Of a stretch of DNA of 64,000 nucleotides, positions 1-64,000 are shown one piece after another. Within the stretch, counting starts at the first letter, position 1; each line of letters starts with the position of its first letter. The stretch is from Fibrobacter succinogenes (lineage in GTDB: Bacteria; Fibrobacterota; Fibrobacteria; Fibrobacterales; Fibrobacteraceae). The DNA is taken from NCBI GenBank assembly GCA_902756345.1, contig CACVQR010000004.1:310001-374000 (forward strand). Direction: 5' to 3'. Position numbers and translations under genes: made by a program. The notes under the pieces were generated by a model that made no database searches, was not told the origin of the DNA, and worked only from the letters and a program-made list of their open reading frames with translations.

Positions 1-1014
1 AGCAATCCGCAAGCGACCCAGTTGATTCTGAACCGCTACAGCAAGGCCATCGGCGCAAAGTTCGTGACGCTGCTTCCGATTTCGCCCAAAACCCGTTACC
101 CGCAATTCTTTAGCGGCAAGCGCAACCTGTACACGATCGACCCCGCCGCTGACAGGCTATTCACTATTAACGCCGAAACCGGCGAACTGCGTTCTGCCAA
201 GTACATTGGCGCACTCGACAACAGCCCCGTTATCGACAACGACGAAAACACGCTGGTCATTGCTTCGGGCTACAACATTTCGATTTACGACCTGAACAGG
301 GATGTTTCCCCCGCCAATTTGCAACTTCCGGGAAAAGCGTTCAAGATGAACGTGACCGAGAACGCGATTTACATTTCGACATGGAACGGTTTTTTGCTCA
401 AGATTCTGAAACCCGACAATAAACTGGCCTGGTCGAGAAAGATTTTCTCTGTACCCTTCTTGCATTCCAAATCGGACAATACGATTTACGCCTGCAACCT
501 GGAAGGCGAATTTGTCGCGCTCGATGACGAAGCCGGACAAATAGAAGAAAATTCTGCCCGAAAGATCCCCGGGCAGATTTCGCACTTGCTCAGCACGGAT
601 TCCATTATCGCGGTCGCAAGCGGCAACAAGCTTTACCTATTCAACCTGAAGAAGAAAGACGCCACCCCGCTCCAGATTCTAATGGAAAACGCGGTGTCTT
701 CTTTGCAGGTGATTACGGATCACGGCGAAAGGAAATTCCTTGTTGGCCTTTCGGACCAGTCCATTTTACTTTACTCTGAAGCAGGCGCCCCGCTGTGGAA
801 ATTCAACGGTAAGAACGCTGCGTTCCCAAGGCCCTTCGTGAAGGATGGTTTCGCTTGGATTGACCAAGGAAACGAAGTTATCGGCATTTCCTTGAAGACG
901 GGTAAAAAGGAGCGGAAATACAGCACTCCGGGCGGAGCCGGCACACCGTTTATACTAAATCATACTTTGTTCAGCGCCTCTCCAAAGCGTTTGCTATACG
1001 GATTCACGCTATAA
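1..1014 (+). CDS. PQQ/WD40-like beta-propeller protein, 5' end outside the window
   Basis: The frame is open from base 1 to the stop at 1012-1014, so the start lies to the left. About 337 residues are visible. They form repeated short beta-rich blocks with Trp/Asp motifs (LYTIDPAADRLFTINAETGEL, ISTWNGFLLKILKPDNKLAWS, ILLYSEAGAPLWKFNGK), typical of PQQ-like or quinoprotein-type propeller blades. Substrate and location cannot be told because the N-terminus is missing. A terminator hairpin follows at 1021-1047. Propeller fold: inferred. Exact function: unknown. Confidence 0.6.
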   Translation, partial: SNPQATQLILNRYSKAIGAKFVTLLPISPKTRYPQFFSGKRNLYTIDPAADRLFTINAETGELRSAKYIGALDNSPVIDNDENTLVIASGYNISIYDLNRDVSPANLQLPGKAFKMNVTENAIYISTWNGFLLKILKPDNKLAWSRKIFSVPFLHSKSDNTIYACNLEGEFVALDDEAGQIEENSARKIPGQISHLLSTDSIIAVASGNKLYLFNLKKKDATPLQILMENAVSSLQVITDHGERKFLVGLSDQSILLYSEAGAPLWKFNGKNAAFPRPFVKDGFAWIDQGNEVIGISLKTGKKERKYSTPGGAGTPFILNHTLFSASPKRLLYGFTL

Positions 1015-1020
1015 TCCCGA

Positions 1021-1047
1021 AAATGCCCTGAAAAAGGGTGTTTTTCT
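1021..1047 (+). terminator. Terminator after the propeller gene
   Basis: A 9-bp stem with two G-U pairs (1021-1029 with 1035-1043) is followed by a T-rich tract. It lies 7 bp after the stop codon. Confidence 0.6.
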
Positions 1048-1103
1048 TATCTTGTAAACAAATTTTGGTGGTTTTTTTGTTAAAAACACACTAAATTTAT
1101 GAT

Positions 1104-2912
1104 ATGGATTATGGGAATATAAAGAATTCTTTGGGATGCACGGTTAAACATCGTGCTCGATACTTTTTCACTCTGGCATCCGCTCTTGGGGCGTTCTTCG
1201 TTATCGGTTGTAACGAAGAAACCAAACCTGCTCAGGACAAGGTTCAGTCGGAATACGAACGCAGCGAGACCCTGTATATCGGTGGTTTTGACTGGACGCC
1301 GCCTTCTTCTTTCAACCCGTTGGATTACAACCCCAACTTCCCCATCGACGGCAACAGCCGCATTACCTACGAGTCGCTGCTGACGTACAACCAGTTGACC
1401 GGCGAACTCGAGCCCATGCTTGCCGACAGCTATACCAGTGACGAAGACAAGATTACGGTTCACCTGGACACCAAGGCGCGTTGGAGCAACGGTTCCCCCG
1501 TTACCGTCGACGACGTTCTTTACACATTCAAGATTGACTCCTTGCTGCCCACGCCGCGTCACGGCAACTGGCAATTCCTGAGCGAAATCACCAACGATGG
1601 TGGCAACAACATTTCGTTCCATTTCAGCAAGAACAAGAACCCCTTGATTATCTTGAATGCCATTGCCGAAACCTCGATTCTCCCGAAGGCCGTATTCGAG
1701 CCGCTCATCCAGGGGGCGAAGTCCGGCAAGACCTACGACATGAACCGCATTGCCGAATTCAAGAACGATTCTATGCCGGTGGTTTCGGGACCGTACAACC
1801 TCAAGACTTATTCCCCCGACCAGATTGTCCTGGAACGTAACGACAAGTACTGGGGCAACTATAAGTTCAGCGGAAAGAAGCCCTCTCCCAAGTATATCAT
1901 CCATTCCCTGTACAACAGCAACAACCAGTTCAACAGCGCCATGACCAAGGGTAACTTGGACATTTCGTCTGTGTTCCTGCCCCGTATTTGGGAAAAGGCC
2001 AGAGACAGCATTCGCGCCTGGAGCCGCAACGAGCCGTACCACCTGCCCGGTTCCATCACGACACTTTTCATTGCGCACACCCGCACTCCTTTTGATGATG
2101 TGGAACTCCGTCGTGCCATGATGCACGCCATCAACTTCGAAAAGATCAAGGCTCGCGCCATTTCGAACTACACACCGGTGATTCAGCCCGGGTTTATCTT
2201 GCCCTTCGGAACCGAATCCAAGTATTTCAACAAGGAAGATGCAGACAAGTACGGATATTCCTACGATGTCGAAAAGGCCAAGGAAATCCTTACGAAGGCC
2301 GGCTACAGCTGGGACGATAACGGTAGGCTGATCGACAAGAAGAAACAGCCCGTCCGTAGTTTCACCATTGAATGCCCGCAGGGTTGGACCGACTGGGAGG
2401 ATGCCATCAAGGTCATCGTCGAATCCCTCAATGAAATCGGTCTTGCCGCCGAAGAAAAGTTCGTGGACTACAGCGTGTGGGACAAGAACCTGCGCCTCGG
2501 TACATTCGACCTTGCCATGAAGACACAGACGGCCGAACTTTCGGCTGCATCTCCGTGGAACCGTTTTGATCAGGTGATGGGCTCCGTCTCTTACAGACCT
2601 ATTGGCGAAGAAGCATTCGCCAACCAAGGCCGCTACAAGAACGAAGACGCGGACAAGCTGCTGGAAAAGATTCCTGCTCTCACCGACGAAAAGGAACTCA
2701 CCGAAGCCTACCGTGCTTTGAACCGTATCTTCATGGAAACGATTCCGGTACTTCCGATCATGTACCGCCCCACGCAGTTCTACCAGTTCTCTACCAAGCA
2801 CTGGACGAATTTCCCGACCGAAGAAAACCCGTACGCTCCGCCACAGAGCCTTGTGGTTGCCGCTGGCGTGAAGGGTCTCTGGAAAATTGTACCGCAACCA
2901 AATGCGAAGTAA
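1104..2912 (+). CDS. ABC transporter substrate-binding lipoprotein, family 5 (peptide/oligosaccharide type)
   Basis: This 602-residue protein has a basic N-terminus, a hydrophobic stretch and a lipobox ending FFVIGC near residue 36, so it should be a lipoprotein. The body fits SBP family 5 (DppA/OppA-like): YESLLTYNQLTGELEPMLADSY near the start, an RWSNGSPVTVDDVLYTFK motif, then RRAMMHAINFEKI and late FDLAMKTQT. Such proteins feed peptides or oligosaccharides to an ABC importer, but no permease or ATPase genes are adjacent. No clear Shine-Dalgarno precedes the ATG at 1104. A TAAATT box ends 6 bp before it, so the mRNA may be leaderless. The ligand cannot be predicted. Confidence 0.85.
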   Translation: MDYGNIKNSLGCTVKHRARYFFTLASALGAFFVIGCNEETKPAQDKVQSEYERSETLYIGGFDWTPPSSFNPLDYNPNFPIDGNSRITYESLLTYNQLTGELEPMLADSYTSDEDKITVHLDTKARWSNGSPVTVDDVLYTFKIDSLLPTPRHGNWQFLSEITNDGGNNISFHFSKNKNPLIILNAIAETSILPKAVFEPLIQGAKSGKTYDMNRIAEFKNDSMPVVSGPYNLKTYSPDQIVLERNDKYWGNYKFSGKKPSPKYIIHSLYNSNNQFNSAMTKGNLDISSVFLPRIWEKARDSIRAWSRNEPYHLPGSITTLFIAHTRTPFDDVELRRAMMHAINFEKIKARAISNYTPVIQPGFILPFGTESKYFNKEDADKYGYSYDVEKAKEILTKAGYSWDDNGRLIDKKKQPVRSFTIECPQGWTDWEDAIKVIVESLNEIGLAAEEKFVDYSVWDKNLRLGTFDLAMKTQTAELSAASPWNRFDQVMGSVSYRPIGEEAFANQGRYKNEDADKLLEKIPALTDEKELTEAYRALNRIFMETIPVLPIMYRPTQFYQFSTKHWTNFPTEENPYAPPQSLVVAAGVKGLWKIVPQPNAK

Positions 2913-2935
2913 AAAATCCGGATTTACAGCTTTTG

Positions 2936-2964
2936 AAAACGCCCGTTTACAGGGCGTTTTTCTG
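2936..2964 (+). terminator. Rho-independent terminator after the substrate-binding protein
   Basis: A perfect 9-bp stem (AAAACGCCC 2936-2944 with GGGCGTTTT 2952-2960) has a 7-base loop and a T-rich tail. Confidence 0.8.
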
Positions 2965-3019
2965 TTTTCAGCCCACAAAAAAACTATTTTTAGTTCGATA
3001 CTTCTTAATGGAGGCCCCT

Positions 3020-3829
3020 ATGGGTAAATCTCGTTTTATTTTGCCGAATGCGTTTACCAGCATGAATTTTCTTCTGGGCGTTTTTGCCATCTGTTGGGTG
3101 ACCGGCGCATTCAGTTCCTTTACAACTTCTGACCCTATTCGCACCGGTGCCTATTTCATTATCTTGAGCGTTCTCCTGGACAAGCTGGATGGCTTTGCCG
3201 CCCGTCTCGTGAATGCAAGTTCCGAGTTCGGCGCCCAGTTCGACAGCCTTGCCGACCTGATTGCTTTTGGCCTTGCTCCGGCCTTTACGATTTTCTTTGC
3301 CTATAAGACCCTGTCCCCGGAATGGTTCCAGGCCAACGGCGCACTCCTGATTGTCACCTTCTCGATTTACGTGCTCTGTGCCGCCATGCGCCTCGCCAAG
3401 TACAACGCCTGCGATAGCGACACCTACCACCACCACTTCTCGGGACTTCCGTCCACCTTTGCAGGAGCAATCAACGCAATCCTGATCGTGTACCTGAAGG
3501 CAAACGGCCTGTTCGAAAATTCCGAAAGCCCCATGATGTTCGTCCCCGTTCTGGTGATGCTCGTGACCGGACTTTTGATGGTGAGCCCGCTCTTCTTGCC
3601 CAAGCTCCAGCCGCGCAGGAACCAGCTGTTCAACATCGGCCAGGCTATCCTTATTGTAATTACCTATATCTGCGGGTTCCTGTTCATTTCGGAAAAGGTC
3701 CCGTTCATTCTGGAATACCTGCTGATTCTTTGCTCCAGCTACCTGGTGATCGGATTTACAGTCGGCCTTGTCCAGCGTAAAAAGATTATCGAAAACGCTG
3801 AAAAGAACAAGATCGAGGAACGCCGCTAA
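3020..3829 (+). CDS. pssA: CDP-diacylglycerol-serine O-phosphatidyltransferase
   Basis: This integral membrane enzyme joins CDP-diacylglycerol and serine to make phosphatidylserine, the precursor of phosphatidylethanolamine. The CDP-alcohol phosphotransferase signature DG-x2-AR-x8-G-x3-D-x3-D is intact (DGFAARLVNASSEFGAQFDSLAD). Several hydrophobic segments follow, as expected for a type II PssA of about 270 residues. I chose the ATG at 3020 because GGAGG ends 5 bp before it. An earlier in-frame ATG at 3008 has no such site. The stop overlaps the 3' end of the convergent peptidase gene by 4 bp. Confidence 0.9.
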   Translation: MGKSRFILPNAFTSMNFLLGVFAICWVTGAFSSFTTSDPIRTGAYFIILSVLLDKLDGFAARLVNASSEFGAQFDSLADLIAFGLAPAFTIFFAYKTLSPEWFQANGALLIVTFSIYVLCAAMRLAKYNACDSDTYHHHFSGLPSTFAGAINAILIVYLKANGLFENSESPMMFVPVLVMLVTGLLMVSPLFLPKLQPRRNQLFNIGQAILIVITYICGFLFISEKVPFILEYLLILCSSYLVIGFTVGLVQRKKIIENAEKNKIEERR

Positions 3830-4500
3830 ACGGATTCAAGCCACAGCGCAAACGAAAGCGCGTAGCGGTCAAACAAAGCCTCTAAAGACATTCTCGGAAG
3901 TTCCAGGGTGATACACTCTGGACTTTTTTGTTGTTTACACCAAGTGCCGAGGCTACCCGGCGTAGGGTATCCAATGTCGGCGTGCCAAGGGACCCCGAAG
4001 GCTTCGCACAGCGATTCAACCATGGGCGTGCATACGGGAGCGTCGACGCAGGCCATAGGCGCATGCATCGAAAGGATTGCCTCGGGAGAAAGCTTTTGGA
4101 TAAGAGCAACAAGGGCGGCTGTCTCCGGTTCGCTTCCGGGAGCATTCCCCGTCGAAAGAAACGTGTCGCGCGGGGCCTCCAGAATCGAACGGGTGCCTAC
4201 AGGATCCTTGCTCCAATTGGAGGTCGGGAAACTGCGGTTAAGGTCTACCCCATTGGCGTTTCCTCGGGTGCCAAGAGTCATGCCATCGGGATTGGCGCAA
4301 AGGACAAAGGCGACCGATTCAAAAGGCTTTTCAAACGCCCGAAGCACGCGACTCAGCAAGAACGTGGTTTCAGGTTCTTCGCCGTGGATACCCGCAACAA
4401 CCAGCAAGCGGCACTTACCGGAGCACGGAATGTAACGCAAGGATGCGCCAAGGGCGGAGCGTCCGTAAGTAGCAAATGGAAGAGCGAGAGTTGAGCGCAT
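3826..4500 (-). CDS. mpaA: M14 family zinc peptidase, MpaA-like (murein peptide amidase)
   Basis: This 224-residue protein belongs to the M14 carboxypeptidase fold. Zinc ligands are visible in GIHGEEPET (HxxE) and in SMHAP. The substrate-binding stretch NPDGMTLGTRGNANGVDLNRSF carries the Arg/Asn/Arg set, and the catalytic Glu is likely in ITLELPR. Known MpaA removes the gamma-D-Glu-diaminopimelate linkage from murein peptides during recycling. There is no signal peptide, so it is probably cytoplasmic. It is the third gene of a minus-strand run after ruvC and an M15 peptidase, 8 bp after the latter, which supports a role in peptidoglycan turnover. The exact cleavage specificity is inferred. 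Confidence 0.75.
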   Translation of the reverse strand: MRSTLALPFATYGRSALGASLRYIPCSGKCRLLVVAGIHGEEPETTFLLSRVLRAFEKPFESVAFVLCANPDGMTLGTRGNANGVDLNRSFPTSNWSKDPVGTRSILEAPRDTFLSTGNAPGSEPETAALVALIQKLSPEAILSMHAPMACVDAPVCTPMVESLCEAFGVPWHADIGYPTPGSLGTWCKQQKSPECITLELPRMSLEALFDRYALSFALWLESV

Positions 4501-4508
4501 GATAAGTT

Positions 4509-5183
4509 CTAAACAAAATACGGGTAGATATAGTTTTCGGCAAGCGATTCGAGATTGTCGAGCAAGGCGGACTTACAGGCAATATCGGTCTTTTCGTAAA
4601 GGGCGCGGAGGTCTTTCAGCGAGAAATTTTCAAGGTACTTGCGCGAGGTCGGCAGGTGCGCGATGTGCCACTTTTCGGGCTGGATTTTACCGCGGCCAGG
4701 TACGAACACGCGCTCGAAGCCGAAGGACTCGCCCGCCCCGATCAGTTCCGAGAGTTTTTCATGAAAGGGGCGGAACATGCCGTCACATTCGGCAGGCGTG
4801 AGTTCCACCTCGTAGCCGGCGGGGCACGCATTGCCATCGACCACGTCTAAATCGGTCCCCAAATGGTGACGGCTTGCGCCAGGGAGCGCCGACCAAGTTA
4901 AAATTGCATACATCAATTCTTCATCGTCGTCCGGGCGCTCCATGGGGAGTCCTTCGGCGGAAAGAAGTTTCAATTCACCGCTTGCCTTACGATTCCAAAT
5001 CGAAAGTTGACGTTCAAACGGGCGGTAGGCAGATTCAATGCGGAGTGCAAAGCCGGACTTTGCGAAAGTCTCTTTTAATTTGTTGTAATCGCCGAGAACC
5101 TGTTTGTCTACGATGTAGCCGTCGACCTCTACAAAATCGGCGGAATCAACCGGACGAAGGCCGTAACAAATCTTGGAGTCCAT
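4509..5183 (-). CDS. M15 family peptidase (D-Ala-D-Ala carboxypeptidase/dipeptidase, VanY/VanX-like)
   Basis: This 224-residue protein carries the M15 zinc signature SRHHLGTDLD (SxHxxGxxxD) plus the downstream EKWHIAH, which together supply His/Asp/His ligands and the catalytic Glu. RIESAYRPFERQ is the conserved upstream Arg motif. The enzyme should trim D-Ala ends or crosslink peptides of peptidoglycan. The start at 5183 overlaps the ruvC stop by one base (TGATG), giving translational coupling. A longer in-frame version inside ruvC is possible but less likely. I see no signal peptide, so a cytoplasmic recycling role is plausible. Confidence 0.8.
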   Translation of the reverse strand: MDSKICYGLRPVDSADFVEVDGYIVDKQVLGDYNKLKETFAKSGFALRIESAYRPFERQLSIWNRKASGELKLLSAEGLPMERPDDDEELMYAILTWSALPGASRHHLGTDLDVVDGNACPAGYEVELTPAECDGMFRPFHEKLSELIGAGESFGFERVFVPGRGKIQPEKWHIAHLPTSRKYLENFSLKDLRALYEKTDIACKSALLDNLESLAENYIYPYFV

Positions 5184-5761
5184 CAGACATGCCCTCCCAT
5201 CTTTTCTATCAAGTCTAACCACTGCTTGGTCGTGGTCTTCTTTTTGCGCACGACTTTCTTTTTACCAAGAACCCTCGAGACAGCATCGCTTAACGGCGAA
5301 GGGTTGGCATGAGTCCAGGCAATTGCAAGAGCGTCAGAAGCATCGAGCGGAAGATCGCCGCCTTGAATGCCAAGACGCGCAAAAATCATGTTGGCCACCT
5401 GTTCCTTGGATGCCCCGCCATCGCCTGTAACGGCTTGCTTGACCACACGTGGACTATATTCGCTATAAGTCATGCCACGCTTGCGGCAGGCTACAAGAAC
5501 GGCCCCGCGAATGTGTCCAAGCACCAGAGCGCTCTTCGCATTCTTAGCAAAAAAGATTCCTTCCATCCCGAAAGAATCTGGCTTGTACTTGTCCAACAAT
5601 TCTTCGAGCCCGGACACGATATGCAACAGACGGTCTTCAAGCGCATGGCTTGCCGGAGCATGCAAAGTTCCGTATTCCAGAACCTTTACTTTCTGCCCGC
5701 TAGACTCGATAAATGCATATCCGGTCGTAATGGTGCCGGGATCTATTCCAAGGACAATCAT
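5183..5761 (-). CDS. ruvC: Holliday junction resolvase RuvC
   Basis: RuvC cuts Holliday junctions symmetrically during recombinational repair together with RuvAB, which are not in this window. The N-terminus MIVLGIDPGTITTGYAF holds the first catalytic Asp. GMEGIFFAKNAKSALVLGHIRG supplies the catalytic Glu, and LPLDASDALAIAWTH the C-terminal acidic residues. The 192-residue length is slightly above the usual 170-180 because of a Lys-rich tail (KKKVVRKKKTTTK) near the C-terminus. It is the first gene of an operon with two peptidoglycan peptidases and is divergent from the primase/helicase-like gene across a 77-bp spacer that contains a palindrome. Confidence 0.93.
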   Translation of the reverse strand: MIVLGIDPGTITTGYAFIESSGQKVKVLEYGTLHAPASHALEDRLLHIVSGLEELLDKYKPDSFGMEGIFFAKNAKSALVLGHIRGAVLVACRKRGMTYSEYSPRVVKQAVTGDGGASKEQVANMIFARLGIQGGDLPLDASDALAIAWTHANPSPLSDAVSRVLGKKKVVRKKKTTTKQWLDLIEKMGGHV

Positions 5762-5795
5762 ACCCTAAAAATTAAAAAGATTTACTACCCTATCG

Positions 5796-5821
5796 CACTA
5801 GAAATAACTAGATTTCTAGTG
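5796..5821. promoter_or_regulatory. 10-bp inverted repeat in the divergent ruvC / primase-like spacer
   Basis: CACTAGAAAT (5796-5805) and ATTTCTAGTG (5812-5821) form perfect arms around a 6-bp spacer. It sits 18 bp before the start at 5839 and 35 bp before ruvC, where a repressor could control both genes. No regulator is identified. Confidence 0.5.
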
Positions 5822-5838
5822 TATAAAAGAGGACTCCT

Positions 5839-7731
5839 ATGATTATTGACCAAGAACATGCAGGAATTGTCATGCGAGCCAAGACCCATCCGCGACAGTT
5901 GGGAATCCCTTTAAGTCGCTGGGGCCGAAACCTGATTGCATGCTGCCCGTTTCATTCTCCCGAAGAAACGTCATTGTTCTTTTATGACGCCCTGGGTTAC
6001 TGGCGCTACCGCTGCCTGCAGTGCGGAAGCGAGGGCGATCTCGTTGAATTTGTTATGCGAAGCCGTTTTAACGGCATGGACGAGCCTGCTGCCCGAGCGG
6101 AAGCGGTTAACTTTTTAGGAAATCTCGAGCCGGAACACGACCTGCAAGAAGAACACCCGTGGATCAAGGAAATCGGTGGCGAAAAATCCAAGGTTCTTGA
6201 AAACTTTGTGCGCTACTGCCACTGGGCCGCTTGCAAGAGTCCGTCTTCTGCCGAATTCCTGGCCGCACGCGGATGGAGCATTGGACAGGCCCAGCTTTAC
6301 GGTATTGGCTATTATAGCGGCGATCCGGAACCGTTCGTGAGTTTTTGCATGATGTCGGGCATCGAACGCCACCAGATCAGTTTCTATCTGGACAACCTGG
6401 ATGCCTACCACGAACCCCGCATTACGATTCCCGCCCGAAATTCCAAGGGCCTGATTCATTCTGTTTACGGACGCCTGATTAACGAAAACGACAGTCCGCA
6501 CACATACGTTTCTTACGCCTCGGGCCCGAGCGACATTCCGTTCAACATCCAGTCCGACGTAACAAAACCGATTGTCGTCGAAGGATTCTTTGACGCCTTG
6601 ACCGCTGACCTCGCCGGCATTCCAGGCGTGGTTTCGACCATGTACCAGGAACTCACCCTGAGTCACTTGTACAAGCTTAAAGCCTGCGGCGCCGAATCGG
6701 TTACAGTAATCCTTAGGCGCGAGGCAGACCGTCGCGAACAGGAATACCGCATTCAGAAATACCTGAAGATGGCGGACCGTCTCAACCTGAAATTCAAATC
6801 GATTGTCCTCCCGAAAGAAGAAACGGTCGACCTGGTGGTACGCAAGAACGGTGCAGACCAGTTGCTTTCGCTTGTCGAGAAAACGGAAACAGACACCGTG
6901 CACACCCACCGCCGTTCCATGCTGTTGCAGGACATCAAGGAGAACTTCGATACGGCCATGGGTTGCCCTCCCGATGTAAGCGTCGGCTATGCGCTCAACA
7001 CCTTCCCGAAACTGACCCAGGAAATTGACGGCATCCAGTCCGGCTGTTTCTATGTGTCTTCGAAACCTTTCGGCCTCAAGACCACGCTCCTTTCGAGCCT
7101 CGCCTTGGACTTGATCCAAAGCAACCCCAATCTCAAGCTGATCTACATCGCCCTCGAAACGCCCCGCCGCCAGATTTTTGACAGGCTCGTAGCCATGCTC
7201 ATTGGCGAATCGGTGCTGACCGTTCGCAAGCAGAGCGAAGACGAAGCCGTGAACCAGAAGATTCTAGAAGCGACTCGCGACTTGATGGCGTTCGTGCGCA
7301 ACAACCGCCTTGAAATTTGGGACGACCAAAATGGCTTTGACAACATCGTACTTCTCCAGAACCTGAAAGAAGAAATCAGGGAACACCGGAACCTGGTCGT
7401 CATCATTGACGGTATCGACCACTTGAAGGTCGCTGACCATTTCGACCTTTCGGATATTCACGAAAGACGTTCCTCGGTGATTCTCGACCTGTACAAGGCA
7501 CTGGACATTCCGATGTTCTTGGGCGGCGAACTCATCGATTCCGAAAAGGGACTCGTGGGCCCGCGCGCCTACCTGCGCGATTCCGACGCTATTTACTGGC
7601 TCGAATCCAAGGGTGGCAACATGTTCCTGACAGTCGATTCCAAGCGCCTCGGCAACAACCAGCTGTACCAAGGGACGCTTTCGATTGACCCGGCTTCGAA
7701 CCGCATGCAAGAAGAAGCCGAGCTCGAATAA
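5839..7731 (+). CDS. Primase-helicase-like protein: CHC2 zinc finger, degenerate Toprim, degenerate DnaB-type ATPase
   Basis: The 630 residues read as a DnaG-like N-terminus fused to a DnaB-like C-terminus. Residues about 35-70 form a CHC2 zinc finger (CCPFHSPEETSLFF, YRCLQCGSEGD). A Toprim-like region follows with VVEGFFDAL, but the usual DxD is replaced by RREADRRE. At about 400-420 a P-loop-like SKPFGLKTTLL lacks the standard GKT, while a Walker-B-like VVIIDGIDHLK and a DnaB-like LETPRRQIFDRL remain. So the architecture is that of phage T7 gp4 or Twinkle, but both active sites look weakened. An accessory DNA-processing or sensing role is inferred. The ATG has an AGAGGA site. The stop overlaps the next start. 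Confidence 0.65.
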   Translation: MIIDQEHAGIVMRAKTHPRQLGIPLSRWGRNLIACCPFHSPEETSLFFYDALGYWRYRCLQCGSEGDLVEFVMRSRFNGMDEPAARAEAVNFLGNLEPEHDLQEEHPWIKEIGGEKSKVLENFVRYCHWAACKSPSSAEFLAARGWSIGQAQLYGIGYYSGDPEPFVSFCMMSGIERHQISFYLDNLDAYHEPRITIPARNSKGLIHSVYGRLINENDSPHTYVSYASGPSDIPFNIQSDVTKPIVVEGFFDALTADLAGIPGVVSTMYQELTLSHLYKLKACGAESVTVILRREADRREQEYRIQKYLKMADRLNLKFKSIVLPKEETVDLVVRKNGADQLLSLVEKTETDTVHTHRRSMLLQDIKENFDTAMGCPPDVSVGYALNTFPKLTQEIDGIQSGCFYVSSKPFGLKTTLLSSLALDLIQSNPNLKLIYIALETPRRQIFDRLVAMLIGESVLTVRKQSEDEAVNQKILEATRDLMAFVRNNRLEIWDDQNGFDNIVLLQNLKEEIREHRNLVVIIDGIDHLKVADHFDLSDIHERRSSVILDLYKALDIPMFLGGELIDSEKGLVGPRAYLRDSDAIYWLESKGGNMFLTVDSKRLGNNQLYQGTLSIDPASNRMQEEAELE

Positions 7732-8918
7732 TGTTCACGATTGTCGACTTTAACAATTTCTGGAGTCCCTCAGGCGGTGGTGTCCGTCGCTACCATTTGC
7801 AAAAGATGGCCTTCTACGAAAGTCAAGAAGACGTCCTGTCCGTTTTCGTGATGCCCGATTCCAAGACCTACACCGAACAAAAGAGCAAAGGGCTCATTAT
7901 CGAGCACGTGGACGCGTACCGGTTCCCGGGCAAGTGGGAATACCGCTTTATGTGGCGGCCTTCGCAGATTAGGCCCGTACTTGAAAAATACAAGCCCCAA
8001 GTAATCGAAGTCGGTTCGCCCTATATTTTGCCCACAGTGGTGCGCCATGTGGCTAAGCAGGTGGTTCCCGAAGCGATTCTCTTGAGCTTTTGGCATGCAG
8101 ACTTCCCTATTACCTATGTGCAGCGCCCTGTCACGAACAAGTTTGGCCGCACGTTAGGCATTCTGGCCAAGAAGGTTGCCTTCTGGTATGCGAGGCAAGA
8201 ATTCAAGCATTTTGACGGCATCCAGGTTTCTTGCGACGAAGTCCTGAAGCGACTCGAAAAGAATCACCTGCCGAAATCCCACTGGATTCCGCTGGGTTGC
8301 GACATCCAGATGTTTTCGCCCGAAAAGCGAGACGAGAAACTGGTTCAGCAGCTAAAGGCCGGAAGACCTGAACGCCTCACCATATTTTTCCCGCACCGTT
8401 TTTGCGAAGAAAAGGGAATTGAACTTTTGCTGGGCGCCTACCCGCTGATTGCAGAAAAACTGGGCTGCGAGCCGGCACTTGTCTTTGCAGGCACAGGACC
8501 GTACCTGCCGCAGGTAGAAGAAGCCGCCCAGAAGTACACGCATATTCAGTACGCCGGTTTTATTTCGTCTATCGATGAAATGGCAAGGCATTACGCCAGC
8601 GTAGACCTGGGGCTCGCCCTTTCGGGCTGGGAAACCTTCGGGCTTTCGATTCTGGAAAGCATGGCCTGCGGAAACGCCCTGATTGGCGCAAGCACCGGTG
8701 CCGCCGCCGAGCATGTGCAAAACTCCGGCGCAGGCGTCATCTTGAGAAAGCGCACGCCCGAAGCCTTGGCAAGCGCCATTGTAGAACTGTACCGTTCGGA
8801 TTTAAGCCAGAAGAAGACGAACGCCCGAACCTACGCCGAAAAATTCAGCTGGAACGATTGCTTCAAGCGGCAATTGGACCTGTACAAACAAATTTATAAC
8901 CAAAAGAGGAACGCATGA
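7731..8918 (+). CDS. Glycosyltransferase family 1/4 (GT-B fold)
   Basis: This 395-residue protein has the N-terminal glycine-rich acceptor loop (SPSGGGVRRYHLQKM) and the C-terminal donor-binding EX7E motif (WETFGLSILESMACGN) of retaining GT4 enzymes. RFCEEKGIELLLGAYPLI and VFAGTGPYLPQVEE are the usual donor-domain strands. It probably moves a nucleotide-activated sugar to a lipid or polysaccharide acceptor on the cytoplasmic side. The donor and acceptor cannot be told. Its ATG overlaps the previous stop (TAATG) and the next gene overlaps by 4 bp, so the three genes are co-translated. Confidence 0.85.
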   Translation: MFTIVDFNNFWSPSGGGVRRYHLQKMAFYESQEDVLSVFVMPDSKTYTEQKSKGLIIEHVDAYRFPGKWEYRFMWRPSQIRPVLEKYKPQVIEVGSPYILPTVVRHVAKQVVPEAILLSFWHADFPITYVQRPVTNKFGRTLGILAKKVAFWYARQEFKHFDGIQVSCDEVLKRLEKNHLPKSHWIPLGCDIQMFSPEKRDEKLVQQLKAGRPERLTIFFPHRFCEEKGIELLLGAYPLIAEKLGCEPALVFAGTGPYLPQVEEAAQKYTHIQYAGFISSIDEMARHYASVDLGLALSGWETFGLSILESMACGNALIGASTGAAAEHVQNSGAGVILRKRTPEALASAIVELYRSDLSQKKTNARTYAEKFSWNDCFKRQLDLYKQIYNQKRNA

Positions 8919-9232
8919 TCCGTCACATTGTTTTTTGGAAATTGAAGAGCGAAGCCGAAGGTGCTTCTGCAAAAGAAAACGGCCAGAAGATGGTCGACGC
9001 ATTCCACGCCTTGGCAGGCAAGATTCCAGGACTCTTGAGCATTGAATCGGGTTTGAACTTTAACAAGGCCGAACTGGGTAACGGGGACGTGGAATACGAT
9101 ATCGCACTCGACACGACATTCCATACAAAGGCGGCCCTCGACATTTACCAGAACCATCCGGAACATTTGGCAATCGTTTCCTTTGTCAAGAAGGTCGTAA
9201 CCGAACGTCGCGCAGTCGATTTTGAATTTTAA
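8915..9232 (+). CDS. Dabb (stress-responsive A/B barrel) domain protein
   Basis: At 105 residues this is a single Dabb domain: MIRHIVFWKLK at the start, then YDIALDTTFHTKAALDIYQNHPEHLAIVSFVKK, matching the dimeric alpha/beta-barrel family. Its biochemical role is generally unknown. It starts in an ATGA overlap with the glycosyltransferase stop. Confidence 0.85.
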   Translation: MIRHIVFWKLKSEAEGASAKENGQKMVDAFHALAGKIPGLLSIESGLNFNKAELGNGDVEYDIALDTTFHTKAALDIYQNHPEHLAIVSFVKKVVTERRAVDFEF

Positions 9233-9305
9233 CGAAGTGCAACAAAAAGCGTATTTTATTTTTTACGGCACTCCAACTGAAAATTCTTTTGCTAAATTAT
9301 TAGAT

Positions 9306-9800
9306 ATGGTTCAATACAGTCAAACTTCATGGCAGGAATATACTCTGGCGAATTTGCTGGAGACCATGCGCTATGCGCCCATGAACGTGACTATCGGAAA
9401 AGTTCCCGTTATTCATTACACTCTGCCCCAGGCTATCGAAGCTGGCGAAATCGTCCGTTACACAGTGATGGTCGGTTTCCACAAAATCAGCTGGACCGGT
9501 CGCATCAGCGCTATCAATAACGGGAAAATCATGGTCCGCCTCGACAAGGGGCCGTTCCGCGGTTTTAACGCGAGCCACATGTTTACTGACGAAGGCAACT
9601 TGACCGCCTGCTACGACGAATTCTCGTTCCAGGGTTTCAACGAATTTCCGGAAGAAACCTTCGCCAAAGTAATGGACAGCGCTTCGATTGTATATGCGAT
9701 TGCTAGCCGCAAGGACACCCGCGATGCCCTCGCCGCTATCGAAAGCAAGAAACAGACCCAAGGGTTCAACGCCATCGACCAGTCCGCTACCGCCGGATAA
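9306..9800 (+). CDS. SRPBCC-like small protein
   Basis: This 164-residue protein has no signal peptide. The stretch MVRLDKGPFRGFNASHMFTD resembles the GPFxxWxHxHxF strand of ligand-binding SRPBCC/START-like proteins, so a hydrophobic-ligand pocket is possible. I use the ATG at 9306. Longer in-frame readings start with TTG inside the previous gene. A TAAATT box ends exactly 7 bp before the ATG and no Shine-Dalgarno is seen, which suggests a leaderless message. UbiD follows 12 bp later. Confidence 0.55.
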   Translation: MVQYSQTSWQEYTLANLLETMRYAPMNVTIGKVPVIHYTLPQAIEAGEIVRYTVMVGFHKISWTGRISAINNGKIMVRLDKGPFRGFNASHMFTDEGNLTACYDEFSFQGFNEFPEETFAKVMDSASIVYAIASRKDTRDALAAIESKKQTQGFNAIDQSATAG

Positions 9801-9812
9801 AACGGGATTTCC

Positions 9813-11672
9813 ATGTACAAAAACTTGGAACAGGCACTGCTGGATCTTGAACGAGCAGGCATGCTCAAACGCATTCAGCGTGAAGTGGATCCGTACCTGG
9901 AAATGCCCGAAATCGCGCGCCAAGCTTTTGAAAACAATGGCCCAGCCATTCTATTCGAACATGTCAAGGGAAGCCCCTTTAGGGCAGTCTGCAATATCTT
10001 CGGCACTCAAGAGCGGCTTGATTTTTTATTCCGCGACACCCTGAAAGGGACGCAGACCGCCGTAGTTTTCAAGTCGAATCCGGTAGAGTTCTTTAAGCAC
10101 GCCTCGCCTGCCAAGCTTTTGAGGGCCGCCCGCACCGGCCTGCATTCGCTCCCGAAAAAGAGCGGAAGCATTCGCGATTTTAAGGAATGCAAACTTTCGG
10201 ACCTGCCGCAAATTGTCTGCTGGCCTAATGACGGAGGCGCATTCCTGACTCTCCCGCAGGTGGCCTCGCGCCCCGCCGAGAACGCCTCGGTCATGACGAC
10301 AAACGTGGGCATGTACCGCGTGCAGATTTCAGGCAATGAATACGCCCAAGACGAATGCGGGCTGCATTACCAAATCAAGCGAGACATCGCTAGACACCAC
10401 CAGAAGGCCATTGAAGAAGGCCGCCCCCTCAAGGTGAGCATCTTTATCGGCGGTACGCCCGCGCAAACGGTCGCTGCCGTCATGCCCATGCCCGAGAACC
10501 TGAGCGAGCTCCTGTTTGCAGGCATGCTGGGCGGGCGCAGATTCCGGTATTTTGAACACGACGGTTACCTGGTTTCGAGCGACGCGGACTTTTGCATTCT
10601 GGGCGAGCTCCAGCCGGATTTGAAGCCCGAAGGCCCCTTCGGCGACCACATCGGCTACTATTCCGACAGGCATCCGTTCCCGTTCCTGAAAGTCAAGAAG
10701 GTCTTGTGCAAGAAGAACGCCATCTACCCCTTTACCGTCGTAGGGCGCCCGCCGCAAGAAGACACCCTGTTCGGAAGCTTTATTCACCAGATTACAAGGC
10801 CCATGGTTCCGGCATCGATTCCGGGACTTGTGGCACTCCATGCCGTTGACGACGCCGGAGTGCACCCGCTTTGCCTGGCGCTTGCCCACGAACGCTTTAG
10901 GCCTTACGCCAAGCCCGAAGACCGCGAACCTCTTGAACTTTTGAAAACAGCAAACGCGATTCTCGGGTTCAATCAGGCGAGCCTGACCAAGTACCTTTTG
11001 ATTGCCGCTGCCGAAGACGAAGAGACTGGCCGTAAAATTGACGTCAACGATGTGGCCGGATTCTTCGGCCACGTGCTGGAGCGAATCGACTTTAGCCGCG
11101 ACTTGCATTTTGAAACGAGCACGAGCATCGATACGCTCGACTATACGGGAAGCAAGCTGAATCACGGATCCAAGCTGACGCTTGCCGCCGCAGGCCTAAA
11201 GAAGCGCGAACTGCGTAACTCTCCCGAAGACTTGCAATCGCTCAAGATTCCGGGAATTACCGCAGCCAAAATCCCGATGCCAGGCGTGATTGTTTTGCAA
11301 GGTCCCGCTTATGAAAGCAGCGAGCGCGACGCCTTTATGGCCCAAATCGAAGAATCGCTTGTCCGCTGGGAATTCCGCGAGAATTATCCCTGGATTTCGA
11401 TTGTCGATTCGGCGCCGATTCTTGACGGCTCGCTTGACATGAGCAACATTCGCGATTTCTTGTGGACGACGTTTACCCGTTCTGACCCGGCTAAGGACGT
11501 TTTCGGCTACCGCTCCCAAATTCGCGAAAAACACTGGGGTTGCGCAGCCCCGTTGATGGTGGATGCCCGTATCAAGCCTCACCATCAAAAAGCGCTTACC
11601 GTTCCCGAAGAAATTCGCAAACGCGCGCATCAAGTTTTAGAGGAAGAAAAAGTTTTTGGGGGTTTTAAATGA
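9813..11672 (+). CDS. UbiD family prenylated-FMN decarboxylase (menaquinone-type)
   Basis: This 619-residue protein has the full UbiD layout: an N-terminal region (AILFEHVKGSPFRAVCNIFGT), the prFMN/metal-binding middle (VSIFIGGTPAQTVAAVMPMPENLSELLFAGML, EGPFGDHIGYYSDRHPFPFLKVKKV) and the conserved tail WGCAAPLMVDARIKPHH. UbiD enzymes reversibly decarboxylate aromatic or unsaturated acids with prenylated FMN made by UbiX. In an anaerobe that needs menaquinone the likely role is a step of quinone biosynthesis. It is longer than E. coli UbiD (about 497 residues), as in the menaquinone-associated clade. The next gene overlaps by 4 bp. Confidence 0.85.
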   Translation: MYKNLEQALLDLERAGMLKRIQREVDPYLEMPEIARQAFENNGPAILFEHVKGSPFRAVCNIFGTQERLDFLFRDTLKGTQTAVVFKSNPVEFFKHASPAKLLRAARTGLHSLPKKSGSIRDFKECKLSDLPQIVCWPNDGGAFLTLPQVASRPAENASVMTTNVGMYRVQISGNEYAQDECGLHYQIKRDIARHHQKAIEEGRPLKVSIFIGGTPAQTVAAVMPMPENLSELLFAGMLGGRRFRYFEHDGYLVSSDADFCILGELQPDLKPEGPFGDHIGYYSDRHPFPFLKVKKVLCKKNAIYPFTVVGRPPQEDTLFGSFIHQITRPMVPASIPGLVALHAVDDAGVHPLCLALAHERFRPYAKPEDREPLELLKTANAILGFNQASLTKYLLIAAAEDEETGRKIDVNDVAGFFGHVLERIDFSRDLHFETSTSIDTLDYTGSKLNHGSKLTLAAAGLKKRELRNSPEDLQSLKIPGITAAKIPMPGVIVLQGPAYESSERDAFMAQIEESLVRWEFRENYPWISIVDSAPILDGSLDMSNIRDFLWTTFTRSDPAKDVFGYRSQIREKHWGCAAPLMVDARIKPHHQKALTVPEEIRKRAHQVLEEEKVFGGFK

Positions 11673-13303
11673 ATCGTTTGGGTTGGATAACCGTACTTTT
11701 TTTAAGTCTTGTTTCATTTGCCTATTCAGGCCATGTCTGCGGCACAGCCCAGATGATAGATTACCTTAAAAACAGGAACAAGGCAATCAAGCCGCTGCTT
11801 GCTCCCAAAACAAGCGCACTCACCGCAGGCACGGCGTGTACCGCCAGCAATCTGTACGATAGCGTCTATACCCGCACAACCAAACACTTCGAGATTTTCT
11901 ATACGCTCGAAGGTCCGCACAAGACAACCAAAGCCTACATCGACTCCCTGGAAAAGGCCCTTGAATACGCCTGGAACTTTCATGTAAACAAGTCGGGAAT
12001 GCGCACCCCCAAGGGTTATTTCGAAACCTATCACTATGAAAGGCCTACCCACGACGGCCTTTATCCGGTCGAAGTCATTGACTTGTCGACATTGCGCCAT
12101 TACCGCTCGTTTTTTAGCGAGCCCTGCTATTACTGTTTCGGCCTCACGATTCCGATGGATGGTGAAGAAACCGAATTGCTTATCGAGAACGATTTCAAGC
12201 ACGTCCCGAGCGGAGGCGCGATTATCGATTCCGTTACCTTTGGCGGCAAGACTTGCCCTTACTCCCGCGCTACCGAAGAATTCACGCATCCCATTTACAA
12301 TTACTCCTACGCCAAAAACTTTATGGCAGCCCTCCGCGTAACGGCTGTCCACGAACTTTATCACGCTATCCAGTTCCGCTATCTGACCACTTCCGTGAAT
12401 TTCTGGTTCGAGGCATCCGCTTCGGGCGTTGAAGAAATTGCCGCCCCCGACGTCGACGATTACTTTGAGCACCTTTCGTCTTTGGCCGAAAATACCGGAA
12501 AGCCCTACACCACTCTTTCGAAACCTTACGGCGCAGGAATCTTGTTCATGTACCTGCACAATCATGTGGGCCACGATGTGAACAGGCTTATTTGGGAAAA
12601 CTTCAATAAGGAACCCAACAAGAATTTCCAATACCAGTTGACACAAGTCGCCAAGAAAAAGAACCTCTCGGCAGATTCCCTGTTCCACGATTTCGCCACA
12701 AGGCTTGCGTTTACAGGAAAGAGAAGCGAGTTGGTTGACTCTTCGTTCTTGATTGCAAGCGACCAATCAAGATGGCCGGAATTCAAGGCAGAGGCGCAGT
12801 CCAAATCCTTTGATGCCCCCACGCTCGACTACATCGCCTACGATTACAAATCCAACGGATCACCCGATATGTCTAAATTCAAGGGCAGGGCCTCCGCTGT
12901 CGCCATCTATTCGGATTCTTACGCCATTCGTTTCTTGCCGACAACGAACAGCATTGATTCCGCCAAAACCGAATTTTTCGGCAAGGGCACACCCGATTCC
13001 ACCCTCTGGGTATTCAGTCGCTTTTACGAAGACGAGCCTGTTCCCACCGTATTCAAAGATTCCTCCATGCGCGCCTACCCCACCCCTTGGCGAGAGGGCC
13101 CGCTTTGCTTTACTCCGCTCCCGTACAACAAGGATTACATTGAAATCCGTAACCGTCGCGGCAACTTGATTACAAAAATCAAGTACAATTCCAGTACCCA
13201 TTGCATAGACGAACGTGAAGTCAAGTCGCTTCTTGTTCCGGGCGTCTACCGCTTTAGAATTGGCAATAGCGGCAAACTGAAAGACTTTATCGTTGTTTAT
13301 TAA
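11669..13303 (+). CDS. Secreted HExxH metalloprotease-like protein
   Basis: This 544-residue protein starts with a clear signal peptide (MNRLGWITVLFLSLVSFAYSG). Residues about 225-260 contain VTAVHELYHAIQFRYL followed by NFWFEASASGVEEIA. That is an HExxH zinc motif with a downstream Glu as in gluzincins, and resembles MXAN_6640-type putative metalloproteases. The C-terminus ends in a short beta-rich domain. It starts in an ATGA overlap with ubiD-like and ends 4 bp inside the convergent GH57 gene. The substrate is unknown. Confidence 0.65.
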   Translation: MNRLGWITVLFLSLVSFAYSGHVCGTAQMIDYLKNRNKAIKPLLAPKTSALTAGTACTASNLYDSVYTRTTKHFEIFYTLEGPHKTTKAYIDSLEKALEYAWNFHVNKSGMRTPKGYFETYHYERPTHDGLYPVEVIDLSTLRHYRSFFSEPCYYCFGLTIPMDGEETELLIENDFKHVPSGGAIIDSVTFGGKTCPYSRATEEFTHPIYNYSYAKNFMAALRVTAVHELYHAIQFRYLTTSVNFWFEASASGVEEIAAPDVDDYFEHLSSLAENTGKPYTTLSKPYGAGILFMYLHNHVGHDVNRLIWENFNKEPNKNFQYQLTQVAKKKNLSADSLFHDFATRLAFTGKRSELVDSSFLIASDQSRWPEFKAEAQSKSFDAPTLDYIAYDYKSNGSPDMSKFKGRASAVAIYSDSYAIRFLPTTNSIDSAKTEFFGKGTPDSTLWVFSRFYEDEPVPTVFKDSSMRAYPTPWREGPLCFTPLPYNKDYIEIRNRRGNLITKIKYNSSTHCIDEREVKSLLVPGVYRFRIGNSGKLKDFIVVY

Positions 13304-14898
13304 AGCCAGCTGAAGATATTGTTCGTTTCTTCGAGCTTTGGCAAAATGGAACCGGCTGCAGGCTTATCGGTATTACGCAAAATGGCCTTGCAGGCTTCCG
13401 CAAACAAATCATGACCATTTTTATAATGGTCGTCTAGACGGCGGCGGGCATACCCCTCTGCCGAATGGTTATGGATCATGAAAGCCCAGTCCGAAGCCTG
13501 GAACAACATGAGTTCTCGCTCCATTTGCTTGATATAGCGAGTGAGCAATTTCACGCGAGGAGTCCCCGCGCCCATCTTTTCGCGGATAGACATCAAATGG
13601 TCAATCATGGCGCGCATGCGGTAAGATTGCGGGTAATACTTATCCGTTTCGCCGTTAATCCAAACAGAGCCGAAACCGCCTTCGCCCCAGCTAGAGAAGG
13701 CCGGTTCATGGGCATCGGGGTCTGCAGAACTGGTCATCACCTGGTCTGCGCCCGCAAATTCAATCACCGACGATGACGCGGCGCGCATCAGCATTTCTTC
13801 GAGGAAGATCGGGCCTTCAAACCACCAATGTCCAAAGAGTTCGGCGTCATAAGGGCAAAGCATGGCGGCTTTATGGCCTTCCATGTTCACCAGTAATTCC
13901 GAAATGGTCGCTTCACGGTTCACCACGAAAAGTCGCGCATGGTCTTCGGCGAGTTTCATCGCGTTCCACGGGCGGTAAATTTCCTTATGTTCGCCACCGG
14001 TAATGCGGTTGTACTTGAAACCGGAATCAATGGGCGTATCGCCGGCAAAGAAGTATTCGCCCAAATAATCGCGCGGGCGGTTTTTCGAAATGTCGGTAAA
14101 GAATTCGCGGTACTCGGGGTGACCCGGATAACCTGTACGACGGCTCCAGACTTCCATGGAACTTTTCTGTTCGCGGCCCATGCAATAAAGCCCCTGCGTG
14201 GTACGCAGCGGCGTGAACACGCCGTACTTGGGCGTGGGCGAAGCAAGCAATACACCATGGGTTTCCAGGAAGAAGTAATGCAGGCCGAATTCGGCGAGGT
14301 ACTTGTCGAGTCCCGGAAAGTAGCCGCATTCCGGGAGCCACACGCCCATGGGCTTACGGCCGAAAGCACGCTCGAACGCCCGCACAGTCACATCCAGCTG
14401 CATGCGAATAGATGCCGGATCGCTCTGATATGCCGGCAAAAACGGGTGCGTGCCCACGCAAGTGAGCAAATTCAGTTTGCCCGCTTTTTCAAGCTCCAGG
14501 AATTCCGCCAGCAGATTGCGATGAATACGGTTTTCCCACAAATCAATCAGCGTATGCTGGCGAGACAGGTAAAAATGTGAAAGAGTTTCTAAGTCCGTCC
14601 CCGCATTGCGGGCCACTTCTTTTTCAATCAGCTTTAGCTGTTGTTTCAGGTGCTCCGAAAACTTATGAAGCAGGCTTTCGTCTGAAAGCATTTCGATAAG
14701 CGGGGGCGAAACACTCAAGTTAAGCGTCCCAGGCACGCCCTTTTCCAAGAGACGGCGCATGGCCTGCACCAAGGGCAGGTACGTTTCAGAAATAGCTTCG
14801 AAAAGCCAGTTCTCTTCGAAAAAGCGTTTATATTCCGGATGCCGCACAAAAGGTAAATGTGCGTGCATCAGGAAAATGATTTTTCCGGGAGCTCCCAT
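13300..14898 (-). CDS. GH57 family 1,4-alpha-glucan branching-type enzyme
   Basis: The 532 residues match GH57 with a C-terminal DUF1957: an N-terminal FLMHAHLPFVRHPEY, GVWLPECGYFPGLDKYLAEFGL (nucleophile Glu in WLPECGY) and CPYDAELFGHWWFEGPIFLEEML (acid/base Asp). This pattern is that of glycogen branching enzymes such as the Thermococcus and Thermotoga proteins. It fits an organism that stores much glycogen. It starts 9 bp after the DUF4912 gene stop and is the last gene of a four-gene minus-strand run. Confidence 0.85.
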   Translation of the reverse strand: MGAPGKIIFLMHAHLPFVRHPEYKRFFEENWLFEAISETYLPLVQAMRRLLEKGVPGTLNLSVSPPLIEMLSDESLLHKFSEHLKQQLKLIEKEVARNAGTDLETLSHFYLSRQHTLIDLWENRIHRNLLAEFLELEKAGKLNLLTCVGTHPFLPAYQSDPASIRMQLDVTVRAFERAFGRKPMGVWLPECGYFPGLDKYLAEFGLHYFFLETHGVLLASPTPKYGVFTPLRTTQGLYCMGREQKSSMEVWSRRTGYPGHPEYREFFTDISKNRPRDYLGEYFFAGDTPIDSGFKYNRITGGEHKEIYRPWNAMKLAEDHARLFVVNREATISELLVNMEGHKAAMLCPYDAELFGHWWFEGPIFLEEMLMRAASSSVIEFAGADQVMTSSADPDAHEPAFSSWGEGGFGSVWINGETDKYYPQSYRMRAMIDHLMSIREKMGAGTPRVKLLTRYIKQMERELMLFQASDWAFMIHNHSAEGYARRRLDDHYKNGHDLFAEACKAILRNTDKPAAGSILPKLEETNNIFSWL

Positions 14899-14907
14899 TA
14901 AAACGGA

Positions 14908-16086
14908 TTACTCCGTGCGCTTTACGACAATCGGAACGATCGTGGTCGGGAAATCGCCATCCTTGTCGGTCGCAAACACCGGAATGATCTTGGTAGAATC
15001 CGGCAGGTCTTCTTCAAAGCTGAAGGTGCCATCCGGATTCAGCGGGAACGGTTCGCCGCGCACCTGGAGGTGTGCATCCGGGCGAGTACCGCCGTAAACG
15101 ATCAAGCGGGTCTTGACCCAGAGGAAGAAATCCTTACCGTAGTTCACGGAATCCTTGGCGACTTCGATGTTGTTAGACTGAAGTGCTGCGCTGGAAAGTG
15201 CACCGGAGAACATGGATTCAGAAGAACTGCCGAAGTTTCCGCCCAGGCTATTGAGCCAGGATTCAGCCGTCTGGCTCGAGAATCCGGAACTCATGAAGTT
15301 GCCGAGCGTGTTGCCACCGAGAGAGGCCTTGGCGAAGGCATCGTCTGCGGCAGGAGCGGCAGCGGACTTGTCAAAAGTCATGACCGGAGCCGATTCCACG
15401 ATGGGCATGAAGTTCTTGCCGGACACGGCACCGAGAACGGCCACACAGGACTTGCCTGCGGTATTTTCGACATACCAGCTGCGGGCATTTGCGGGCACTT
15501 CGATGTCGCGGAACTTACGTTTCTTGCTACGCTGCACCGTGAGGTCATCGGCAATGTCGAACAGGCGAAGAACGATTTTTCCCTTACCATGCTTTGCTTC
15601 ATTAATTCTGTTTTCAGATACTTCCCAGAAGGCATGCATCCAGTTCGGGTCCTTCTGCATGAGTACCAGGTATTCGGCATCGAAAGACTGAGCGAGTTTG
15701 GCGACTTCCTTTTCAGAGGCATTGGCCTTGGTAGCGGTCTTTGACGCCACCTTTTTGACTGCAGTCTTAGCGGCCGTCTTTACAGCCGTTTTTACAGCGG
15801 CGACCTTCGTTGCCGCTGCCTTAACAGCAGTTGCTTTCGCTGCAGATGATTTAGCAGCCGTCGTTTTAGTTGCAGCTGTTTTGGCGGTAGAAGTCTTAGC
15901 GGTCGTCTTCTTGGCGGCAACCTTCTTGACTTCGTCGGAGAGTTTGGAAACCTTCGTTGCAGCAGCCTTCTTTACCTTGGCCACAGCTTTCACGGCCTTT
16001 TCTTCGGCGTCTTTCATCGCCTTGAGGGTCGTGGACTTTACAGTCTTAACCTTGGATTTTGTTTCAGTCTCTTTTTTTATAGCCAT
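14908..16086 (-). CDS. DUF4912 protein with a long Lys/Ala/Thr-rich, histone H1-like N-terminus
   Basis: Of 392 residues the first about 125 are almost only K, A, T, V and S (repeats like TAKTAATKTTAAKSS), like bacterial histone H1-like tails and presumably disordered and DNA- or polymer-binding. Then comes a DUF4912 domain (FDAEYLVLMQKDPNWMHAFWEVSENRI). The C-terminal part has a Gly/Ser-rich stretch and ends with a beta-rich segment including RGEPFPLNPDGTFSFEEDLPD. DUF4912 is often found next to GH57 or starch-related genes, as here. A strong GGAGG precedes the ATG. Function unknown. Confidence 0.75.
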   Translation of the reverse strand: MAIKKETETKSKVKTVKSTTLKAMKDAEEKAVKAVAKVKKAAATKVSKLSDEVKKVAAKKTTAKTSTAKTAATKTTAAKSSAAKATAVKAAATKVAAVKTAVKTAAKTAVKKVASKTATKANASEKEVAKLAQSFDAEYLVLMQKDPNWMHAFWEVSENRINEAKHGKGKIVLRLFDIADDLTVQRSKKRKFRDIEVPANARSWYVENTAGKSCVAVLGAVSGKNFMPIVESAPVMTFDKSAAAPAADDAFAKASLGGNTLGNFMSSGFSSQTAESWLNSLGGNFGSSSESMFSGALSSAALQSNNIEVAKDSVNYGKDFFLWVKTRLIVYGGTRPDAHLQVRGEPFPLNPDGTFSFEEDLPDSTKIIPVFATDKDGDFPTTIVPIVVKRTE

Positions 16087-16110
16087 ATTAGGCCTCCTTC
16101 ATTAAAAATC

Positions 16111-17352
16111 CTACCTGCGCTCCTGTCCCCAAGTCGCAATACCGGTCAAACCGATTCGCAGCCCGATGAACATTTCTTCCCATTCCGACTTGGCGTCGGA
16201 GAAGCGCTTGCCCCCCTGGAAAGCGACATCGATTGTAGTCCCCTTACGACCCAGCGGAAATCCGCCGCCAATCGAGCCGCCTACTTCAAAGACATCCTTG
16301 ATGTACCAGTTTCTGTACCAGGCACCTGCACGGTAGTTGATACGGTTCCAGTAAGATTCATAGAACAGCGGACTGCCGTCAAACTGGTAACCGAGCGAAA
16401 CCATAAAGTCCGTCTGGGTCTCTGTCACCTCGGGCATATTCCAACCGCCCGCAATATTTTCGATATCATCGTCCCACACGCGCCAAGTCAAGTCGACCAT
16501 GACATTGTGGCGTTTGGCCAAACGGTAGTTGATACCGGTCGCAAGCATGGCGGGCACATCGATTTCTCGCTTTGAACGGGTCGATTCCAGCGTATCCAAT
16601 TCGCTGAATCTAAAGTTATAGTCCAGCGTATTCAGCAAAGTGTAGCCCGTGGTAAACGAGAAGAAATAAGAGGCGTTTTTGCCACGGTACTGGACAGCAC
16701 CCGTGTAGTACGCCGGATGGTCCTTGATTTCCCAAGCGCCTTCGACATAGTCCGAAAGAATGTAGTCACCGGTCGCCCAGGAATCGCTCTTGTCGATGTT
16801 TTCATTATTGGCACCAAGAGTCAAGTTCCTGGAGTTATTGCCCATGACGACGTGAGCGGAAGCTCCCAACGAAAGCGAACGGAAGAACGGCAAGCGTACA
16901 GCGTAAGTCGGAACGAGTTCATACACGCTGCCCTTGTATTCCAGCTTTGCATTCGCAAGGGTTTCCTTGTTCTTGTATTCGTCTTCAAAAGACGCTGCAT
17001 AATGCTGCCACAAAGAAAGCCCCATCGCGCCGAACGAGCCCATGGGGAACGAAAGGTTGAAAGACGGTATCGATAAACTGGAATGGGAATAATGAGAGCC
17101 TCCGTTACGGGCGCCATCAAGTTCCATCGAGAAGTTCAGGTTAAAGACCACCTTCGCATCAAAAGCCAAGCGAGCCGGGTTCACGACCGAAAGCCCTTCG
17201 GCATCACCCGTCTTGGCATTGCCGGCAAAGCCGCGGCCAGCAGCTGAAGCGGTTCCGCCCATGACGTTTTCTTCGCCAAGGGCATCCAAACCGATCATCG
17301 AAGAAAAAGCAAAACTCGAAAAAACACCTAGTGCAAGCAAAAACTTTTTCAT
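16111..17352 (-). CDS. Outer-membrane beta-barrel protein (hypothetical)
   Basis: This 413-residue protein starts with a signal peptide (MKKFLLALGVFSSFAFSS). The mature protein is rich in alternating aromatic/polar beta strands and ends in hydrophobic strands (MFIGLRIGLTGIATWGQERR). The early segment GGTASAAGRGFAGNAKTGDAEGLSVVNPARLAF resembles the plug-like start of FadL/PorV-type barrels. It overlaps the preceding lipoprotein gene by 4 bp, so the two are probably made together and may form one surface complex. Specific function unknown. Confidence 0.6.
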   Translation of the reverse strand: MKKFLLALGVFSSFAFSSMIGLDALGEENVMGGTASAAGRGFAGNAKTGDAEGLSVVNPARLAFDAKVVFNLNFSMELDGARNGGSHYSHSSLSIPSFNLSFPMGSFGAMGLSLWQHYAASFEDEYKNKETLANAKLEYKGSVYELVPTYAVRLPFFRSLSLGASAHVVMGNNSRNLTLGANNENIDKSDSWATGDYILSDYVEGAWEIKDHPAYYTGAVQYRGKNASYFFSFTTGYTLLNTLDYNFRFSELDTLESTRSKREIDVPAMLATGINYRLAKRHNVMVDLTWRVWDDDIENIAGGWNMPEVTETQTDFMVSLGYQFDGSPLFYESYWNRINYRAGAWYRNWYIKDVFEVGGSIGGGFPLGRKGTTIDVAFQGGKRFSDAKSEWEEMFIGLRIGLTGIATWGQERR

Positions 17353-18869
17353 TTTTCATCCTCCCGCTTGGAAGCAAGCCAGAGTTTGACGGTCATCGGA
17401 TTCTCCATTGCCGTCGAGAAATCGTAGCGGGCATAGTCAAAGTAACCGAAATACTTGTAAAGGGTATCATTCTTCGTCTTGTAAGTCGTATCACCCTTAG
17501 CGGACACCACCTTCGTCTTTTTGGTAATGATCGTGTCCCTGTAAACAGTCATCTTTTCTTGCAAGAACGGCCAGCCAATACGCATGCTGAACTTCAGGCT
17601 GCGACCATCGCTAGCCTTATTGAGGAAATCGCGGAAACCATACGACAGCTGAAGTGTCAAGGAATCGCCCTCATGGAACACCAGGTTCTGGTGGCCCTCG
17701 CTCAAGATTACCGCGGTATCGAGGCGGTACCTTTCCATACGGCGGTATCTGAGATCCGCGGTATCCAAATAACGCATGTCGGCACTATCGACATAAGAGC
17801 CCGCCACAATCTGGATCGGAAGGCCCAGTTCGTTGCTGCCCTTGGAGTCATCGCGGGCCATTGTAATTTGCGCATGGATTACCGTCTGGCGGACATCGTT
17901 ACTGTCGCCCTTGATGAACGGGAATTCATCGCCATAGAATTCGGACAAGGCCTCAAGGATAGGTTCGGACGGTATTTCCACCACCAGGGAATCGAAAACT
18001 CCACCGCCATGCAGAATCGCGCATTCCGGGCATTCCTCCTCGTTTTTCACGATATTTGCCATGCGGAACGGAGTCGGAGTCGGCTTCATGTAGGTCGTAG
18101 AATCGGAATAGAGCACCAAAGACGGCGGATAAGAAGTCGAAGCGTCACCATAGAAACGGTAGAGACGAGGTGCATTTGGAGCCGAAAGGCGCAACTGCAA
18201 ATGAGCGGAGCCCTTCACCTTCTTGAGTTCCTTCACCAGGGCAGAGGGAAGATCCAGACGGACAGCGGCCGTCGTGTCGTTTTTAACACGCTTCATGTTG
18301 ACCACGGTATCGGCCGAACCGTCGCTTTTCCATTCCTTCAGTTCCTTATACCAAGTCGAATCTGCAATCTTGGTAATCTTGTTGAAGTACGACTTGTAAG
18401 AATCCTTGTTGTTCGTTTCGAGTTTCCAGCTTACCGTCACTTCGAGTTCATCGTCAAACGGCAGGGAATCGCTAGGATACTGCTTTGCATTGTAGAACGG
18501 CTTAAGCCAAGAGAGAATGAGGAACGCACCCGCGGTATCGGACTTACTCATTTTCTTCATGAAACTCGTATCCGAATAGGCCAAATCAAAAACCAAGTCA
18601 TGCGTGAGGTTCGAAACATGACCAAGCACAGCATTCACATCGGCGGACTTGGGACGCATATCGAAATTCACCTCGACCGATGACGGCTTGATGTTATCAA
18701 TGCTCAAAGTCTGCACTTGATAGTTATTCGGAAGGCCTCGGTCAGAGAGCCAAGATTCCAAGCCATTATCGTCAGAATCAAACAAGCAGGACGTCAACGC
18801 CATAGAGCACAGCAACGTCACCACAATCAATTGTGTCGTTTTCAAATTATTAAACAATGTTTTCTTCAC
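17349..18869 (-). CDS. Large hypothetical lipoprotein
   Basis: This 506-residue protein has a signal sequence and lipobox (LLCSMALTSC near residue 28), so it is a lipoprotein. It starts at a GTG with GGAG 6 bp upstream. The mature part is beta-rich with no family I can name. Motifs such as DLVFDLAYSDTSF and LQLSYGFRDFLNKASDGRSLKFSMRI suggest beta-sandwich domains. It is first in the run with the outer-membrane barrel, DUF4912 and GH57 genes. Confidence 0.6.
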   Translation of the reverse strand: MKKTLFNNLKTTQLIVVTLLCSMALTSCLFDSDDNGLESWLSDRGLPNNYQVQTLSIDNIKPSSVEVNFDMRPKSADVNAVLGHVSNLTHDLVFDLAYSDTSFMKKMSKSDTAGAFLILSWLKPFYNAKQYPSDSLPFDDELEVTVSWKLETNNKDSYKSYFNKITKIADSTWYKELKEWKSDGSADTVVNMKRVKNDTTAAVRLDLPSALVKELKKVKGSAHLQLRLSAPNAPRLYRFYGDASTSYPPSLVLYSDSTTYMKPTPTPFRMANIVKNEEECPECAILHGGGVFDSLVVEIPSEPILEALSEFYGDEFPFIKGDSNDVRQTVIHAQITMARDDSKGSNELGLPIQIVAGSYVDSADMRYLDTADLRYRRMERYRLDTAVILSEGHQNLVFHEGDSLTLQLSYGFRDFLNKASDGRSLKFSMRIGWPFLQEKMTVYRDTIITKKTKVVSAKGDTTYKTKNDTLYKYFGYFDYARYDFSTAMENPMTVKLWLASKREDEK

Positions 18870-18956
18870 TCAGTACTCCGAGTCTAGTCAGTAATTCCGT
18901 GGAGAATATAGCAAATTAGATGTGAAAAGTTACCGATAACCAGCCATAAGTTTTAC

Positions 18957-18962
18957 TATATT
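18957..18962 (+). promoter_or_regulatory. -10 box of thrC
   Basis: TATATT lies 26 bp before the ATG, and an AAGAGGA ribosome site lies between them. No good -35 is visible. The same TATATT hexamer recurs before several genes in the window. Confidence 0.45.
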
Positions 18963-18988
18963 TACGCCCGAAAATACAAGAGGATATT

Positions 18989-20329
18989 ATGTCTCAGTTT
19001 AATGCGCATTTCAGGAACATCAACGGTGACGATACCTACCCGCTGACCGACGTCATTTACCGTAGCAAGGTGGACGGAAGCCTGCTCGAAGTCGAACACG
19101 ACCGTGCAGCCCTTGCCGAGAAGAGCCCCGAAGAATGGAAGAAGCTCTTTGCCGAACGCCGCATGAGCTTTGAACCCGCCGACATGAGCGGCATCTGGAG
19201 CAAGCGCGAAATGGTGCTCCCCGACATGCCCCTCGAAGACATCGTCACGATGCGCGAAGGCTGGAGCCCGCTCTTTGACGCGGCCCCGCTGGCCAAGGAA
19301 ATGGGCATCAAGAGCCTGAAGGTCAAGCTTTGCGGCAACTCCCACACCGGTTCTTTCAAGGACCTCGGCATGACGGTTCTCGTGAGCCAGGTGAACCACA
19401 TTATCAAGAAAAAGATTCACGAAATCGACGCCGTGGCCTGCGCCTCTACCGGCGACACCTCGGCAGCCCTCAGCGCCTACTGCGCCAAGGCCGGCATTCC
19501 GAGCATCGTGTTCTTGCCGGCCGGCAAGACCAGCGTCGCCCAGCTGATCCAGCCGATTTCTAACGGCAGCATCGTGCTCGCCCTCGACACCGACTTCGAC
19601 GGTTGCATGAAGATTGTGCAGCAGGTCACCGCCGACAACCGCATCTACCTCGCGAACTCCATGAACAGCCTCCGCGTGGAAGGCCAGAAGACGATTTCTC
19701 CTGAAATCTGCCAGGAAATGGGCTGGAAGGTGCCCGACACCGTGATTATCCCGGGTGGCAACCTCGGTAACGTGAGCGCCCTCGCCAAGGGTTTCGAAGA
19801 CTGCAAGGCCATGGGCCTCATCGACCGCATTCCGCGCATTATCGTCGCGCAGGCCGAGAACGCTAACCCGTTCTACCAGGCTTACGAACGCGGCTTCGAC
19901 AAGCTCGTTCCCATGCAGGCGAAGAAGACGCTCGCCTCTGCCATCCAGATCGGTAACCCGGTCAGCTACCCGAAGGCCGTACGCGCCATCCAGAAGACGA
20001 ACGGCATGGTGGTGAGCGTTACCGAAGAAGAACTCGCGAACGCCGCCCACCGCGGCGACCGCATCGGTCTCTACTGCTGCCCGCATACCGGCGTCGCCCT
20101 CGGCGCCCTCGAAAAGCTTGTGGCCGCAGGCAAGATTGACAAGGAAGAAAATGTGGTCGTCATCAGCACGGCACACGGCCTCAAGTTCACCGAATTCAAG
20201 GTCGGCTACCACGAAAAGAAACTCGAAAACATAGCCTCCAAGTTCGTGAACCCCGTGTTCAAGGCTCCGGCAGACCTCGGCGCCGTCATGGACATCCTCA
20301 AAAAAGAGATGGCTGAAAGACGTCGCTAA
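18989..20329 (+). CDS. thrC: Threonine synthase
   Basis: This PLP enzyme turns O-phosphohomoserine into threonine. The 446-residue protein has the PLP-lysine motif NSHTGSFKDLGMTVL, a serine/threonine-rich ACASTGDTSAALSAYCAKAGI and the phosphate-binding loop IIPGGNLGNVSALAKGF. It belongs to the longer class with an N-terminal extension. The ATG has AGAGGA 5 bp upstream. It is a single-gene unit with its own promoter and terminator. thrH, which can also act in threonine/serine metabolism, lies 3.6 kb away. Confidence 0.93.
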   Translation: MSQFNAHFRNINGDDTYPLTDVIYRSKVDGSLLEVEHDRAALAEKSPEEWKKLFAERRMSFEPADMSGIWSKREMVLPDMPLEDIVTMREGWSPLFDAAPLAKEMGIKSLKVKLCGNSHTGSFKDLGMTVLVSQVNHIIKKKIHEIDAVACASTGDTSAALSAYCAKAGIPSIVFLPAGKTSVAQLIQPISNGSIVLALDTDFDGCMKIVQQVTADNRIYLANSMNSLRVEGQKTISPEICQEMGWKVPDTVIIPGGNLGNVSALAKGFEDCKAMGLIDRIPRIIVAQAENANPFYQAYERGFDKLVPMQAKKTLASAIQIGNPVSYPKAVRAIQKTNGMVVSVTEEELANAAHRGDRIGLYCCPHTGVALGALEKLVAAGKIDKEENVVVISTAHGLKFTEFKVGYHEKKLENIASKFVNPVFKAPADLGAVMDILKKEMAERRR

Positions 20330-20368
20330 TGCGACAAATCGTCATTCCGGCCACCGCCGGAATCTAGA

Positions 20369-20403
20369 AAAGCTCCGCTGCAAACGCGGAGCTTTCTTGT
20401 TTT
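20369..20403 (+). terminator. thrC terminator
   Basis: A perfect 10-bp stem (AAAGCTCCGC 20369-20378 with GCGGAGCTTT 20386-20395) is followed by a T-rich tail. Confidence 0.8.
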
Positions 20404-20581
20404 AGGAATTCTGTGCAGAATCCAGGCGTTCCCCGATGACTAGGCTCAAATAGGCGACTGCGGCCGATACCGACGCGACAACGCTGCCGGAACCGTAGAA
20501 CATGACTCCAAATACGGCCGGAGCAAGCATCAGGAGCGTGGAAAACAGGATGTTGTTATTTGCAATGCTAAAGCGATTCAT
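20402..20581 (-). CDS. Small 59-residue membrane protein
   Basis: This short frame starts MNRFSIANNN and carries two hydrophobic segments (ILFSTLLMLAPAVFGVMFY and SVVASVSAAVAYLSLVIG) separated by a Gly/Ser turn. The start has a good AGAGAGG site 7 bp upstream. That ribosome site plus the clean two-helix hairpin topology argue that it is a real gene. Function unknown. It converges on thrC, sharing its terminator region. Confidence 0.6.
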   Translation of the reverse strand: MNRFSIANNNILFSTLLMLAPAVFGVMFYGSGSVVASVSAAVAYLSLVIGERLDSAQNS

Positions 20582-20622
20582 AATTTACCTCTCTTTTACG
20601 CTCCTAAAATTAGGTTTTAATT

Positions 20623-20646
20623 AATGACAAAAACTGTCATTTTTTT
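20623..20646 (+). terminator. Short hairpin with T-run upstream of sufB
   Basis: AATGACA (20623-20629) pairs with TGTCATT (20635-20641) and a run of T follows. It could stop readthrough from thrC into sufB. The stem is weak (7 bp, AT-rich). Confidence 0.35.
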
Positions 20647-20717
20647 AGAAAAATTGAAATCATGTAAATACAAAGCCATACACACGACTTAGAATGGACG
20701 AAAGGGGCTTATTTTTC

Positions 20718-20723
20718 TATATT
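20718..20723 (+). promoter_or_regulatory. -10 box of sufB
   Basis: TATATT lies 28 bp upstream of the sufB ATG in the context TTTTTCTATATTTGC. The predicted start of transcription is about 20730. No clear -35. Confidence 0.45.
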
Positions 20724-20751
20724 TGCACCGAAATTTGAAAACGAGCATCAT

Positions 20752-22167
20752 ATGAGCGAAAACTACAAGTACGGATTTGTCACGGATATCGAAAACGAGG
20801 CCTTCGAAAAGGGTTTGAACGAAGATATCATCCGAAGAGCCTCCAAGCTCCGCGGCGAACCGCAGTTTATGCTCGATTTCCGACTAAAAGCCTATGAAAA
20901 ACTCCAGACCATGGAGCAGCCCAATTGGGGCGAGCTGAGCTTTGCCCCCGTAGACTTGCAAGACATTGTCTACTACTCCGCCCCGAAGACCAAGAAGAGC
21001 CACGAAAAGATTGAAGACGTGGACCCGGAACTCCTGGCCACCTTCGAAAAGCTGGGCATTCCGCTGGACGAACAGAAGCGTCTGGCCAACGTGGCCGTAG
21101 ACGCGGTCTTTGACTCGGTGAGCATATACACCAGCCACAAGCGCAAGCTCATGGAAATGGGCATTTTGTTCTGCTCCATCAGCGACGCCATCAAGGAATA
21201 CCCCGAACTCATCGAGGAATACCTGGGAAGCGTGGTGCCCGCAGGCGACAACTACTTTGCGGCACTCAACAGCGCCGTCTTCGGTGACGGAAGCTTCGTG
21301 TACATTCCGCCCGGAGTCAAGTGCCCCATGGATCTTTCCACCTACTTCCGCATCAACAACAAGGAAGCAGGCCAGTTCGAACGCACTCTGATTATCGCCG
21401 ACGAAGGCGCCAGCGTGAGCTACCTCGAAGGCTGCACCGCGCCGGAATACAGCAGCAAGCAGTTGCACAGCGCCATCGTGGAACTCGTGGCGAAGGACAA
21501 CGCCAGCATCAAGTATTCCACCGTACAGAACTGGTACGCGGGCGACCGTGAAACGGGAGCCGGCGGCGTGTACAACTTTGTCACGAAGCGCGGCAAATGC
21601 GCGGGCAAGAACAGCCGCATCAGCTGGACGCAGGTCGAAACAGGTTCCGCCATCACGTGGAAGTACCCGAGCTGCGTGCTGCTGGGAGACAACTCCGTCG
21701 GAGAATTCTACAGCGTGGCCCTCACCAACGGGCACATGCAGGCCGATACCGGCACCAAGATGATTCACATCGGCAAGAACACCAAGAGCACTATCATTTC
21801 GAAGGGCATCAGCGCCGACTACTCCAGCAACGCCTACCGCGGCGAAGTGAGCATCCGCAAGTCGGCCGCGGGAGCCCGCAACTACACCCAGTGCGACAGC
21901 ATGCTCGTGGGCGACAAGAGTGCCGCACACACGTTCCCCTACATCACGGTCGCAAACGCGAGTTCCACCACCGAACACGAAGCGACCACCAGCCGCATCA
22001 GCGAAGACCAGCTCTTCTACTTCGAGAGCCGCGGCATCAAGCGCGAAGACGCCATCCAAGCGATGGTGGGCGGATTCTGCAAGGACGTATTTAAAGAGCT
22101 CCCGGGCGAATTCGCCACGGAAGCCCGTCAGTTACTGACACTCAAGCTCGAACACAGCGTCGGGTAA
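20752..22167 (+). CDS. sufB: Fe-S cluster assembly scaffold protein SufB
   Basis: SufB with SufC and SufD forms the scaffold that builds iron-sulfur clusters. This 471-residue protein carries the conserved core ([60 protein letters not shown]) and the C-terminal [26 protein letters not shown]. Length is normal. Neither sufC nor sufD, sufS or sufU is next to it. The gene stands alone, followed by a palindromic repeat and a convergent DJ-1 gene. The partners must be elsewhere if the usual SufBCD complex is used. Confidence 0.93.
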
Positions 22168-22178
22168 TCGTTACTGAA

Positions 22179-22266
22179 TGTCATCCTGAACGAAGCGTAG
22201 CGAAGTTGAAGGATCTAAAAGAGATTCTTCGACTACGAACCATTCGGTTCTCCGCTCAGAATGACA
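22179..22266. repeat. 88-bp palindromic intergenic repeat
   Basis: The ends TGTCATCCTGA... and ...CTCAGAATGACA are inverted copies, and the centre reads GAAGGATCTAAAAGAGATTCTTC. This is the typical build of a dispersed, MITE-like or REP-like bacterial repeat that folds into a long hairpin. Pieces resembling its arm are also found inside the trpF coding region at 30329-30367. Confidence 0.75.
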
Positions 22267-22290
22267 ATCTACTAACGAAGCAGCTATTAA

Positions 22291-22836
22291 CTACCTAGCT
22301 ACAACTTGCTTTCTAATTTTCTCTGAAAGTTCGCGGCCGCCAAGCTGTGCGATACATTCAAACGCAAATTCTTCGGCAGAGCCTGCGCCACGGCTCGTGA
22401 CGATGTTTCCATCTACGACCACGCGGTCTTCGACGAACTTTTTACAGACAAGTTCACTTTCGCAGCCCGGGAAACAGGTCGCAGTCTTATCGGCAAGGAT
22501 TCCCGCCTTGCTGAGCACCAGCGGAGCCGCGCAAATCGCAAAAATCCACTTGCCTTTGTCGTTGAATTCGTGAATAACTTTTTCCACTTCGGCAGAAGCC
22601 TTCAGATTCTTGACGCCAATGCCGCCACCGGGCAAAAGAATGCCGTCAAAAGCGGCTGTATCGGCACCCGAAAGAGCAAAATCCGTCTGAATTCTAAGGC
22701 CGCGCAACCCAATCACTTCGGCCCTGCCAGAAACGCTTGCGAGAGCGACCTCAAAACCCGCCCGCTGCAAATAGTCAAACGGGGTCACAAACTCAGTTTC
22801 TTCGAAACCATCAGCCAACAAAAATAAAATCTGCAT
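22291..22836 (-). CDS. DJ-1/PfpI family protein
   Basis: This 181-residue protein has the nucleophile-elbow cysteine in FAICAAPLVLSKAG, the N-terminal acidic residue in LADGFEETEF and the glycine-rich ILLPGGGIGVKNL. That is the DJ-1/YajL subgroup of the PfpI superfamily. Members act as glyoxalase-like, deglycase-like or redox chaperone proteins, and the exact reaction is debated. The ATG has an AGAGG site. It stands alone on the minus strand. Confidence 0.85.
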   Translation of the reverse strand: MQILFLLADGFEETEFVTPFDYLQRAGFEVALASVSGRAEVIGLRGLRIQTDFALSGADTAAFDGILLPGGGIGVKNLKASAEVEKVIHEFNDKGKWIFAICAAPLVLSKAGILADKTATCFPGCESELVCKKFVEDRVVVDGNIVTSRGAGSAEEFAFECIAQLGGRELSEKIRKQVVAR

Positions 22837-22924
22837 TGTTTACCTCTTTTTTTTAAAGAAATTTAAATAAAATTTTTAAGAATCATATTCCAAGCTAAAG
22901 TTTTACGGTTTATTCAGATTTAAT

Positions 22925-22956
22925 ACTGTCTACCGTCTACCGCCTACTGCCTACTA
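22925..22956. repeat. Short-word repeat array (GTCTACC / GCCTACT words)
   Basis: The words CTGTCTAC, CGTCTAC, CGCCTACT and GCCTACTA follow each other with 7-8 bp period just before hslO. A reverse-complement copy lies at 24569-24600 after thrH. Confidence 0.7.
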
Positions 22957-22974
22957 TTTTTCTATCTTTGGGCC

Positions 22975-23853
22975 ATGAATTTCAAGGACCGCATTATCCG
23001 CGCTACGGGCAAAAAGACGCCCTTCCGCCTGATTGTCGTCGACTTGACCGCGACGATGAACGAAATCGGCAAGAAACATAACGCACAGGGTTTCGCCCTC
23101 AAGCTCTTGGCCGAAAACTCCATCGCAAGCATTTTCTTGAGCGCCTCGCTCAAGTTCCCGGGCACCGTGAGCTTTACCACCCGATTCTCGGGCGAAATCA
23201 CGCTGGTGCAGTCGGACTCCACGCCGCAGGGCCTGGTGCGCGCCATGATTCCGCAGCCGGAACTCCAGGCCGTGGGCGGTAACGAACCCGCCCTGATTCC
23301 GCAGAGCGTGCGCGTCATCAAGCTGAACGAACAGGGCAAGCGCGTCCACGAAAGCATTATCGAGGCACCTGCCGTATCCGTGGGCCAGAACCTCGCCACC
23401 TACCTTTTGCAGTCCGAACAGATCCGCTCGGCCGTGGGCATCGAAGCCGCCTTCAACAAAGAAGACCCAAGCAAGCTCGACTACGCCGCCGGTTTCTACA
23501 TCGAAGCCTTCCCCGACCTCGAAGACAAGGACATCAACCTGATCGAAGTCATCATCCAGAACCTGCCGAAGTTCAAGGACATGTATACGCCCGAAGGCTT
23601 CAACCTCGACGAACTGCTGGACCAGCTGCGCGGCCCCTACGAAATCGATATCGTAAAAGAAATCGACCCGAAGGCTTACTGCCCCTGCAGCCGCGAACGC
23701 ACCGTGGCAACGCTCGCCACGCTCCCACTCAAGGACTTGCAAGACCTCGAAAAAGAAGGCAAGGACCTCGAAGTGACTTGCGACTTCTGCCGCACCCCGT
23801 ACCAGATTACGATTGCGGACCTGAGAGAAATCATTAAGGAAAGGACAAAATAA
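22975..23853 (+). CDS. hslO: Redox-regulated chaperone Hsp33
   Basis: Hsp33 is a cytosolic holdase switched on by disulfide formation when a zinc site loses its metal. The 292-residue protein has the usual N-terminal fold (TRFSGEITLVQSDSTPQGLVRAM). The zinc site is CPCSRERT (CxC) plus TCDFCRTPY (CxxC) near the C-terminus, all four cysteines present. A TATCTT box ends 6 bp before the ATG, so transcription may start at or next to the start codon. No Shine-Dalgarno is seen. thrH follows about 100 bp later. Confidence 0.92.
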   Translation: MNFKDRIIRATGKKTPFRLIVVDLTATMNEIGKKHNAQGFALKLLAENSIASIFLSASLKFPGTVSFTTRFSGEITLVQSDSTPQGLVRAMIPQPELQAVGGNEPALIPQSVRVIKLNEQGKRVHESIIEAPAVSVGQNLATYLLQSEQIRSAVGIEAAFNKEDPSKLDYAAGFYIEAFPDLEDKDINLIEVIIQNLPKFKDMYTPEGFNLDELLDQLRGPYEIDIVKEIDPKAYCPCSRERTVATLATLPLKDLQDLEKEGKDLEVTCDFCRTPYQITIADLREIIKERTK

Positions 23854-23854
23854 T

Positions 23855-23949
23855 TCGGATTTCAGAATTCGGAATTCAAAATTATTCAAACTCCGAAATC
23901 TGAACTCTGAATTCTGAATTTTCGTAACCACTAACCACTGATTACTGAT
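23855..23949. repeat. Short-word repeat array between hslO and thrH
   Basis: Words such as GAATTCGGAATTC, CTGAACTCTGAATTCTGAA and CTAACCACTGATTACTGATT repeat with slight changes. The first part is self-complementary (GAATTC-rich) and can fold back. Confidence 0.65.
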
Positions 23950-23950
23950 T

Positions 23951-24568
23951 ATGTTTACCAAGCAATGTGTCGTTACCCTGGACCTTGAAGGTGTCCTCGC
24001 CCCTGAAATCTGGATCGCCGTCGCCGAAAAGACCGGCATCAAGGACCTGCGCCTCACCACCCGCGACATTCCCGACTACGACGTGCTCATGAAGGGCCGC
24101 ATCAAGATTCTCGAACGCGAAGGCATCAAGCTTTCGGACATCCAGAACGTGATAGCCAACCTCGGCTTGCTCGATGGCGCCCGCGCTTTTATGGACCAGC
24201 TCCGCGACGAAGCCCAGGTGATTATTCTTTCGGACACGTTCCAGGAATTCGCCTACCCCATCATGAAAAATCTCGGTTTCCCGACTATCTTCTGCCACAA
24301 CCTGGAAGTCGAAAACGACATGATCAAGGGCTACCACCTGCGACTCACCGACCAGAAGACGAAAGTCGTGAAGCACCTGCAGGACCTGAACTTCAAGGTA
24401 TTCGCCAGCGGCGATTCCTTCAACGACACGGGCATGCTCAAGCAGGCCGACAAGGGCTGCTTCTTCTGCGCGCCGGATTCCATCGTGGCCCAGTTTCCGC
24501 AGCTCGAAGCCACCAAGACCTACGCCGAGCTCCTGGAAAAATTCCACCAGTTCCAGGCAACGCTGTAA
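23951..24568 (+). CDS. thrH: Bifunctional phosphoserine phosphatase / phosphoserine:homoserine phosphotransferase ThrH
   Basis: This 205-residue HAD-family enzyme matches ThrH of Pseudomonas in length and motifs: motif I VTLDLEGVLAPEIW (ThrH uses DLEG where SerB has DxDxT), IILSDTFQEF and motif IV FASGDSFNDTGML. ThrH dephosphorylates phosphoserine and can pass the phosphate to homoserine, linking serine and threonine synthesis. The threonine synthase gene thrC is in the same region. The spacer before it is a repeat array with no ribosome site. Confidence 0.85.
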   Translation: MFTKQCVVTLDLEGVLAPEIWIAVAEKTGIKDLRLTTRDIPDYDVLMKGRIKILEREGIKLSDIQNVIANLGLLDGARAFMDQLRDEAQVIILSDTFQEFAYPIMKNLGFPTIFCHNLEVENDMIKGYHLRLTDQKTKVVKHLQDLNFKVFASGDSFNDTGMLKQADKGCFFCAPDSIVAQFPQLEATKTYAELLEKFHQFQATL

Positions 24569-24600
24569 TTAGTAGACAGTAGGAAGTAGACGGTAGACAG
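24569..24600. repeat. Short-word repeat array (AGTAGACAGTAGGAAG words)
   Basis: It starts right after the thrH stop and is nearly the reverse complement of 22925-22956, so hslO-thrH is flanked by inverted copies. Confidence 0.7.
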
Positions 24601-24629
24601 AAAAAGGGGGAAGCTCCGCCCCCTAAAAC

Positions 24630-25292
24630 TCAATCTTTCAAGCAGCGGACACTGACGCCGGCGTCCTTGTAGTTTTCGAACAATGTCGCAGCGTCATTTT
24701 CGTAACGCAAAACCAAGGTGAGTGACTCGTCGTCATCGACTTCGGTGGCGCTCCAGAAGAAGGCTCCCGAATTGACGAATGACTGATGCGTCTTGCCCTT
24801 TTGCGGGAGGCGCACGCCGCCCGGCAATGCGGTAAAGCCGTAATCGTCGGTACCGTCTTTGTAATGTTCCTTATCACTCCACTTGATCGTGGCCTTGAGA
24901 ATCTTCCCTGCCGTGGCAGAGTCTCCGACAAATTCAATCAAAGTATTCCATTCCGTCTGACTCGGCAAGTGCCAGCCGCCGGGGCACACTGTCTTCGCTT
25001 CGTCCCAAGAATAAAGACAGCCGTACAAGGTAAGGTATTCCATTTCTCCGCAGATGCTGTTGGCTGTTTCATAATCAAGGTTTTCCGCCATCCAAACTTG
25101 ATTGCCGATTTTCACGGTCTTGTAAGTCTTGCCGTCGCGCGAGTCCTTGAGGGTATTCGAGGAAGCATCGAATTCGCTGCCGCCACTATTACCAGAATCA
25201 TGACCGGAGCCACCATTTGCTCCGGTAGAAGAACCGTCACCGCTACAGGCAACAAGAAAAGCCAAAACAGTCAATGCACAAATTTTTTTCAT
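24630..25292 (-). CDS. FISUMP (Fib_succ_major) domain lipoprotein
   Basis: From the ATG at 25292 the protein starts MKKICALTVLAFLVACSGDG, a clean lipoprotein signal. A Gly/Ser linker follows. The rest is the Fibrobacter major paralogous domain TIGR02145: KTVKIGNQVWMAENL, YSWDEAKTVCPGGWHLPSQTEWNTL, FTALPGGVRL, FFWSATEVDD and a final VRCLKD. This domain is strongly expanded in Fibrobacter and resembles C-type-lectin-like folds. It is probably surface exposed. An in-frame GTG at 25316 would add 8 residues but spoils the signal peptide. Confidence 0.85.
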   Translation of the reverse strand: MKKICALTVLAFLVACSGDGSSTGANGGSGHDSGNSGGSEFDASSNTLKDSRDGKTYKTVKIGNQVWMAENLDYETANSICGEMEYLTLYGCLYSWDEAKTVCPGGWHLPSQTEWNTLIEFVGDSATAGKILKATIKWSDKEHYKDGTDDYGFTALPGGVRLPQKGKTHQSFVNSGAFFWSATEVDDDESLTLVLRYENDAATLFENYKDAGVSVRCLKD

Positions 25293-25341
25293 ATCGGCAC
25301 AAAAGTAGATTTTCACGACCTAGCTCATATAATAAACGATA

Positions 25342-25365
25342 AAATGCACCCGTTTTCGGGCGCAT
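25342..25365 (-). terminator. Hairpin after trpA
   Basis: ATGCACCCG and CGGGCGCAT form a stem around TTTT with one mismatch, 30 bp past the trpA stop. U-rich tracts lie on both sides, so it may work in both directions. Confidence 0.6.
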
Positions 25366-25396
25366 GTTTTTTATTTAGAACAAACAAAAAGGATTT

Positions 25397-26149
25397 TTAC
25401 TTTCCAGCGATTTCCCTGGCCTTCGCCTCGATTTCGGCGATGGCTTTTTTGCGGCCTTCGGCGGAGTCTTCGTTACCAAGCACAATGTTCACGAACACGG
25501 ATCCAGCGACCACGGCATACACATGCTTGCAGAGCACCTTGGATTGCTCTCCATTGCGGATACCGAAGCCGCCGAGCACCTTCGCGCCCCCCTTACCAAC
25601 CGTGTCAATAAAGTCGAGCGTCGCCTGGTCAATGGTGGTTTCGCTACCGGTCGTGCCTGCGCGGAGAGCGGCATAGATGTACTTGAAACCCTTGGAAGCC
25701 ATCGTTTCAAGGCGTTCCTTGGTCATGGAAGGTGCCGCGACCGGAATGTTTTCGAGGCCGTGCTTCTTGCAAGCTTCAGTCAGGCCTTCGTCGCCGTCGA
25801 ACGGCAAGTCCGGAATGATGCAAGCGGAAACGCCCACGTCCTTGCACATCTTGACGAAGTTTTCGACGCCGGGCGTAAAGGCGAGCGAGCCGTAAGTCAT
25901 GATGTAGATGGGCGTTTCGGGGTGGCGTTCGTGAATTTTTTTCACGATTTCGAGGCCCTGCTTGGTGGAGTAACCCTTATCGAGCGCAATGGTCGATGCC
26001 GTCTGAATGGCTGGACCGTCGGCGCTCGGATCGCTGAAGGCAAGCTGGATTTCAAGGATGTTCGCGCCACCCCTCACAAGAGCGTCGGCGATGGCGATAG
26101 AAGTTTCTGCGTCCGGAAATCCGGCAATGAGATGAGACATTAAGTTCAT
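25397..26149 (-). CDS. trpA: Tryptophan synthase alpha subunit
   Basis: TrpA splits indole-3-glycerol phosphate into indole and glyceraldehyde 3-phosphate and passes indole to TrpB. The catalytic Glu is in LEIQLAFSDPSADGPAIQ and the catalytic Asp in FSDPSADG. The phosphate-binding C-terminal part is GGFGIRNGEQ and VVAGSVFV. At 250 residues it lacks the first about 17 residues of the E. coli enzyme: the protein starts MNLMSHLIAGFPD, at the first beta strand. I see no better upstream start. It follows trpB across a repeat array of about 80 bp. Confidence 0.92.
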   Translation of the reverse strand: MNLMSHLIAGFPDAETSIAIADALVRGGANILEIQLAFSDPSADGPAIQTASTIALDKGYSTKQGLEIVKKIHERHPETPIYIMTYGSLAFTPGVENFVKMCKDVGVSACIIPDLPFDGDEGLTEACKKHGLENIPVAAPSMTKERLETMASKGFKYIYAALRAGTTGSETTIDQATLDFIDTVGKGGAKVLGGFGIRNGEQSKVLCKHVYAVVAGSVFVNIVLGNEDSAEGRKKAIAEIEAKAREIAGK

Positions 26150-26187
26150 AATTAATTCTCGCGGCTTTGCCGCTGTTGAAAGGTTTT

Positions 26188-26268
26188 AGTAGGAAGTAGG
26201 AAGTTAGAAGTAGGAAGTGGAATACGGGACATCACTGTCTACTGTCTACTTCCAACTGTCTACTACTT
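26188..26268. repeat. Short-word repeat array between trpB and trpA, with inverted arms
   Basis: The left arm is AGTAGGAAGTAGGAAGTTAG-type. The right arm is CTGTCTACTGTCTACTTCC-type. GGAAGTAG and CTACTTCC can pair, so the trpBA mRNA would carry a hairpin here. Confidence 0.7.
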
Positions 26269-27588
26269 ATTCATTATCTCCGCGTCGTGGATGTCCTCGT
26301 TGTTTTCGAGGCGCTTGAGTTCGGCCTTCAGGAATTCCTTCCACTTTTCGGGGCGGAACACGGGGCTTGTAATAAAGATGTCCTTGTCGCCGCGGCCACT
26401 CATGTTGATGACGAGCGCCTTGTCCTTCGGAAGTTCCTTCGCAATTTTCATGGCGGCAGCACCCGCGTGAGCGCTTTCGAGCGCGAACAGAATGCCTTCG
26501 TTGCGGGCAAAGAACTTCACCGCTTCCAAAGCTTCCTTGTCGAGAATCGCCGTGAATTCTACGCGGCCGGATTCGCCGAGGGCGGCAAGCTGCGGGCCGA
26601 TTCCCATGTAGTCAAGCCCCGCCGAGATGGAACGGGTCGGCAGCGACTGACCGTCTTCATCAATCAGGAAGCGGCTCTTGTAACCCTGCAAAATACCTTC
26701 GCGGCTGGCGTTACCCGTCATTCGGGCGGCATTTTCACCCTTGTTCGGGCCGATGCCACCGGCTTCGGCACCGATCAGGCGCACGTTCGCATCGTTGATG
26801 AACGGAGTGAAAACGCCGATGGAATTGCTACCGCCACCCACGCAGGCGACAACCGCCGCGATGTCGATGTTACGTTCGGCAGCCTGACGCTTGACCTCTT
26901 CGCCGATAATCGACTGGAAGGTGCGAACGATATCCGGGAACGGAGCCGGACCGAGAGCGGAACCCAGCACATAGTGGGTATTCTTGAAATTCGTAGCCCA
27001 GTCGCGCATGGCTTCGTTCACAGCATCTTTAAGGGTGCGGGCACCACTCGTGACCGGCACGACCTTGGCACCGTACATTTCCATGGTCGCCACGTTCGGC
27101 TGCTGACGGCGCACGTCCACCTCGCCCATGTACACCACACATTCGAGGCCAAGCTTGGCGCAAGCGGCAGCCGTCGCAAGGCCGTGCTGACCGGCACCAG
27201 TCTCTGCAATGATGCGGGTCTTACCCATCTTCTTAGCGAGCAGGCATTGACCGATGGCGTTATTGATCTTGTGCGCACCCGTATTGGCAAGGCCTTCCAG
27301 CTTGATGTAAATCTGAGCGCCACCCAACAGTTCCGTTGCCGTCGGAGCGTAATACAGCGGAGTCTCGCGCCCAATGTAATCGCGCTGGATGATGCGGAGC
27401 TCTTCGAGGAATTCCGGATCGTGAATGTACTTGTTAAAAGCCGCTTCGAGGTCGTCGAGCGGGCGGCGGATGATTTCGGCAACATACTTGCCGCCGAACT
27501 TGTCAAAGAAACCGTTGTCAGAGGTTATGGGGAGTGAGGTCGCGCCTACGGCGCTTTGAGGTGTGGGGGTTATAGTTGCGTGAGTCAT
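26263..27588 (-). CDS. trpB: Tryptophan synthase beta subunit
   Basis: TrpB joins indole and serine to make tryptophan with PLP. The 441-residue protein has the PLP-lysine motif NTGAHKINNAIGQ, AETGAGQHGLATAAACAKLGL, the phosphate-binding VGGGSNSIGVF and the end motif SGRGDKDIF. Length fits TrpB1 with an N-terminal tail of about 25 extra residues. It is the first gene after a 5' leader with an 18-residue Trp-rich peptide and an attenuator hairpin (27637-27664). No ribosome site is obvious before the ATG. Confidence 0.95.
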   Translation of the reverse strand: MTHATITPTPQSAVGATSLPITSDNGFFDKFGGKYVAEIIRRPLDDLEAAFNKYIHDPEFLEELRIIQRDYIGRETPLYYAPTATELLGGAQIYIKLEGLANTGAHKINNAIGQCLLAKKMGKTRIIAETGAGQHGLATAAACAKLGLECVVYMGEVDVRRQQPNVATMEMYGAKVVPVTSGARTLKDAVNEAMRDWATNFKNTHYVLGSALGPAPFPDIVRTFQSIIGEEVKRQAAERNIDIAAVVACVGGGSNSIGVFTPFINDANVRLIGAEAGGIGPNKGENAARMTGNASREGILQGYKSRFLIDEDGQSLPTRSISAGLDYMGIGPQLAALGESGRVEFTAILDKEALEAVKFFARNEGILFALESAHAGAAAMKIAKELPKDKALVINMSGRGDKDIFITSPVFRPEKWKEFLKAELKRLENNEDIHDAEIMNK

Positions 27589-27636
27589 TTTGAATGGAAG
27601 GGTTGGGGTTAAAATCGTGGTTGAGGGTAAAAAATT

Positions 27637-27664
27637 AAAGGCCTTCGGGAGTCCGAAAGCCTTT
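27637..27664 (-). terminator. trpB attenuator terminator hairpin
   Basis: On the minus strand a 12-bp stem (27664-27653 with 27648-27637, one G-U) has a 4-base loop and is followed by AATTTTTTA. It lies between the leader peptide stop and trpB, where attenuators stop transcription when Trp is plentiful. Confidence 0.8.
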
Positions 27665-27676
27665 TACAAAACACTT

Positions 27677-27750
27677 GATGAAATCAGCAAAACGGACTCT
27701 ATTTAGTAGAGCCCCACCACCAACGGTTGAAACGGATTGCTGAATTCATC
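27677..27750 (-). other. Leader RNA pairing segments and stop-codon hairpin of the trpB leader
   Basis: The segment covering codons 2-7 of the leader peptide (27750-27737) is complementary at 13 of 14 positions to 27690-27677. Between them GGGCTCTA and TAGAGTCC form a hairpin over the leader stop codon. A ribosome stalled on the three Trp codons would break both structures, so they are candidates for the switching helices of attenuation. Confidence 0.55.
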
Positions 27751-27755
27751 TTCAT
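27699..27755 (-). CDS. trpL: Tryptophan leader peptide of the trpBA unit, 18 residues with Trp-Trp-Trp
   Basis: The peptide reads MKMNSAIRFNRWWWGSTK and carries three tandem Trp codons at positions 12-14. A terminator hairpin follows and then trpB, the classical layout for ribosome-mediated attenuation. There is no Shine-Dalgarno: the ATG lies 7 bp after the -10 box, so translation probably starts on a leaderless 5' end. The trpE unit has a leader peptide of the same length and build. Confidence 0.85.
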   Translation of the reverse strand: MKMNSAIRFNRWWWGSTK

Positions 27756-27762
27756 GCGCCCT

Positions 27763-27791
27763 AATTTAGGAATGTCTCTTTAGTGTGGCAA
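27763..27791 (-). promoter_or_regulatory. Promoter of the trpBA leader
   Basis: Minus strand: TTGCCA (27791-27786), 17 bp, TAAATT (27768-27763), 7 bp, ATG. The -35 is part of the longer element CTGAACCCCTTGCCA (27800-27786), shared with the trpE promoter (14 of 15) and, in its core, with the LysR promoter. Confidence 0.75.
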
Positions 27792-27803
27792 GGGGTTCAG
27801 CTT

Positions 27804-27839
27804 AAAAAAAGTGAAGACTCTCGACGATCGAGAGTCTTC
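27804..27839 (-). terminator. Strong terminator of the small upstream trp-related transcript
   Basis: GAAGACTCTCGA (27813-27824) and TCGAGAGTCTTC (27828-27839) make a perfect 12-bp stem with a 3-base loop. Seven U follow on the minus strand (27810-27804). Confidence 0.85.
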
Positions 27840-27841
27840 TG

Positions 27842-27931
27842 TTAAACACTTGATGAAATGGCAAGCCTAAATCCCTCCTTGAGAACCTCGTCGATAGCGG
27901 CGCTAGCGTCAAAGCGGATTGCCAATTTCAT
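27842..27931 (-). CDS. Possible 29-residue peptide inside the small upstream transcript
   Basis: The frame reads MKLAIRFDASAAIDEVLKEG and then nine more residues to a TAA just before the terminator. Its ATG aligns with Met3 of the trpB leader peptide, and AIRF is shared. The ATG is about 6 nt from the predicted transcript start, with no Shine-Dalgarno. It may be a translated peptide or only a remnant. Confidence 0.4.
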   Translation of the reverse strand: MKLAIRFDASAAIDEVLKEGFRLAISSSV

Positions 27932-27943
27932 CTTTATGTCTTC

Positions 27944-27972
27944 AATATATATACTAATTCGTTGTCTGTCAA
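27944..27972 (-). promoter_or_regulatory. Near-consensus promoter of the small trp-related transcript
   Basis: TTGACA (27972-27967), 17 bp, TATATT (27949-27944). This is the best sigma70-type match in the window, suggesting strong expression. Confidence 0.75.
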
Positions 27973-28108
27973 TAGGTTAGCATAAGATTTTTGTAAAATT
28001 TCCTTCGTAATTTGTACAAAAAGGCCTAAAATCGGCTATTTGGGGCAAACTCCAGACAAAAACCTCTGTGATTCATATCATTTCATGGTATTTGAATCCT
28101 CTAAAAAT

Positions 28109-28137
28109 TTGAAATTCCACTACCATTTAATTATATT
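28109..28137 (+). promoter_or_regulatory. Promoter of the 6S-like RNA
   Basis: TTGAAA (28109-28114), 17 bp, TATATT (28132-28137), about 7 bp before the likely RNA 5' end near 28144. Confidence 0.65.
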
Positions 28138-28143
28138 TACAAA

Positions 28144-28325
28144 GACATAGTTTAGAGTTCGCTCTTATTCGGACAGCTGAAAAACGACCAAAATTTCATC
28201 GTCTAGGAATAAGGCCGATTACTCACACCCCGTGGTGTGGGTCGTTTGTGCCTATTAGACGATAAGGTTTACTTGGTCGTTACCTCAGCTGTTTAGGGCA
28301 CCTGCGATTCCACACTTTTTTTGTT
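28144..28325 (+). ncRNA. ssrS: Structured RNA with 6S RNA-like architecture (ssrS candidate)
   Basis: A long imperfect rod is readable: ACAGCTGA 28173-28180 with 28285-28292; ACGACCAA 28184-28191 with 28273-28280; ATCGTCTA 28198-28205 with 28256-28263; then an apical hairpin with CACACC and GGTGTG around CCGT. Internal loops separate the helices (AATTTC opposite AAGGTTTAC), and unpaired flanks end in a T-rich tract at 28315-28322. 6S RNA binds the housekeeping RNA polymerase by mimicking an open promoter in just such a rod. The structure is seen in the sequence. The 6S identity is inference. Alternatively it is a structured 5' leader of the lipoprotein gene at 28385. Confidence 0.55.
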
Positions 28326-28384
28326 TGGATTGCATCCTTGAACAAGACGAACTCCGCAGTTGAATTTTTCAAAACGGAGACAAT

Positions 28385-29761
28385 ATGAAACCGAACCAAT
28401 TTCTGGGCATTGCAAGCCTCCTCACCCTAGGCAGCCTCCCCTTCATCGCCGCCTGCAGCAACGATAGCAATTCTGCAACTTCAGCCGAAACGAGCTACGA
28501 GGAAAGTAGTTCAAGTCAAAAAAGCAGTTCAAGCGCTAAAAAAACAAGCGTGAAAACAACCTTTGAGCTGGGTAGTTGCACATACGAAAACATGGACGAA
28601 CGAATCTATGTTTCTAATGAAAACGACTACTACACCTGTACTTACAGCTACACAAGCTACGACTACACCTGGGTCGGAGAAAAAGTTAAAAGCTCCAGCA
28701 GTACAAAAAGTTCAAGTAGCATTACCGTTTCATCAAGTAGTTTCGACATCTGCGACATATACGAATGCTGGGATGAAACAGAATCTAGTAGCTCAACAAA
28801 ATCCTCCAGCAGTGTCAGCGACTTCCTCAATGTCTCCGATGTTTGGAACGGTAAAATGACAAAGCCTTCGACCGAATATATCGACGGCAAGACCTACATG
28901 CTCATCTACACCGCCGAAGAACTCGCTTACTTCGCCGATCAGGTAACCAACAAGGGTGAAGAAAAAATTAACGCAAAGTTGATGAAGCACATCCGCCTCA
29001 ATCCCGACAACATGGTCGACGAAAAAGGAAACCTCCTGATTTCGCAAAGCAAGCTTAACGAATGGACTCCGATTGGCGGCGGCACGAACAAAATCATGTA
29101 TAAAGGAACTTTCGACGGTAATGGCTACATGGTTTCGGGCATTTACGTCAACAAGCCCGCCTTCGAACGCGCAGGCTTCATCGGCACCCTCGGCGGCACG
29201 AGCACTAGCGACAGCGGACATGTCAAGTTTCTCGGTATCGAAAACTCTTACATTGTCGGTGGCGAACAGGTCGGTGGCATTGTCGGCAGAATGAACTACT
29301 CGGAAGTCCAACAAGTATTCAATAGAAAGTCCTATGTGAAGGGCACCAAGTATGTCGGCGGCATTGTCGGCTACAAAAATAACGGATGGCTCTACTATTC
29401 CTACAATTCAGGTATGGTCGTTTCTTCGGAAGACCGCGCCTCGGGTATCGCCGGCTACAATGCAAACGTGTCCACATCAGTTATCGTCTCTTACAATGTG
29501 GGATTCCTCATCGCACCGAACAAGGGTACTACGGCAGGCATTTCTACAACGGCAAACAGTTCCAAGGACTGTTTCTATATTGATCAAGATGACCGCGAAA
29601 TCGTTGCCAACGGCGCTGCTGAAAAAACGGAATATTTCTTGTCAAGCGAAGAATTCGTGAGCACCTTGAACGGACTTTCGTTCAGCAACATCTGGACTAC
29701 CGATGATGACGAAGTAAATGACGACTACCCCGTATTCAAATGGGAAAAGATCCGATACTAA
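28385..29761 (+). CDS. GLUG-repeat lipoprotein with poly-Ser linkers
   Basis: The 458 residues start with a lipoprotein signal (lipobox PFIAAC at about residue 24). A low-complexity region with several SSSS runs follows to about residue 155. The C-terminal half has beta-helix-like repeats with GLUG-type motifs (GYMVSGIYVNK, AGFIGTLGG, VGGIVGRMNYSEV, VGGIVGYKNNG, ASGIAGYNANV), seen in surface adhesins. AEELAYFADQVTNKG precedes them, a common N-cap. It is likely an exposed cell-surface protein. Ribosome site ACGGAGA precedes the ATG. Confidence 0.75.
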   Translation: MKPNQFLGIASLLTLGSLPFIAACSNDSNSATSAETSYEESSSSQKSSSSAKKTSVKTTFELGSCTYENMDERIYVSNENDYYTCTYSYTSYDYTWVGEKVKSSSSTKSSSSITVSSSSFDICDIYECWDETESSSSTKSSSSVSDFLNVSDVWNGKMTKPSTEYIDGKTYMLIYTAEELAYFADQVTNKGEEKINAKLMKHIRLNPDNMVDEKGNLLISQSKLNEWTPIGGGTNKIMYKGTFDGNGYMVSGIYVNKPAFERAGFIGTLGGTSTSDSGHVKFLGIENSYIVGGEQVGGIVGRMNYSEVQQVFNRKSYVKGTKYVGGIVGYKNNGWLYYSYNSGMVVSSEDRASGIAGYNANVSTSVIVSYNVGFLIAPNKGTTAGISTTANSSKDCFYIDQDDREIVANGAAEKTEYFLSSEEFVSTLNGLSFSNIWTTDDDEVNDDYPVFKWEKIRY

Positions 29762-29773
29762 GGTAACGAAAAC

Positions 29774-29805
29774 CGTCATCATCAAACCAGAATCAGATGA
29801 TGACG
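29774..29805. terminator. Hairpin between the convergent GLUG lipoprotein and trpCF genes
   Basis: CGTCATCATC (29774-29783) and GATGATGACG (29796-29805) are perfect 10-bp arms with a 12-base loop. No strong T-run, so terminator activity is uncertain. Confidence 0.45.
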
Positions 29806-29833
29806 AATACGAAGTTCTATACTAGAATTAAGA

Positions 29834-31399
29834 CTAGCGAAAATTTTTCTTAAGCGCGTCGAACAACGCGCTTATTTTTTCTGCATTTTTTATTCCCGGG
29901 GCGTCTTCGACACCGCTGGAGACATCGACCAGTTCGGGGAGGAACTTTTCGACAATCCCGCACACATTTTCGGGCGTGATGCCGCCGGCAAGCCAGAGCG
30001 GCAACTCGCCTGCTTTTTCGCGGAGCAGGTTTTCGGGAATGGTCTTGCCCGTGCCGCCAGGGGTTCCTTCGACTTTGGCATCTAAGAGAATGCGCGGTTC
30101 GCCGTTCTTGCGAAGGGCGGCGACCTTGTCGAAATCGGATTCTTCGCCAACGCGGGCGGCACAATAGTATGCCAGATCGCTTCGCATTTCGTGCTCGCGA
30201 TGACGTTCAAGATTCGAGGGATCAACTCCATGAAGCTGCACTGCATCAAGCACTCCTTCGCGAGCGAGCTTGATGGCGGTTTTGCCTTCAACGGATTCGG
30301 GATCGGTGATGACTCCGACGAGGAGAGGAGATCCTTCGACTCCGTTTGCACTGCGCTCAGGATGACACACGCGAATCTTTTCGGCAAAACTGCGCACGAA
30401 TTCTTCAGTGGTCAGGCGCTTGGTAGTGCTGAACACGAATCCAAGCATGTCAGCACCAAGTTCTGCGGCGAGCAAGCCGTCTTCTTCGCGCGTGATGCCG
30501 CAGATTTTCACGAGGGGGCGATTTTCGGCGCGTTTTGCAGCCTTACGTTCGGCGTATTTTTTCCAGAACTTGCCGCGGGCATTTTCGGAGCCCGATTCAA
30601 ACGCATGCACCACTTCTTTAGCAAGCGGAGGATTCTTGGCAACGGCCTCGCCCACCAGGATTCCCGTGAAGCCGAGGTTGCGGGCATAAGTCGCATCGGC
30701 CGGGCATAAAATTCCAGATTCAAAAATAGCCTTCGCCGGAAGCTTGCTACGCACCGATGCCGGCACCAGCGGGTCTGTATGGAAGGTTGCCAAATCGCGA
30801 GAATTCACGCCCGCGACAATCGTCTTGGCAGCGGCGTCACCCAAAGCATCGGTCACGACTTTCAGCTTGCGCAAGTCGTCAGTTTCGCGGACTTCCACAA
30901 AGGCCTGCATATCAAACGATGCAGCACGCTTCGCCATGCGTACAAGCTGCTCGTCATCCAGAATGCGCGCAATCAAGAGCACTGCATCGGCACCGCAACG
31001 GTAAGCAATATCGATTTCATCTTCGAATAAAAGAAAATCTTTGCGAAGTACGGCGCAGGCATGCAAGCCCTGCTTGCGGCGGCTTTCCATCAGGTTCGCC
31101 ACGGCAATCAAGTCATGCAGCGTTCCCTTGAAAAAATTCGTTTCAGTAAGCACTGAAACCGCCTGCGCATGAGCCTCGGCATAAGTCGTCGCAAGCCCTA
31201 CCGGATCGAGATCCGGCGCGATATCGCCCTTCGAAGGCGATGCTCGCTTGACTTCGAGAATCGCACCGGCATTTCCGAGAAATTCGGTATGGCCGCCACG
31301 GCGCTTTTCGGGAATCTCGATTCCGAAATTCAGGCCAAGCCGCTCGATATCCTCGCGGCGCATCCGTACGATTTTCGCTAAAATGTCTTCGCTCATCAA
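29834..31399 (-). CDS. trpCF: Fused indole-3-glycerol-phosphate synthase / phosphoribosylanthranilate isomerase
   Basis: Residues about 1-270 are TrpC (ILEVKRASPSKGDIAPDLDP, VLRKDFLLFEDEIDIAYRCGADAVLLI, FTGILVGEAV). Residues about 293-521 are TrpF (VKICGITREEDGLLAAELGADMLGFVF, LDAVQLHG, LAGGITPENV, DVSSGVEDAPGIKN). The fusion does the two steps between phosphoribosylanthranilate and indole-3-glycerol phosphate. Two segments of the TrpF half, residues 345-357 (CHPERSANGVEGS) and 399-408 (RHREHEMRSD), are translated pieces resembling dispersed intergenic repeats. They fall in loops between core strands. The gene overlaps the permease stop by 4 bp. Confidence 0.92.
   Translation of the reverse strand: MMSEDILAKIVRMRREDIERLGLNFGIEIPEKRRGGHTEFLGNAGAILEVKRASPSKGDIAPDLDPVGLATTYAEAHAQAVSVLTETNFFKGTLHDLIAVANLMESRRKQGLHACAVLRKDFLLFEDEIDIAYRCGADAVLLIARILDDEQLVRMAKRAASFDMQAFVEVRETDDLRKLKVVTDALGDAAAKTIVAGVNSRDLATFHTDPLVPASVRSKLPAKAIFESGILCPADATYARNLGFTGILVGEAVAKNPPLAKEVVHAFESGSENARGKFWKKYAERKAAKRAENRPLVKICGITREEDGLLAAELGADMLGFVFSTTKRLTTEEFVRSFAEKIRVCHPERSANGVEGSPLLVGVITDPESVEGKTAIKLAREGVLDAVQLHGVDPSNLERHREHEMRSDLAYYCAARVGEESDFDKVAALRKNGEPRILLDAKVEGTPGGTGKTIPENLLREKAGELPLWLAGGITPENVCGIVEKFLPELVDVSSGVEDAPGIKNAEKISALFDALKKNFR
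30175..30204. repeat. Repeat fragment inside trpF (second)
   Basis: GATCGCTTCGCATTTCGTGCTCGCGATGAC-type sequence, matching the widespread bacterial intergenic words GCTTCG...CTCGC-ATGAC. It encodes RHREHEMRSD in frame. Confidence 0.6.
30329..30367. repeat. Repeat fragment inside trpF (first)
   Basis: On the minus strand TGTCATCCTGAGCG ... GTCGAAGGATCT matches the left arm of the intergenic repeat at 22179 (TGTCATCCTGAACG ... GTTGAAGGATCT). It encodes CHPERSANGVEGS in frame. Confidence 0.75.
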
Positions 31400-32583
31400 T
31401 TTCCCTTAGGCTTCAAAGTCAAGGTTTTTGAGAAAAGATAGGAAATTATGGCCGATGCCAGGATAGAAAGAAGCGTAGGGCCAAGTATTACAGAATCCAT
31501 GTGCGACGTGACTTGGTAAACGGCAAAGCCAACCAACCATGCGAACAAGTTCAAAATCCAGTACTTGTGGCCCACCTGGTGATTTTTCGCCAAGAAGAAC
31601 GACACCAAAAGCACAGCCGCCATCGGGGCAAACACCGAAGCTATAAGGTAAAGGAAGCTGATATAATGTTCCATAATACCCGAAATGGCAAGGACCGCGC
31701 TGATACCGCTCACCACGACACCCGTGATTTTTGGGTTCAGCTTATGGACAATGGCCTTGGCCGATTCGCCGGCAGAGTTCGCCGCCAAGAAGTTGGTGGT
31801 CACGGTCGAAAGCACCACGATAATGATTCCCGGAATTCCAAGGCCCGCCAGCAGAATGGCGCGGGCGATATCGTTACCAACTCCGGCCGTTGCAATCTGA
31901 AGCCCGATAAAGTACATCCAGAAGCTTGCCACCGAGTACGCAATCGCAGAAACCGCCGTGGCACGCGTCGGCTTTTCGACATCTTTGGTGTAGTCCGAAA
32001 TCACCGGCAACCAGGAAAGCGGAAGCGCCATCGAAATTTCAAAGATATTCCAGAAGCTCAGCGCATGTTCTGCGGCGGGCGCCCCCGAAATTCCGACACC
32101 GAACAATTTCGCCGTAAGCACAATCAAGAGCACCGTCAGAACAGCCATCACGGCCGTCGTCACTTTCGCAAAACGGCGGAGCCCGACAAAAACCCACACC
32201 GCAATCAGCACCGCAAGAATCACGCAAGTGAGCGGAAACGAAATCGGGAGATTGAGGCCCGCCAACACCGAGGCCCCCTGCGCATTCAGCACGGCAATCC
32301 ATGCAATCAACTGGAACAGGTTCAGCGAGGCAAAGAACTTGGAACCGTAAGAGCCGTAAACAGACGCTGTCGTTTCCATGGCGTTCAGGCGGACACGGGC
32401 ACCGATGAGACCCACGAAAAACAGCAAGATGCCGCCCAGGACATGGCCCAAAATCAGCGGGAGCCAAACGGAATCGTAAGAGGATGCCGCGCCGATTTCA
32501 ATACCTGCCTCGATTTCAGAAACCGAGATTGCCACCCCAAACCAGATGACACCATTCGTTAAAAGATTCGTGCGTTTTTCCAC
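31396..32583 (-). CDS. NCS1-type permease (CodB/CytX-like) in the trp cluster
   Basis: The 395 residues hold about 12 hydrophobic segments. The start (NGVIWFGVAISVSEIEAGIEIGA) and the middle (SWLPVISDYTKDVEKPTRA) match nucleobase:cation symporter-1 members such as cytosine permease and the CytX group. It lies between a LysR-type regulator and trpCF, with a 4-bp overlap to trpCF. So it should be co-expressed with tryptophan synthesis. The transported compound could be a pyrimidine, or an aromatic pathway compound if the genomic context is meaningful. I cannot decide. Confidence 0.75.
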   Translation of the reverse strand: MEKRTNLLTNGVIWFGVAISVSEIEAGIEIGAASSYDSVWLPLILGHVLGGILLFFVGLIGARVRLNAMETTASVYGSYGSKFFASLNLFQLIAWIAVLNAQGASVLAGLNLPISFPLTCVILAVLIAVWVFVGLRRFAKVTTAVMAVLTVLLIVLTAKLFGVGISGAPAAEHALSFWNIFEISMALPLSWLPVISDYTKDVEKPTRATAVSAIAYSVASFWMYFIGLQIATAGVGNDIARAILLAGLGIPGIIIVVLSTVTTNFLAANSAGESAKAIVHKLNPKITGVVVSGISAVLAISGIMEHYISFLYLIASVFAPMAAVLLVSFFLAKNHQVGHKYWILNLFAWLVGFAVYQVTSHMDSVILGPTLLSILASAIISYLFSKTLTLKPKGN

Positions 32584-32692
32584 AATGCGCCTCCTAAAAT
32601 TCTAAGGACGTGCCAAAGATAAAAAAGCACGCCCTAGAACACAAGGAATAGTTTAATACTTCTTTTTAATATTTTGTTATAGATTAAGGCTA
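32584..32692. other. Spacer between LysR-type gene and permease
   Basis: It contains a GGAGGCG ribosome site before the permease and an A/T-rich part. I find no TPP or purine riboswitch core. Confidence 0.5.
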
Positions 32693-33619
32693 TTACGAAG
32701 AGCAGGTCGCCAGGTAGCGTTGCAGCTCTTCGACATAGCGCTCGCCCACCAGACCAAGCAACATGTTGCGCTTGGCGATGTAGCCGATTTCCATGACGCG
32801 GCGGGATTCTTCGCTCTTGTCCTTGAAGGGTACGGCCAAGTAATCGGAACCGTTCAATTCTTCGCAGATAATGCCGGAGCAAAGCGTGTAACCGTTCAGG
32901 CCAATCATCAAGTTCAGCATGGTGGCACGGTCATTAGCCTTAATGGTACGTTTGTATTCATTTGTACTCAATATTTCTTCGGCAAAATAGAACGAGCTGT
33001 TGTCGCCTTGTTCAAAGGAAAGGCACGGGTATTCAGCCAGTTCGTCGAGCGTAATGAACTTGTTGTTGGCAAGCGGATGCCCCTTCCACAAGTACACATA
33101 GGCCTTACAGTCAATGAGTTTATGGAACGCGAGGTCGCGGGCATTCAGCAAGTTCATGATAACCTTGCGGTTGAAATCGCTCAGGTACAGAATTCCGATA
33201 TCGCTCTTGAACGAGGCCACGTCTTCGATGACTTCTTTGGTGCGGGTTTCGCGAATGGCGAATTCGTACTTGTCCGTATCGAAAAGCTTGACTGTTTCCA
33301 CAAAGCTCTTGACCGCAAAAGAATAATGCTGCGTCGAGACGCCGAATTTCTTTTTACGCTTGCCGATTTTGCCGTACTTGTCCAGCACCGTTTCGTAGTG
33401 ATGGTAAAGTTCGCGGGCGTACGAAATGAATTCTTCGCCTTCGCTAGTGAGCTTGACTCCGCGGCTGGTACGATTGAAAATGAGGATGTTCAGTTCATCT
33501 TCAAGATCCTTGATGGCGGCGGTCAGCGACGGCTGCGAGATATAAAGCTTTTCGGCGGCCTTATTGAAAGAGCCTGTTTCTGCAATGCCGATGGCATAAC
33601 GTAATTGTTGTAGAGTCAT
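32693..33619 (-). CDS. LysR-type transcriptional regulator
   Basis: This 308-residue protein has the LysR winged-helix N-terminus (MTLQQLRYAIGIAETGSFNKAAEKLYISQPSLTAAIKDLEDEL) and a type 2 periplasmic-binding-fold effector domain. It heads a unit with a permease and trpCF and is preceded by a promoter with the same -35 element (AACCCCTTGCCA) as the two trp leader promoters. So it is a good candidate regulator of tryptophan genes, though LysR proteins in trp regulation usually act by activating one divergent promoter. The ligand is unknown. A GGAGG site lies 9 bp before the ATG. Confidence 0.88.
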   Translation of the reverse strand: MTLQQLRYAIGIAETGSFNKAAEKLYISQPSLTAAIKDLEDELNILIFNRTSRGVKLTSEGEEFISYARELYHHYETVLDKYGKIGKRKKKFGVSTQHYSFAVKSFVETVKLFDTDKYEFAIRETRTKEVIEDVASFKSDIGILYLSDFNRKVIMNLLNARDLAFHKLIDCKAYVYLWKGHPLANNKFITLDELAEYPCLSFEQGDNSSFYFAEEILSTNEYKRTIKANDRATMLNLMIGLNGYTLCSGIICEELNGSDYLAVPFKDKSEESRRVMEIGYIAKRNMLLGLVGERYVEELQRYLATCSS

Positions 33620-33681
33620 GTTTTCGGCCTCCTGTTAAAAATCGTAGCTTTTCATTTTCCTAGTTGTTTAGTAGGAATAAA

Positions 33682-33710
33682 AATATAGTTAAAAGCTATA
33701 AGGTTGGCAA
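33682..33710 (-). promoter_or_regulatory. Promoter of the LysR-permease-trpCF unit
   Basis: TTGCCA (33710-33705), 17 bp, TATATT (33687-33682). The -35 region reads AACCCCTTGCCA as in the trpB leader promoter. It overlaps the hairpin at the end of the trpE-GD unit. Confidence 0.7.
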
Positions 33711-33736
33711 GGGGTTATAAAAACCCTTTGCCAACC
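33702..33736 (-). terminator. Hairpin after trpGD, overlapping the LysR promoter
   Basis: GGTTGGCAA (33702-33710) and TTGCCAACC (33728-33736) are perfect arms, extended by G/C pairs. It follows the trpGD stop by 9 bp. The 3' side holds the -35 of the next promoter. The U-run is weak. Confidence 0.55.
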
Positions 33737-33744
33737 ATACCTAT

Positions 33745-35340
33745 TTACGAGTTCGTCGCCACCTTGACTTCCTCGATCTTCTTGAGAACGGAGCCGTCTT
33801 CCATGGCCTTGATGGCCATGTCGAAGCCTTCCTTGATGGTTGCAGCCTTCTTGCTGATGTAGAGGGCGGCACCGGCGTTCAGGGCGCAAGCGTACTTGAT
33901 GCCCGGGCGACCCTTGCCGTTCAGCACGTCGAGAGCGAGGTTGAAGTTGTCGACGCCCGTACCGCCGGCGAGGTCTTCGGGATCCACGGAGGGGATGCCG
34001 AAGTCCTTGGGGTCGATGCGGTAAGTCTTGTACTCGCCATCTTCCAAAATTTCGGCGATGGTCGTCGGCACGCAGGGCGAAATTTCGTCGTAGCCGTCAT
34101 CACTGATGGCGACCATCACTCGCTTCGCGCCGAGGGCCTTTGCCGCCTTGGTGAACGGTTCCAGCACGGTCGTGCTATAGACGCCGAGCATCAGGTACTT
34201 GGCTTCGGCCGGGTTCGTGAGGGGACCCAGCAGGTTCATGATGGTCTTCACGCCGAGAACGCCGCGAACCGGGCCGGCAAAGCGCATGGCGCTGTGGTAG
34301 ACAGGCGCCATGAGGAACACGAAGTTCGTCTTGTTGATGACGGAGGCTGCCTTTTCGGGAGCCATGTCCAGCTTGAAGCCTGCAGCCGTGTAGAAGTCGG
34401 CGGCGCCGGACTTACTAGAGACGGCGCGGTTTCCGTGCTTAGCAATCTTTGCGCCACAGCTTGCAGCAATCAGGCCAGAGAGCGAGCTCACGTTGAAGCT
34501 TCCCTTGCCGTCGCCACCGGTACCCACGATGTCGGTGAGTTCGTCGCCGCTGTAGGGGAACTTGCGCTTCTTGCTGCTCAAAACCTTCGCACAACCGGCG
34601 ATTTCGTCGGCAACAGGACCCTTGCTGGAAAGTGCCGTCAGGATTGCAGCCATCTGGCGTTCGTCCATAATGCCGTCGGTCAAGTCTTCCATAAACATTT
34701 CGGCGGTTTCGCGGCTCAAGTCCTTGCCTTCGGTAAGCGTATTCAGAATTCCACGCACATCGAGCGGTTCGCGACGGTAGTTGAGGAACGCCTTGAAGAA
34801 TTCGTCGGCGCGGCCGCTGGCAATGGATTCCGGGTGGAACTGCACGCCTTCGATCGGGAGCGTCTTGTGGCGAATGCCCATGATGTCGCCGTCGGTAGCG
34901 CGGGCGGTCACTTCGAAGTCGGCAGGAAGTGTCGATTCATCGATGACGAGGCTATGGTAACGCGTGAAGATGTTCTTCTTGCCGATGGTGCGGAAAAGTC
35001 CCTTGCCGTCGAGGTCGATTTCTTCGGCGATGCCGTGCTTGATGAACTTGGCCTGCACAATCTTTGCACCGAAAGCGTAACCGATAGCCTGATGACCGAG
35101 GCACACGCCCAAAATCGGGAGCTTGCCCGCAAAGTGCTTGATGGCTTCCACGGAGATGCCGGCGTCTTCGGGGCGGCCCGGACCCGGACTCACGATGAGG
35201 CGGCTCGGGTTCAGCTTTTCGATGTCTGCAATGGTGCATTCGCGGCTACGGAGCACGCGGATTTCTTCGTTAGTGATCTTGGCAAGCGCCTGATAGACGT
35301 TGTAAGTAAAAGAATCGTAATTGTCGATGATGATGATCAT
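33745..35340 (-). CDS. trpGD: Fused anthranilate synthase glutaminase / anthranilate phosphoribosyltransferase
   Basis: Residues about 1-190 are TrpG, a class I glutamine amidotransferase (IVSPGPGRPEDAG, nucleophile Cys80 in LGVCLGHQAIGYAFGA, HPESIAS). From about residue 200 follows TrpD (DIVGTGGDGKGSFNVSSLSGLIAASCGAKIAKHGNRAVSSKSGAADF, NLLGPLTNPA). TrpG supplies ammonia to TrpE. TrpD joins anthranilate with PRPP. The same fusion is found in E. coli. It follows trpE across a repeat array of about 150 bp, with no promoter visible between. Confidence 0.95.
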   Translation of the reverse strand: MIIIIDNYDSFTYNVYQALAKITNEEIRVLRSRECTIADIEKLNPSRLIVSPGPGRPEDAGISVEAIKHFAGKLPILGVCLGHQAIGYAFGAKIVQAKFIKHGIAEEIDLDGKGLFRTIGKKNIFTRYHSLVIDESTLPADFEVTARATDGDIMGIRHKTLPIEGVQFHPESIASGRADEFFKAFLNYRREPLDVRGILNTLTEGKDLSRETAEMFMEDLTDGIMDERQMAAILTALSSKGPVADEIAGCAKVLSSKKRKFPYSGDELTDIVGTGGDGKGSFNVSSLSGLIAASCGAKIAKHGNRAVSSKSGAADFYTAAGFKLDMAPEKAASVINKTNFVFLMAPVYHSAMRFAGPVRGVLGVKTIMNLLGPLTNPAEAKYLMLGVYSTTVLEPFTKAAKALGAKRVMVAISDDGYDEISPCVPTTIAEILEDGEYKTYRIDPKDFGIPSVDPEDLAGGTGVDNFNLALDVLNGKGRPGIKYACALNAGAALYISKKAATIKEGFDMAIKAMEDGSVLKKIEEVKVATNS

Positions 35341-35395
35341 TTTTATTCGCTTTTTTAAAATTTGTGATCCAGGGTTGTTGTTAGGTGTCGGTTCT

Positions 35396-35490
35396 CAGTA
35401 GGAAGTTAGAAGTAGGAAGTCGGAAGTGATATAATCGCGGCGTAGCCGCCTAATTTTAAACTGTCTACTTCCTACTGCCTACTGTCTACT
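35396..35490. repeat. Short-word repeat array between trpE and trpGD, with inverted arms
   Basis: The left arm holds AGTAGGAAGTTAGAAGTAGG words (35398-35427). The right arm holds CTGTCTACTTCCTACTGCC words (35461-35490), running into the trpE stop codon. A GCGGCGTAGCCGC palindrome lies between. Confidence 0.7.
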
Positions 35491-36937
35491 AATTTTCCCC
35501 CTCCAGTACGGCTCTGATCGCTCCGAGCTTTTCGTTCGTTTCTTCAAATTCGCGGTCGGCGTTGCTGGCTGCGACAATGCCGCCACCGGCCTGCAGGCTG
35601 ATGGTCTTGCCCTGCTTGAGGCAGCAACGGATGGCGATGCAGAAATCCAGGTCACCGTCAGATTCCATGTAACCTACCGCACCCGCATAGAAGCGACGCT
35701 TGACCTTTTCGAGGCCAGAAAGAATTTCAATCGCGCTGATTTTCGGAGCGCCACTCACCGTACCTGCCGGGAAGCTAGAGCGCAGCACTTCAATCGCCTT
35801 CTTGGTCTTGGAAACCTTACCCTGCACGTCAGACACCAGGTGAATCACGTGGCTGAACTTTTCGCATTCCATGTACTTGGTGGTTTCCACCGTACCCGCT
35901 TCGCAAACGCGGCCGAGGTCGTTACGGGCCAAATCCACCAGCATCAAGTGTTCGGCGCGTTCCTTCGGGTCACCCTTCAGGTTCTTCATCAGGGCTTCGT
36001 CTTCCGCGTCATCCTTACCACGGCGGCGGGTGCCTGCAATCGGGTGAATCGTAGCGATACCGTCACGCACGCGCACGAGGCTCTCGGGCGATGCGCCAAT
36101 AAACTGATGCGTGCCGTAATCCAGGAAGAACATGTACGGAGACGGGTTCACCGTGCGGAGGCGGCGGTAAATGTCAAGCGCTTCAATATCGCTTGCAAAC
36201 TGGATGCGGCGCGAAGGCACGGCCTGCACGATGTTGCCGGCGATGATATGCTTCTGCAGGGCTTCGACCTTTTCCACGTATTCCTTGCGGGACTGTTCCA
36301 GGTCGGTCATGGTAATGCCCTTGCCATACTGCTGTTCCGGGGCGAGGTAGCTAAAGTCCAGGTCAGCGAGGCGAGCCTTCACCTTTTCGATGGCAGCCTT
36401 CAGGTCAATCTGGTGTTCTTCGTAGTTCAGGGCGAACAGGTGAAGCTTTTCGGTAAAGTGGTCGAACACGATGTAGATGTGACCCACCAAAAATTCGGCT
36501 TCGGGAATGTTGAGTTCGTCCACCTGCGGAGCGAGGCGAATGGTATCGCAGCGGGCGCAGAATTCGTAGCCGAGGTAGCCCACGCCCGAAGAGGGAATCG
36601 GAATCTGATTAGGCGGCACCGTATTTTCGGCCGAAATCAGCGTCAGCGCATCAAGAATATCGCCCTCGCCATCCTTCAGGAACACACTTTCCTTGCCGTC
36701 AACAACGATGCTCACGTCCTTGTCGTTCTGGCGCAGACGGAAGCCTTCGTCCACCATCAGGGTCGAATAGCGGCTACGACCGTGGGAGAAGCTTGCGGAT
36801 TCGAAAATAGCCTTCGCACCGAGCTTCTTGCCGAGCGAAAACGGAGTGTAACGTTCACCGGGCAGTGCCACGTAGATACTGTCGGTACGGGGTTCGAAGT
36901 TAGGGCTTTCAGTGATGTGCCTTATGTTCGTTGTCAT
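35489..36937 (-). CDS. trpE: Anthranilate synthase component I
   Basis: TrpE makes anthranilate from chorismate with ammonia from TrpG, the committed step of tryptophan synthesis. The 482-residue protein has the chorismate-binding core (FIGASPESLVRVRDGIATIHPIAGTRRRGKDDAEDEAL, HLMLVDLARNDLGRVCEAG, PAGTVSGAPKISAIEIL, QAGGGIVAASNADREFEET). The N-terminal feedback site IFESASFSHGRSRYS resembles the LLES...S pocket that binds Trp. It is the first gene of its unit and lies behind a Trp leader and attenuator. GAGGA precedes the ATG. Confidence 0.95.
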   Translation of the reverse strand: MTTNIRHITESPNFEPRTDSIYVALPGERYTPFSLGKKLGAKAIFESASFSHGRSRYSTLMVDEGFRLRQNDKDVSIVVDGKESVFLKDGEGDILDALTLISAENTVPPNQIPIPSSGVGYLGYEFCARCDTIRLAPQVDELNIPEAEFLVGHIYIVFDHFTEKLHLFALNYEEHQIDLKAAIEKVKARLADLDFSYLAPEQQYGKGITMTDLEQSRKEYVEKVEALQKHIIAGNIVQAVPSRRIQFASDIEALDIYRRLRTVNPSPYMFFLDYGTHQFIGASPESLVRVRDGIATIHPIAGTRRRGKDDAEDEALMKNLKGDPKERAEHLMLVDLARNDLGRVCEAGTVETTKYMECEKFSHVIHLVSDVQGKVSKTKKAIEVLRSSFPAGTVSGAPKISAIEILSGLEKVKRRFYAGAVGYMESDGDLDFCIAIRCCLKQGKTISLQAGGGIVAASNADREFEETNEKLGAIRAVLEGEN

Positions 36938-37125
36938 TTTTGATCCTCTGGTTTTAAAAAGGTTTGGGGTATGAGGTCGCTCGCAAGTTCGCTTTGAGGC
37001 TTAATGAATTGACATCTCAAGAGCAACGAGGACTATATCCATTCTGTTTAAACTTTTGCGTTCCTTGGTTTAGGGTTCCGCAAAGGCTTTGGTCCCGGAG
37101 GATTTCAATGATTTTGGTAAAAGAG
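36938..37125. other. Untranslated stretch between the trpE attenuator and trpE
   Basis: About 190 bp of transcribed leader after the attenuator hairpin. I see the ribosome site near trpE but no further gene or obvious structure. Confidence 0.5.
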
Positions 37126-37153
37126 AAAGGCCTCCGTGAGTCCGGAAGCCTTT
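37126..37153 (-). terminator. trpE attenuator terminator hairpin
   Basis: Minus strand: an 11-bp stem (37153-37143 with 37136-37126, one G-U) with a short loop, followed by CTCTTTT. Sequence and position are close to the trpB attenuator (AAAGGCTTyCGGACTC in both). Confidence 0.8.
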
Positions 37154-37197
37154 GCTTTAAAATCTTGGGTGATTTGCGACAAATACCGGGCTCTATG

Positions 37198-37254
37198 TCA
37201 GAGTCCGCGCCACCAACGACGGTTCAGGGTTGTACATGTCACAAAGTTCATCAT
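37198..37254 (-). CDS. trpL: Tryptophan leader peptide of the trpE unit, 18 residues with Trp-Trp
   Basis: The peptide reads MMNFVTCTTLNRRWWRGL, with Trp codons at positions 14 and 15. Its stop lies in a hairpin (CGGACTCT with AGAGCCCG) equivalent to the one in the trpB leader, and an attenuator terminator follows. The ATG is 7 bp after the -10, so it is probably leaderless. Together these support attenuation of anthranilate synthase by Trp-tRNA level. Confidence 0.83.
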   Translation of the reverse strand: MMNFVTCTTLNRRWWRGL

Positions 37255-37261
37255 GGCACCA

Positions 37262-37290
37262 AAAATATCAATCTAGAATCACTTTGGCAA
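37262..37290 (-). promoter_or_regulatory. Promoter of the trpE leader
   Basis: TTGCCA (37290-37285), 17 bp, TATTTT (37267-37262), 7 bp, ATG. The upstream context CTGAACCACTTGCCA differs from that of the trpB promoter by one base. Confidence 0.75.
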
Positions 37291-37383
37291 GTGGTTCAGT
37301 AGGAAATTCTGTAAAAAAATTGAAAATATCAATCCAAATAAGGCAAAAACCACCCCCAGTTATCACATATTTTTGCCCCTACA

Positions 37384-37412
37384 TTGCAGGGTAATAGACA
37401 TTTATATATATT
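37384..37412 (+). promoter_or_regulatory. Promoter of the lipoprotein / radical SAM cluster
   Basis: TTGCAG (37384-37389), 17 bp, TATATT (37407-37412), then about 30 bp of leader and a strong AAGGAGA before the first gene. Confidence 0.6.
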
Positions 37413-37448
37413 CGTCTTTTAGATAAAGGAATTAAAAAGGAGAAATCC

Positions 37449-38117
37449 ATGCTGTACAAACATTGGAGAAAAATTGCCCTTGCCTTGACTGGTTTCTTTT
37501 GGGCAAGTTGCGACAGCGATACCACCTCTGCAAATGGCGCTGAAGACCCCAGTTCCAGCAGCGTAGCGACACCCAAATCCAGTTCCAGCGTAGCAACCGG
37601 AAACGAAACGACATCCAGTTCTAGCGAAAAGCAGGCTCAGGTTTCAAGTTCTAGCGAAGCGACTGAAGCAAGTTCCAGCAGCTTCGAGCAGATTATGCCC
37701 GCTTATGGAGTTCCGGACGATCCCATTTTGAATTCCAGCAGCAGCGGCGACACACTAGTCGAAGCCCAACCTTTATACGGCGTTGTCATGGACAAATACA
37801 TTTGCACCCAGGTAAAGGGCGAATCCACGATGACATGCGCTGACGGCGCCACCTGTACGCAAAAAACCGAAGAGCGTTGGGGTGGACTCCCCTGCAGCAA
37901 CGACATCTGCCCTGATTACGGCGTGGTGCAGATTTCCGAAAACACCTACGAATGCGACGGCAAGGTTTACAGCGAAGCCGAATTCCATGCTCGCTACGAA
38001 AAGATGACCGTGGTCGAAGATCCCGAGCAGGACACGACGTTCAATGGAGAAATGCAACCCGCCCTTTACGGTCCGCCCTGCGTATTCAACGGCACCTGCG
38101 ACGATGCAGAGAAATAA
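37449..38117 (+). CDS. Lipoprotein 1 of an rSAM/lipoprotein cluster (four YG motifs)
   Basis: This 222-residue protein starts MLYKHWRKIALALTGFFWASC, a lipoprotein signal shared with the next two genes. A linker with SSSS runs follows to about residue 85. The rest carries four tyrosine-glycine sites in similar settings: PAYGVPDD, PLYGVVMD, PDYGVVQI and ALYGPPCV, plus several Cys residues. The YGxP motif recalls the conserved site of radical SAM-associated putative lipoproteins in Bacteroidota. With the SPASM enzyme downstream, it is probably the enzyme's substrate. This is inference from context. Strong ribosome site. Confidence 0.65.
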   Translation: MLYKHWRKIALALTGFFWASCDSDTTSANGAEDPSSSSVATPKSSSSVATGNETTSSSSEKQAQVSSSSEATEASSSSFEQIMPAYGVPDDPILNSSSSGDTLVEAQPLYGVVMDKYICTQVKGESTMTCADGATCTQKTEERWGGLPCSNDICPDYGVVQISENTYECDGKVYSEAEFHARYEKMTVVEDPEQDTTFNGEMQPALYGPPCVFNGTCDDAEK

Positions 38118-38150
38118 AAATTAGTCAGAAAACTTTTGGGGAAATTGAAG

Positions 38151-38873
38151 ATGTTCTACAAACACTGGAAAAAAATTGCACTTACATTGACCGCCCTGTT
38201 CTGGGCAGGTTGCGACGATTCGGCATCTTCATCGGAAGTCGTTCTTTACGGCTGTCCCGACGATATTTGTGCGCCTGCACCCGAAAGCAGCAGCGATTCA
38301 AACACGCCAGAATCCAGTTCCTCTAAAGAGGTAACATCAAGTTCTTCTGAACAGGAAAAATCAAGTTCCAGCATTGCCGAGGAATCGAGTTCTTCTGAAC
38401 AGGAAAAGTCAAGTTCCAGCAGCGAATTCGTCGCCGGCCTTCTTTATGGTGTCGAGCCTCCCGATTCCATTGACGTCAAATGTTTCCCGATGGATTCCAG
38501 TGTATCCTATTTTTATGATGATTACAACGCAGATGTAAAAAAAATGTGGAGCGAGCAAGCGGCCAAGCGCGATGCAGCCGCAAAGATAGACTCGATCAAG
38601 ACCACCCTGGTAGAAACGCCCATGTGCCTCGAAAACCTGCGCATGGAACTCGAAAGTCTCGTGGCCCTTTACGGAGCCCCGGTCACCATCCATAATGCGG
38701 TAGAAAAATGCATTGACGGCTCCATCAGGCCTAGCGAAGAATACGCCAAGTTCCTGAAGATGAAGGAAGAATGGGAGGCGAACAAGCCCGCCCTCGACGA
38801 AGAACTCCAGAAGGTCTACGAAGACAAGATGAAGGAAATCCAGGAACGGATTAACAAGTGCCTGGAGAAATAG
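38151..38873 (+). CDS. Lipoprotein 2 of the rSAM/lipoprotein cluster (three YG motifs)
   Basis: From the ATG at 38151 (GGGGA upstream) the 240-residue protein starts MFYKHWKKIALTLTALFWAGC, nearly the same signal as its neighbours. It has VLYGCPDD directly after the lipid site, then poly-Ser, then LLYGVEPP and, near residue 175, ALYGAPVT. The C-terminal 60 residues form a charged helical region. A TTG 15 bp earlier is in frame but less likely. Probable second substrate of the radical SAM enzyme. Confidence 0.65.
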   Translation: MFYKHWKKIALTLTALFWAGCDDSASSSEVVLYGCPDDICAPAPESSSDSNTPESSSSKEVTSSSSEQEKSSSSIAEESSSSEQEKSSSSSEFVAGLLYGVEPPDSIDVKCFPMDSSVSYFYDDYNADVKKMWSEQAAKRDAAAKIDSIKTTLVETPMCLENLRMELESLVALYGAPVTIHNAVEKCIDGSIRPSEEYAKFLKMKEEWEANKPALDEELQKVYEDKMKEIQERINKCLEK

Positions 38874-38910
38874 ACGAAAGAACGGCTCTATGAGCCTATA
38901 GACGAAAAAT

Positions 38911-39282
38911 ATGATAAAAAAGCATTGGAAAAAAATTCTATTGAGCCTGTGCTCCATACTCTGGGGCGGTTGTAGCGACGATTCCTCTAGCGATAGCAAG
39001 GATCTGATCGCCTGCGACCTTGAACAGATATGCCCCGAATATGGTATTTTCTACGATTGCGAAAACGAGGAAGATGCGATTGCCGGGAACTTCGAGAATT
39101 GCACCATGTCGTATCCGGCGTGCACGGACACGTACTATTGTGAAGACGACGTCACTTGTTTCCAATCAACCGACGACGAAACGAAAACTTTCGACTGTCG
39201 CGACGAAAAGGATAACAAGACTGTCTACACCAAAGACGAATTCAAATCAAAATACTACGTGGATGGACAACGCATCCATTAA
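38911..39282 (+). CDS. Lipoprotein 3 of the rSAM/lipoprotein cluster (one YG motif)
   Basis: This 123-residue protein starts MIKKHWKKILLSLCSILWGGC, again the shared signal. The mature part is short, acidic and Cys-rich (ten or so Cys), with one motif PEYGIFYD. There is no poly-Ser linker. It lies 38 bp after lipoprotein 2, behind a spacer with two copies of ATAGACGAAA, and 41 bp before the radical SAM gene. Confidence 0.6.
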   Translation: MIKKHWKKILLSLCSILWGGCSDDSSSDSKDLIACDLEQICPEYGIFYDCENEEDAIAGNFENCTMSYPACTDTYYCEDDVTCFQSTDDETKTFDCRDEKDNKTVYTKDEFKSKYYVDGQRIH

Positions 39283-39285
39283 ATT

Positions 39286-39319
39286 TCACATTTCACACCT
39301 CACATTTCACACCCCACAT
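39286..39319. repeat. TTTCACAC word array before the radical SAM gene
   Basis: ATTTCACATTTCACACC, TCACATTTCACACC and CCACATTTTT follow each other, filling the whole spacer between lipoprotein 3 and the radical SAM gene. No ribosome site is left. Confidence 0.65.
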
Positions 39320-39323
39320 TTTT

Positions 39324-40400
39324 ATGCAACTCTCTCTTAAAAAGAAACTCGCTCTCGAAGCTTACCGCCTTTACCGCCACAACGAAATCAAGGCGCATCC
39401 GCTCACGTACTTTTTCTGGGAATGCACGCTGCGCTGCAACCTGCACTGCCTGCACTGCGGTAGCGACTGTGTGAAGGACGCCATCCCCGACATGCCCCGC
39501 GAAGACTTCATGGGTGTGCTGGATAAACTCGCCCCGCACATTGACCCCAAACACTTTATCGTGGTGATTACCGGCGGCGAACCGCTGATGCGTCAGGACC
39601 TCGAAGAATGCGGCATGGAAATCAAGAAGCGCGGCTACCCCTGGGGAATGGTCAGCAACGGCCTTGCGATGACCCCCGAACGCTACACCAAGTTGCTGAA
39701 TGCAGGGCTGCGCTCACTCACGATTAGCCTGGACGGCCTCAAGGAAAGCCACAATCATTTCCGCGGTGCCCCCACGAGTTTCGATAACGCACTCCGCGCC
39801 ATCGACATGGCCGCCCACACGCAAGGCCTCACTTTCGACGTGATGACCTGCGTGAACCGCCAGAATCTGAAAGAACTCCCGAAGATTCTCGACCTGCTTT
39901 TGAAAATCGGCGTGAAGCGCTGGCGTATCGCGACGGTGTTCCCGAAGGGCCGCGCGAAGGACAATCCGCTGTTCCAGCTCACGAACCAGGAATTCCGCCA
40001 GGTGTTCGACTTCATCCGCGAAGTCAAGAAGCTGAACGTCATCAACGTGAACTACGGCTGCGAAGGGTTCCTCGGGAGCTACGAGAAGGACGCCCGCAAC
40101 TACCCGTTCTTCTGCCGTGCCGGCGTGAACGTCAGTTCCGTGCTTTGCGATGGCAGCATCTCGGCATGCCCGAGCCTCCGCGGTGACTACATCCAGGGTA
40201 ACATTTACAAGGACGACCTCTGGGATGTGTGGCAGAACCGCTACCAGGTGATGCGCGACCGCAGCTGGGCAAAAATTGGCGACTGCAAGACGTGCAAGTA
40301 CTGGCGCTACTGCGAAGGTTCGAGCCTGCATCTCAGGGATGAAAAGACCAAGGAACTCGCCTACTGCCACGTAAAGCGCTTGGAAGACGCTGGCGCTTAG
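39324..40400 (+). CDS. Radical SAM/SPASM enzyme of an rSAM/lipoprotein system
   Basis: This 358-residue protein has the radical SAM cluster motif at C38xxxC42xxC45 (CNLHCLHC) within FFWECTLRCNLHCLHCGSDC, a VVITGGEPLMRQDL motif for SAM binding, and a C-terminal SPASM domain with seven or more Cys (FCRAGVNVSSVLCDGSISACPS, DCKTCKYWRYCEGSS, AYCHVKRL). The sequence around the cluster fits the family known as the rSAM/lipoprotein system enzyme. The adjacent lipoproteins are the likely substrates. The chemistry (for example Tyr or backbone modification at the YG sites) is unknown. The ATG has no ribosome site. Confidence 0.8.
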   Translation: MQLSLKKKLALEAYRLYRHNEIKAHPLTYFFWECTLRCNLHCLHCGSDCVKDAIPDMPREDFMGVLDKLAPHIDPKHFIVVITGGEPLMRQDLEECGMEIKKRGYPWGMVSNGLAMTPERYTKLLNAGLRSLTISLDGLKESHNHFRGAPTSFDNALRAIDMAAHTQGLTFDVMTCVNRQNLKELPKILDLLLKIGVKRWRIATVFPKGRAKDNPLFQLTNQEFRQVFDFIREVKKLNVINVNYGCEGFLGSYEKDARNYPFFCRAGVNVSSVLCDGSISACPSLRGDYIQGNIYKDDLWDVWQNRYQVMRDRSWAKIGDCKTCKYWRYCEGSSLHLRDEKTKELAYCHVKRLEDAGA

Positions 40401-40702
40401 AAAATTCTATTCCCTTGCAAATGTTCTTGGGAATGACAAGAGCCGCACCTTTATGAGGTGCGGCTCTTGCTTGCAGCCGTTTTGTCTGCATTTTAGCTAG
40501 AGTTTTCAGTCTCCAAACCGGCCCTAGCCTTGTATTTTTTGTTTGAACGTAAGATAGGATTTTCACCCTGATTTACAATATCCCGACCAAATAAAGCGTT
40601 GTACGGAAAAACAACAGCGAAACGTTCAAAAACCCTTATTTTTCGCTTATTTCGCAAAATTCCACAAATCAAAGTGCGAATTTTTAGATATTATTTATAC
40701 CG
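40401..40702. other. 300-bp spacer before rel, with one large hairpin
   Basis: CAAGAGCCGCACCT (40437-40450) and AGGTGCGGCTCTTG (40456-40469) form a perfect 14-bp stem with a 5-base loop, probably ending the lipoprotein/rSAM unit although a T-run is lacking. The rest is AT-rich. TATTAT at 40689-40694 may be the rel -10, only 8 bp before the ATG. I see no gene in it. Confidence 0.5.
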
Positions 40703-42847
40703 ATGTTACAAGCGAGCCTCACATCGAACCAAACGCACATCGTTGACGTGCTTTTAAAGAAGAATCCCAAGCTTGACCGGGAGATTCTAGAGAAGGCTGT
40801 AGCTTTTATTGCAGAGGCTCATGAAGGTCAATACCGCAAGAGCGGCATGCCCTATACCGAGCACCCCTACGAAGTGGCAAAAATCCTTGCCGACCTCAAA
40901 CAGGACCAGTCGACGGTCTTAGCCGGGTTGCTCCATGACGTGGTCGAAGATACCGACCACTCCCTCGAAGAAATTGCCGAAAAATTTGGCGATGACACCG
41001 CATTCATGGTGGATGCCGTCACCAAGATTACAGCCGCTCAGGAATCGAGCAAAACTGCCCAAAAAGCGGAAACGTACCGAAAGCTGATTGTCGCCATGGC
41101 GAAAGACCCTCGGGTCATTATGATTAAAATCGCAGACCGCATCCACAACATGCGCACCATGCGGTACATGAAGCCCGAAAAACGCCAGGCGATCGCACAA
41201 GAAACTCTCGACATTTACATCCCGCTCACGCACAGATTCGGTCTTTACAAGCTCAAGAACGAGCTTGAAGATTTAAGTTTCAAGTATGTAAATCCCGACG
41301 AATACCAAAAGCTAGTGGACCTGCTCATCGAGAACAAGGAATCCCGCGAGAAGTATATCCAGTCGGTAATCGGGCCTTTGCAAATCAAGATGGCACTCGA
41401 AGATTTCGACTGCACCATCCAGGGCCGAACCAAGAACATTTACAGTATCTACAACAAGATGATTAGCCGAGGGTGCCAGTTCGAAGACATCTTCGATATT
41501 TTCGCCATCCGCATCATTGTAGACACTATTCCCGAATGCTATCTGGCATTGGGCTACGTCCACAACCTGTGGACGCCCCTGCAGAGTCGCTTTAAAGACT
41601 ACATCGCGACCCCGAAACCGAACCTTTACCAGAGCATTCACACCACCGTGATCGGCCCCGAAAACAAAATGGTCGAAGTCCAGATTCGAACCAAGGACAT
41701 GGACCTGACCGCCGAAAAGGGATTCGCCGCGCACTGGGCCTACAAAATGGAAACCCAGCACGAAGGCGAAGAACTGGAATGGCTGAACCACATGGTAAAG
41801 CTCCAGTCCGAAATTTCGGACTCCAAGGAATACCTCGACTTTTTGAAGGTGGACTTGAAGCCCACGGGCATGACCGTATTCACGCCCAAGGGAACCTCCA
41901 TCGAACTTCCGCAAGGATCAATTGTCCTCGACTTCGCGTTTGCAGTGCATACCGAGCTCGGCCTACACTGCATCGGTGCAAAAATCAACGACAAAGTGGT
42001 AAACCTCGATACAGTTGTGGAACATGGCGCCACTATCCAGGTGCTCAAGAGTCCGAACCAGGAACCGAGTCCCGAATGGCTGGATATGGTCAAAACCGTC
42101 AAGGCCAAGCAGGAACTGCGCCGCTGGATGAAAAGCAGCATCATGAAGCAGGCTCTGGACTTGGGCAAGGAAATCTGGGACCGCGAACTCAGACTCCAGA
42201 AAATCGAAAAGGACAAGCGCCCCTCCGAAGAAAGCATTTGCAAATACTTTGGCACGCCCACCATCGATGACTTTTACGAACGCATTGGCCAGGGCGAACT
42301 TCCACTCGCGGACATCCAGCGCTTTTTGAACGGTGGCGAAACCACGCAAAAGGAATCGACCGCACTCCGGTTCTTCCCCATGTTCAACAAAGACGCGAAG
42401 GCCGACCGCAAGGACGAAATGCCCCTGCAGATTGGGCAGGAAACCAGTTTGGTGGTGCATTTCGCCAAGTGCTGCAGTCCGATTCCCGGCGATCCGGTGG
42501 TTGGCGTTCTACGACCCAAGATCGGTATCGAAGTACACAATACGGACTGCCCGCAACTCAAGAACTTGCCGATGGAACAGCGCATTGCAGTGGAATGGAG
42601 CGAAGACATCAAGCATTCGTTCGAGACGCACCTCACGATCGAAACCGAGAACCGCAAGAACATTACGTTCGACGTGTTGCAGGAACTCAAGCGAGCCAAC
42701 GTATTCCTCGACCGCGTGACTGCGGCAAGCCAGCACTATTCGGGCAGAATCCGACTGGTATTCAAGGCCTTCCGTAAGGAACAAGTCGATTCCATCATCA
42801 ATGCCATCAAGAGCATTCCTGGCGTAAAACAGGTGGTAAAATCATGA
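40703..42847 (+). CDS. rel: Bifunctional (p)ppGpp synthetase/hydrolase Rel
   Basis: This 714-residue protein makes and degrades the stringent-response alarmone. Order: HD hydrolase (HEGQYRKSGMPYTEHPYEVAKIL, LLHDVVEDTDHSLEEIAEKFG), synthetase (SRFKDYIATPKPNLYQSIHTTVIG, VEVQIRTKDMDLTAEKGFAAHW), TGS (TVFTPKGTSIELPQGSIVLDFAFAVHTELG), and a C-terminal ACT domain. The hydrolase HD is intact and the synthetase has the RxKD form, both pointing to a bifunctional Rel/SpoT-like enzyme. The next gene overlaps the stop by 4 bp. Confidence 0.94.
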   Translation: MLQASLTSNQTHIVDVLLKKNPKLDREILEKAVAFIAEAHEGQYRKSGMPYTEHPYEVAKILADLKQDQSTVLAGLLHDVVEDTDHSLEEIAEKFGDDTAFMVDAVTKITAAQESSKTAQKAETYRKLIVAMAKDPRVIMIKIADRIHNMRTMRYMKPEKRQAIAQETLDIYIPLTHRFGLYKLKNELEDLSFKYVNPDEYQKLVDLLIENKESREKYIQSVIGPLQIKMALEDFDCTIQGRTKNIYSIYNKMISRGCQFEDIFDIFAIRIIVDTIPECYLALGYVHNLWTPLQSRFKDYIATPKPNLYQSIHTTVIGPENKMVEVQIRTKDMDLTAEKGFAAHWAYKMETQHEGEELEWLNHMVKLQSEISDSKEYLDFLKVDLKPTGMTVFTPKGTSIELPQGSIVLDFAFAVHTELGLHCIGAKINDKVVNLDTVVEHGATIQVLKSPNQEPSPEWLDMVKTVKAKQELRRWMKSSIMKQALDLGKEIWDRELRLQKIEKDKRPSEESICKYFGTPTIDDFYERIGQGELPLADIQRFLNGGETTQKESTALRFFPMFNKDAKADRKDEMPLQIGQETSLVVHFAKCCSPIPGDPVVGVLRPKIGIEVHNTDCPQLKNLPMEQRIAVEWSEDIKHSFETHLTIETENRKNITFDVLQELKRANVFLDRVTAASQHYSGRIRLVFKAFRKEQVDSIINAIKSIPGVKQVVKS

Positions 42848-43437
42848 TTTCGAAGCTCCACCACAGCGACTACACGCTCAAGAACCGCGCCTTCAACTGT
42901 CGTATGCGCAACCGCTACTACGAAGAAGTGTACTACGCGTTCAGGGCCATTTTCCCGAACGAAGTCGCCGAGCGGAGCGAAAAGAATCCGGTGGCTGACA
43001 CCATCTGGTTCCAGAACCTGAGCAAAGAAATCAAGCGTTACGAAAGGCTAATCATGACCTGCCTGGAATACGCGCAGGCCGCCATCTTTTACGGCAAGGC
43101 CGAAAACAAGGCCATGTATTCCAAGGACAAGCGCTGGGGTATATTGCAAGAAGAAATCTTCTTGGTTCACTTTTTGCAAGAGCTACTATCTACCACACGC
43201 TACGTGATTGCCCGAATCGAAACCGACCAGATGCTACAGCGCTGGGCAGGCGAAATGCAGGACTTAAAGACCAAACCGGTCGCCTCGGGTTACGTGAACA
43301 CCATTCAGGAAAAACTGAACGAAATGAACGCTGCCACGCTTGACGAATTCAAGGATTTGCTCAAACACGTGCTGGACCGATTCCAGATAGGAAACACGCT
43401 ATTCGGGACGGTTCAAGAGCTACAGAACTTTTACTAA
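42844..43437 (+). CDS. Conserved hypothetical protein after rel
   Basis: This 197-residue protein has no signal and no recognised family. It is mostly helical and charged (LSKEIKRYERLIMTCLEYAQAAIFYGKAENKAMYSKDKRWGILQEEIFLVHFLQELL). It starts in an ATGA overlap with rel, so the two are translationally coupled. A function tied to the stringent response is only a guess. Confidence 0.65.
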   Translation: MISKLHHSDYTLKNRAFNCRMRNRYYEEVYYAFRAIFPNEVAERSEKNPVADTIWFQNLSKEIKRYERLIMTCLEYAQAAIFYGKAENKAMYSKDKRWGILQEEIFLVHFLQELLSTTRYVIARIETDQMLQRWAGEMQDLKTKPVASGYVNTIQEKLNEMNAATLDEFKDLLKHVLDRFQIGNTLFGTVQELQNFY

Positions 43438-43443
43438 AGGAGA

Positions 43444-43530
43444 ACTTAGAGCTTAGAACTTAGAACTTAGAACTCTGAACTTAGAGCTTAGATTATTCAT
43501 CTAAGTTCTACCAACTAAGCTCTACCAACT
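43444..43530. repeat. CTTAGAACTTAGAG word array before nuoA, with inverted arms
   Basis: The left part is GAACTTAGAGCTTAGAACTTAG words. The right part is CTAAGTTCTACCAACTAAGC words, the reverse complement. The same words recur at 63559-63636 in the split nrdD region. Confidence 0.75.
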
Positions 43531-43534
43531 AATT

Positions 43535-43915
43535 ATGTCAGAGTACATCATCCTTTCAATCTTCCTTTTCCTGGGCGCGTTTATCGCGGCAGCGGCTACC
43601 GTTACGGGGCTTCTGCTCGGTTACCGCACCAAGAACACCAAAAACAAGATGGCGCCGTACGAATGCGGTATGGAAACCATCGGAAACGCACGAATCCAGT
43701 TCAAGGTAGGCTACTACCTGTTCGCACTGCTCTTCCTCGTTTTCGACATCGAAGCGCTATTCCTGTTCCCCGTCATGGCGAACTTCAAGGAGATTATGGC
43801 CGGTAACACGCCGCTGCCCCCTCAAGTCGTTGTCATTGACCTTGTGATTTTCATGGCAATCCTCGTTTCGGGCCTTGCCTACGCATGGAAGAAAGGAATC
43901 CTTAAGTGGGAATAA
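43535..43915 (+). CDS. nuoA: NADH-quinone oxidoreductase subunit A
   Basis: This 126-residue membrane protein has three hydrophobic segments and the conserved loop [44 protein letters not shown] of complex I subunit 3/NuoA, including the Cys-bearing ECG. It opens a tight ten-gene nuo cluster and sits behind a repeat array. nuoBC starts 4 bp after its stop. Confidence 0.95.
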
Positions 43916-43919
43916 CCCT

Positions 43920-45179
43920 ATGGGAATTATAAACCTAGCTCCTAAGATTTTAGATCCTATCCCGGGCGGCAAGTATGTCGTCAACGCGATAGACTACGTT
44001 GTAAACTGGGCCCGAGCAAATTCGATTTGGCCCCTCACCTATGGTACCAGCTGCTGCGCCATCGAAATGATGAGTAGCTCCATGGCCCGCTACGATATTG
44101 CCCGCTTTGGTTCCGAAGTGTTCCGCGCTTCGCCCCGCCAGGCGGATCTCTTCATTATCGCAGGAACCATTACCCGCCGTATGGCGCCCGCTCTCCAGAT
44201 GCTTTGGGAACAAATGCCCGGCCCCAAGTATGTGCTCGCGATGGGCGCCTGCACCATCAGCGGTGGCCCGTTCATTTACGACAACTACGCTGTGGTGCGC
44301 GGGGCGCAGAACCTGATTCCGGTGGACGTTTTCGTTCCCGGTTGCCCGCCTCGCCCCGAAGCCCTGTTCCATGGACTTTTGACTCTGCGCGAAAAGATTT
44401 TGAAGGAAACCTGTCGCGATCCTTGGCACGAAGGCGAACCGAAGGACGTTTCAACCATGGACCGCTACCGCGAAGCCGCGAAGACCTGGGCCGCCCTTGA
44501 ACGCATCAAGGACGAGGAAATGGCCGAAGCCCGCGCGAAATTCAAGGAAGAAAATCCGGATTACAAGTCGAGCTTCAAGCCCGTACGCGTGAAAAAGGAA
44601 GACTTCCCCGAAGTGGAACGTGTCGCCTGCAAGCGCTTTGGTTTAAGCCAGCTCGACATTTACAAGAAACTCAAGGCGAAGTTCCCGGGCATCACCGTGC
44701 ATACACACAGCGAAGACCCCATCGAAGATGTGGTGGCCGCCATGCCCGCCGACCGTCCGCTCGAAGTGATGATCAGCGTCGAAGACTACTTGCCTGCCGT
44801 GGAATACGTCAAGAACGATCCCGAATTCAAGATGAATTACCTGATCGACGTCACGGCAATCGACTACGACGACCACTTTGACATGGTGACGCAGCTCCGC
44901 AGTATCGAAAAGGGCCACAAGGTATTCTTCTGCGTGCAAATCAAGAAGAACTTCGACATTCCCGAAGAAGAACGCCCCACAGCGCTGCTCGGAAGCGTTC
45001 CGACCATCAGCCACCTGTACCCGGGTGCCGAAGTCAAGGAACGCGAAGTCTACGACATGTTCGGCATCAACTTTGAAGGTCACCCCGACCTGCGCCGCAT
45101 CTTCTTGGACAAGGACTTTGTAGGTTACCCCTTGCGCAAGGACTTTACCCACCCGCAAATGATCAAGAGGCCCGTATGA
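43920..45179 (+). CDS. nuoBC: Fused NADH-quinone oxidoreductase subunits B and C
   Basis: From the ATG at 43920 (419 residues). Residues about 1-165 are NuoB ([66 protein letters not shown]) with all four N2-cluster cysteines. A charged linker follows. Residues about 250-419 are NuoC ([55 protein letters not shown]). E. coli fuses C to D instead. Fusing B to C is less common. The domains are adjacent in the assembled complex. Overlaps nuoD by 4 bp. Confidence 0.95.
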
Positions 45180-46318
45180 GTATGACAAGACTCCCGCCGG
45201 GATTCAAGATTACCCGCGATACCAATACCGAAGAATTTTTCATCAACATGGGTCCGCAGCACCCGAGTACCCACGGTGCCCTCCGCCTTGCGCTGCGCAT
45301 GGACGGCGAAACGATTGTAGAAATCGTACCGCATTTCGGCTACATCCACCGCGGCATGGAAAAGCAGGCGGAATCCATGAGCTACCTGCAGTACATCGCG
45401 ATGTCCGACCGCCAGGATTACCTGACGGCAATACAAAACAACCTGGGGGTCGTGATAGCCCTTGAAAAAGGCATGAACATCGGCGTTACCGAAAAGGCCG
45501 AATACATCCGCGTGATGCTTTCGGAGCTGGGACGTATCGCGAGCCACCTGGTGTTCTTCGGCTGCTTCGGCGGCGACTTGGGCGGCCAAACCTGCTTGCT
45601 GTTCGGTTTCAAGGAACGCGAAATGATCCACGACATTCTGGAAGAAGTCACTGGATCGCGCCTGACGACCAACTTCTTTAGACCGGGTGGCAGCCGCTTT
45701 GACGTTCCCGAAAACTTTATTGACCGCGTGAAGGCGTTCCTCAAGCACTTAGAAGGTGCGATGAAGGACTACGAAAGATTCCTTTCGAAGAACATCATCG
45801 TACTCGAACGTAGCAAGGGTATCGGCATTCTTTCCGCCGAAGACGCCATCGCTTACGGTTGTTCCGGTCCGGTGCTTCGCGCAAGCGGCGTCGACTTCGA
45901 TGTGCGCAAGGCGAATCCCTATAGCATTTACGATCAATTGCAATTCGACGTGCCCGTGACCTACACCGGTGACTGTTACGACCGCTACACGGTCCGCATT
46001 GCCGAAATTCACGAATCCATGCGCATTCTGTACCAGTGCATCGAAAAGTTCCCTAAAGAAGGACCGTGGCGCGCCAAGGAAAAGCCGGTGCGTCTTCCGG
46101 TCGGACGCTACTACAGCGAAATCGAAACGGCCAAAGGCCTGTACGCCACCTACGTGGTTGCAGCTACGACCGGCGAAAAGCCATACCGCATTCACACGCG
46201 TGGGCCCAGTTTCCCGCACATCGCCGCCCTCAACAAGATGGCGCAGGGCCACAAGATTTCGGACCTTGTGACCATTATGGCTACTCTTGACCCGGTGATT
46301 CCAGAGATTGACAGGTAA
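45176..46318 (+). CDS. nuoD: NADH-quinone oxidoreductase subunit D
   Basis: This 380-residue peripheral subunit lines the quinone-binding site. Family signatures: [40 protein letters not shown] and the C-terminal [38 protein letters not shown]. It follows nuoBC with a 4-bp overlap and precedes nuoH by 3 bp. Confidence 0.95.
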
Positions 46319-46321
46319 TAT

Positions 46322-47443
46322 ATGTTTGTACCTTCTATTACACATCCTGTAGGCGACTTTATTCGCGAATGGGTTCCGAAGCTTTCGGCTTACTTGCCCG
46401 AACAGCTACAGTCCCAGACGCTCGACAGCATCGCCGCCTTCTTGATTAATGCGCTCCTCTGCGTTATCGCAGTCTGCGCCGTGAACATCGGTTCTGCCCC
46501 GATTCTGATTTACATGGAACGCAAGGTCTGCGCCCACGTGCAATGCCGCCTGGGCCCCATGCGCTTGGGCTGGCACGGTACGCTTCAGACCATCGCCGAC
46601 GTGATCAAGATGCTCTTCAAGGAAGTCTATTCCCCGAGCGGCGCCGACAAGCTGATGTTCTACGTGGCACCGATGATTGTGCTGATTGCCCCGTTCATTA
46701 TCGCGGCCCTGATCCCGTTCGACCACAACCTGATTGTCGCCGACATCGATATGGGCATTCCGATGATTATCGCAGTGAACGGTTTTGGCGTGCTGGGCAT
46801 TTTGCTTGGCGGCTGGAGCAGCAACAACAAGTATTCCTTGCTCGGAGCTCTCCGTAGCGGCGCCCAGATGATCAGCTACGAAATCTCTTTCGCGATGATT
46901 CTTTTGTTCGTCGTGATGATTTCGGGTTCCACGAGCCTGATGGATATCGCCCAGGCCCAGGACGGCACGGTGCTAGACTGGTTTATCTTCAAGATTCCGC
47001 TGCTCGGCTTTATCGCCTTTATTCTCTTCTTTATTTCGAGTACCGCCGAAATGAACCGCGCTCCCTTCGACATCGCCGAAGCGGAACAGGAACTCACCGG
47101 CGGTTACCACACCGAATACAACGGCACTCCGTTCGCCATGTTCTACCTGGCCGAATACATTGCCTTGGTCACGAACTCGGCTTTGGCCGCTACCTGCTTC
47201 TTGGGCGGATTCCATGCCCCCTGCATCGGTGTTGAAGCAATCGACACCTACCTGCAGATGGTGCCCGGAGTCGTGTGGCTCTTCGCGAAGATTTACTTTA
47301 TGATTTGGTGCTACATGATGGTGCGCTGGACTTTTGTGCGCCCGCGTGTGGACCAACTCATGGACTTTGAATGGAAATTCCTTTTGCCGGTGAACCTGGT
47401 GCTCCTCGCCGCCGGCGCCGTGTGGATGATTTTTGTAGGATAA
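46322..47443 (+). CDS. nuoH: NADH-quinone oxidoreductase subunit H
   Basis: This 373-residue membrane subunit links the quinone site to the proton-pumping arm. It has eight or more hydrophobic segments, ICMERKVCAHVQCRLGPMRLGWHGTLQ-type motif with the basic loop, and AEMNRAPFDIAEAEQELTGGYHTEY, the best-known NuoH signature. Confidence 0.95.
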   Translation: MFVPSITHPVGDFIREWVPKLSAYLPEQLQSQTLDSIAAFLINALLCVIAVCAVNIGSAPILIYMERKVCAHVQCRLGPMRLGWHGTLQTIADVIKMLFKEVYSPSGADKLMFYVAPMIVLIAPFIIAALIPFDHNLIVADIDMGIPMIIAVNGFGVLGILLGGWSSNNKYSLLGALRSGAQMISYEISFAMILLFVVMISGSTSLMDIAQAQDGTVLDWFIFKIPLLGFIAFILFFISSTAEMNRAPFDIAEAEQELTGGYHTEYNGTPFAMFYLAEYIALVTNSALAATCFLGGFHAPCIGVEAIDTYLQMVPGVVWLFAKIYFMIWCYMMVRWTFVRPRVDQLMDFEWKFLLPVNLVLLAAGAVWMIFVG

Positions 47444-47444
47444 T

Positions 47445-47918
47445 ATGCAAGAAAGACTTTCAACACGCAAGTACATCAAGCGTTACCTGAAGCGCTGCAT
47501 TACAGGCCCGTGGAGCCTGATTTGCGGTCTCTCCGTTTCGCTCAAGTATTTCTTTGACCCCAGACGCATCGTGACCGAGCAGTATCCTGAAAACAGGAAG
47601 ACGCTCAAGATGCACGAACGTTACCGCGGCCGCCTCGAAATGATCGAAGACGCCGAAGGCAACAACCACTGCACCGCTTGCGGCATGTGCGAACGCGCCT
47701 GCCCGAACGCCTCGATCAACGTGCTTTCGACCAAGAATATCGCCGGCAAAAAGGTGCTCGGTCGCTATGTTTACCACTTTGCGAGCTGCACCCAGTGCGG
47801 GCTCTGCGTCGAAGCCTGCCCGTTTGGCGCTATCCGCATGAGCCAGGCATTCGAAGTCGCCACGACCGACCCCGCCACGCTCGAAATGATTCTTAATAAA
47901 AAGGAGGGCCAAGGCTAA
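47445..47918 (+). CDS. nuoI: NADH-quinone oxidoreductase subunit I (two 4Fe-4S clusters)
   Basis: At 157 residues it carries two ferredoxin motifs, CTACGMCERACPNAS and CTQCGLCVEACPFGAI, holding clusters N6a and N6b. The N-terminal amphipathic part (WSLICGLSVSLKYFFDP) is typical. It starts 1 bp after nuoH and overlaps nuoJ by one base. In the absence of nuoEFG it may be the entry point for a reduced ferredoxin-like donor. Confidence 0.94.
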   Translation: MQERLSTRKYIKRYLKRCITGPWSLICGLSVSLKYFFDPRRIVTEQYPENRKTLKMHERYRGRLEMIEDAEGNNHCTACGMCERACPNASINVLSTKNIAGKKVLGRYVYHFASCTQCGLCVEACPFGAIRMSQAFEVATTDPATLEMILNKKEGQG

Positions 47919-48496
47919 TGCTTGCAACGCTTTCCAATTTAATCCCGCAAAATGTCGCCTTCCCCACTGGCGGAATGGATTTGGCATTTTACGTGGTCAC
48001 CTTCATTATTCTTGTAACGGCTGTTTGCACGGTCGCGGTCAAGAACATTTTGCAAAGCGCCGTGTTCCTGATTTTCAGCTTCGTCGCTACAGCGATTCTT
48101 TACCTGCTCCTGCATGCGGAATTTACCGCACTCGCCCAGGTGATGGTCTATGTGGGCGGCGTCGTGATTTTCGTGGTATTCACGATTCTACTCACAAGCC
48201 GCCTCGGCGAAGACGCCTTCGCAGTCAAGATTCCGAGAATCTTTGCCGCATTCGCGCTCTCGATTATCTTTGTGCTCGTGATGGTCAAGTGCCTGCTTCC
48301 CATCGAAGGACTTTCAAACGGCGTCGTTGCCGCTCCCGAAGGTTACGCTTCGCTCAAGGCATTCGCTCTTAGACTGCTGGGCTACGGCGAAGACGGACTC
48401 GTGATTCCGTTCGAAGTCGTGAGTATCCTTCTCCTGATGACGCTGATTTGCGCCATCACCATCGCCCGCAAAGGCAAGGAGGAAGAAGAAAAATGA
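47918..48496 (+). CDS. nuoJ: NADH-quinone oxidoreductase subunit J
   Basis: This 192-residue protein has five hydrophobic segments with the NuoJ core NILQSAVFLIFSFVATAILYLLLHAEFTALAQVMVYVGGVVIFVVFTILLTSRLG. It overlaps nuoI by one base and nuoK by 4. Confidence 0.93.
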   Translation: MLATLSNLIPQNVAFPTGGMDLAFYVVTFIILVTAVCTVAVKNILQSAVFLIFSFVATAILYLLLHAEFTALAQVMVYVGGVVIFVVFTILLTSRLGEDAFAVKIPRIFAAFALSIIFVLVMVKCLLPIEGLSNGVVAAPEGYASLKAFALRLLGYGEDGLVIPFEVVSILLLMTLICAITIARKGKEEEEK

Positions 48497-48798
48497 CCCT
48501 GATGAATTGTCTCATTCTCGCATTCCTGCTTTTCGGCATTGGCGTGTGGGGCTTAATGCGCCGTCGTCACTTGATTGGCATGCTGATTTCGATTGAACTC
48601 ATGCTGAATGCAGCAAACATTAACTTTATTTCGTTTGCCTACTTTAGCGCAAGCGACTCGACCGCAGGCGCCCTGTTCAGCATCTTCGTGATTGCCGTGA
48701 CCGCCTGCGAAATGGCAATCGCCCTTGCCATTATCGTGTCGATGTACCGCCGCTATAAGAGTCTGGACGTAGAACAGTTGAGGGACCTCCATGATTAA
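48493..48798 (+). CDS. nuoK: NADH-quinone oxidoreductase subunit K
   Basis: From the ATG at 48493 (ATGA overlap with nuoJ) the 101-residue protein has three hydrophobic segments and the conserved RHLIGMLISIELMLNAANINFI with its membrane Glu, plus VIAVTACEMAIALAII. Overlaps nuoL by 8 bp. Confidence 0.94.
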   Translation: MTLMNCLILAFLLFGIGVWGLMRRRHLIGMLISIELMLNAANINFISFAYFSASDSTAGALFSIFVIAVTACEMAIALAIIVSMYRRYKSLDVEQLRDLHD

Positions 48799-50746
48799 CG
48801 ACGTTTCCATCAGCTATTTAATCTTCTTGATGCCGCTTTTGGTATTTGTGGTCAACGGGCTCTTCCTCGGCCGCAAATCGGATAAAGCCGCCGCCACATT
48901 TGCCGTCATCGGTAACGGTATTGCCATGATTTCGGCTTTGGTTGTCGCCGTACACTATTTCGGTTCGACCTTTGCCCCGCAAAAAGCGGTTCTCTTCAAC
49001 ATTCCGTTCCTCAAGTTTGCAGATCACTTTGCTGCAAACATCGGGCTTTTGATTGACCCGCTTTCGGTCATGATGCTTGTGGTGGTCACGGTGATTTCGT
49101 TCCTCGTGAACATTTACAGCATTGGCTACATGAAGGGCGACCGCAGTGCCGGCCGATTCTTTGCATTGCTTTCGCTGTTCAGCTTCAGCATGCTCGGACT
49201 CGTTGCTGCCACCAACATTTTCCAGATGTTTATCTTCTGGGAACTCGTGGGTGTATCCAGCTATCTGCTGATCGGTTTCTGGTATCACAAGCCCTCGGCC
49301 GTGAGCGCTTCGAAGCAGGCGTTCATTCTCACCCGCTTTGCCGACAGTTTCTTCTTGCTCGGCATCGTGATCGTGAGCTATGTGGTGCAGAGTTTCGACT
49401 TTTTTGCCCTCAATGGCCTTACCTTGAGCGTTTTCAAGGAACAGACGATTGACCTCGGCCTGATGGTGGTCAGCAAGGCAGACGCGCTCATCATCGGTTC
49501 TATCCTTATCTTTACGGGTGGTTGGGGCAAGTCGGCCATGTTCCCCATGCATATCTGGCTTCCCAACGCCATGGAAGGTCCGACTCCGGTGTCTTCGATC
49601 ATCCACAGTGCCACCATGGTGGTCGCTGGCGTTTACCTGGTCGCAAGACTCTTCCCGTTCTTCGCCATCTGTGGCAATTCGCTCACGCTCATTATGTGGG
49701 TGGGTGCATTCACCATGATTTTTGCCGCAGTCATCGCCTGCACGCAAAAAGACATCAAGCGCATTCTCGCCTACTCCACGCTTTCACAGCTAGGCTACAT
49801 GATGTTTGCGCTTGGCGCCTGCAAGATTGGCGATGCCGTCATTACCACCGGCTGGACCGCCTCTACCTTCCACATCTTTACGCATGCCTTCTTCAAGTGC
49901 GCCTTGTTCTTGATTGCAGGTAGCCTGATTCACCAGGTGCATACGAATGATTTGGACGCCATGGGTGGACTCCGCAAGAAAATGCCGCTCACCTACTGGT
50001 GCAGCCTTATTTGCGTGCTTGCCATTGCAGGCATTCCGCCGTTCTCCGGATTCTTCTCAAAGGACGAAATCATTTTGGCGGCCTTCCAAGGTCATCATTA
50101 CGTGGTATTCGGCTTGGCCATTCTCACAAGCGGTCTTACCACATTCTACATGTTCCGCCTGTTCTTCTTGGCCTTCCATGGCGCTCCGCGCTGCAAGTCC
50201 GTTGCCGAAGGCCATGTGCACGAAGACTTCTTCATGACTCTTCCGATTGTGATTCTTGCCGTGCCCGCCCTGTTGAGCGGCCTCCTCAGCAAGAACCTCT
50301 TCGAGCAGTACTTTGTGCCGGGTAGGCTCCGCGTGCCGCAGCTCGTGATGCTCCCCCATGCCGAATGGATTCCGTATGTGGCTGTCGCCGTTGCCGCCGT
50401 CGCCCTTTTGATAGCATGGTTCTTCTATGCAAGCCCGAGGGCAAAAATCGGACGCGCCCTCGACGCCACCAACCGAAGCGGGCTCTACAAGGTTATCTAC
50501 CACAAGTTCTACTTTGACGAAATGTACTACGCCGTGGTTCGCCAGTTCGTGATTGGCGGTATTGCCCGCGTAGCACGCTTTATTCAAGACTACATTATCG
50601 AAGGAATCCTCGCGTTTGTCGTGTGGTTCACACACAAGCTCGGCGACCTCGTGCGCTACGCACAGGGCGGAAACCTGAGTTTTTACCTGGGCACGCTTAT
50701 TGTCGGCGTAATCCTGTGGCGTTTCTTGGGGCAGCTTCCTATTTAA
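48791..50746 (+). CDS. nuoL: NADH-quinone oxidoreductase subunit L
   Basis: This 651-residue antiporter-like pump subunit shows IGLLIDPLSVMMLVVVTVISFLVNIYSIGYM, FWELVGVSSYLLIGFWYHKPSAVSASKQAFILTR, KSAMFPMHIWLPNAMEGPTPVSSIIHSATMV and CTQKDIKRILAYSTLSQLGYM, and a long C-terminal helix region. The membrane Lys and Glu residues expected for proton transfer are present. Confidence 0.95.
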   Translation: MINDVSISYLIFLMPLLVFVVNGLFLGRKSDKAAATFAVIGNGIAMISALVVAVHYFGSTFAPQKAVLFNIPFLKFADHFAANIGLLIDPLSVMMLVVVTVISFLVNIYSIGYMKGDRSAGRFFALLSLFSFSMLGLVAATNIFQMFIFWELVGVSSYLLIGFWYHKPSAVSASKQAFILTRFADSFFLLGIVIVSYVVQSFDFFALNGLTLSVFKEQTIDLGLMVVSKADALIIGSILIFTGGWGKSAMFPMHIWLPNAMEGPTPVSSIIHSATMVVAGVYLVARLFPFFAICGNSLTLIMWVGAFTMIFAAVIACTQKDIKRILAYSTLSQLGYMMFALGACKIGDAVITTGWTASTFHIFTHAFFKCALFLIAGSLIHQVHTNDLDAMGGLRKKMPLTYWCSLICVLAIAGIPPFSGFFSKDEIILAAFQGHHYVVFGLAILTSGLTTFYMFRLFFLAFHGAPRCKSVAEGHVHEDFFMTLPIVILAVPALLSGLLSKNLFEQYFVPGRLRVPQLVMLPHAEWIPYVAVAVAAVALLIAWFFYASPRAKIGRALDATNRSGLYKVIYHKFYFDEMYYAVVRQFVIGGIARVARFIQDYIIEGILAFVVWFTHKLGDLVRYAQGGNLSFYLGTLIVGVILWRFLGQLPI

Positions 50747-50758
50747 ACAGGTTTGACT

Positions 50759-52264
50759 ATGGATACTTTGCTTTTTAACCTTATCTGGATCATACCACTT
50801 TTCACGGTCCTAGTCTGCGCACCGATTTCTTCGCAAAAGGAATCCCTGCTTAAGACAATTCATGCCGTTTCGGGCACCTTTGTGTTGCTGCTTGTCGGCT
50901 ACCTTACCTACAGGCTCTACACGCTTGGCATTGACACAGCCGCCAAGGAATCAGCCCCGCTTTTACTCCATTACTACATGGACATCCCGTGGTTGCATGC
51001 CTTGAACGCCCATTACGCCGTCGGCGCCGATGGGCTCAACATGTTCCTACTGTTCCTTACCGCAGTCATCGTCTGGGGCGGTATCCTGGTCAGCTGGAAC
51101 ATCAAGGGAAACCAGAAGGTGTTCTTCGCGCTCATCCAGCTGCTCGCTACAAGCGTTTACGGCGTGTTCATGAGCATGGACTTGGTGCTGTTCTTCGTAT
51201 TCTACGAAATGGAAGCGCTCTGCATGTACCTGATGATTGCAGGCTACGGCTCGGGCCGCAAGGACTACGGCGGTAAAAAACTGACGCTAACGCTCGCCTT
51301 CGGTTCTTCCATGATTTTGGCAACGCTCTTCGGTCTCTATTTCGAAAGTGGAATCAACAGCTTTAGCCTTGTGGAACTTTCCAAGGTCACACTCCCGATG
51401 GATTACCAGATGTGGGCATTCCCGCTCATGTTCATGGGTTTCGCCGTTTCGAGTTCCCTGTTCCCGTTCCATTTCTGGAGCCCTGATGGTCACTCGGCGG
51501 CACCGACCGCCGTTTCGATGCTGGCTGCCGGCGTGATGATGAAGATGGGCGCTTACGGTTGCTTGCGCGTCGCCATGTTCCTGATGCCGGAAGCGGCCAA
51601 GATTTGGCTCCCGTACGTGGTGGCACTCTTGATCTTTAACGTAGTGCTTGGTCCCTTCATCGCACTTCGCCACAAAGACCTCAAGTACATTACGGCTTAC
51701 AGTTCCATTAGTCACTTGGGTCTTATCTTCTTAGGACTTGCCGCCATGACTCCGGTGGGTCTTCGCGGAGCAAGCCTCCAGATGATTTCTCACGGATTCT
51801 TGACGGGACTCTTCTTCGCAACGATTGGTATGATTTACGAACGCACGCACACCCGCGACATTACCGAAATGGGCGGCATCATGCGCAAGCTCCCGTTCCT
51901 CGGCGTAGGCTTTGTGATTGCAGGCTTTGCGGGTCTTGGGCTCCCAGGCTTTAGCGGATTCATTGCCGAAAGCAACATCTTTATCGGAGCTTTCCAGCAA
52001 GATTCTACGCTTACCCGCATTGTGACTGTACTCGCCATCCTTTCGATTACGACGACTGCCGTTTACATTTTGCAGACGGCAAACCGCATGTTGCACGGCA
52101 ATATGCCGGCCAAGTACGAAACACTTACCGACGCCTGTTTCCGCGAAAAACTCGTAGTGGTTGTTCTTGTGGCGTGTTTACTTTTGATTGGCGTTTTCCC
52201 CGGATGGATTGCAGACATGCTTGACCAAAGCATCGCCCCCATCTTCACCAAGATAGGTTTATAA
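50759..52264 (+). CDS. nuoM: NADH-quinone oxidoreductase subunit M
   Basis: From the ATG at 50759 the 501-residue protein has about 14 hydrophobic segments and the motifs FYEMEALCMYLMIAGYG, FPFHFWSPDGHSAAPTAVSMLAAGVMMKMGAYG and RHKDLKYITAYSSISHLGL. It overlaps nuoN by one base (TAATG). Confidence 0.94.
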   Translation: MDTLLFNLIWIIPLFTVLVCAPISSQKESLLKTIHAVSGTFVLLLVGYLTYRLYTLGIDTAAKESAPLLLHYYMDIPWLHALNAHYAVGADGLNMFLLFLTAVIVWGGILVSWNIKGNQKVFFALIQLLATSVYGVFMSMDLVLFFVFYEMEALCMYLMIAGYGSGRKDYGGKKLTLTLAFGSSMILATLFGLYFESGINSFSLVELSKVTLPMDYQMWAFPLMFMGFAVSSSLFPFHFWSPDGHSAAPTAVSMLAAGVMMKMGAYGCLRVAMFLMPEAAKIWLPYVVALLIFNVVLGPFIALRHKDLKYITAYSSISHLGLIFLGLAAMTPVGLRGASLQMISHGFLTGLFFATIGMIYERTHTRDITEMGGIMRKLPFLGVGFVIAGFAGLGLPGFSGFIAESNIFIGAFQQDSTLTRIVTVLAILSITTTAVYILQTANRMLHGNMPAKYETLTDACFREKLVVVVLVACLLLIGVFPGWIADMLDQSIAPIFTKIGL

Positions 52265-53700
52265 TGTTCAGCATTCCCAATTTCGTCATTCCCGATTTAC
52301 TGCTTCTGCTTTTCCCGTTTATCGTGATCGGGAGCAGACTGTTCTGTACTGACCGCTCCAAGGTTCCTTGGAGAATCGGAAACATCGGATTCATTCTGAT
52401 TTTCATCTTGTTGAACCTGATTCCGCTTACAGGCGGAGCCGGCAGGTTCTTTATCACGAACTGGCATATCGATACCTTTGGCGTTTTAATGCGCGAGGTT
52501 TTGATGGTGTCCGCTATTCTCGGCATTTGGCTTGCAAAAGACTACTTTGACCACAGTGGCGACGGTAAGCCCGCCATGCACCAGATTGCCGAATTTATCG
52601 GCACGGTTGCATTCGCCACCTTCGGCGGATTCACGGTGGTTTCGGCCTGCGACATGCTCACGTTCTTCCTGGGCCTCGAAATCGCGACCATTCCGATGTA
52701 CGCTCTTGCAGCCTGGAACAAGCGCGACCAATACGGTTCTGAAGCAGCGACCAAGTACATTCTGATGGGTTCTGTCGCGACCGCGTTCGAACTGTTCGGA
52801 TTCAGCTACCTTTACGGTTTTGCGGGTTCGATTCACTTTGAAGCCATTCAGCAAGCCGTCGTCGCAGGCACCTCTCCCCTGCTGTGGATTGCGGTGCTAT
52901 TCCTGTTTGCAGGTATTGGCTTTAAACTGACTTTGTTCCCGTTCTACACCTGGGCTCCGGACGTTTACGAAGGTGCTCCGACTCCGGTAACAGCCATTCT
53001 CTCGGTCACATCGAAGGCAACCGCAATTGCATTCCTCGTGATGCTCGTTTACGGCCCGCTCGCCCCGATTCAGGAACAAATCGCCCCCTTTATCGCCCTC
53101 CTTGCCGGCACCACGCTCTTTGTCGGTAACCTCGGCGCCCTCAAGCAGAGCAGGCTTCGCCGCTTTATGGCTTACAGTTCGATTGCCCAGGCCGGCTACA
53201 TTATGGTAGCACTCCTTGGCCCGGCTGCCACCGCAAAGACAGCTATCATTTACTACCTGTTCGTATACGCGGTTTCGAACTACCTCGCCTTCTTTATCTT
53301 CGGCATTATCGGGCATCACCGCGAAGAGACATTCAATTCTCTGCGTGGGCTTTCCAAGCAGAAGCCGATGCTTGCAATCGCTCTTGCTGTCGCCATGTTC
53401 AGCTTGGCTGGCATTCCGCCGCTTGCCGGTTTCTTCGGAAAGTTCCACTTGTTCTTCAGCGGAGCTTCTACCGGACATTACGGCATCGTGACGTTTGCAG
53501 TCCTCAACAACGTACTTGCGCTGTATTACTACTTGCAGCTTATCAAGAGCGCTTGGATTGACGAGACCGACGACCACCTGAATCCGCTGCGCATGACCAA
53601 GCGCCAGCGCGGTGTGATTTGGCTCTTGACTGTTGCAGTGATTGTGCTCGGGGTGCTGCCATTCCTCAGCGACAACATCTTCGCCGGTTTCACTTTTTAA
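52264..53700 (+). CDS. nuoN: NADH-quinone oxidoreductase subunit N
   Basis: This 478-residue antiporter-like subunit has LGLEIATIPMYALAAWNKRD, FKLTLFPFYTWAPDVYEGAPTPVTAILSVTSKATAIAF and LKQSRLRRFMAYSSIAQAGYIMVALLG. It is the last gene of the nuo cluster. No nuoE, nuoF or nuoG follows before the terminator at 53757. Confidence 0.94.
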   Translation: MFSIPNFVIPDLLLLLFPFIVIGSRLFCTDRSKVPWRIGNIGFILIFILLNLIPLTGGAGRFFITNWHIDTFGVLMREVLMVSAILGIWLAKDYFDHSGDGKPAMHQIAEFIGTVAFATFGGFTVVSACDMLTFFLGLEIATIPMYALAAWNKRDQYGSEAATKYILMGSVATAFELFGFSYLYGFAGSIHFEAIQQAVVAGTSPLLWIAVLFLFAGIGFKLTLFPFYTWAPDVYEGAPTPVTAILSVTSKATAIAFLVMLVYGPLAPIQEQIAPFIALLAGTTLFVGNLGALKQSRLRRFMAYSSIAQAGYIMVALLGPAATAKTAIIYYLFVYAVSNYLAFFIFGIIGHHREETFNSLRGLSKQKPMLAIALAVAMFSLAGIPPLAGFFGKFHLFFSGASTGHYGIVTFAVLNNVLALYYYLQLIKSAWIDETDDHLNPLRMTKRQRGVIWLLTVAVIVLGVLPFLSDNIFAGFTF

Positions 53701-53806
53701 GACCGCTCGGCTCTATCGCATCATCTAGAATCTGACTTCACCTCGCTCTCGCGAACACGACCCGTCAACACGGGTCGTTTTTCGCTCACGGTAAGACCGC
53801 TCGGCT
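53699..53806. repeat. 14-bp direct repeat flanking the nuo terminator
   Basis: AAGACCGCTCGGCT occurs at 53699-53712, starting within the nuoN stop, and again at 53793-53806, on both sides of the terminator. Confidence 0.6.
53757..53783 (+). terminator. nuo operon terminator
   Basis: ACGACCCG (53757-53764) and CGGGTCGT (53771-53778) form a perfect 8-bp stem followed by TTTTC. Confidence 0.8.
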
Positions 53807-53920
53807 TTTTTGTTGGTGTTCATTTTGTGTACATATTTTGGCGGGAACGTTCGTTTTGTGGCCACTAGAATTTTTAATTTTATACTCGTAAAAATTTAAC
53901 CCCAATTCATGGAATTGACT

Positions 53921-56900
53921 ATGAGCATTAAAGAATACCTCGCCGGCGCAAAACAGGCCGGTTCCGTCCAGAAGCTGATGACCCCGGGCCTCGCCGTGGA
54001 ATTTATCCAGCCCTGGTACACCCCGCTTTCTACGACCCCCTCTACCACGGGTATTGCTGTCGGCGGTATCGGCTCGACATTTACCGCAACGCCTGCGGGC
54101 ACCACTCCCGTGATGAACGTGATGCCGGGCGTGCAGGTCCGCACCGAAAAGCCCGCTGACCTCCGCTTCAACAACTTCTTCTTCAAGGAAGCGGTCTTAA
54201 ACGCAAAGGCTCCCCTTGTAATTGGCAACTTCGCCGCATTCGGCATCTACAACAACAACTTCCCGCTCCTCGATGCAAACGGCGCGCGCGTTTTCGGCGA
54301 TGCCGACATGAAGGACCAGAAGAAGGCAGAAGCCAAGCTCAACAAGGTACTTGCCGACAAGACTCTTTTGGCAACGAACAAGGCCGCCTTTGAACGCTGG
54401 CACATCCAGTTCAGCGACCGCACCCAGGCTTTGATCGCTGCAGGCAAGGACACCGCCGCCATCAACCGCGCCGTTCTCATTGATTTCTTCGATGGCATGA
54501 TTGGTGAAAAGGCAGCCCGCGAAGGCGCCCTCACCGCCGCCTGGGCAAACGACTCCGAATTCCTCGGCCAGCCGGGCTACGACGCCGCCAAGATGAAATA
54601 TACCGCCCTCTACCCCGTGAGCGAAACCATTTACGAAGGCAAGGGTGTCGCAATCACCAAGACCCAGTCCAGCTACGTGACTCCGGGTGACGAACGTCTC
54701 TCTAGCCTCCCGGTGAACGCCACCGTGTTCACTCTCGAAAATAACACCAAGGAAACCCGCGAAGTGACGATTGTCCAGATTCAGGACAGCATCACGGGTT
54801 ACATGGCCAAGAAGGACCGCCAGGGCGTTCAGGACTCCAGTTTTGTGCTGGTGCCGTCTGCTCGTTTCCCGAAGGGAGTGCAGTTCGACAAGGAACTCAA
54901 GGATGGCCGTTCCGTTCGCGGTATCGAATTTTACAACGAAAAGGCTCTCGCCGAAAGCGACTTCAACGGTTGCATGGGCGTGTCCGTCGCCTGGAACAAG
55001 AAGGACAACCTGAACGTTTCCGTGAAGCCCATGTTCTACCAGGACGATGCCGCCTCTGTGCTGAAGGGCGCTCTCCAGAGCGGTCGCGTTGCAGGCTCTT
55101 GGGTCAAGAACGTTTACAGCGGTCGTGAAACGATTGCAGGCGCCGTCGCCGTGACTGCCGTTTTGAAGCCGAAGCAGAAGGTCAGCTTCCAATTCAACCT
55201 GGTGCTGGATTTCCCCGAAATCAAGCTGAACAAGCTTACCTCCGCCAAGAAGTACACCGCTTTCTTCCCCGAAGCTTATGGCCGTGTGGGCGCCATCCTA
55301 GAAGAAGCCCTCGCCGCCGACAAGAACTTTGACGCTCGCCTCAAGGCATTCGAAGCACTCGTGCCGAAGAAGGCCGTGGCCAAGCTCTACAAGACTGCCG
55401 CCAAGCAGGCCGAATTCAAGAGCCTCGCCCTCAACACCCTCAGCTTCCTCGCCGAAGCCACCGTGTGGGACAAGGACGACCGCTTCTTGGTTCGCGAATG
55501 CGCCGACTATCCGTTCTTCAACTCCCTGGACGTTTACTTCTACGGAAGTTTCAGCCTGATGGCCCTGATGCCGCGCCTCGATGGAGTGGTGATGAAGCGC
55601 TTCGGTGACGCGATTCTCGCCGTGAACGACAACCGCCGCCGCCACCACGAATACGTGAACCTCCCCTACGCGGACCTCCCGGACCCGAAACTAGAAGGCC
55701 CCCGCGCCGTTCGTGGTGCCGTGATTCACGACCTGGGAAGTCCCTTCGATGCCGAACCCGATGCCTACGACTGGCACAACGTGAAGGAATGGAAGGATCT
55801 CGCTCCGAAGTACGTGCTGATGGTGCTCCGTCATTACGTGAAGACGCAGGACAAGCAGAACTTGCAGGATTGCAAGGAAGCCGTCTACGCCGCCATGGAA
55901 TACCTCGAGAAGATGGTGAACGAGGGCGAAAACTTCCCGCTCACCCACGGTACCGACGACACCTTCGACAACCTCTCCAGCCACGGCATTTCCGTGTACT
56001 GCGGTAGCCTCTGGATTGCTGGCCTCCGCGCTGCGGCGCGTATTGCCGAAATCCTCGGCGACAAGCAGCAGGCTGACACCTGGAACGCCAAGGCCGATGC
56101 CGCCAACAAGGAATTCGACGAAGCCTTGTGGGACGAAGCTGAAGGCTACTACCACTTCTTCGTGACTCCGATGGAAGCGAAGGACGTTGTGGCTGACAAG
56201 CTCCCGCAGCTCGCCGACGCCATCAAGGAAACGCTCGTCATTGACGGTAACGATGTGAAGGCAGCCCTCAAGACCATCAACGAATGGCTGAACGCTGGCG
56301 AAATCCCGAGCGACGTGGAACTTTCCAAGAACGAACTCCGCGGCCTCAAGAAGGCATGGCTCACCGCCCAGTGCAAGGACGCATTCACCGCCAGCTGGAA
56401 CGCAAAGATTGCTAACGACTGCGATGACGTATTCGCCGACACGATGCTCGCCGATACCTACCTCCGCCTGCTCGGCCTCAAGCCGATTAGCGACGAAAAG
56501 AAGGCCAAGGCCAACCTGTTGCGCATTTTCAACACGAACTACAAGGCCAACAGCCCGCTCATCGGTGCCGCGAACCTTGTGCGTAAGGATGGCAGCCCGC
56601 TTGACGAATTCAATTTCCAGGCTCACGACGTGTGGATCGGCATCCAGTACAGCATTATGTGCGCCATGATGCACCACGGCCTCGAAAAGCAGGCTGCTAA
56701 CATGGGTGACTCCATGATCCGCAACCTCTACGAAGAAGCCCGCATTCCGTTTGCCGCACCGGAAGGATTCAACGGTTCTTGCCGCCTGCACCCGGAAGCG
56801 CTCGTGAAGGCCTTCGGCCTCAGCGCTACCGCCGCCGACAAGATGCACAAGGAACTCCTGAAGAAGGGCGCCCTCCTTGCAGATTCCCGCATCAGCCCGA

Positions 56901-57064
56901 AGCTCCCCCGCAACCTGCCCGCCTTCACCAAGGCATTCGGCAGCATCGCGAAAGCCAACAAGGTTGAAGCGAGCGCACTGTTCATGCTGCTCCACAGCAC
57001 GGCACTCAAGTACACCGCCGGCAAGTACTTCCGCCCGGGTATGGTGTTCGCTTTGCTTTATTAA
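53921..57064 (+). CDS. GH116-like glycosidase (GBA2-type beta-glucosidase fold)
   Basis: About 1047 residues, without signal peptide, so cytoplasmic. Near the start GIAVGGIGSTFTATPAGTT matches the GIPLGGIGGG motif of GH116. Around residue 523 RECADYPFFNSLDVYFYGSFSLMALMP matches the block with the nucleophile (YNTYDVHFYASF in GBA2). Near 675 GTDDTFDNL matches the DQTYD acid/base site. DYDWHN..EWKDLAPKYVLMVLRHY is another family block. Likely role: hydrolysis of beta-glucosides taken up from plant fibre. The protein is longer than TxGH116 because of an inserted region (residues about 100-210). The ATG at 53921 has GGA 8 bp upstream. An ATG at 53909 would add four residues. Confidence 0.75.
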   Translation: MSIKEYLAGAKQAGSVQKLMTPGLAVEFIQPWYTPLSTTPSTTGIAVGGIGSTFTATPAGTTPVMNVMPGVQVRTEKPADLRFNNFFFKEAVLNAKAPLVIGNFAAFGIYNNNFPLLDANGARVFGDADMKDQKKAEAKLNKVLADKTLLATNKAAFERWHIQFSDRTQALIAAGKDTAAINRAVLIDFFDGMIGEKAAREGALTAAWANDSEFLGQPGYDAAKMKYTALYPVSETIYEGKGVAITKTQSSYVTPGDERLSSLPVNATVFTLENNTKETREVTIVQIQDSITGYMAKKDRQGVQDSSFVLVPSARFPKGVQFDKELKDGRSVRGIEFYNEKALAESDFNGCMGVSVAWNKKDNLNVSVKPMFYQDDAASVLKGALQSGRVAGSWVKNVYSGRETIAGAVAVTAVLKPKQKVSFQFNLVLDFPEIKLNKLTSAKKYTAFFPEAYGRVGAILEEALAADKNFDARLKAFEALVPKKAVAKLYKTAAKQAEFKSLALNTLSFLAEATVWDKDDRFLVRECADYPFFNSLDVYFYGSFSLMALMPRLDGVVMKRFGDAILAVNDNRRRHHEYVNLPYADLPDPKLEGPRAVRGAVIHDLGSPFDAEPDAYDWHNVKEWKDLAPKYVLMVLRHYVKTQDKQNLQDCKEAVYAAMEYLEKMVNEGENFPLTHGTDDTFDNLSSHGISVYCGSLWIAGLRAAARIAEILGDKQQADTWNAKADAANKEFDEALWDEAEGYYHFFVTPMEAKDVVADKLPQLADAIKETLVIDGNDVKAALKTINEWLNAGEIPSDVELSKNELRGLKKAWLTAQCKDAFTASWNAKIANDCDDVFADTMLADTYLRLLGLKPISDEKKAKANLLRIFNTNYKANSPLIGAANLVRKDGSPLDEFNFQAHDVWIGIQYSIMCAMMHHGLEKQAANMGDSMIRNLYEEARIPFAAPEGFNGSCRLHPEALVKAFGLSATAADKMHKELLKKGALLADSRISPKLPRNLPAFTKAFGSIAKANKVEASALFMLLHSTALKYTAGKYFRPGMVFALLY

Positions 57065-57109
57065 GATTGCATTCGCAATACTAATAAGCTCCGTTTTTCC
57101 GGATATAGC

Positions 57110-57142
57110 AAAACAGGCGCTCCGCTGGAGCGCCTGTTTTTT
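57110..57142 (+). terminator. Terminator of the GH116-like gene
   Basis: A perfect 14-bp stem (57110-57123 with 57127-57140), 3-base loop, ending in six T. Confidence 0.88.
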
Positions 57143-57161
57143 CGTGAGTAGCAAGGAGTAA

Positions 57162-58637
57162 TTACCCTTTCCAATTAGGGTCAACTTCGTACATAATCTC
57201 ATTGACCCAGTACAGAACATCCTTGAACTTGACGTATCGGGCAGTTGCATTTTCCGGTTCAATCAGAAATTCGATTTTATCAAAGTTGCAAATGCACTTG
57301 GTTACACTGGTTTCATCGTAATAGTCAAGCATCAAGGTATCGCCAACCATCTTCTGAGAAACCTTCGCGTCTATTCCGCAATAGTCCATCACATTTTTCA
57401 AGGTCAAGACTGTCATACCGTTCATGTAAGTAATCTGCCTTGCTTCGGGAAGGTCAGAGACTGCACTTTTTGTAACAGGCTTTACGGCAAGGTCATTATC
57501 CATGCATTTGCCTCGCGCATAGCCGTTCAATTCCAAATCCGTCGGGGTCGATTCGGGAACACTATCCTGCGCGGCAGGAATAGAATCCCGCGGTTCCTGT
57601 TCATCAGGTGGAAACGCCTTAATAATTTCCATTCTGTTGCCATAATCTCCATCGATAACGGCAACTAACAGCTTGGCATTGATAAATGCAGGGTCCGCCT
57701 TCACCTTAAAAATCAGTCGGGAATCACACATGCAATCCGGTTCGGCATTGACGGTATCAAGCGCCGCTTGTTGCATATAAAGAGTATCACCGGAAGCCGA
57801 AAGGTAAATATTTCCGACAACAGGTTTCCTTATGATACTCACCGTTCCACTGATAGACCTACAACTCATTGACACGTTCTCGACAACGATCGTTGCCGAA
57901 TCGTCTCCGTCTTCATAACCCATATAGGCTATAGGAGGCAAAGCCGCATCCATCATAGGGTCCACCTTTTTATCGAGACACGTTCCAAAGATATCGTTAA
58001 TCTGCTGTACGGTTTCTTCTTGCGAAGAAGACGAAAGATCAATACAACAAGTCTCGCTCGACATGTGAATATCAAAGCTCGAAGACGACGACACTGAAGA
58101 CGAGCTCTGTTCCTCGTTAGAAGAAGGCCCCTGTTCCTCGCTAGACGAAGACTCCTCTCCCACGCCATTTTCCTTCACTAACGGCAAGGTTTCCCAATCA
58201 CTAAACGAAATCCAAGACACCTTTTCAAAAGAGGAATTATTCTGCACTTTGAAAGACACCTTCGTCGGGCACAGACAATCTGCATACGAATCAATATATT
58301 CACCAGAAACAACAAGTGTATCGCCAGAAACTACGGCCTTGAGATTTTCATAACGAGAGCCACAAGGGATTTCCGAAACATACCCCATGTCAACGTATGC
58401 AAAGCCATCTTCATCCGATTTGTAAATGGTCGCCACCGGACGCAACGCATCAACCGCTTCCGATGCTTCAGCATTTTCGTGAATGCATTCCAAGTTCGAA
58501 TCCTTCACCAAAAGTGCCGAATCCTGCTCAGATGCCGTGCTCGAAGACGAATCGTCGCCGCAGGCGAGCAGAGCGAACGAGAGCGCTGCCGTAATTGAGG
58601 CGGAAGCAATACCGGTCAAAATTTTCGCGTTTTTCAT
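57162..58637 (-). CDS. Lipoprotein with three copies of a GDTL/CxC domain
   Basis: The 491 residues start with a lipoprotein signal (lipobox SFALLAC near residue 26) and poly-Ser. Three domains of about 100-115 residues follow, each with GDTL-x-(V/M/L) and later a C-x-C followed by a beta strand: SGDTLVVSGEY..DCLCPTKVSF, SGDTLYMQQAA..DCMCDSRLIF and VGDTLMLDYYD..KCICNFDKIEF. Domains 1 and 2 are separated by a second Ser-rich linker. The single-copy version is in the next gene upstream, so this one grew by duplication. It overlaps that gene by 4 bp. Function unknown; surface exposure likely. Confidence 0.65.
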   Translation of the reverse strand: MKNAKILTGIASASITAALSFALLACGDDSSSSTASEQDSALLVKDSNLECIHENAEASEAVDALRPVATIYKSDEDGFAYVDMGYVSEIPCGSRYENLKAVVSGDTLVVSGEYIDSYADCLCPTKVSFKVQNNSSFEKVSWISFSDWETLPLVKENGVGEESSSSEEQGPSSNEEQSSSSVSSSSSFDIHMSSETCCIDLSSSSQEETVQQINDIFGTCLDKKVDPMMDAALPPIAYMGYEDGDDSATIVVENVSMSCRSISGTVSIIRKPVVGNIYLSASGDTLYMQQAALDTVNAEPDCMCDSRLIFKVKADPAFINAKLLVAVIDGDYGNRMEIIKAFPPDEQEPRDSIPAAQDSVPESTPTDLELNGYARGKCMDNDLAVKPVTKSAVSDLPEARQITYMNGMTVLTLKNVMDYCGIDAKVSQKMVGDTLMLDYYDETSVTKCICNFDKIEFLIEPENATARYVKFKDVLYWVNEIMYEVDPNWKG

Positions 58638-59491
58638 ATGAATCCTCCTTCTTGTTTATTCTGTTTAGGCTGCTCCGGAACGGGAGTCAAATCTTCCACC
58701 GGGAAAGCCTCCCTTCGATTAAATACCGTATAGTCAAAGTCCGAATACCATTTATCCAGTGAAAATTCAATTCTGGCCGCACAAACACAACCGTATGTAG
58801 ATCTCTTGTTGCGATTTTCATCGCTCCTCGAATCGGCAACGTACAACGTATCGCCTTCAAGTTTCACTTGAATACGGTTCCCGGAAGTCTGCATTTTCAA
58901 GAACATCTCCCGACTAGACGCGGCACACGGGACTTCGAGAGCAACGTCCATCAAGGTTACATGAACCCAATCTTGCTCCACATTTTTTTTAGCATATGGA
59001 GTGAATCCAAAATCCGTTTTTTCATTAGAATCATCCAACTCGTATACTTCGCCCAAGCAATAGACTAAAGGACTTTCCGGATTTATAGTATCAGACAATT
59101 CCGACGAAGATGACACCGGTATCGGATCCGGCCAAAGGTCTTTATCTTCAATCGAACTGCTGCTCACGTCCTTTGAATCCACGATCGACGAGCTAGATTC
59201 TACCACAATTATCTCTATAGACGAGCTGGATTCAATAACGATATCCGCAATGTTACTGGACGAGCTCAATTCTACAGGAGGAACATCCTTCCCGCCTCCT
59301 ACAGACGAACTGGACAATTCCACATCCGGAGCAACCGCCGAAGAACTCATTTGAGACGAGCTGCTAGCCTCGGCAATGGAATTGGGATCGATGGTTCCGC
59401 CCGCCAAAGAACCGCCCGCGGAATCGTCGGAGCAGGCCACCATAAAAGCAATCGAAAATGCCGTTACAGAAAAAACAAACTTCTTAAGCAT
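58634..59491 (-). CDS. Lipoprotein with poly-Ser linker and one GDTL/CxC domain
   Basis: This 285-residue protein starts MLKKFVFSVTAFSIAFMVAC, a lipoprotein signal. Residues about 40-130 are a linker with many SSSS runs and acidic/valine spacers. The C-terminus has one domain with EGDTLYVADSR and CVCAARIEFSLDKWY. It starts inside the end of the regulator gene (8-bp overlap) and its stop overlaps the triple-domain lipoprotein. Confidence 0.65.
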   Translation of the reverse strand: MLKKFVFSVTAFSIAFMVACSDDSAGGSLAGGTIDPNSIAEASSSSQMSSSAVAPDVELSSSSVGGGKDVPPVELSSSSNIADIVIESSSSIEIIVVESSSSIVDSKDVSSSSIEDKDLWPDPIPVSSSSELSDTINPESPLVYCLGEVYELDDSNEKTDFGFTPYAKKNVEQDWVHVTLMDVALEVPCAASSREMFLKMQTSGNRIQVKLEGDTLYVADSRSDENRNKRSTYGCVCAARIEFSLDKWYSDFDYTVFNRREAFPVEDLTPVPEQPKQNKQEGGFI

Positions 59492-60317
59492 GGCGCACCT
59501 CTTTAATTTTGTCCGTTACCGGGAAAAACTGGAAATTGATTCTACAAACTTGATCCTGGTCGCTATATTCATTCGCAATTGCAAGCACTTTTCTGCAGCA
59601 GGCATCGAGCTCTTTTGCAATCCGTTCGCTTGCCTCTTGATTCACGCTGAGCGTGACACCCGTAAAATAACGTTCGTTCGGCGCATAGCGATCTACGGCA
59701 CGCGCCGCCATGTTCGCCATTTCTTTATGCATGGCACGAATAGCAATAGGAAGCGCTTCCTTGGAGCCTATTACGGTCTGTTCCGTCTGCGAATAGACCT
59801 TTTCGCCATCCTTCTTCAGGAAACCAGCCTTCACCAAGAAATTCAACACGTCGCGCACTTCCTCGGCAGACACATGTTCCTTGCACGCATCGGCTACGTC
59901 GCGAGGAGTCGCCCCCGGCATCATCGGAATCAGTTCCCTTAAAACCGGATACTTCCAGGATTCATAATACTGGAACGCATCGCTATCGACCACGCGCACC
60001 TTGTGTTCCAACGCAATCCTCTGCATTTCGAGGAGGGCCGCCTTCTTGGCTTCGTCCTTGTCGGCATTGCAGAAAAGAACCATTTCGCGGAAGTAATCCG
60101 CCTCGTAGCCGCTAAGCCCCATGGCCTTCGCCACGTCGTCTATTTTGACCTTGCTGAGCTTGCTCTGGCCCATGCACACAAGCTTCAAGAAGTTCGGCGA
60201 GGTAAAACCGGCACTTTTGCAGAACTCGCGCCACGAGAACGCACCCAGGCGTTTGCGTTCATCGTAGTAATCCTGCATAAAGAGGTGATAGTCTTTGTAT
60301 TCAAGTACCGATTTCAT
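59484..60317 (-). CDS. TIGR02147/DUF4423-type regulator
   Basis: This 277-residue protein is of the Fibrobacter-expanded TIGR02147 family: the N-terminal part has a helix-turn-helix-like stretch (FSWREFCKSAGFTSPNFLKLVCMGQSKLSKVKIDDVAKAMGL), the middle LNFLVKAGFLKKDG is winged-helix-like, and the C-terminal FTGVTLSVNQEASERIAKELDACCRKVLAIA fits DUF4423. It is the first gene of an overlapping run with two lipoproteins and is divergent from a third. The TIGR02147 assignment is from memory of the family pattern. A transcription-factor role is inferred. Confidence 0.75.
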   Translation of the reverse strand: MKSVLEYKDYHLFMQDYYDERKRLGAFSWREFCKSAGFTSPNFLKLVCMGQSKLSKVKIDDVAKAMGLSGYEADYFREMVLFCNADKDEAKKAALLEMQRIALEHKVRVVDSDAFQYYESWKYPVLRELIPMMPGATPRDVADACKEHVSAEEVRDVLNFLVKAGFLKKDGEKVYSQTEQTVIGSKEALPIAIRAMHKEMANMAARAVDRYAPNERYFTGVTLSVNQEASERIAKELDACCRKVLAIANEYSDQDQVCRINFQFFPVTDKIKEVRHA

Positions 60318-60577
60318 ACTAAGGAATATATATTTTCCTCAGATTTCAGTCAACATATTTATTATACAAAATCATAGAATTTTATTAAAAATTCGCAAAC
60401 CAAGTCACATTTCACAAAGAACAAACATTCAAATTATACAAAGTGTATAATACACCCCCAAAACCGTATAATACGTTTTCAATCATTTTAAAAGAAACAA
60501 TCTTTGAAAAATCGTACAAAATTTGTATATTGTTCGTTACAAATTAACATTTGGGAATTTATAAAGGAGAGAACAGG
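60318..60577. promoter_or_regulatory. Divergent control region with several dyads
   Basis: ATTATACA (60433-60440) and TGTATAAT (60444-60451) are perfect arms 3 bp apart. CGTATAATACG (60465-60475) is a near-palindrome. ACAAAATTTGT lies at about 60515-60525. The plus-strand promoter TTGAAA (60504-60509), 16 bp, TATATT (60526-60531) overlaps the last one. These dyads are candidates for binding by the regulator encoded at 59484-60317. Confidence 0.5.
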
Positions 60578-61264
60578 ATGAAAAAAGCGTTCTTAGGCGC
60601 ATCCATGATTTCCATGGCCATTTTGAGCGGTTGCGGCGATTCCGATTCCGGATCCGCAACCTCTTCTGCACCGATGCCCGATGGCGTCGTGAAGACCATT
60701 GCCGAATTGGGAAAATGCAGCTCTTCTACAAAGGGCGACGTCATGCAAGTGCTCGCCGACGGCAGCTTCTACCGTTGCGAAGACGGCGAATGGGTCTCCC
60801 TCGGCTGGGAAAAGGAAATCACGAAATCCTCCAGCAGTACTTCTACCAAGGATGTAAGCTCCAGCTCGAAAAAGCCAATCTTCGATGAAGACGATGTCAT
60901 CGAAACGCCCAAGAGTTCTTCTTCCAAAGTTGTCGAATCCAGCTCCAGCGAAGAAGAAATCGAAAGCTCCTCTTCCGAAGATGAAGAAATCTCCAGCTCC
61001 AGCGAAGAAGAAATCGAAAGCTCCTCTTCCGAAGATGAAGAAATCTCCAGCTCCAGCGAAGAAGAAATCAAAAGCTCCTCTTCCGAAGCTGAAGAATCCA
61101 GCTCCAGCGAAGAAGAAATCGAAAGTTCCTCTTCCGAAGCTGAAGAATCCAGCTCCAGCGAAGAAGAAATTGAAAGCTCTTCCTCCGAAGACGAAGAACT
61201 CTCCAGCTCCAGCGAAGAAGATGAAGAAGTGAGTTCCTCTTCTCCAGAACCTGATGACATTTAA
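60578..61264 (+). CDS. Ser/Glu-repeat lipoprotein
   Basis: From the ATG at 60578 (AAAGGAG upstream) the 228-residue protein starts with a lipoprotein signal (lipobox MAILSGC). Residues about 30-85 form a small conserved head (GKCSSSTKGDVMQVLADGSFYRCEDGEWVSL). The rest, over 100 residues, is nearly all Ser and Glu/Asp in repeats such as SSSSEEEIESSSSEDEE, ending without a second domain. It is strongly acidic and presumably extended. It could be a spacer, a metal- or calcium-binding surface coat, or a phosphorylation or glycosylation target. Confidence 0.7.
   Translation: MKKAFLGASMISMAILSGCGDSDSGSATSSAPMPDGVVKTIAELGKCSSSTKGDVMQVLADGSFYRCEDGEWVSLGWEKEITKSSSSTSTKDVSSSSKKPIFDEDDVIETPKSSSSKVVESSSSEEEIESSSSEDEEISSSSEEEIESSSSEDEEISSSSEEEIKSSSSEAEESSSSEEEIESSSSEAEESSSSEEEIESSSSEDEELSSSSEEDEEVSSSSPEPDDI
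60938..61228. repeat. Tandem repeat inside the Ser/Glu lipoprotein gene
   Basis: The unit of about 54 bp encodes SSSSEEEIESSSSEDEEI with variants that lack one codon. Five to six copies, with near-identical DNA, so copy number may vary between strains. Confidence 0.8.
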
Positions 61265-61316
61265 TTTTATTCTCTAAGATTTTTCAAAATTACTTTCGTT
61301 ATCTACGATGCAAAAA

Positions 61317-61345
61317 ACCACCGGATTTATCCGGTGGTCTTCTTG
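61317..61345. terminator. Bidirectional terminator between convergent lipoprotein genes
   Basis: ACCACCGGAT (61317-61326) and ATCCGGTGGT (61329-61338) form a perfect stem. Six A precede it, so U-runs exist best for the minus-strand gene. Confidence 0.75.
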
Positions 61346-61368
61346 TATCTAAAGTTCTCAACTACCGA

Positions 61369-62673
61369 TTACAGATCGTCGTCAGCGTCTTCGATATTGT
61401 ACTTCACAGCCTTGGCGCCTTCGATATCGGCTTCGACGCCATCGGAGTTGACCGGAAGAACGATAGCGTAAATTGTCGTTACACTTGTGGAGAAATCGTC
61501 AAGGTCAAACCTGTAACTCGTTCCGCTTGTATAGGTGCGATAAGCAAAGTCGTTATCGAGATTGGTCTTCACATAAATGTTGTAGCGGGTAACGTCACCT
61601 TTTTTGGGTTCATCCCAAGTCAGGACTGCGTAGTAAGAGTAGTCCGGATCGGTTGCGAACATGAGGCCTTCGACCTGGCCCGGCTTATCAGAGCTAGAAT
61701 CACTGCCGCCAACCGTAAACGAAGAATTGACCGTAGAAGATGCGCCGTCGACAGAGTAAACCGTTCCACGCACGGTGTAAGAGGCATCCTCAGTCCACTT
61801 GCCAGAATACGGGGAAATAGAAACGGTACGCTTGTCCTTGCTCAGGGACACCGAGATAAGGACGTTGCTGCTGCCCTTGGACACGCTCCACTTGGTGGTA
61901 TTCACGGAGTCGCTTTCCAGTTCCGTTGCATACGTGAAGGTAATGTCAGAAGACACATCGATGCTGTTCGTATTGTCATCGATCTTCACGATCTGAGCGG
62001 AGCTCTTCACGAGGCTGATGGAGGAAACGTTGATAATATCGCCAGCGCGCATCGAAGTGCCGCCCACGAGTTTGACATCGTTACCCATATAGGTCTTGGA
62101 CTTGATCTGTTCCTGGCCCACGGAAATCGTCACTTCGACGCCTTCCGGAAGCTTATCGAACGAGTATTCGCCGTTTTCGCTGGTCTTCGTGGTCAGCTCG
62201 CACGGCACGAATTCCTTCGGCAGGTTGGCATAGACCGTCACGCCAGAAGCGCCGTTCGTCTTGCCCTTGTCGTCGGTGAACAGCACAATGCCCTTGGCCT
62301 GCACGCCGACCTTGTACATCGGGACAGTCTGGATGACATCGCCCACGCGCGGCACATCGCCGGCGCCCTGTTCTGCAAGATTCACGAGAGCATGGACCGT
62401 TGCGTAGCCATCCTTGGAGATCTGGTAGCTATGGTCGCCCAGAGCCTGATTCTTCCACACGGAAAGACCCAGGGAATCCGCAACGACGGCCTTGTCGTCA
62501 ACTACGGAATAAACGGTCACGCCAGAAAGAGCGGCTCCAGAATGATTGTCTACAACCTTGATAGTGATAGTGCCTTCGGCCTTGGCATCGTCGTTGATGT
62601 TAGTGACAGTGCTATCGCAAGCCGCAAGGAAAGCCGCAACGGCGGCAAAAGAAAATGCATATTTAAGCTGCAT
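61369..62673 (-). CDS. Multidomain lipoprotein (carboxypeptidase-regulatory-like, Big-like and Fn3-like modules)
   Basis: From the ATG at 62673 (GAGGAGG upstream) the 434-residue protein starts MQLKYAFSFAAVAAFLAAC, a lipoprotein signal. Residues about 30-125 (GTITIKVVDNHSGAALSGVTVYSV) and 130-215 (TSENGEYSFDKLPEGVEVTISV) are CarboxypepD-regulatory-like beta domains. Residues about 225-325 look like a bacterial Ig-like module, and 330-425 (PGQVEGLMFATDPDYSYYAVLTWDEP) an Fn3-like one. No catalytic domain, so it probably acts as a surface or structural protein. Confidence 0.65.
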   Translation of the reverse strand: MQLKYAFSFAAVAAFLAACDSTVTNINDDAKAEGTITIKVVDNHSGAALSGVTVYSVVDDKAVVADSLGLSVWKNQALGDHSYQISKDGYATVHALVNLAEQGAGDVPRVGDVIQTVPMYKVGVQAKGIVLFTDDKGKTNGASGVTVYANLPKEFVPCELTTKTSENGEYSFDKLPEGVEVTISVGQEQIKSKTYMGNDVKLVGGTSMRAGDIINVSSISLVKSSAQIVKIDDNTNSIDVSSDITFTYATELESDSVNTTKWSVSKGSSNVLISVSLSKDKRTVSISPYSGKWTEDASYTVRGTVYSVDGASSTVNSSFTVGGSDSSSDKPGQVEGLMFATDPDYSYYAVLTWDEPKKGDVTRYNIYVKTNLDNDFAYRTYTSGTSYRFDLDDFSTSVTTIYAIVLPVNSDGVEADIEGAKAVKYNIEDADDDL

Positions 62674-62767
62674 TTGTCCTCCTCTATAAATATTAATGCA
62701 AACAAAATATAACAAACAAGACATATAATGTCAACAACGCTTTACAAGAAAAATATAAGCGGCCCAT

Positions 62768-62796
62768 AAAAAAACTGCCCCGTTCGGAGCAGTTTT
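62768..62796 (-). terminator. Terminator after nrdG
   Basis: AAAACTGC (62771-62778) and GCAGTTTT (62789-62796) form the stem, and seven U follow on the minus strand. Confidence 0.75.
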
Positions 62797-62818
62797 TCAC
62801 ATTCAAATAGAGAGATTT

Positions 62819-63382
62819 TTAAGCCATTACCAAATCCGGACGGACCTTCATTTCGTCCAGTTGAATCTGGTGAAGAACCACGTGACCCTGCATAAGACTT
62901 TCCTGCACATCGATAATGCGCTGGTTGGTCGAACCTCTGAACTTGATTTCCAGGGACTTCTTCGCCATAATAAACGGACCGTCAATCAGGATATCCGCAA
63001 AAGTCAACAATTCGAAGAGTTCCGGGCGTTCATGCATCAAGTCCATGAGACGTTCATAGGTGTAACCCGTGAAAATCACCAGATTCATGCCACGTTCCTT
63101 GATTTCGCGGGCAAGGGGGATTAACGCCTTAGCCTGGTCCATCGGGTCGCCTCCGCTAAACGTCACGCCATCGAGCAGCGGGTTTTCGTCGATCATGTCA
63201 AGGATTTCTTGAATATCGATAAAATGCCCTCCGTTAAAGTCGTGGGTTTGCGGATTGTGGCATCCAGGGCAATTGTGATGACAGCCCTGGGTAAAAATCG
63301 TCATACGGATTCCGGGGCCGTCGACAAACGATTCGGGTTCGATACCCGCAATGCGCAGCCTCGGAGTTTCTTCTTGTTCCAT
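62819..63382 (-). CDS. nrdG: Anaerobic ribonucleotide reductase activating enzyme
   Basis: NrdG is a radical SAM enzyme that puts the glycyl radical on NrdD. The 187-residue protein has the cluster motif CHHNCPGC (CxxxCxxC) within FTQGCHHNCPGCHNPQTHDF, SFVDGPGIRM before it, and VTFSGGDPMDQ. It starts 6 bp after the stop of the separate glycyl-radical gene, so activator and radical domain are made from adjacent frames. Confidence 0.93.
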   Translation of the reverse strand: MEQEETPRLRIAGIEPESFVDGPGIRMTIFTQGCHHNCPGCHNPQTHDFNGGHFIDIQEILDMIDENPLLDGVTFSGGDPMDQAKALIPLAREIKERGMNLVIFTGYTYERLMDLMHERPELFELLTFADILIDGPFIMAKKSLEIKFRGSTNQRIIDVQESLMQGHVVLHQIQLDEMKVRPDLVMA

Positions 63383-63388
63383 AACGAT

Positions 63389-63535
63389 TTACACACCGTG
63401 CTTCACGCGATCGTTCACTTCGGCACGCTTTGCGTTATTGAAGCGATCGACGGTACCGACGAGGTAACCCGTGATGCGACGGATACGTTCGAATCCGATA
63501 CCTTCACCGTATTTGTTCAATTCTTTTTCAGACAT
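63389..63535 (-). CDS. Stand-alone glycyl-radical domain of class III ribonucleotide reductase, 48 residues
   Basis: The protein reads MSEKELNKYG..RRITGYLVGTVDRFNNAKRAEVNDRVKHGV. RRITGYLVG matches the glycyl-radical loop RVxGYLG at the very C-terminus of NrdD, and NxxKRAEVxDRVKH is the usual tail. In most bacteria this loop is the end of NrdD itself. Here the upstream NrdD frame stops before it, and this small gene has its own AAGGAG site 9 bp before the ATG. So it is probably made as a separate subunit that docks onto NrdD, as GrcA/YfiD does for pyruvate formate-lyase. Confidence 0.75.
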   Translation of the reverse strand: MSEKELNKYGEGIGFERIRRITGYLVGTVDRFNNAKRAEVNDRVKHGV

Positions 63536-63558
63536 TATTGATTCTCCTTGCTAGATAA

Positions 63559-63636
<78 letters not shown>

Positions 63637-63637
63637 A

Positions 63638-64000
63638 CTACCTGATTCCCTTGAATGCGGGCATTCCCGGATAAAGTCTACGCAGTTCCTTCAGTTTTTC
63701 TTCGGAAATGGCGTGGCCTTCGCTACGTCCGCAACGCGGGCAGCTGTCACCGATCACACCCACGAATCCGCAAACCGGGTCGCGGTCCACCGGGTGGTTG
63801 ATGGAGCCGTAACCGATACCCACCTTGGCCATGTGCTGCACGATCTTTTCGAAGGCATCCAGGTTCTGCGTCGGGTCGCCATCGAGTTCGACGTAGCTGA
63901 TGTGACCGGCGTTGGTGAGTGCGTGGTACGGGGCTTCCAGAGAAAGCTTCTTGAAAGCCGAAATCTTGTAGTACACCGGAATGTGGAAGGAGTTGGTGTA
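63638..64000 (-). CDS. nrdD: Anaerobic ribonucleoside-triphosphate reductase, C-terminal part, gene cut by the right edge
   Basis: The frame is open to base 64000. About 120 residues are visible: YTNSFHIPV at the edge, LEAPYHALTNAGHISYVELDGDPTQN, VGIGYGSINHPVDRDPVCGFVGVIGDSCPRCGR and a short end MPAFKGIR then TAG. This is the C-terminal region of class III NrdD with its zinc-site cysteines. The glycyl-radical loop that should follow is missing and is instead encoded by the separate gene at 63389-63535. Confidence 0.88.
   Translation of the reverse strand, partial: YTNSFHIPVYYKISAFKKLSLEAPYHALTNAGHISYVELDGDPTQNLDAFEKIVQHMAKVGIGYGSINHPVDRDPVCGFVGVIGDSCPRCGRSEGHAISEEKLKELRRLYPGMPAFKGIR

Follow-up and report, generated by a model that had tools for sequence, protein, structure and literature searches.

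What is the short unit that precedes trpL in Fibrobacter succinogenes, with ends like those of the trp leader? It lies in the window, as we call the whole 64,000-nucleotide stretch analyzed here (positions 310,001 to 374,000 of contig CACVQR010000004.1, assembly GCA_902756345.1), whose numbering is used throughout. The initial annotation took the unit for an RNA or peptide acting in trans and born by duplication of the attenuator. From its sequence, the most likely reading of the element is a non-coding RNA gene that descends from trpL.

Promoter, terminator and predicted transcript

The element has a promoter on the minus strand (27944-27972), with a -35 box TTGACA at 27972-27967, a -10 box TATATT at 27949-27944 and a 17-nt spacer, GACAACGAATTA, between them; the consensus is matched at 11 of the 12 positions. 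Transcription is predicted to start at 27937-27936 and to end at an intrinsic terminator (27804-27839, minus strand) made of a hairpin of 12 perfect pairs with a 3-nt loop (27839-27813) and seven T at 27810-27804, giving an RNA of about 133 nt. Both signals are at the positions given in the initial annotation, and they support the separate transcription unit proposed there; that the element is transcribed we infer from these signals. The promoter string occurs once in the genome of the window and is thus not a promoter common to other genes.

Across the genus the -35 region and the preceding TTTACAAAAA are conserved at the element promoter, as is the spacer, which on inspection is similar in all of the listed sequences, while the spacer of the trpL promoter varies between the same genomes. 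In each of the 51 copies a T-rich tail follows a terminator hairpin with a dG of -14 to -23. The terminators themselves vary widely among relatives whose bodies are nearly identical, and those of G005 and G002 are wholly different despite such bodies, so that the new terminator noted initially is not a mark of recent birth.

Structure of the element

The structured domain covers 95 nt (27842-27936, minus strand) and has, in the minimum free energy (MFE) fold, a closing stem (P1) and two inner hairpins, followed by a linker. On the same strand, the 5' arm of P1, GATGAAATTGGCAATCC (27916-27932), has GATGAATTCAGCAATCC as its counterpart in trpL, and the 3' arm is GGCTTGCCATTTCATC (27852-27867). 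The predicted single-stranded linker, AAGTGTTTAACA (27840-27851, minus strand), contains a stretch, AAGTGTTT, that is identical in trpL. The body with its terminator has an MFE of -48.6 kcal/mol (z -4.85, with 0 of 200 shuffles as good), in agreement with the earlier statement that the long-range pairing is retained. The copies keep the linker CATCAAGTGTTT as well as the promoter with its spacer, the closing stem and the terminator.

Over 39 distinct sequences, 96.8% of the P1 pair cells keep a standard pair, compared with 93.2% in shuffles and 17-50% with slid partners. Two pairs are changed on both sides (25 cells), and G-U/A-U changes occur at other pairs. This covariation amounts to moderate evidence for the structure, since half of the pairs are invariant and the alignment, in which the trpL of G079 makes up one of 49 rows, was fitted to the same structure. 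The inner fold is not uniform: among 41 distinct sequences it is a three-way junction in 24 and a rod in 16, and this difference between two sequence types counts against the explanation that we favor below.

Relationship to trpL and the trp attenuators

The trpL promoter (27763-27791, TTGCCA-17-TAAATT) has a -35 box that begins 12 nt past the T-tract of the element. The trpL leader peptide MKMNSAIRFNRWWWGSTK (27699-27755) is probably leaderless, with its ATG 7 nt after the -10 box, and the trpL terminator (27637-27664) has its antiterminator partner in the upstream 1:2 hairpin (27714-27694). The first gene behind trpL is trpB (26263-27588; this and the preceding features are on the minus strand), and trpA follows at 25397-26149. 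Elsewhere in the window, a cytosine/purine-family permease gene (31396-32583, minus strand) between a LysR regulator and trpCF may encode a transporter of aromatic amino acids or indole.

Element and trpL match at both ends (5' GATGAA..GCAATCCG, 3' ATTTCATCAAGTGTTT) and differ in insert and terminator, as first described. The string TTTCATCAAGTGTTT occurs exactly twice in the 3.36-Mb genome, once in each. A covariance model, R1, built from 13 copies of the element with trpL left out of the training set, detects trpL in 52 genomes, with E values of 3.7e-5 to about 1e-15. Because R1 was made from the element alone, this detection indicates that the element and trpL are homologous, with common ancestry. 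It also upholds the claimed kinship with the trp leader, and the claimed lack of Trp codons is confirmed, there being no run of TGG in the 41 distinct element sequences.

A long stem, in which the start of the leader frame pairs with the segment that follows the 1:2 hairpin, is common to the Fibrobacter trp leaders. Lineages without the element keep the same stem in other letters (G018, folded; G009 and others, by eye). The window has a second trp attenuator before trpE (about 37254-37126, minus strand), with the leader MMNFVTCTTLNRRWWRGL, a TTGCCA promoter, a terminator and what by eye seems to be the same closing stem. The version of the stem in the element is more perfect than those in the trp leaders, as would be expected of a sequence that need not code.

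Distribution in Fibrobacter

The R1 search took in 80 Fibrobacter genomes within a class of 126. There were matches in 55 of the 80, of which 50 have the element and five (G012, G042, G053, G083 and G089) have trpL only; the element is present as 51 copies with 41 distinct sequences. The 46 genomes of other genera of the class had no R1 match. A DNA search with the element and trpL matched 17 of 41 genomes, all from one genus. A pattern search over 84,980 species returned many chance matches, and among the matches listed and fetched R1 kept only Fibrobacter contigs. The search of other Fibrobacter suggested in the initial annotation, which had allowed that all close relatives might lack the element, thus found it widely, and its retention in 50 of 80 related genomes makes a function of some kind probable.

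All 51 copies are at the trp locus. The structured domain is followed by trpL at 88-148 nt in 30 genomes, 16 copies are separated from trpL by 0.65-3.4 kb, and the remaining copies are at contig ends or beside a damaged trpL. A mobile or multi-copy element is ruled out by this constant location and by the single copy per genome, two being found in G006. The latter form a tandem pair on a single contig (L039, 2798-2886 and 3552-3640), spaced 750 bp apart.

The trpL segment CATCAAGTG is present in 46 of 47 genomes that have the element and in none of seven that do not. On a trpB tree this link comes down to three independent pairs, all concordant (p 0.25), many forks of the tree being weakly supported and possibly reflecting recombination; for this reason the association of the element with the trpL linker may be joint inheritance of one DNA stretch. 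Several genomes (G007, G060, G011, G062, G017, G074 and others) lack a close trpB match, having just a distant homologue with about 33% identity. It may be that trpBA was lost in several lineages of Fibrobacter, although some of those genomes are incomplete.

The trpB tree also suggests loss of the element in several lineages, as would be expected of a neutral remnant of a duplicated attenuator. Such a remnant is nevertheless very unlikely, given that the promoter, P1 and linker stay fixed in the same genomes in which the trpL promoter spacer varies freely.

Tests for an attenuator and for a peptide

The pairing of each body with the 5' arm of its terminator was compared with that of shuffled bodies. 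The mean z for this antiterminator was -2.24 in trpL, at a constant position, and -0.18 in the element, at scattered positions; the terminator of the element in the window likewise has no upstream antiterminator partner. Because the antiterminator is absent, unlike in trpL, the element is not an attenuator. An attenuator for another amino acid is ruled out by the missing antiterminator together with an unstable reading frame. No Rfam family scored above its gathering threshold anywhere in the window, and at the element there was no match even at E values up to 1.

The 29-residue frame of the initial annotation, MKLAIRFDASAAIDEVLKEGFRLAISSSV (27842-27931, minus strand), does exist in the window. 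It is limited to this genome and one relative (G010), and we do not consider it a gene. Frames from ATG or GTG in the 41 distinct sequences are 2, 9, 15, 18, 21, 27 or 29 codons long or lack a stop. A peptide product, as had been envisaged, does not fit orthologue frames that range from MK followed by a stop to no stop at all. That the element is a small mRNA for the 29-residue peptide is therefore hardly credible, even though all 41 distinct sequences have an ATG or GTG at the stem start. Against it are the frame lengths and the sequence ATGAAATGA read in G041 and G067. Moreover, A or G at the start position also preserves an A-U or G-U pair of P1, so that the stem alone explains the kept start codon.

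The ribosome-dependent trpL before trpBA (27755-27637) and its counterpart before trpE are homologous to the element in closing stem, linker and leader-then-terminator layout; in contrast to them, the element has no Trp codons, kept frame or antiterminator pairing. Taken by itself, the proposal that the element is a free-standing RNA gene is well supported on sequence evidence, and we hold it to be very probable.

The DHH neighbor and a possible role in cis

Between the element and the trpL that comes after it, 14 genomes have a lipoprotein gene that encodes DHH and DHHA2 domains, and some have two. The gene has the same direction as the element, and the match to it starts within 250 nt in 12 of the 14. 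In G003, G010, G020, G041 and G092 it starts about 15 nt past the terminator stem, and the T-tract is broken (TTTCTTATATTTAT). On L031 (2823-4176), and also on L032 and L033, the 3' end of the DHH-DHHA2 lipoprotein gene between element and trpL overlaps the trpL promoter. No such gene is present in the window genome.

With the DHH gene downstream in 14 genomes, an origin of the element as a leader is possible. The main rival to a gene of its own is accordingly a cis unit, which we regard as a serious alternative of less than even probability: the element would be the former leader of the DHH-DHHA2 lipoprotein gene, or a second trpBA promoter, the gene having been lost in some lineages while the leader stayed, and the terminator would now insulate the probably leaderless start of trpL from read-through. 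The codirectional gene is consistent with this, as are the invariable position at the trp locus and the end of the T-tract just 12 nt ahead of the trpL -35 box. In G095 (L098, about 2480-2330) trpL is short of about 50 bp, including the -10 box and start codons; this would leave the element promoter as the sole possible source of trpBA transcripts, but it could be an assembly fault. The cis unit is harder to reconcile with the 30 genomes in which no DHH gene stands between element and trpL and yet promoter, P1 and terminator are intact, a persistence that argues for a role of the element itself. The absence of an antiterminator means that the RNA does not itself switch read-through, and for a plain insulator the promoter and P1 would be superfluous.

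Possible action in trans

The initial annotation also suggested that the RNA could pair with trpL RNA. Swapped P1 arms could in principle do so: the 5' arm of the element with the 3' arm of trpL gives -16.6 kcal/mol in the window, compared with -16.9 for the own arm of trpL, and the element arm is the better one in G013, G014, G001 and G008. Once both RNAs are folded, however, their net binding in the window comes to only -2.6 kcal/mol and is no better than with shuffled trpL, as 17% of the shuffles match it; only two of eight genomes beat all shuffles. Direct action of the element on trpL RNA in this way is improbable.

The complementarity tests covered the trp-locus mRNAs of the window and trpL, and none of the pairings was specific. 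Pairing of the linker with the trp mRNA start regions of the window was not above shuffles. The 5' region of trpGD was rejected as a target since its co-fold gain of -9.9 kcal/mol was equalled by shuffled versions of the element. Antisense targets of TTTCATCAAGTGTTT were likewise rejected, with 15 near matches versus 10 for a reversed-pattern control, and none of six near matches inspected was at a plausible start region.

Because direct pairing with trpL or the trp mRNAs is not favored, we prefer a partner shared through stem and linker. Duplication of a trpL attenuator would have given rise to a self-contained non-coding RNA gene, about 133 nt long and probably transcribed strongly and terminated constitutively. 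Its RNA would present in trans the closing stem and linker (CAUCAAGUGUUU) that it has in common with trpL to a putative partner of both, which may be an RNA-binding protein, a ribonuclease or another RNA, and would act as a decoy or companion of trpL. We give this whole explanation, of an autonomous trpL-derived non-coding RNA gene acting in trans as decoy or companion, an even chance; the decoy step in it is a guess. The more specific proposal, that the duplicated attenuator retained its stem and linker after losing both Trp sensor and switch, and that its RNA regulates trp expression in trans by imitating trpL toward a partner of both, is tentative and on balance doubtful.

The nearest known system is rnTrpL of Sinorhizobium meliloti, which is produced from an attenuator, targets trpDC in trans and is accompanied by the peptide peTrpL (PMC7298713). 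Like the predicted RNA of the element, it is a terminated RNA of trp attenuator origin, and the S. meliloti trpL is at or near the 5' end of its RNA (leaderless), as the Fibrobacter trpL seems to be (PMC7298713). rnTrpL acts in trans, whereas trans action of the element is a guess. Furthermore, rnTrpL is the own terminated product of the attenuator, with Trp codons and a functional peptide (PMC7298713), while the element is an additional gene, distinct from the attenuator, that lacks Trp codons, an antiterminator and a conserved peptide and has no target among the trp mRNAs tested. Rli51 and Vsr217 are small RNAs derived from 5'-UTRs and resemble the element in coming from a leader region; they sit in the leader of the gene that they precede (PMC11394854, PMC8265627), whereas the element has a promoter and a terminator of its own, separate from those of trpL.

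Within its partial coverage, a literature search found no description of a separate attenuator-derived gene of this type and nothing relevant on Fibrobacter trp leaders or small RNAs. The phylum, which includes major rumen cellulose degraders, is one with almost no studied RNA regulation. Attenuator RNAs are usually regarded as waste, or else as products that have a further task. If our reading is true, a separate gene grown from an attenuator, present in about 50 species with its parent adjoining, would show the birth of new regulatory RNA genes.
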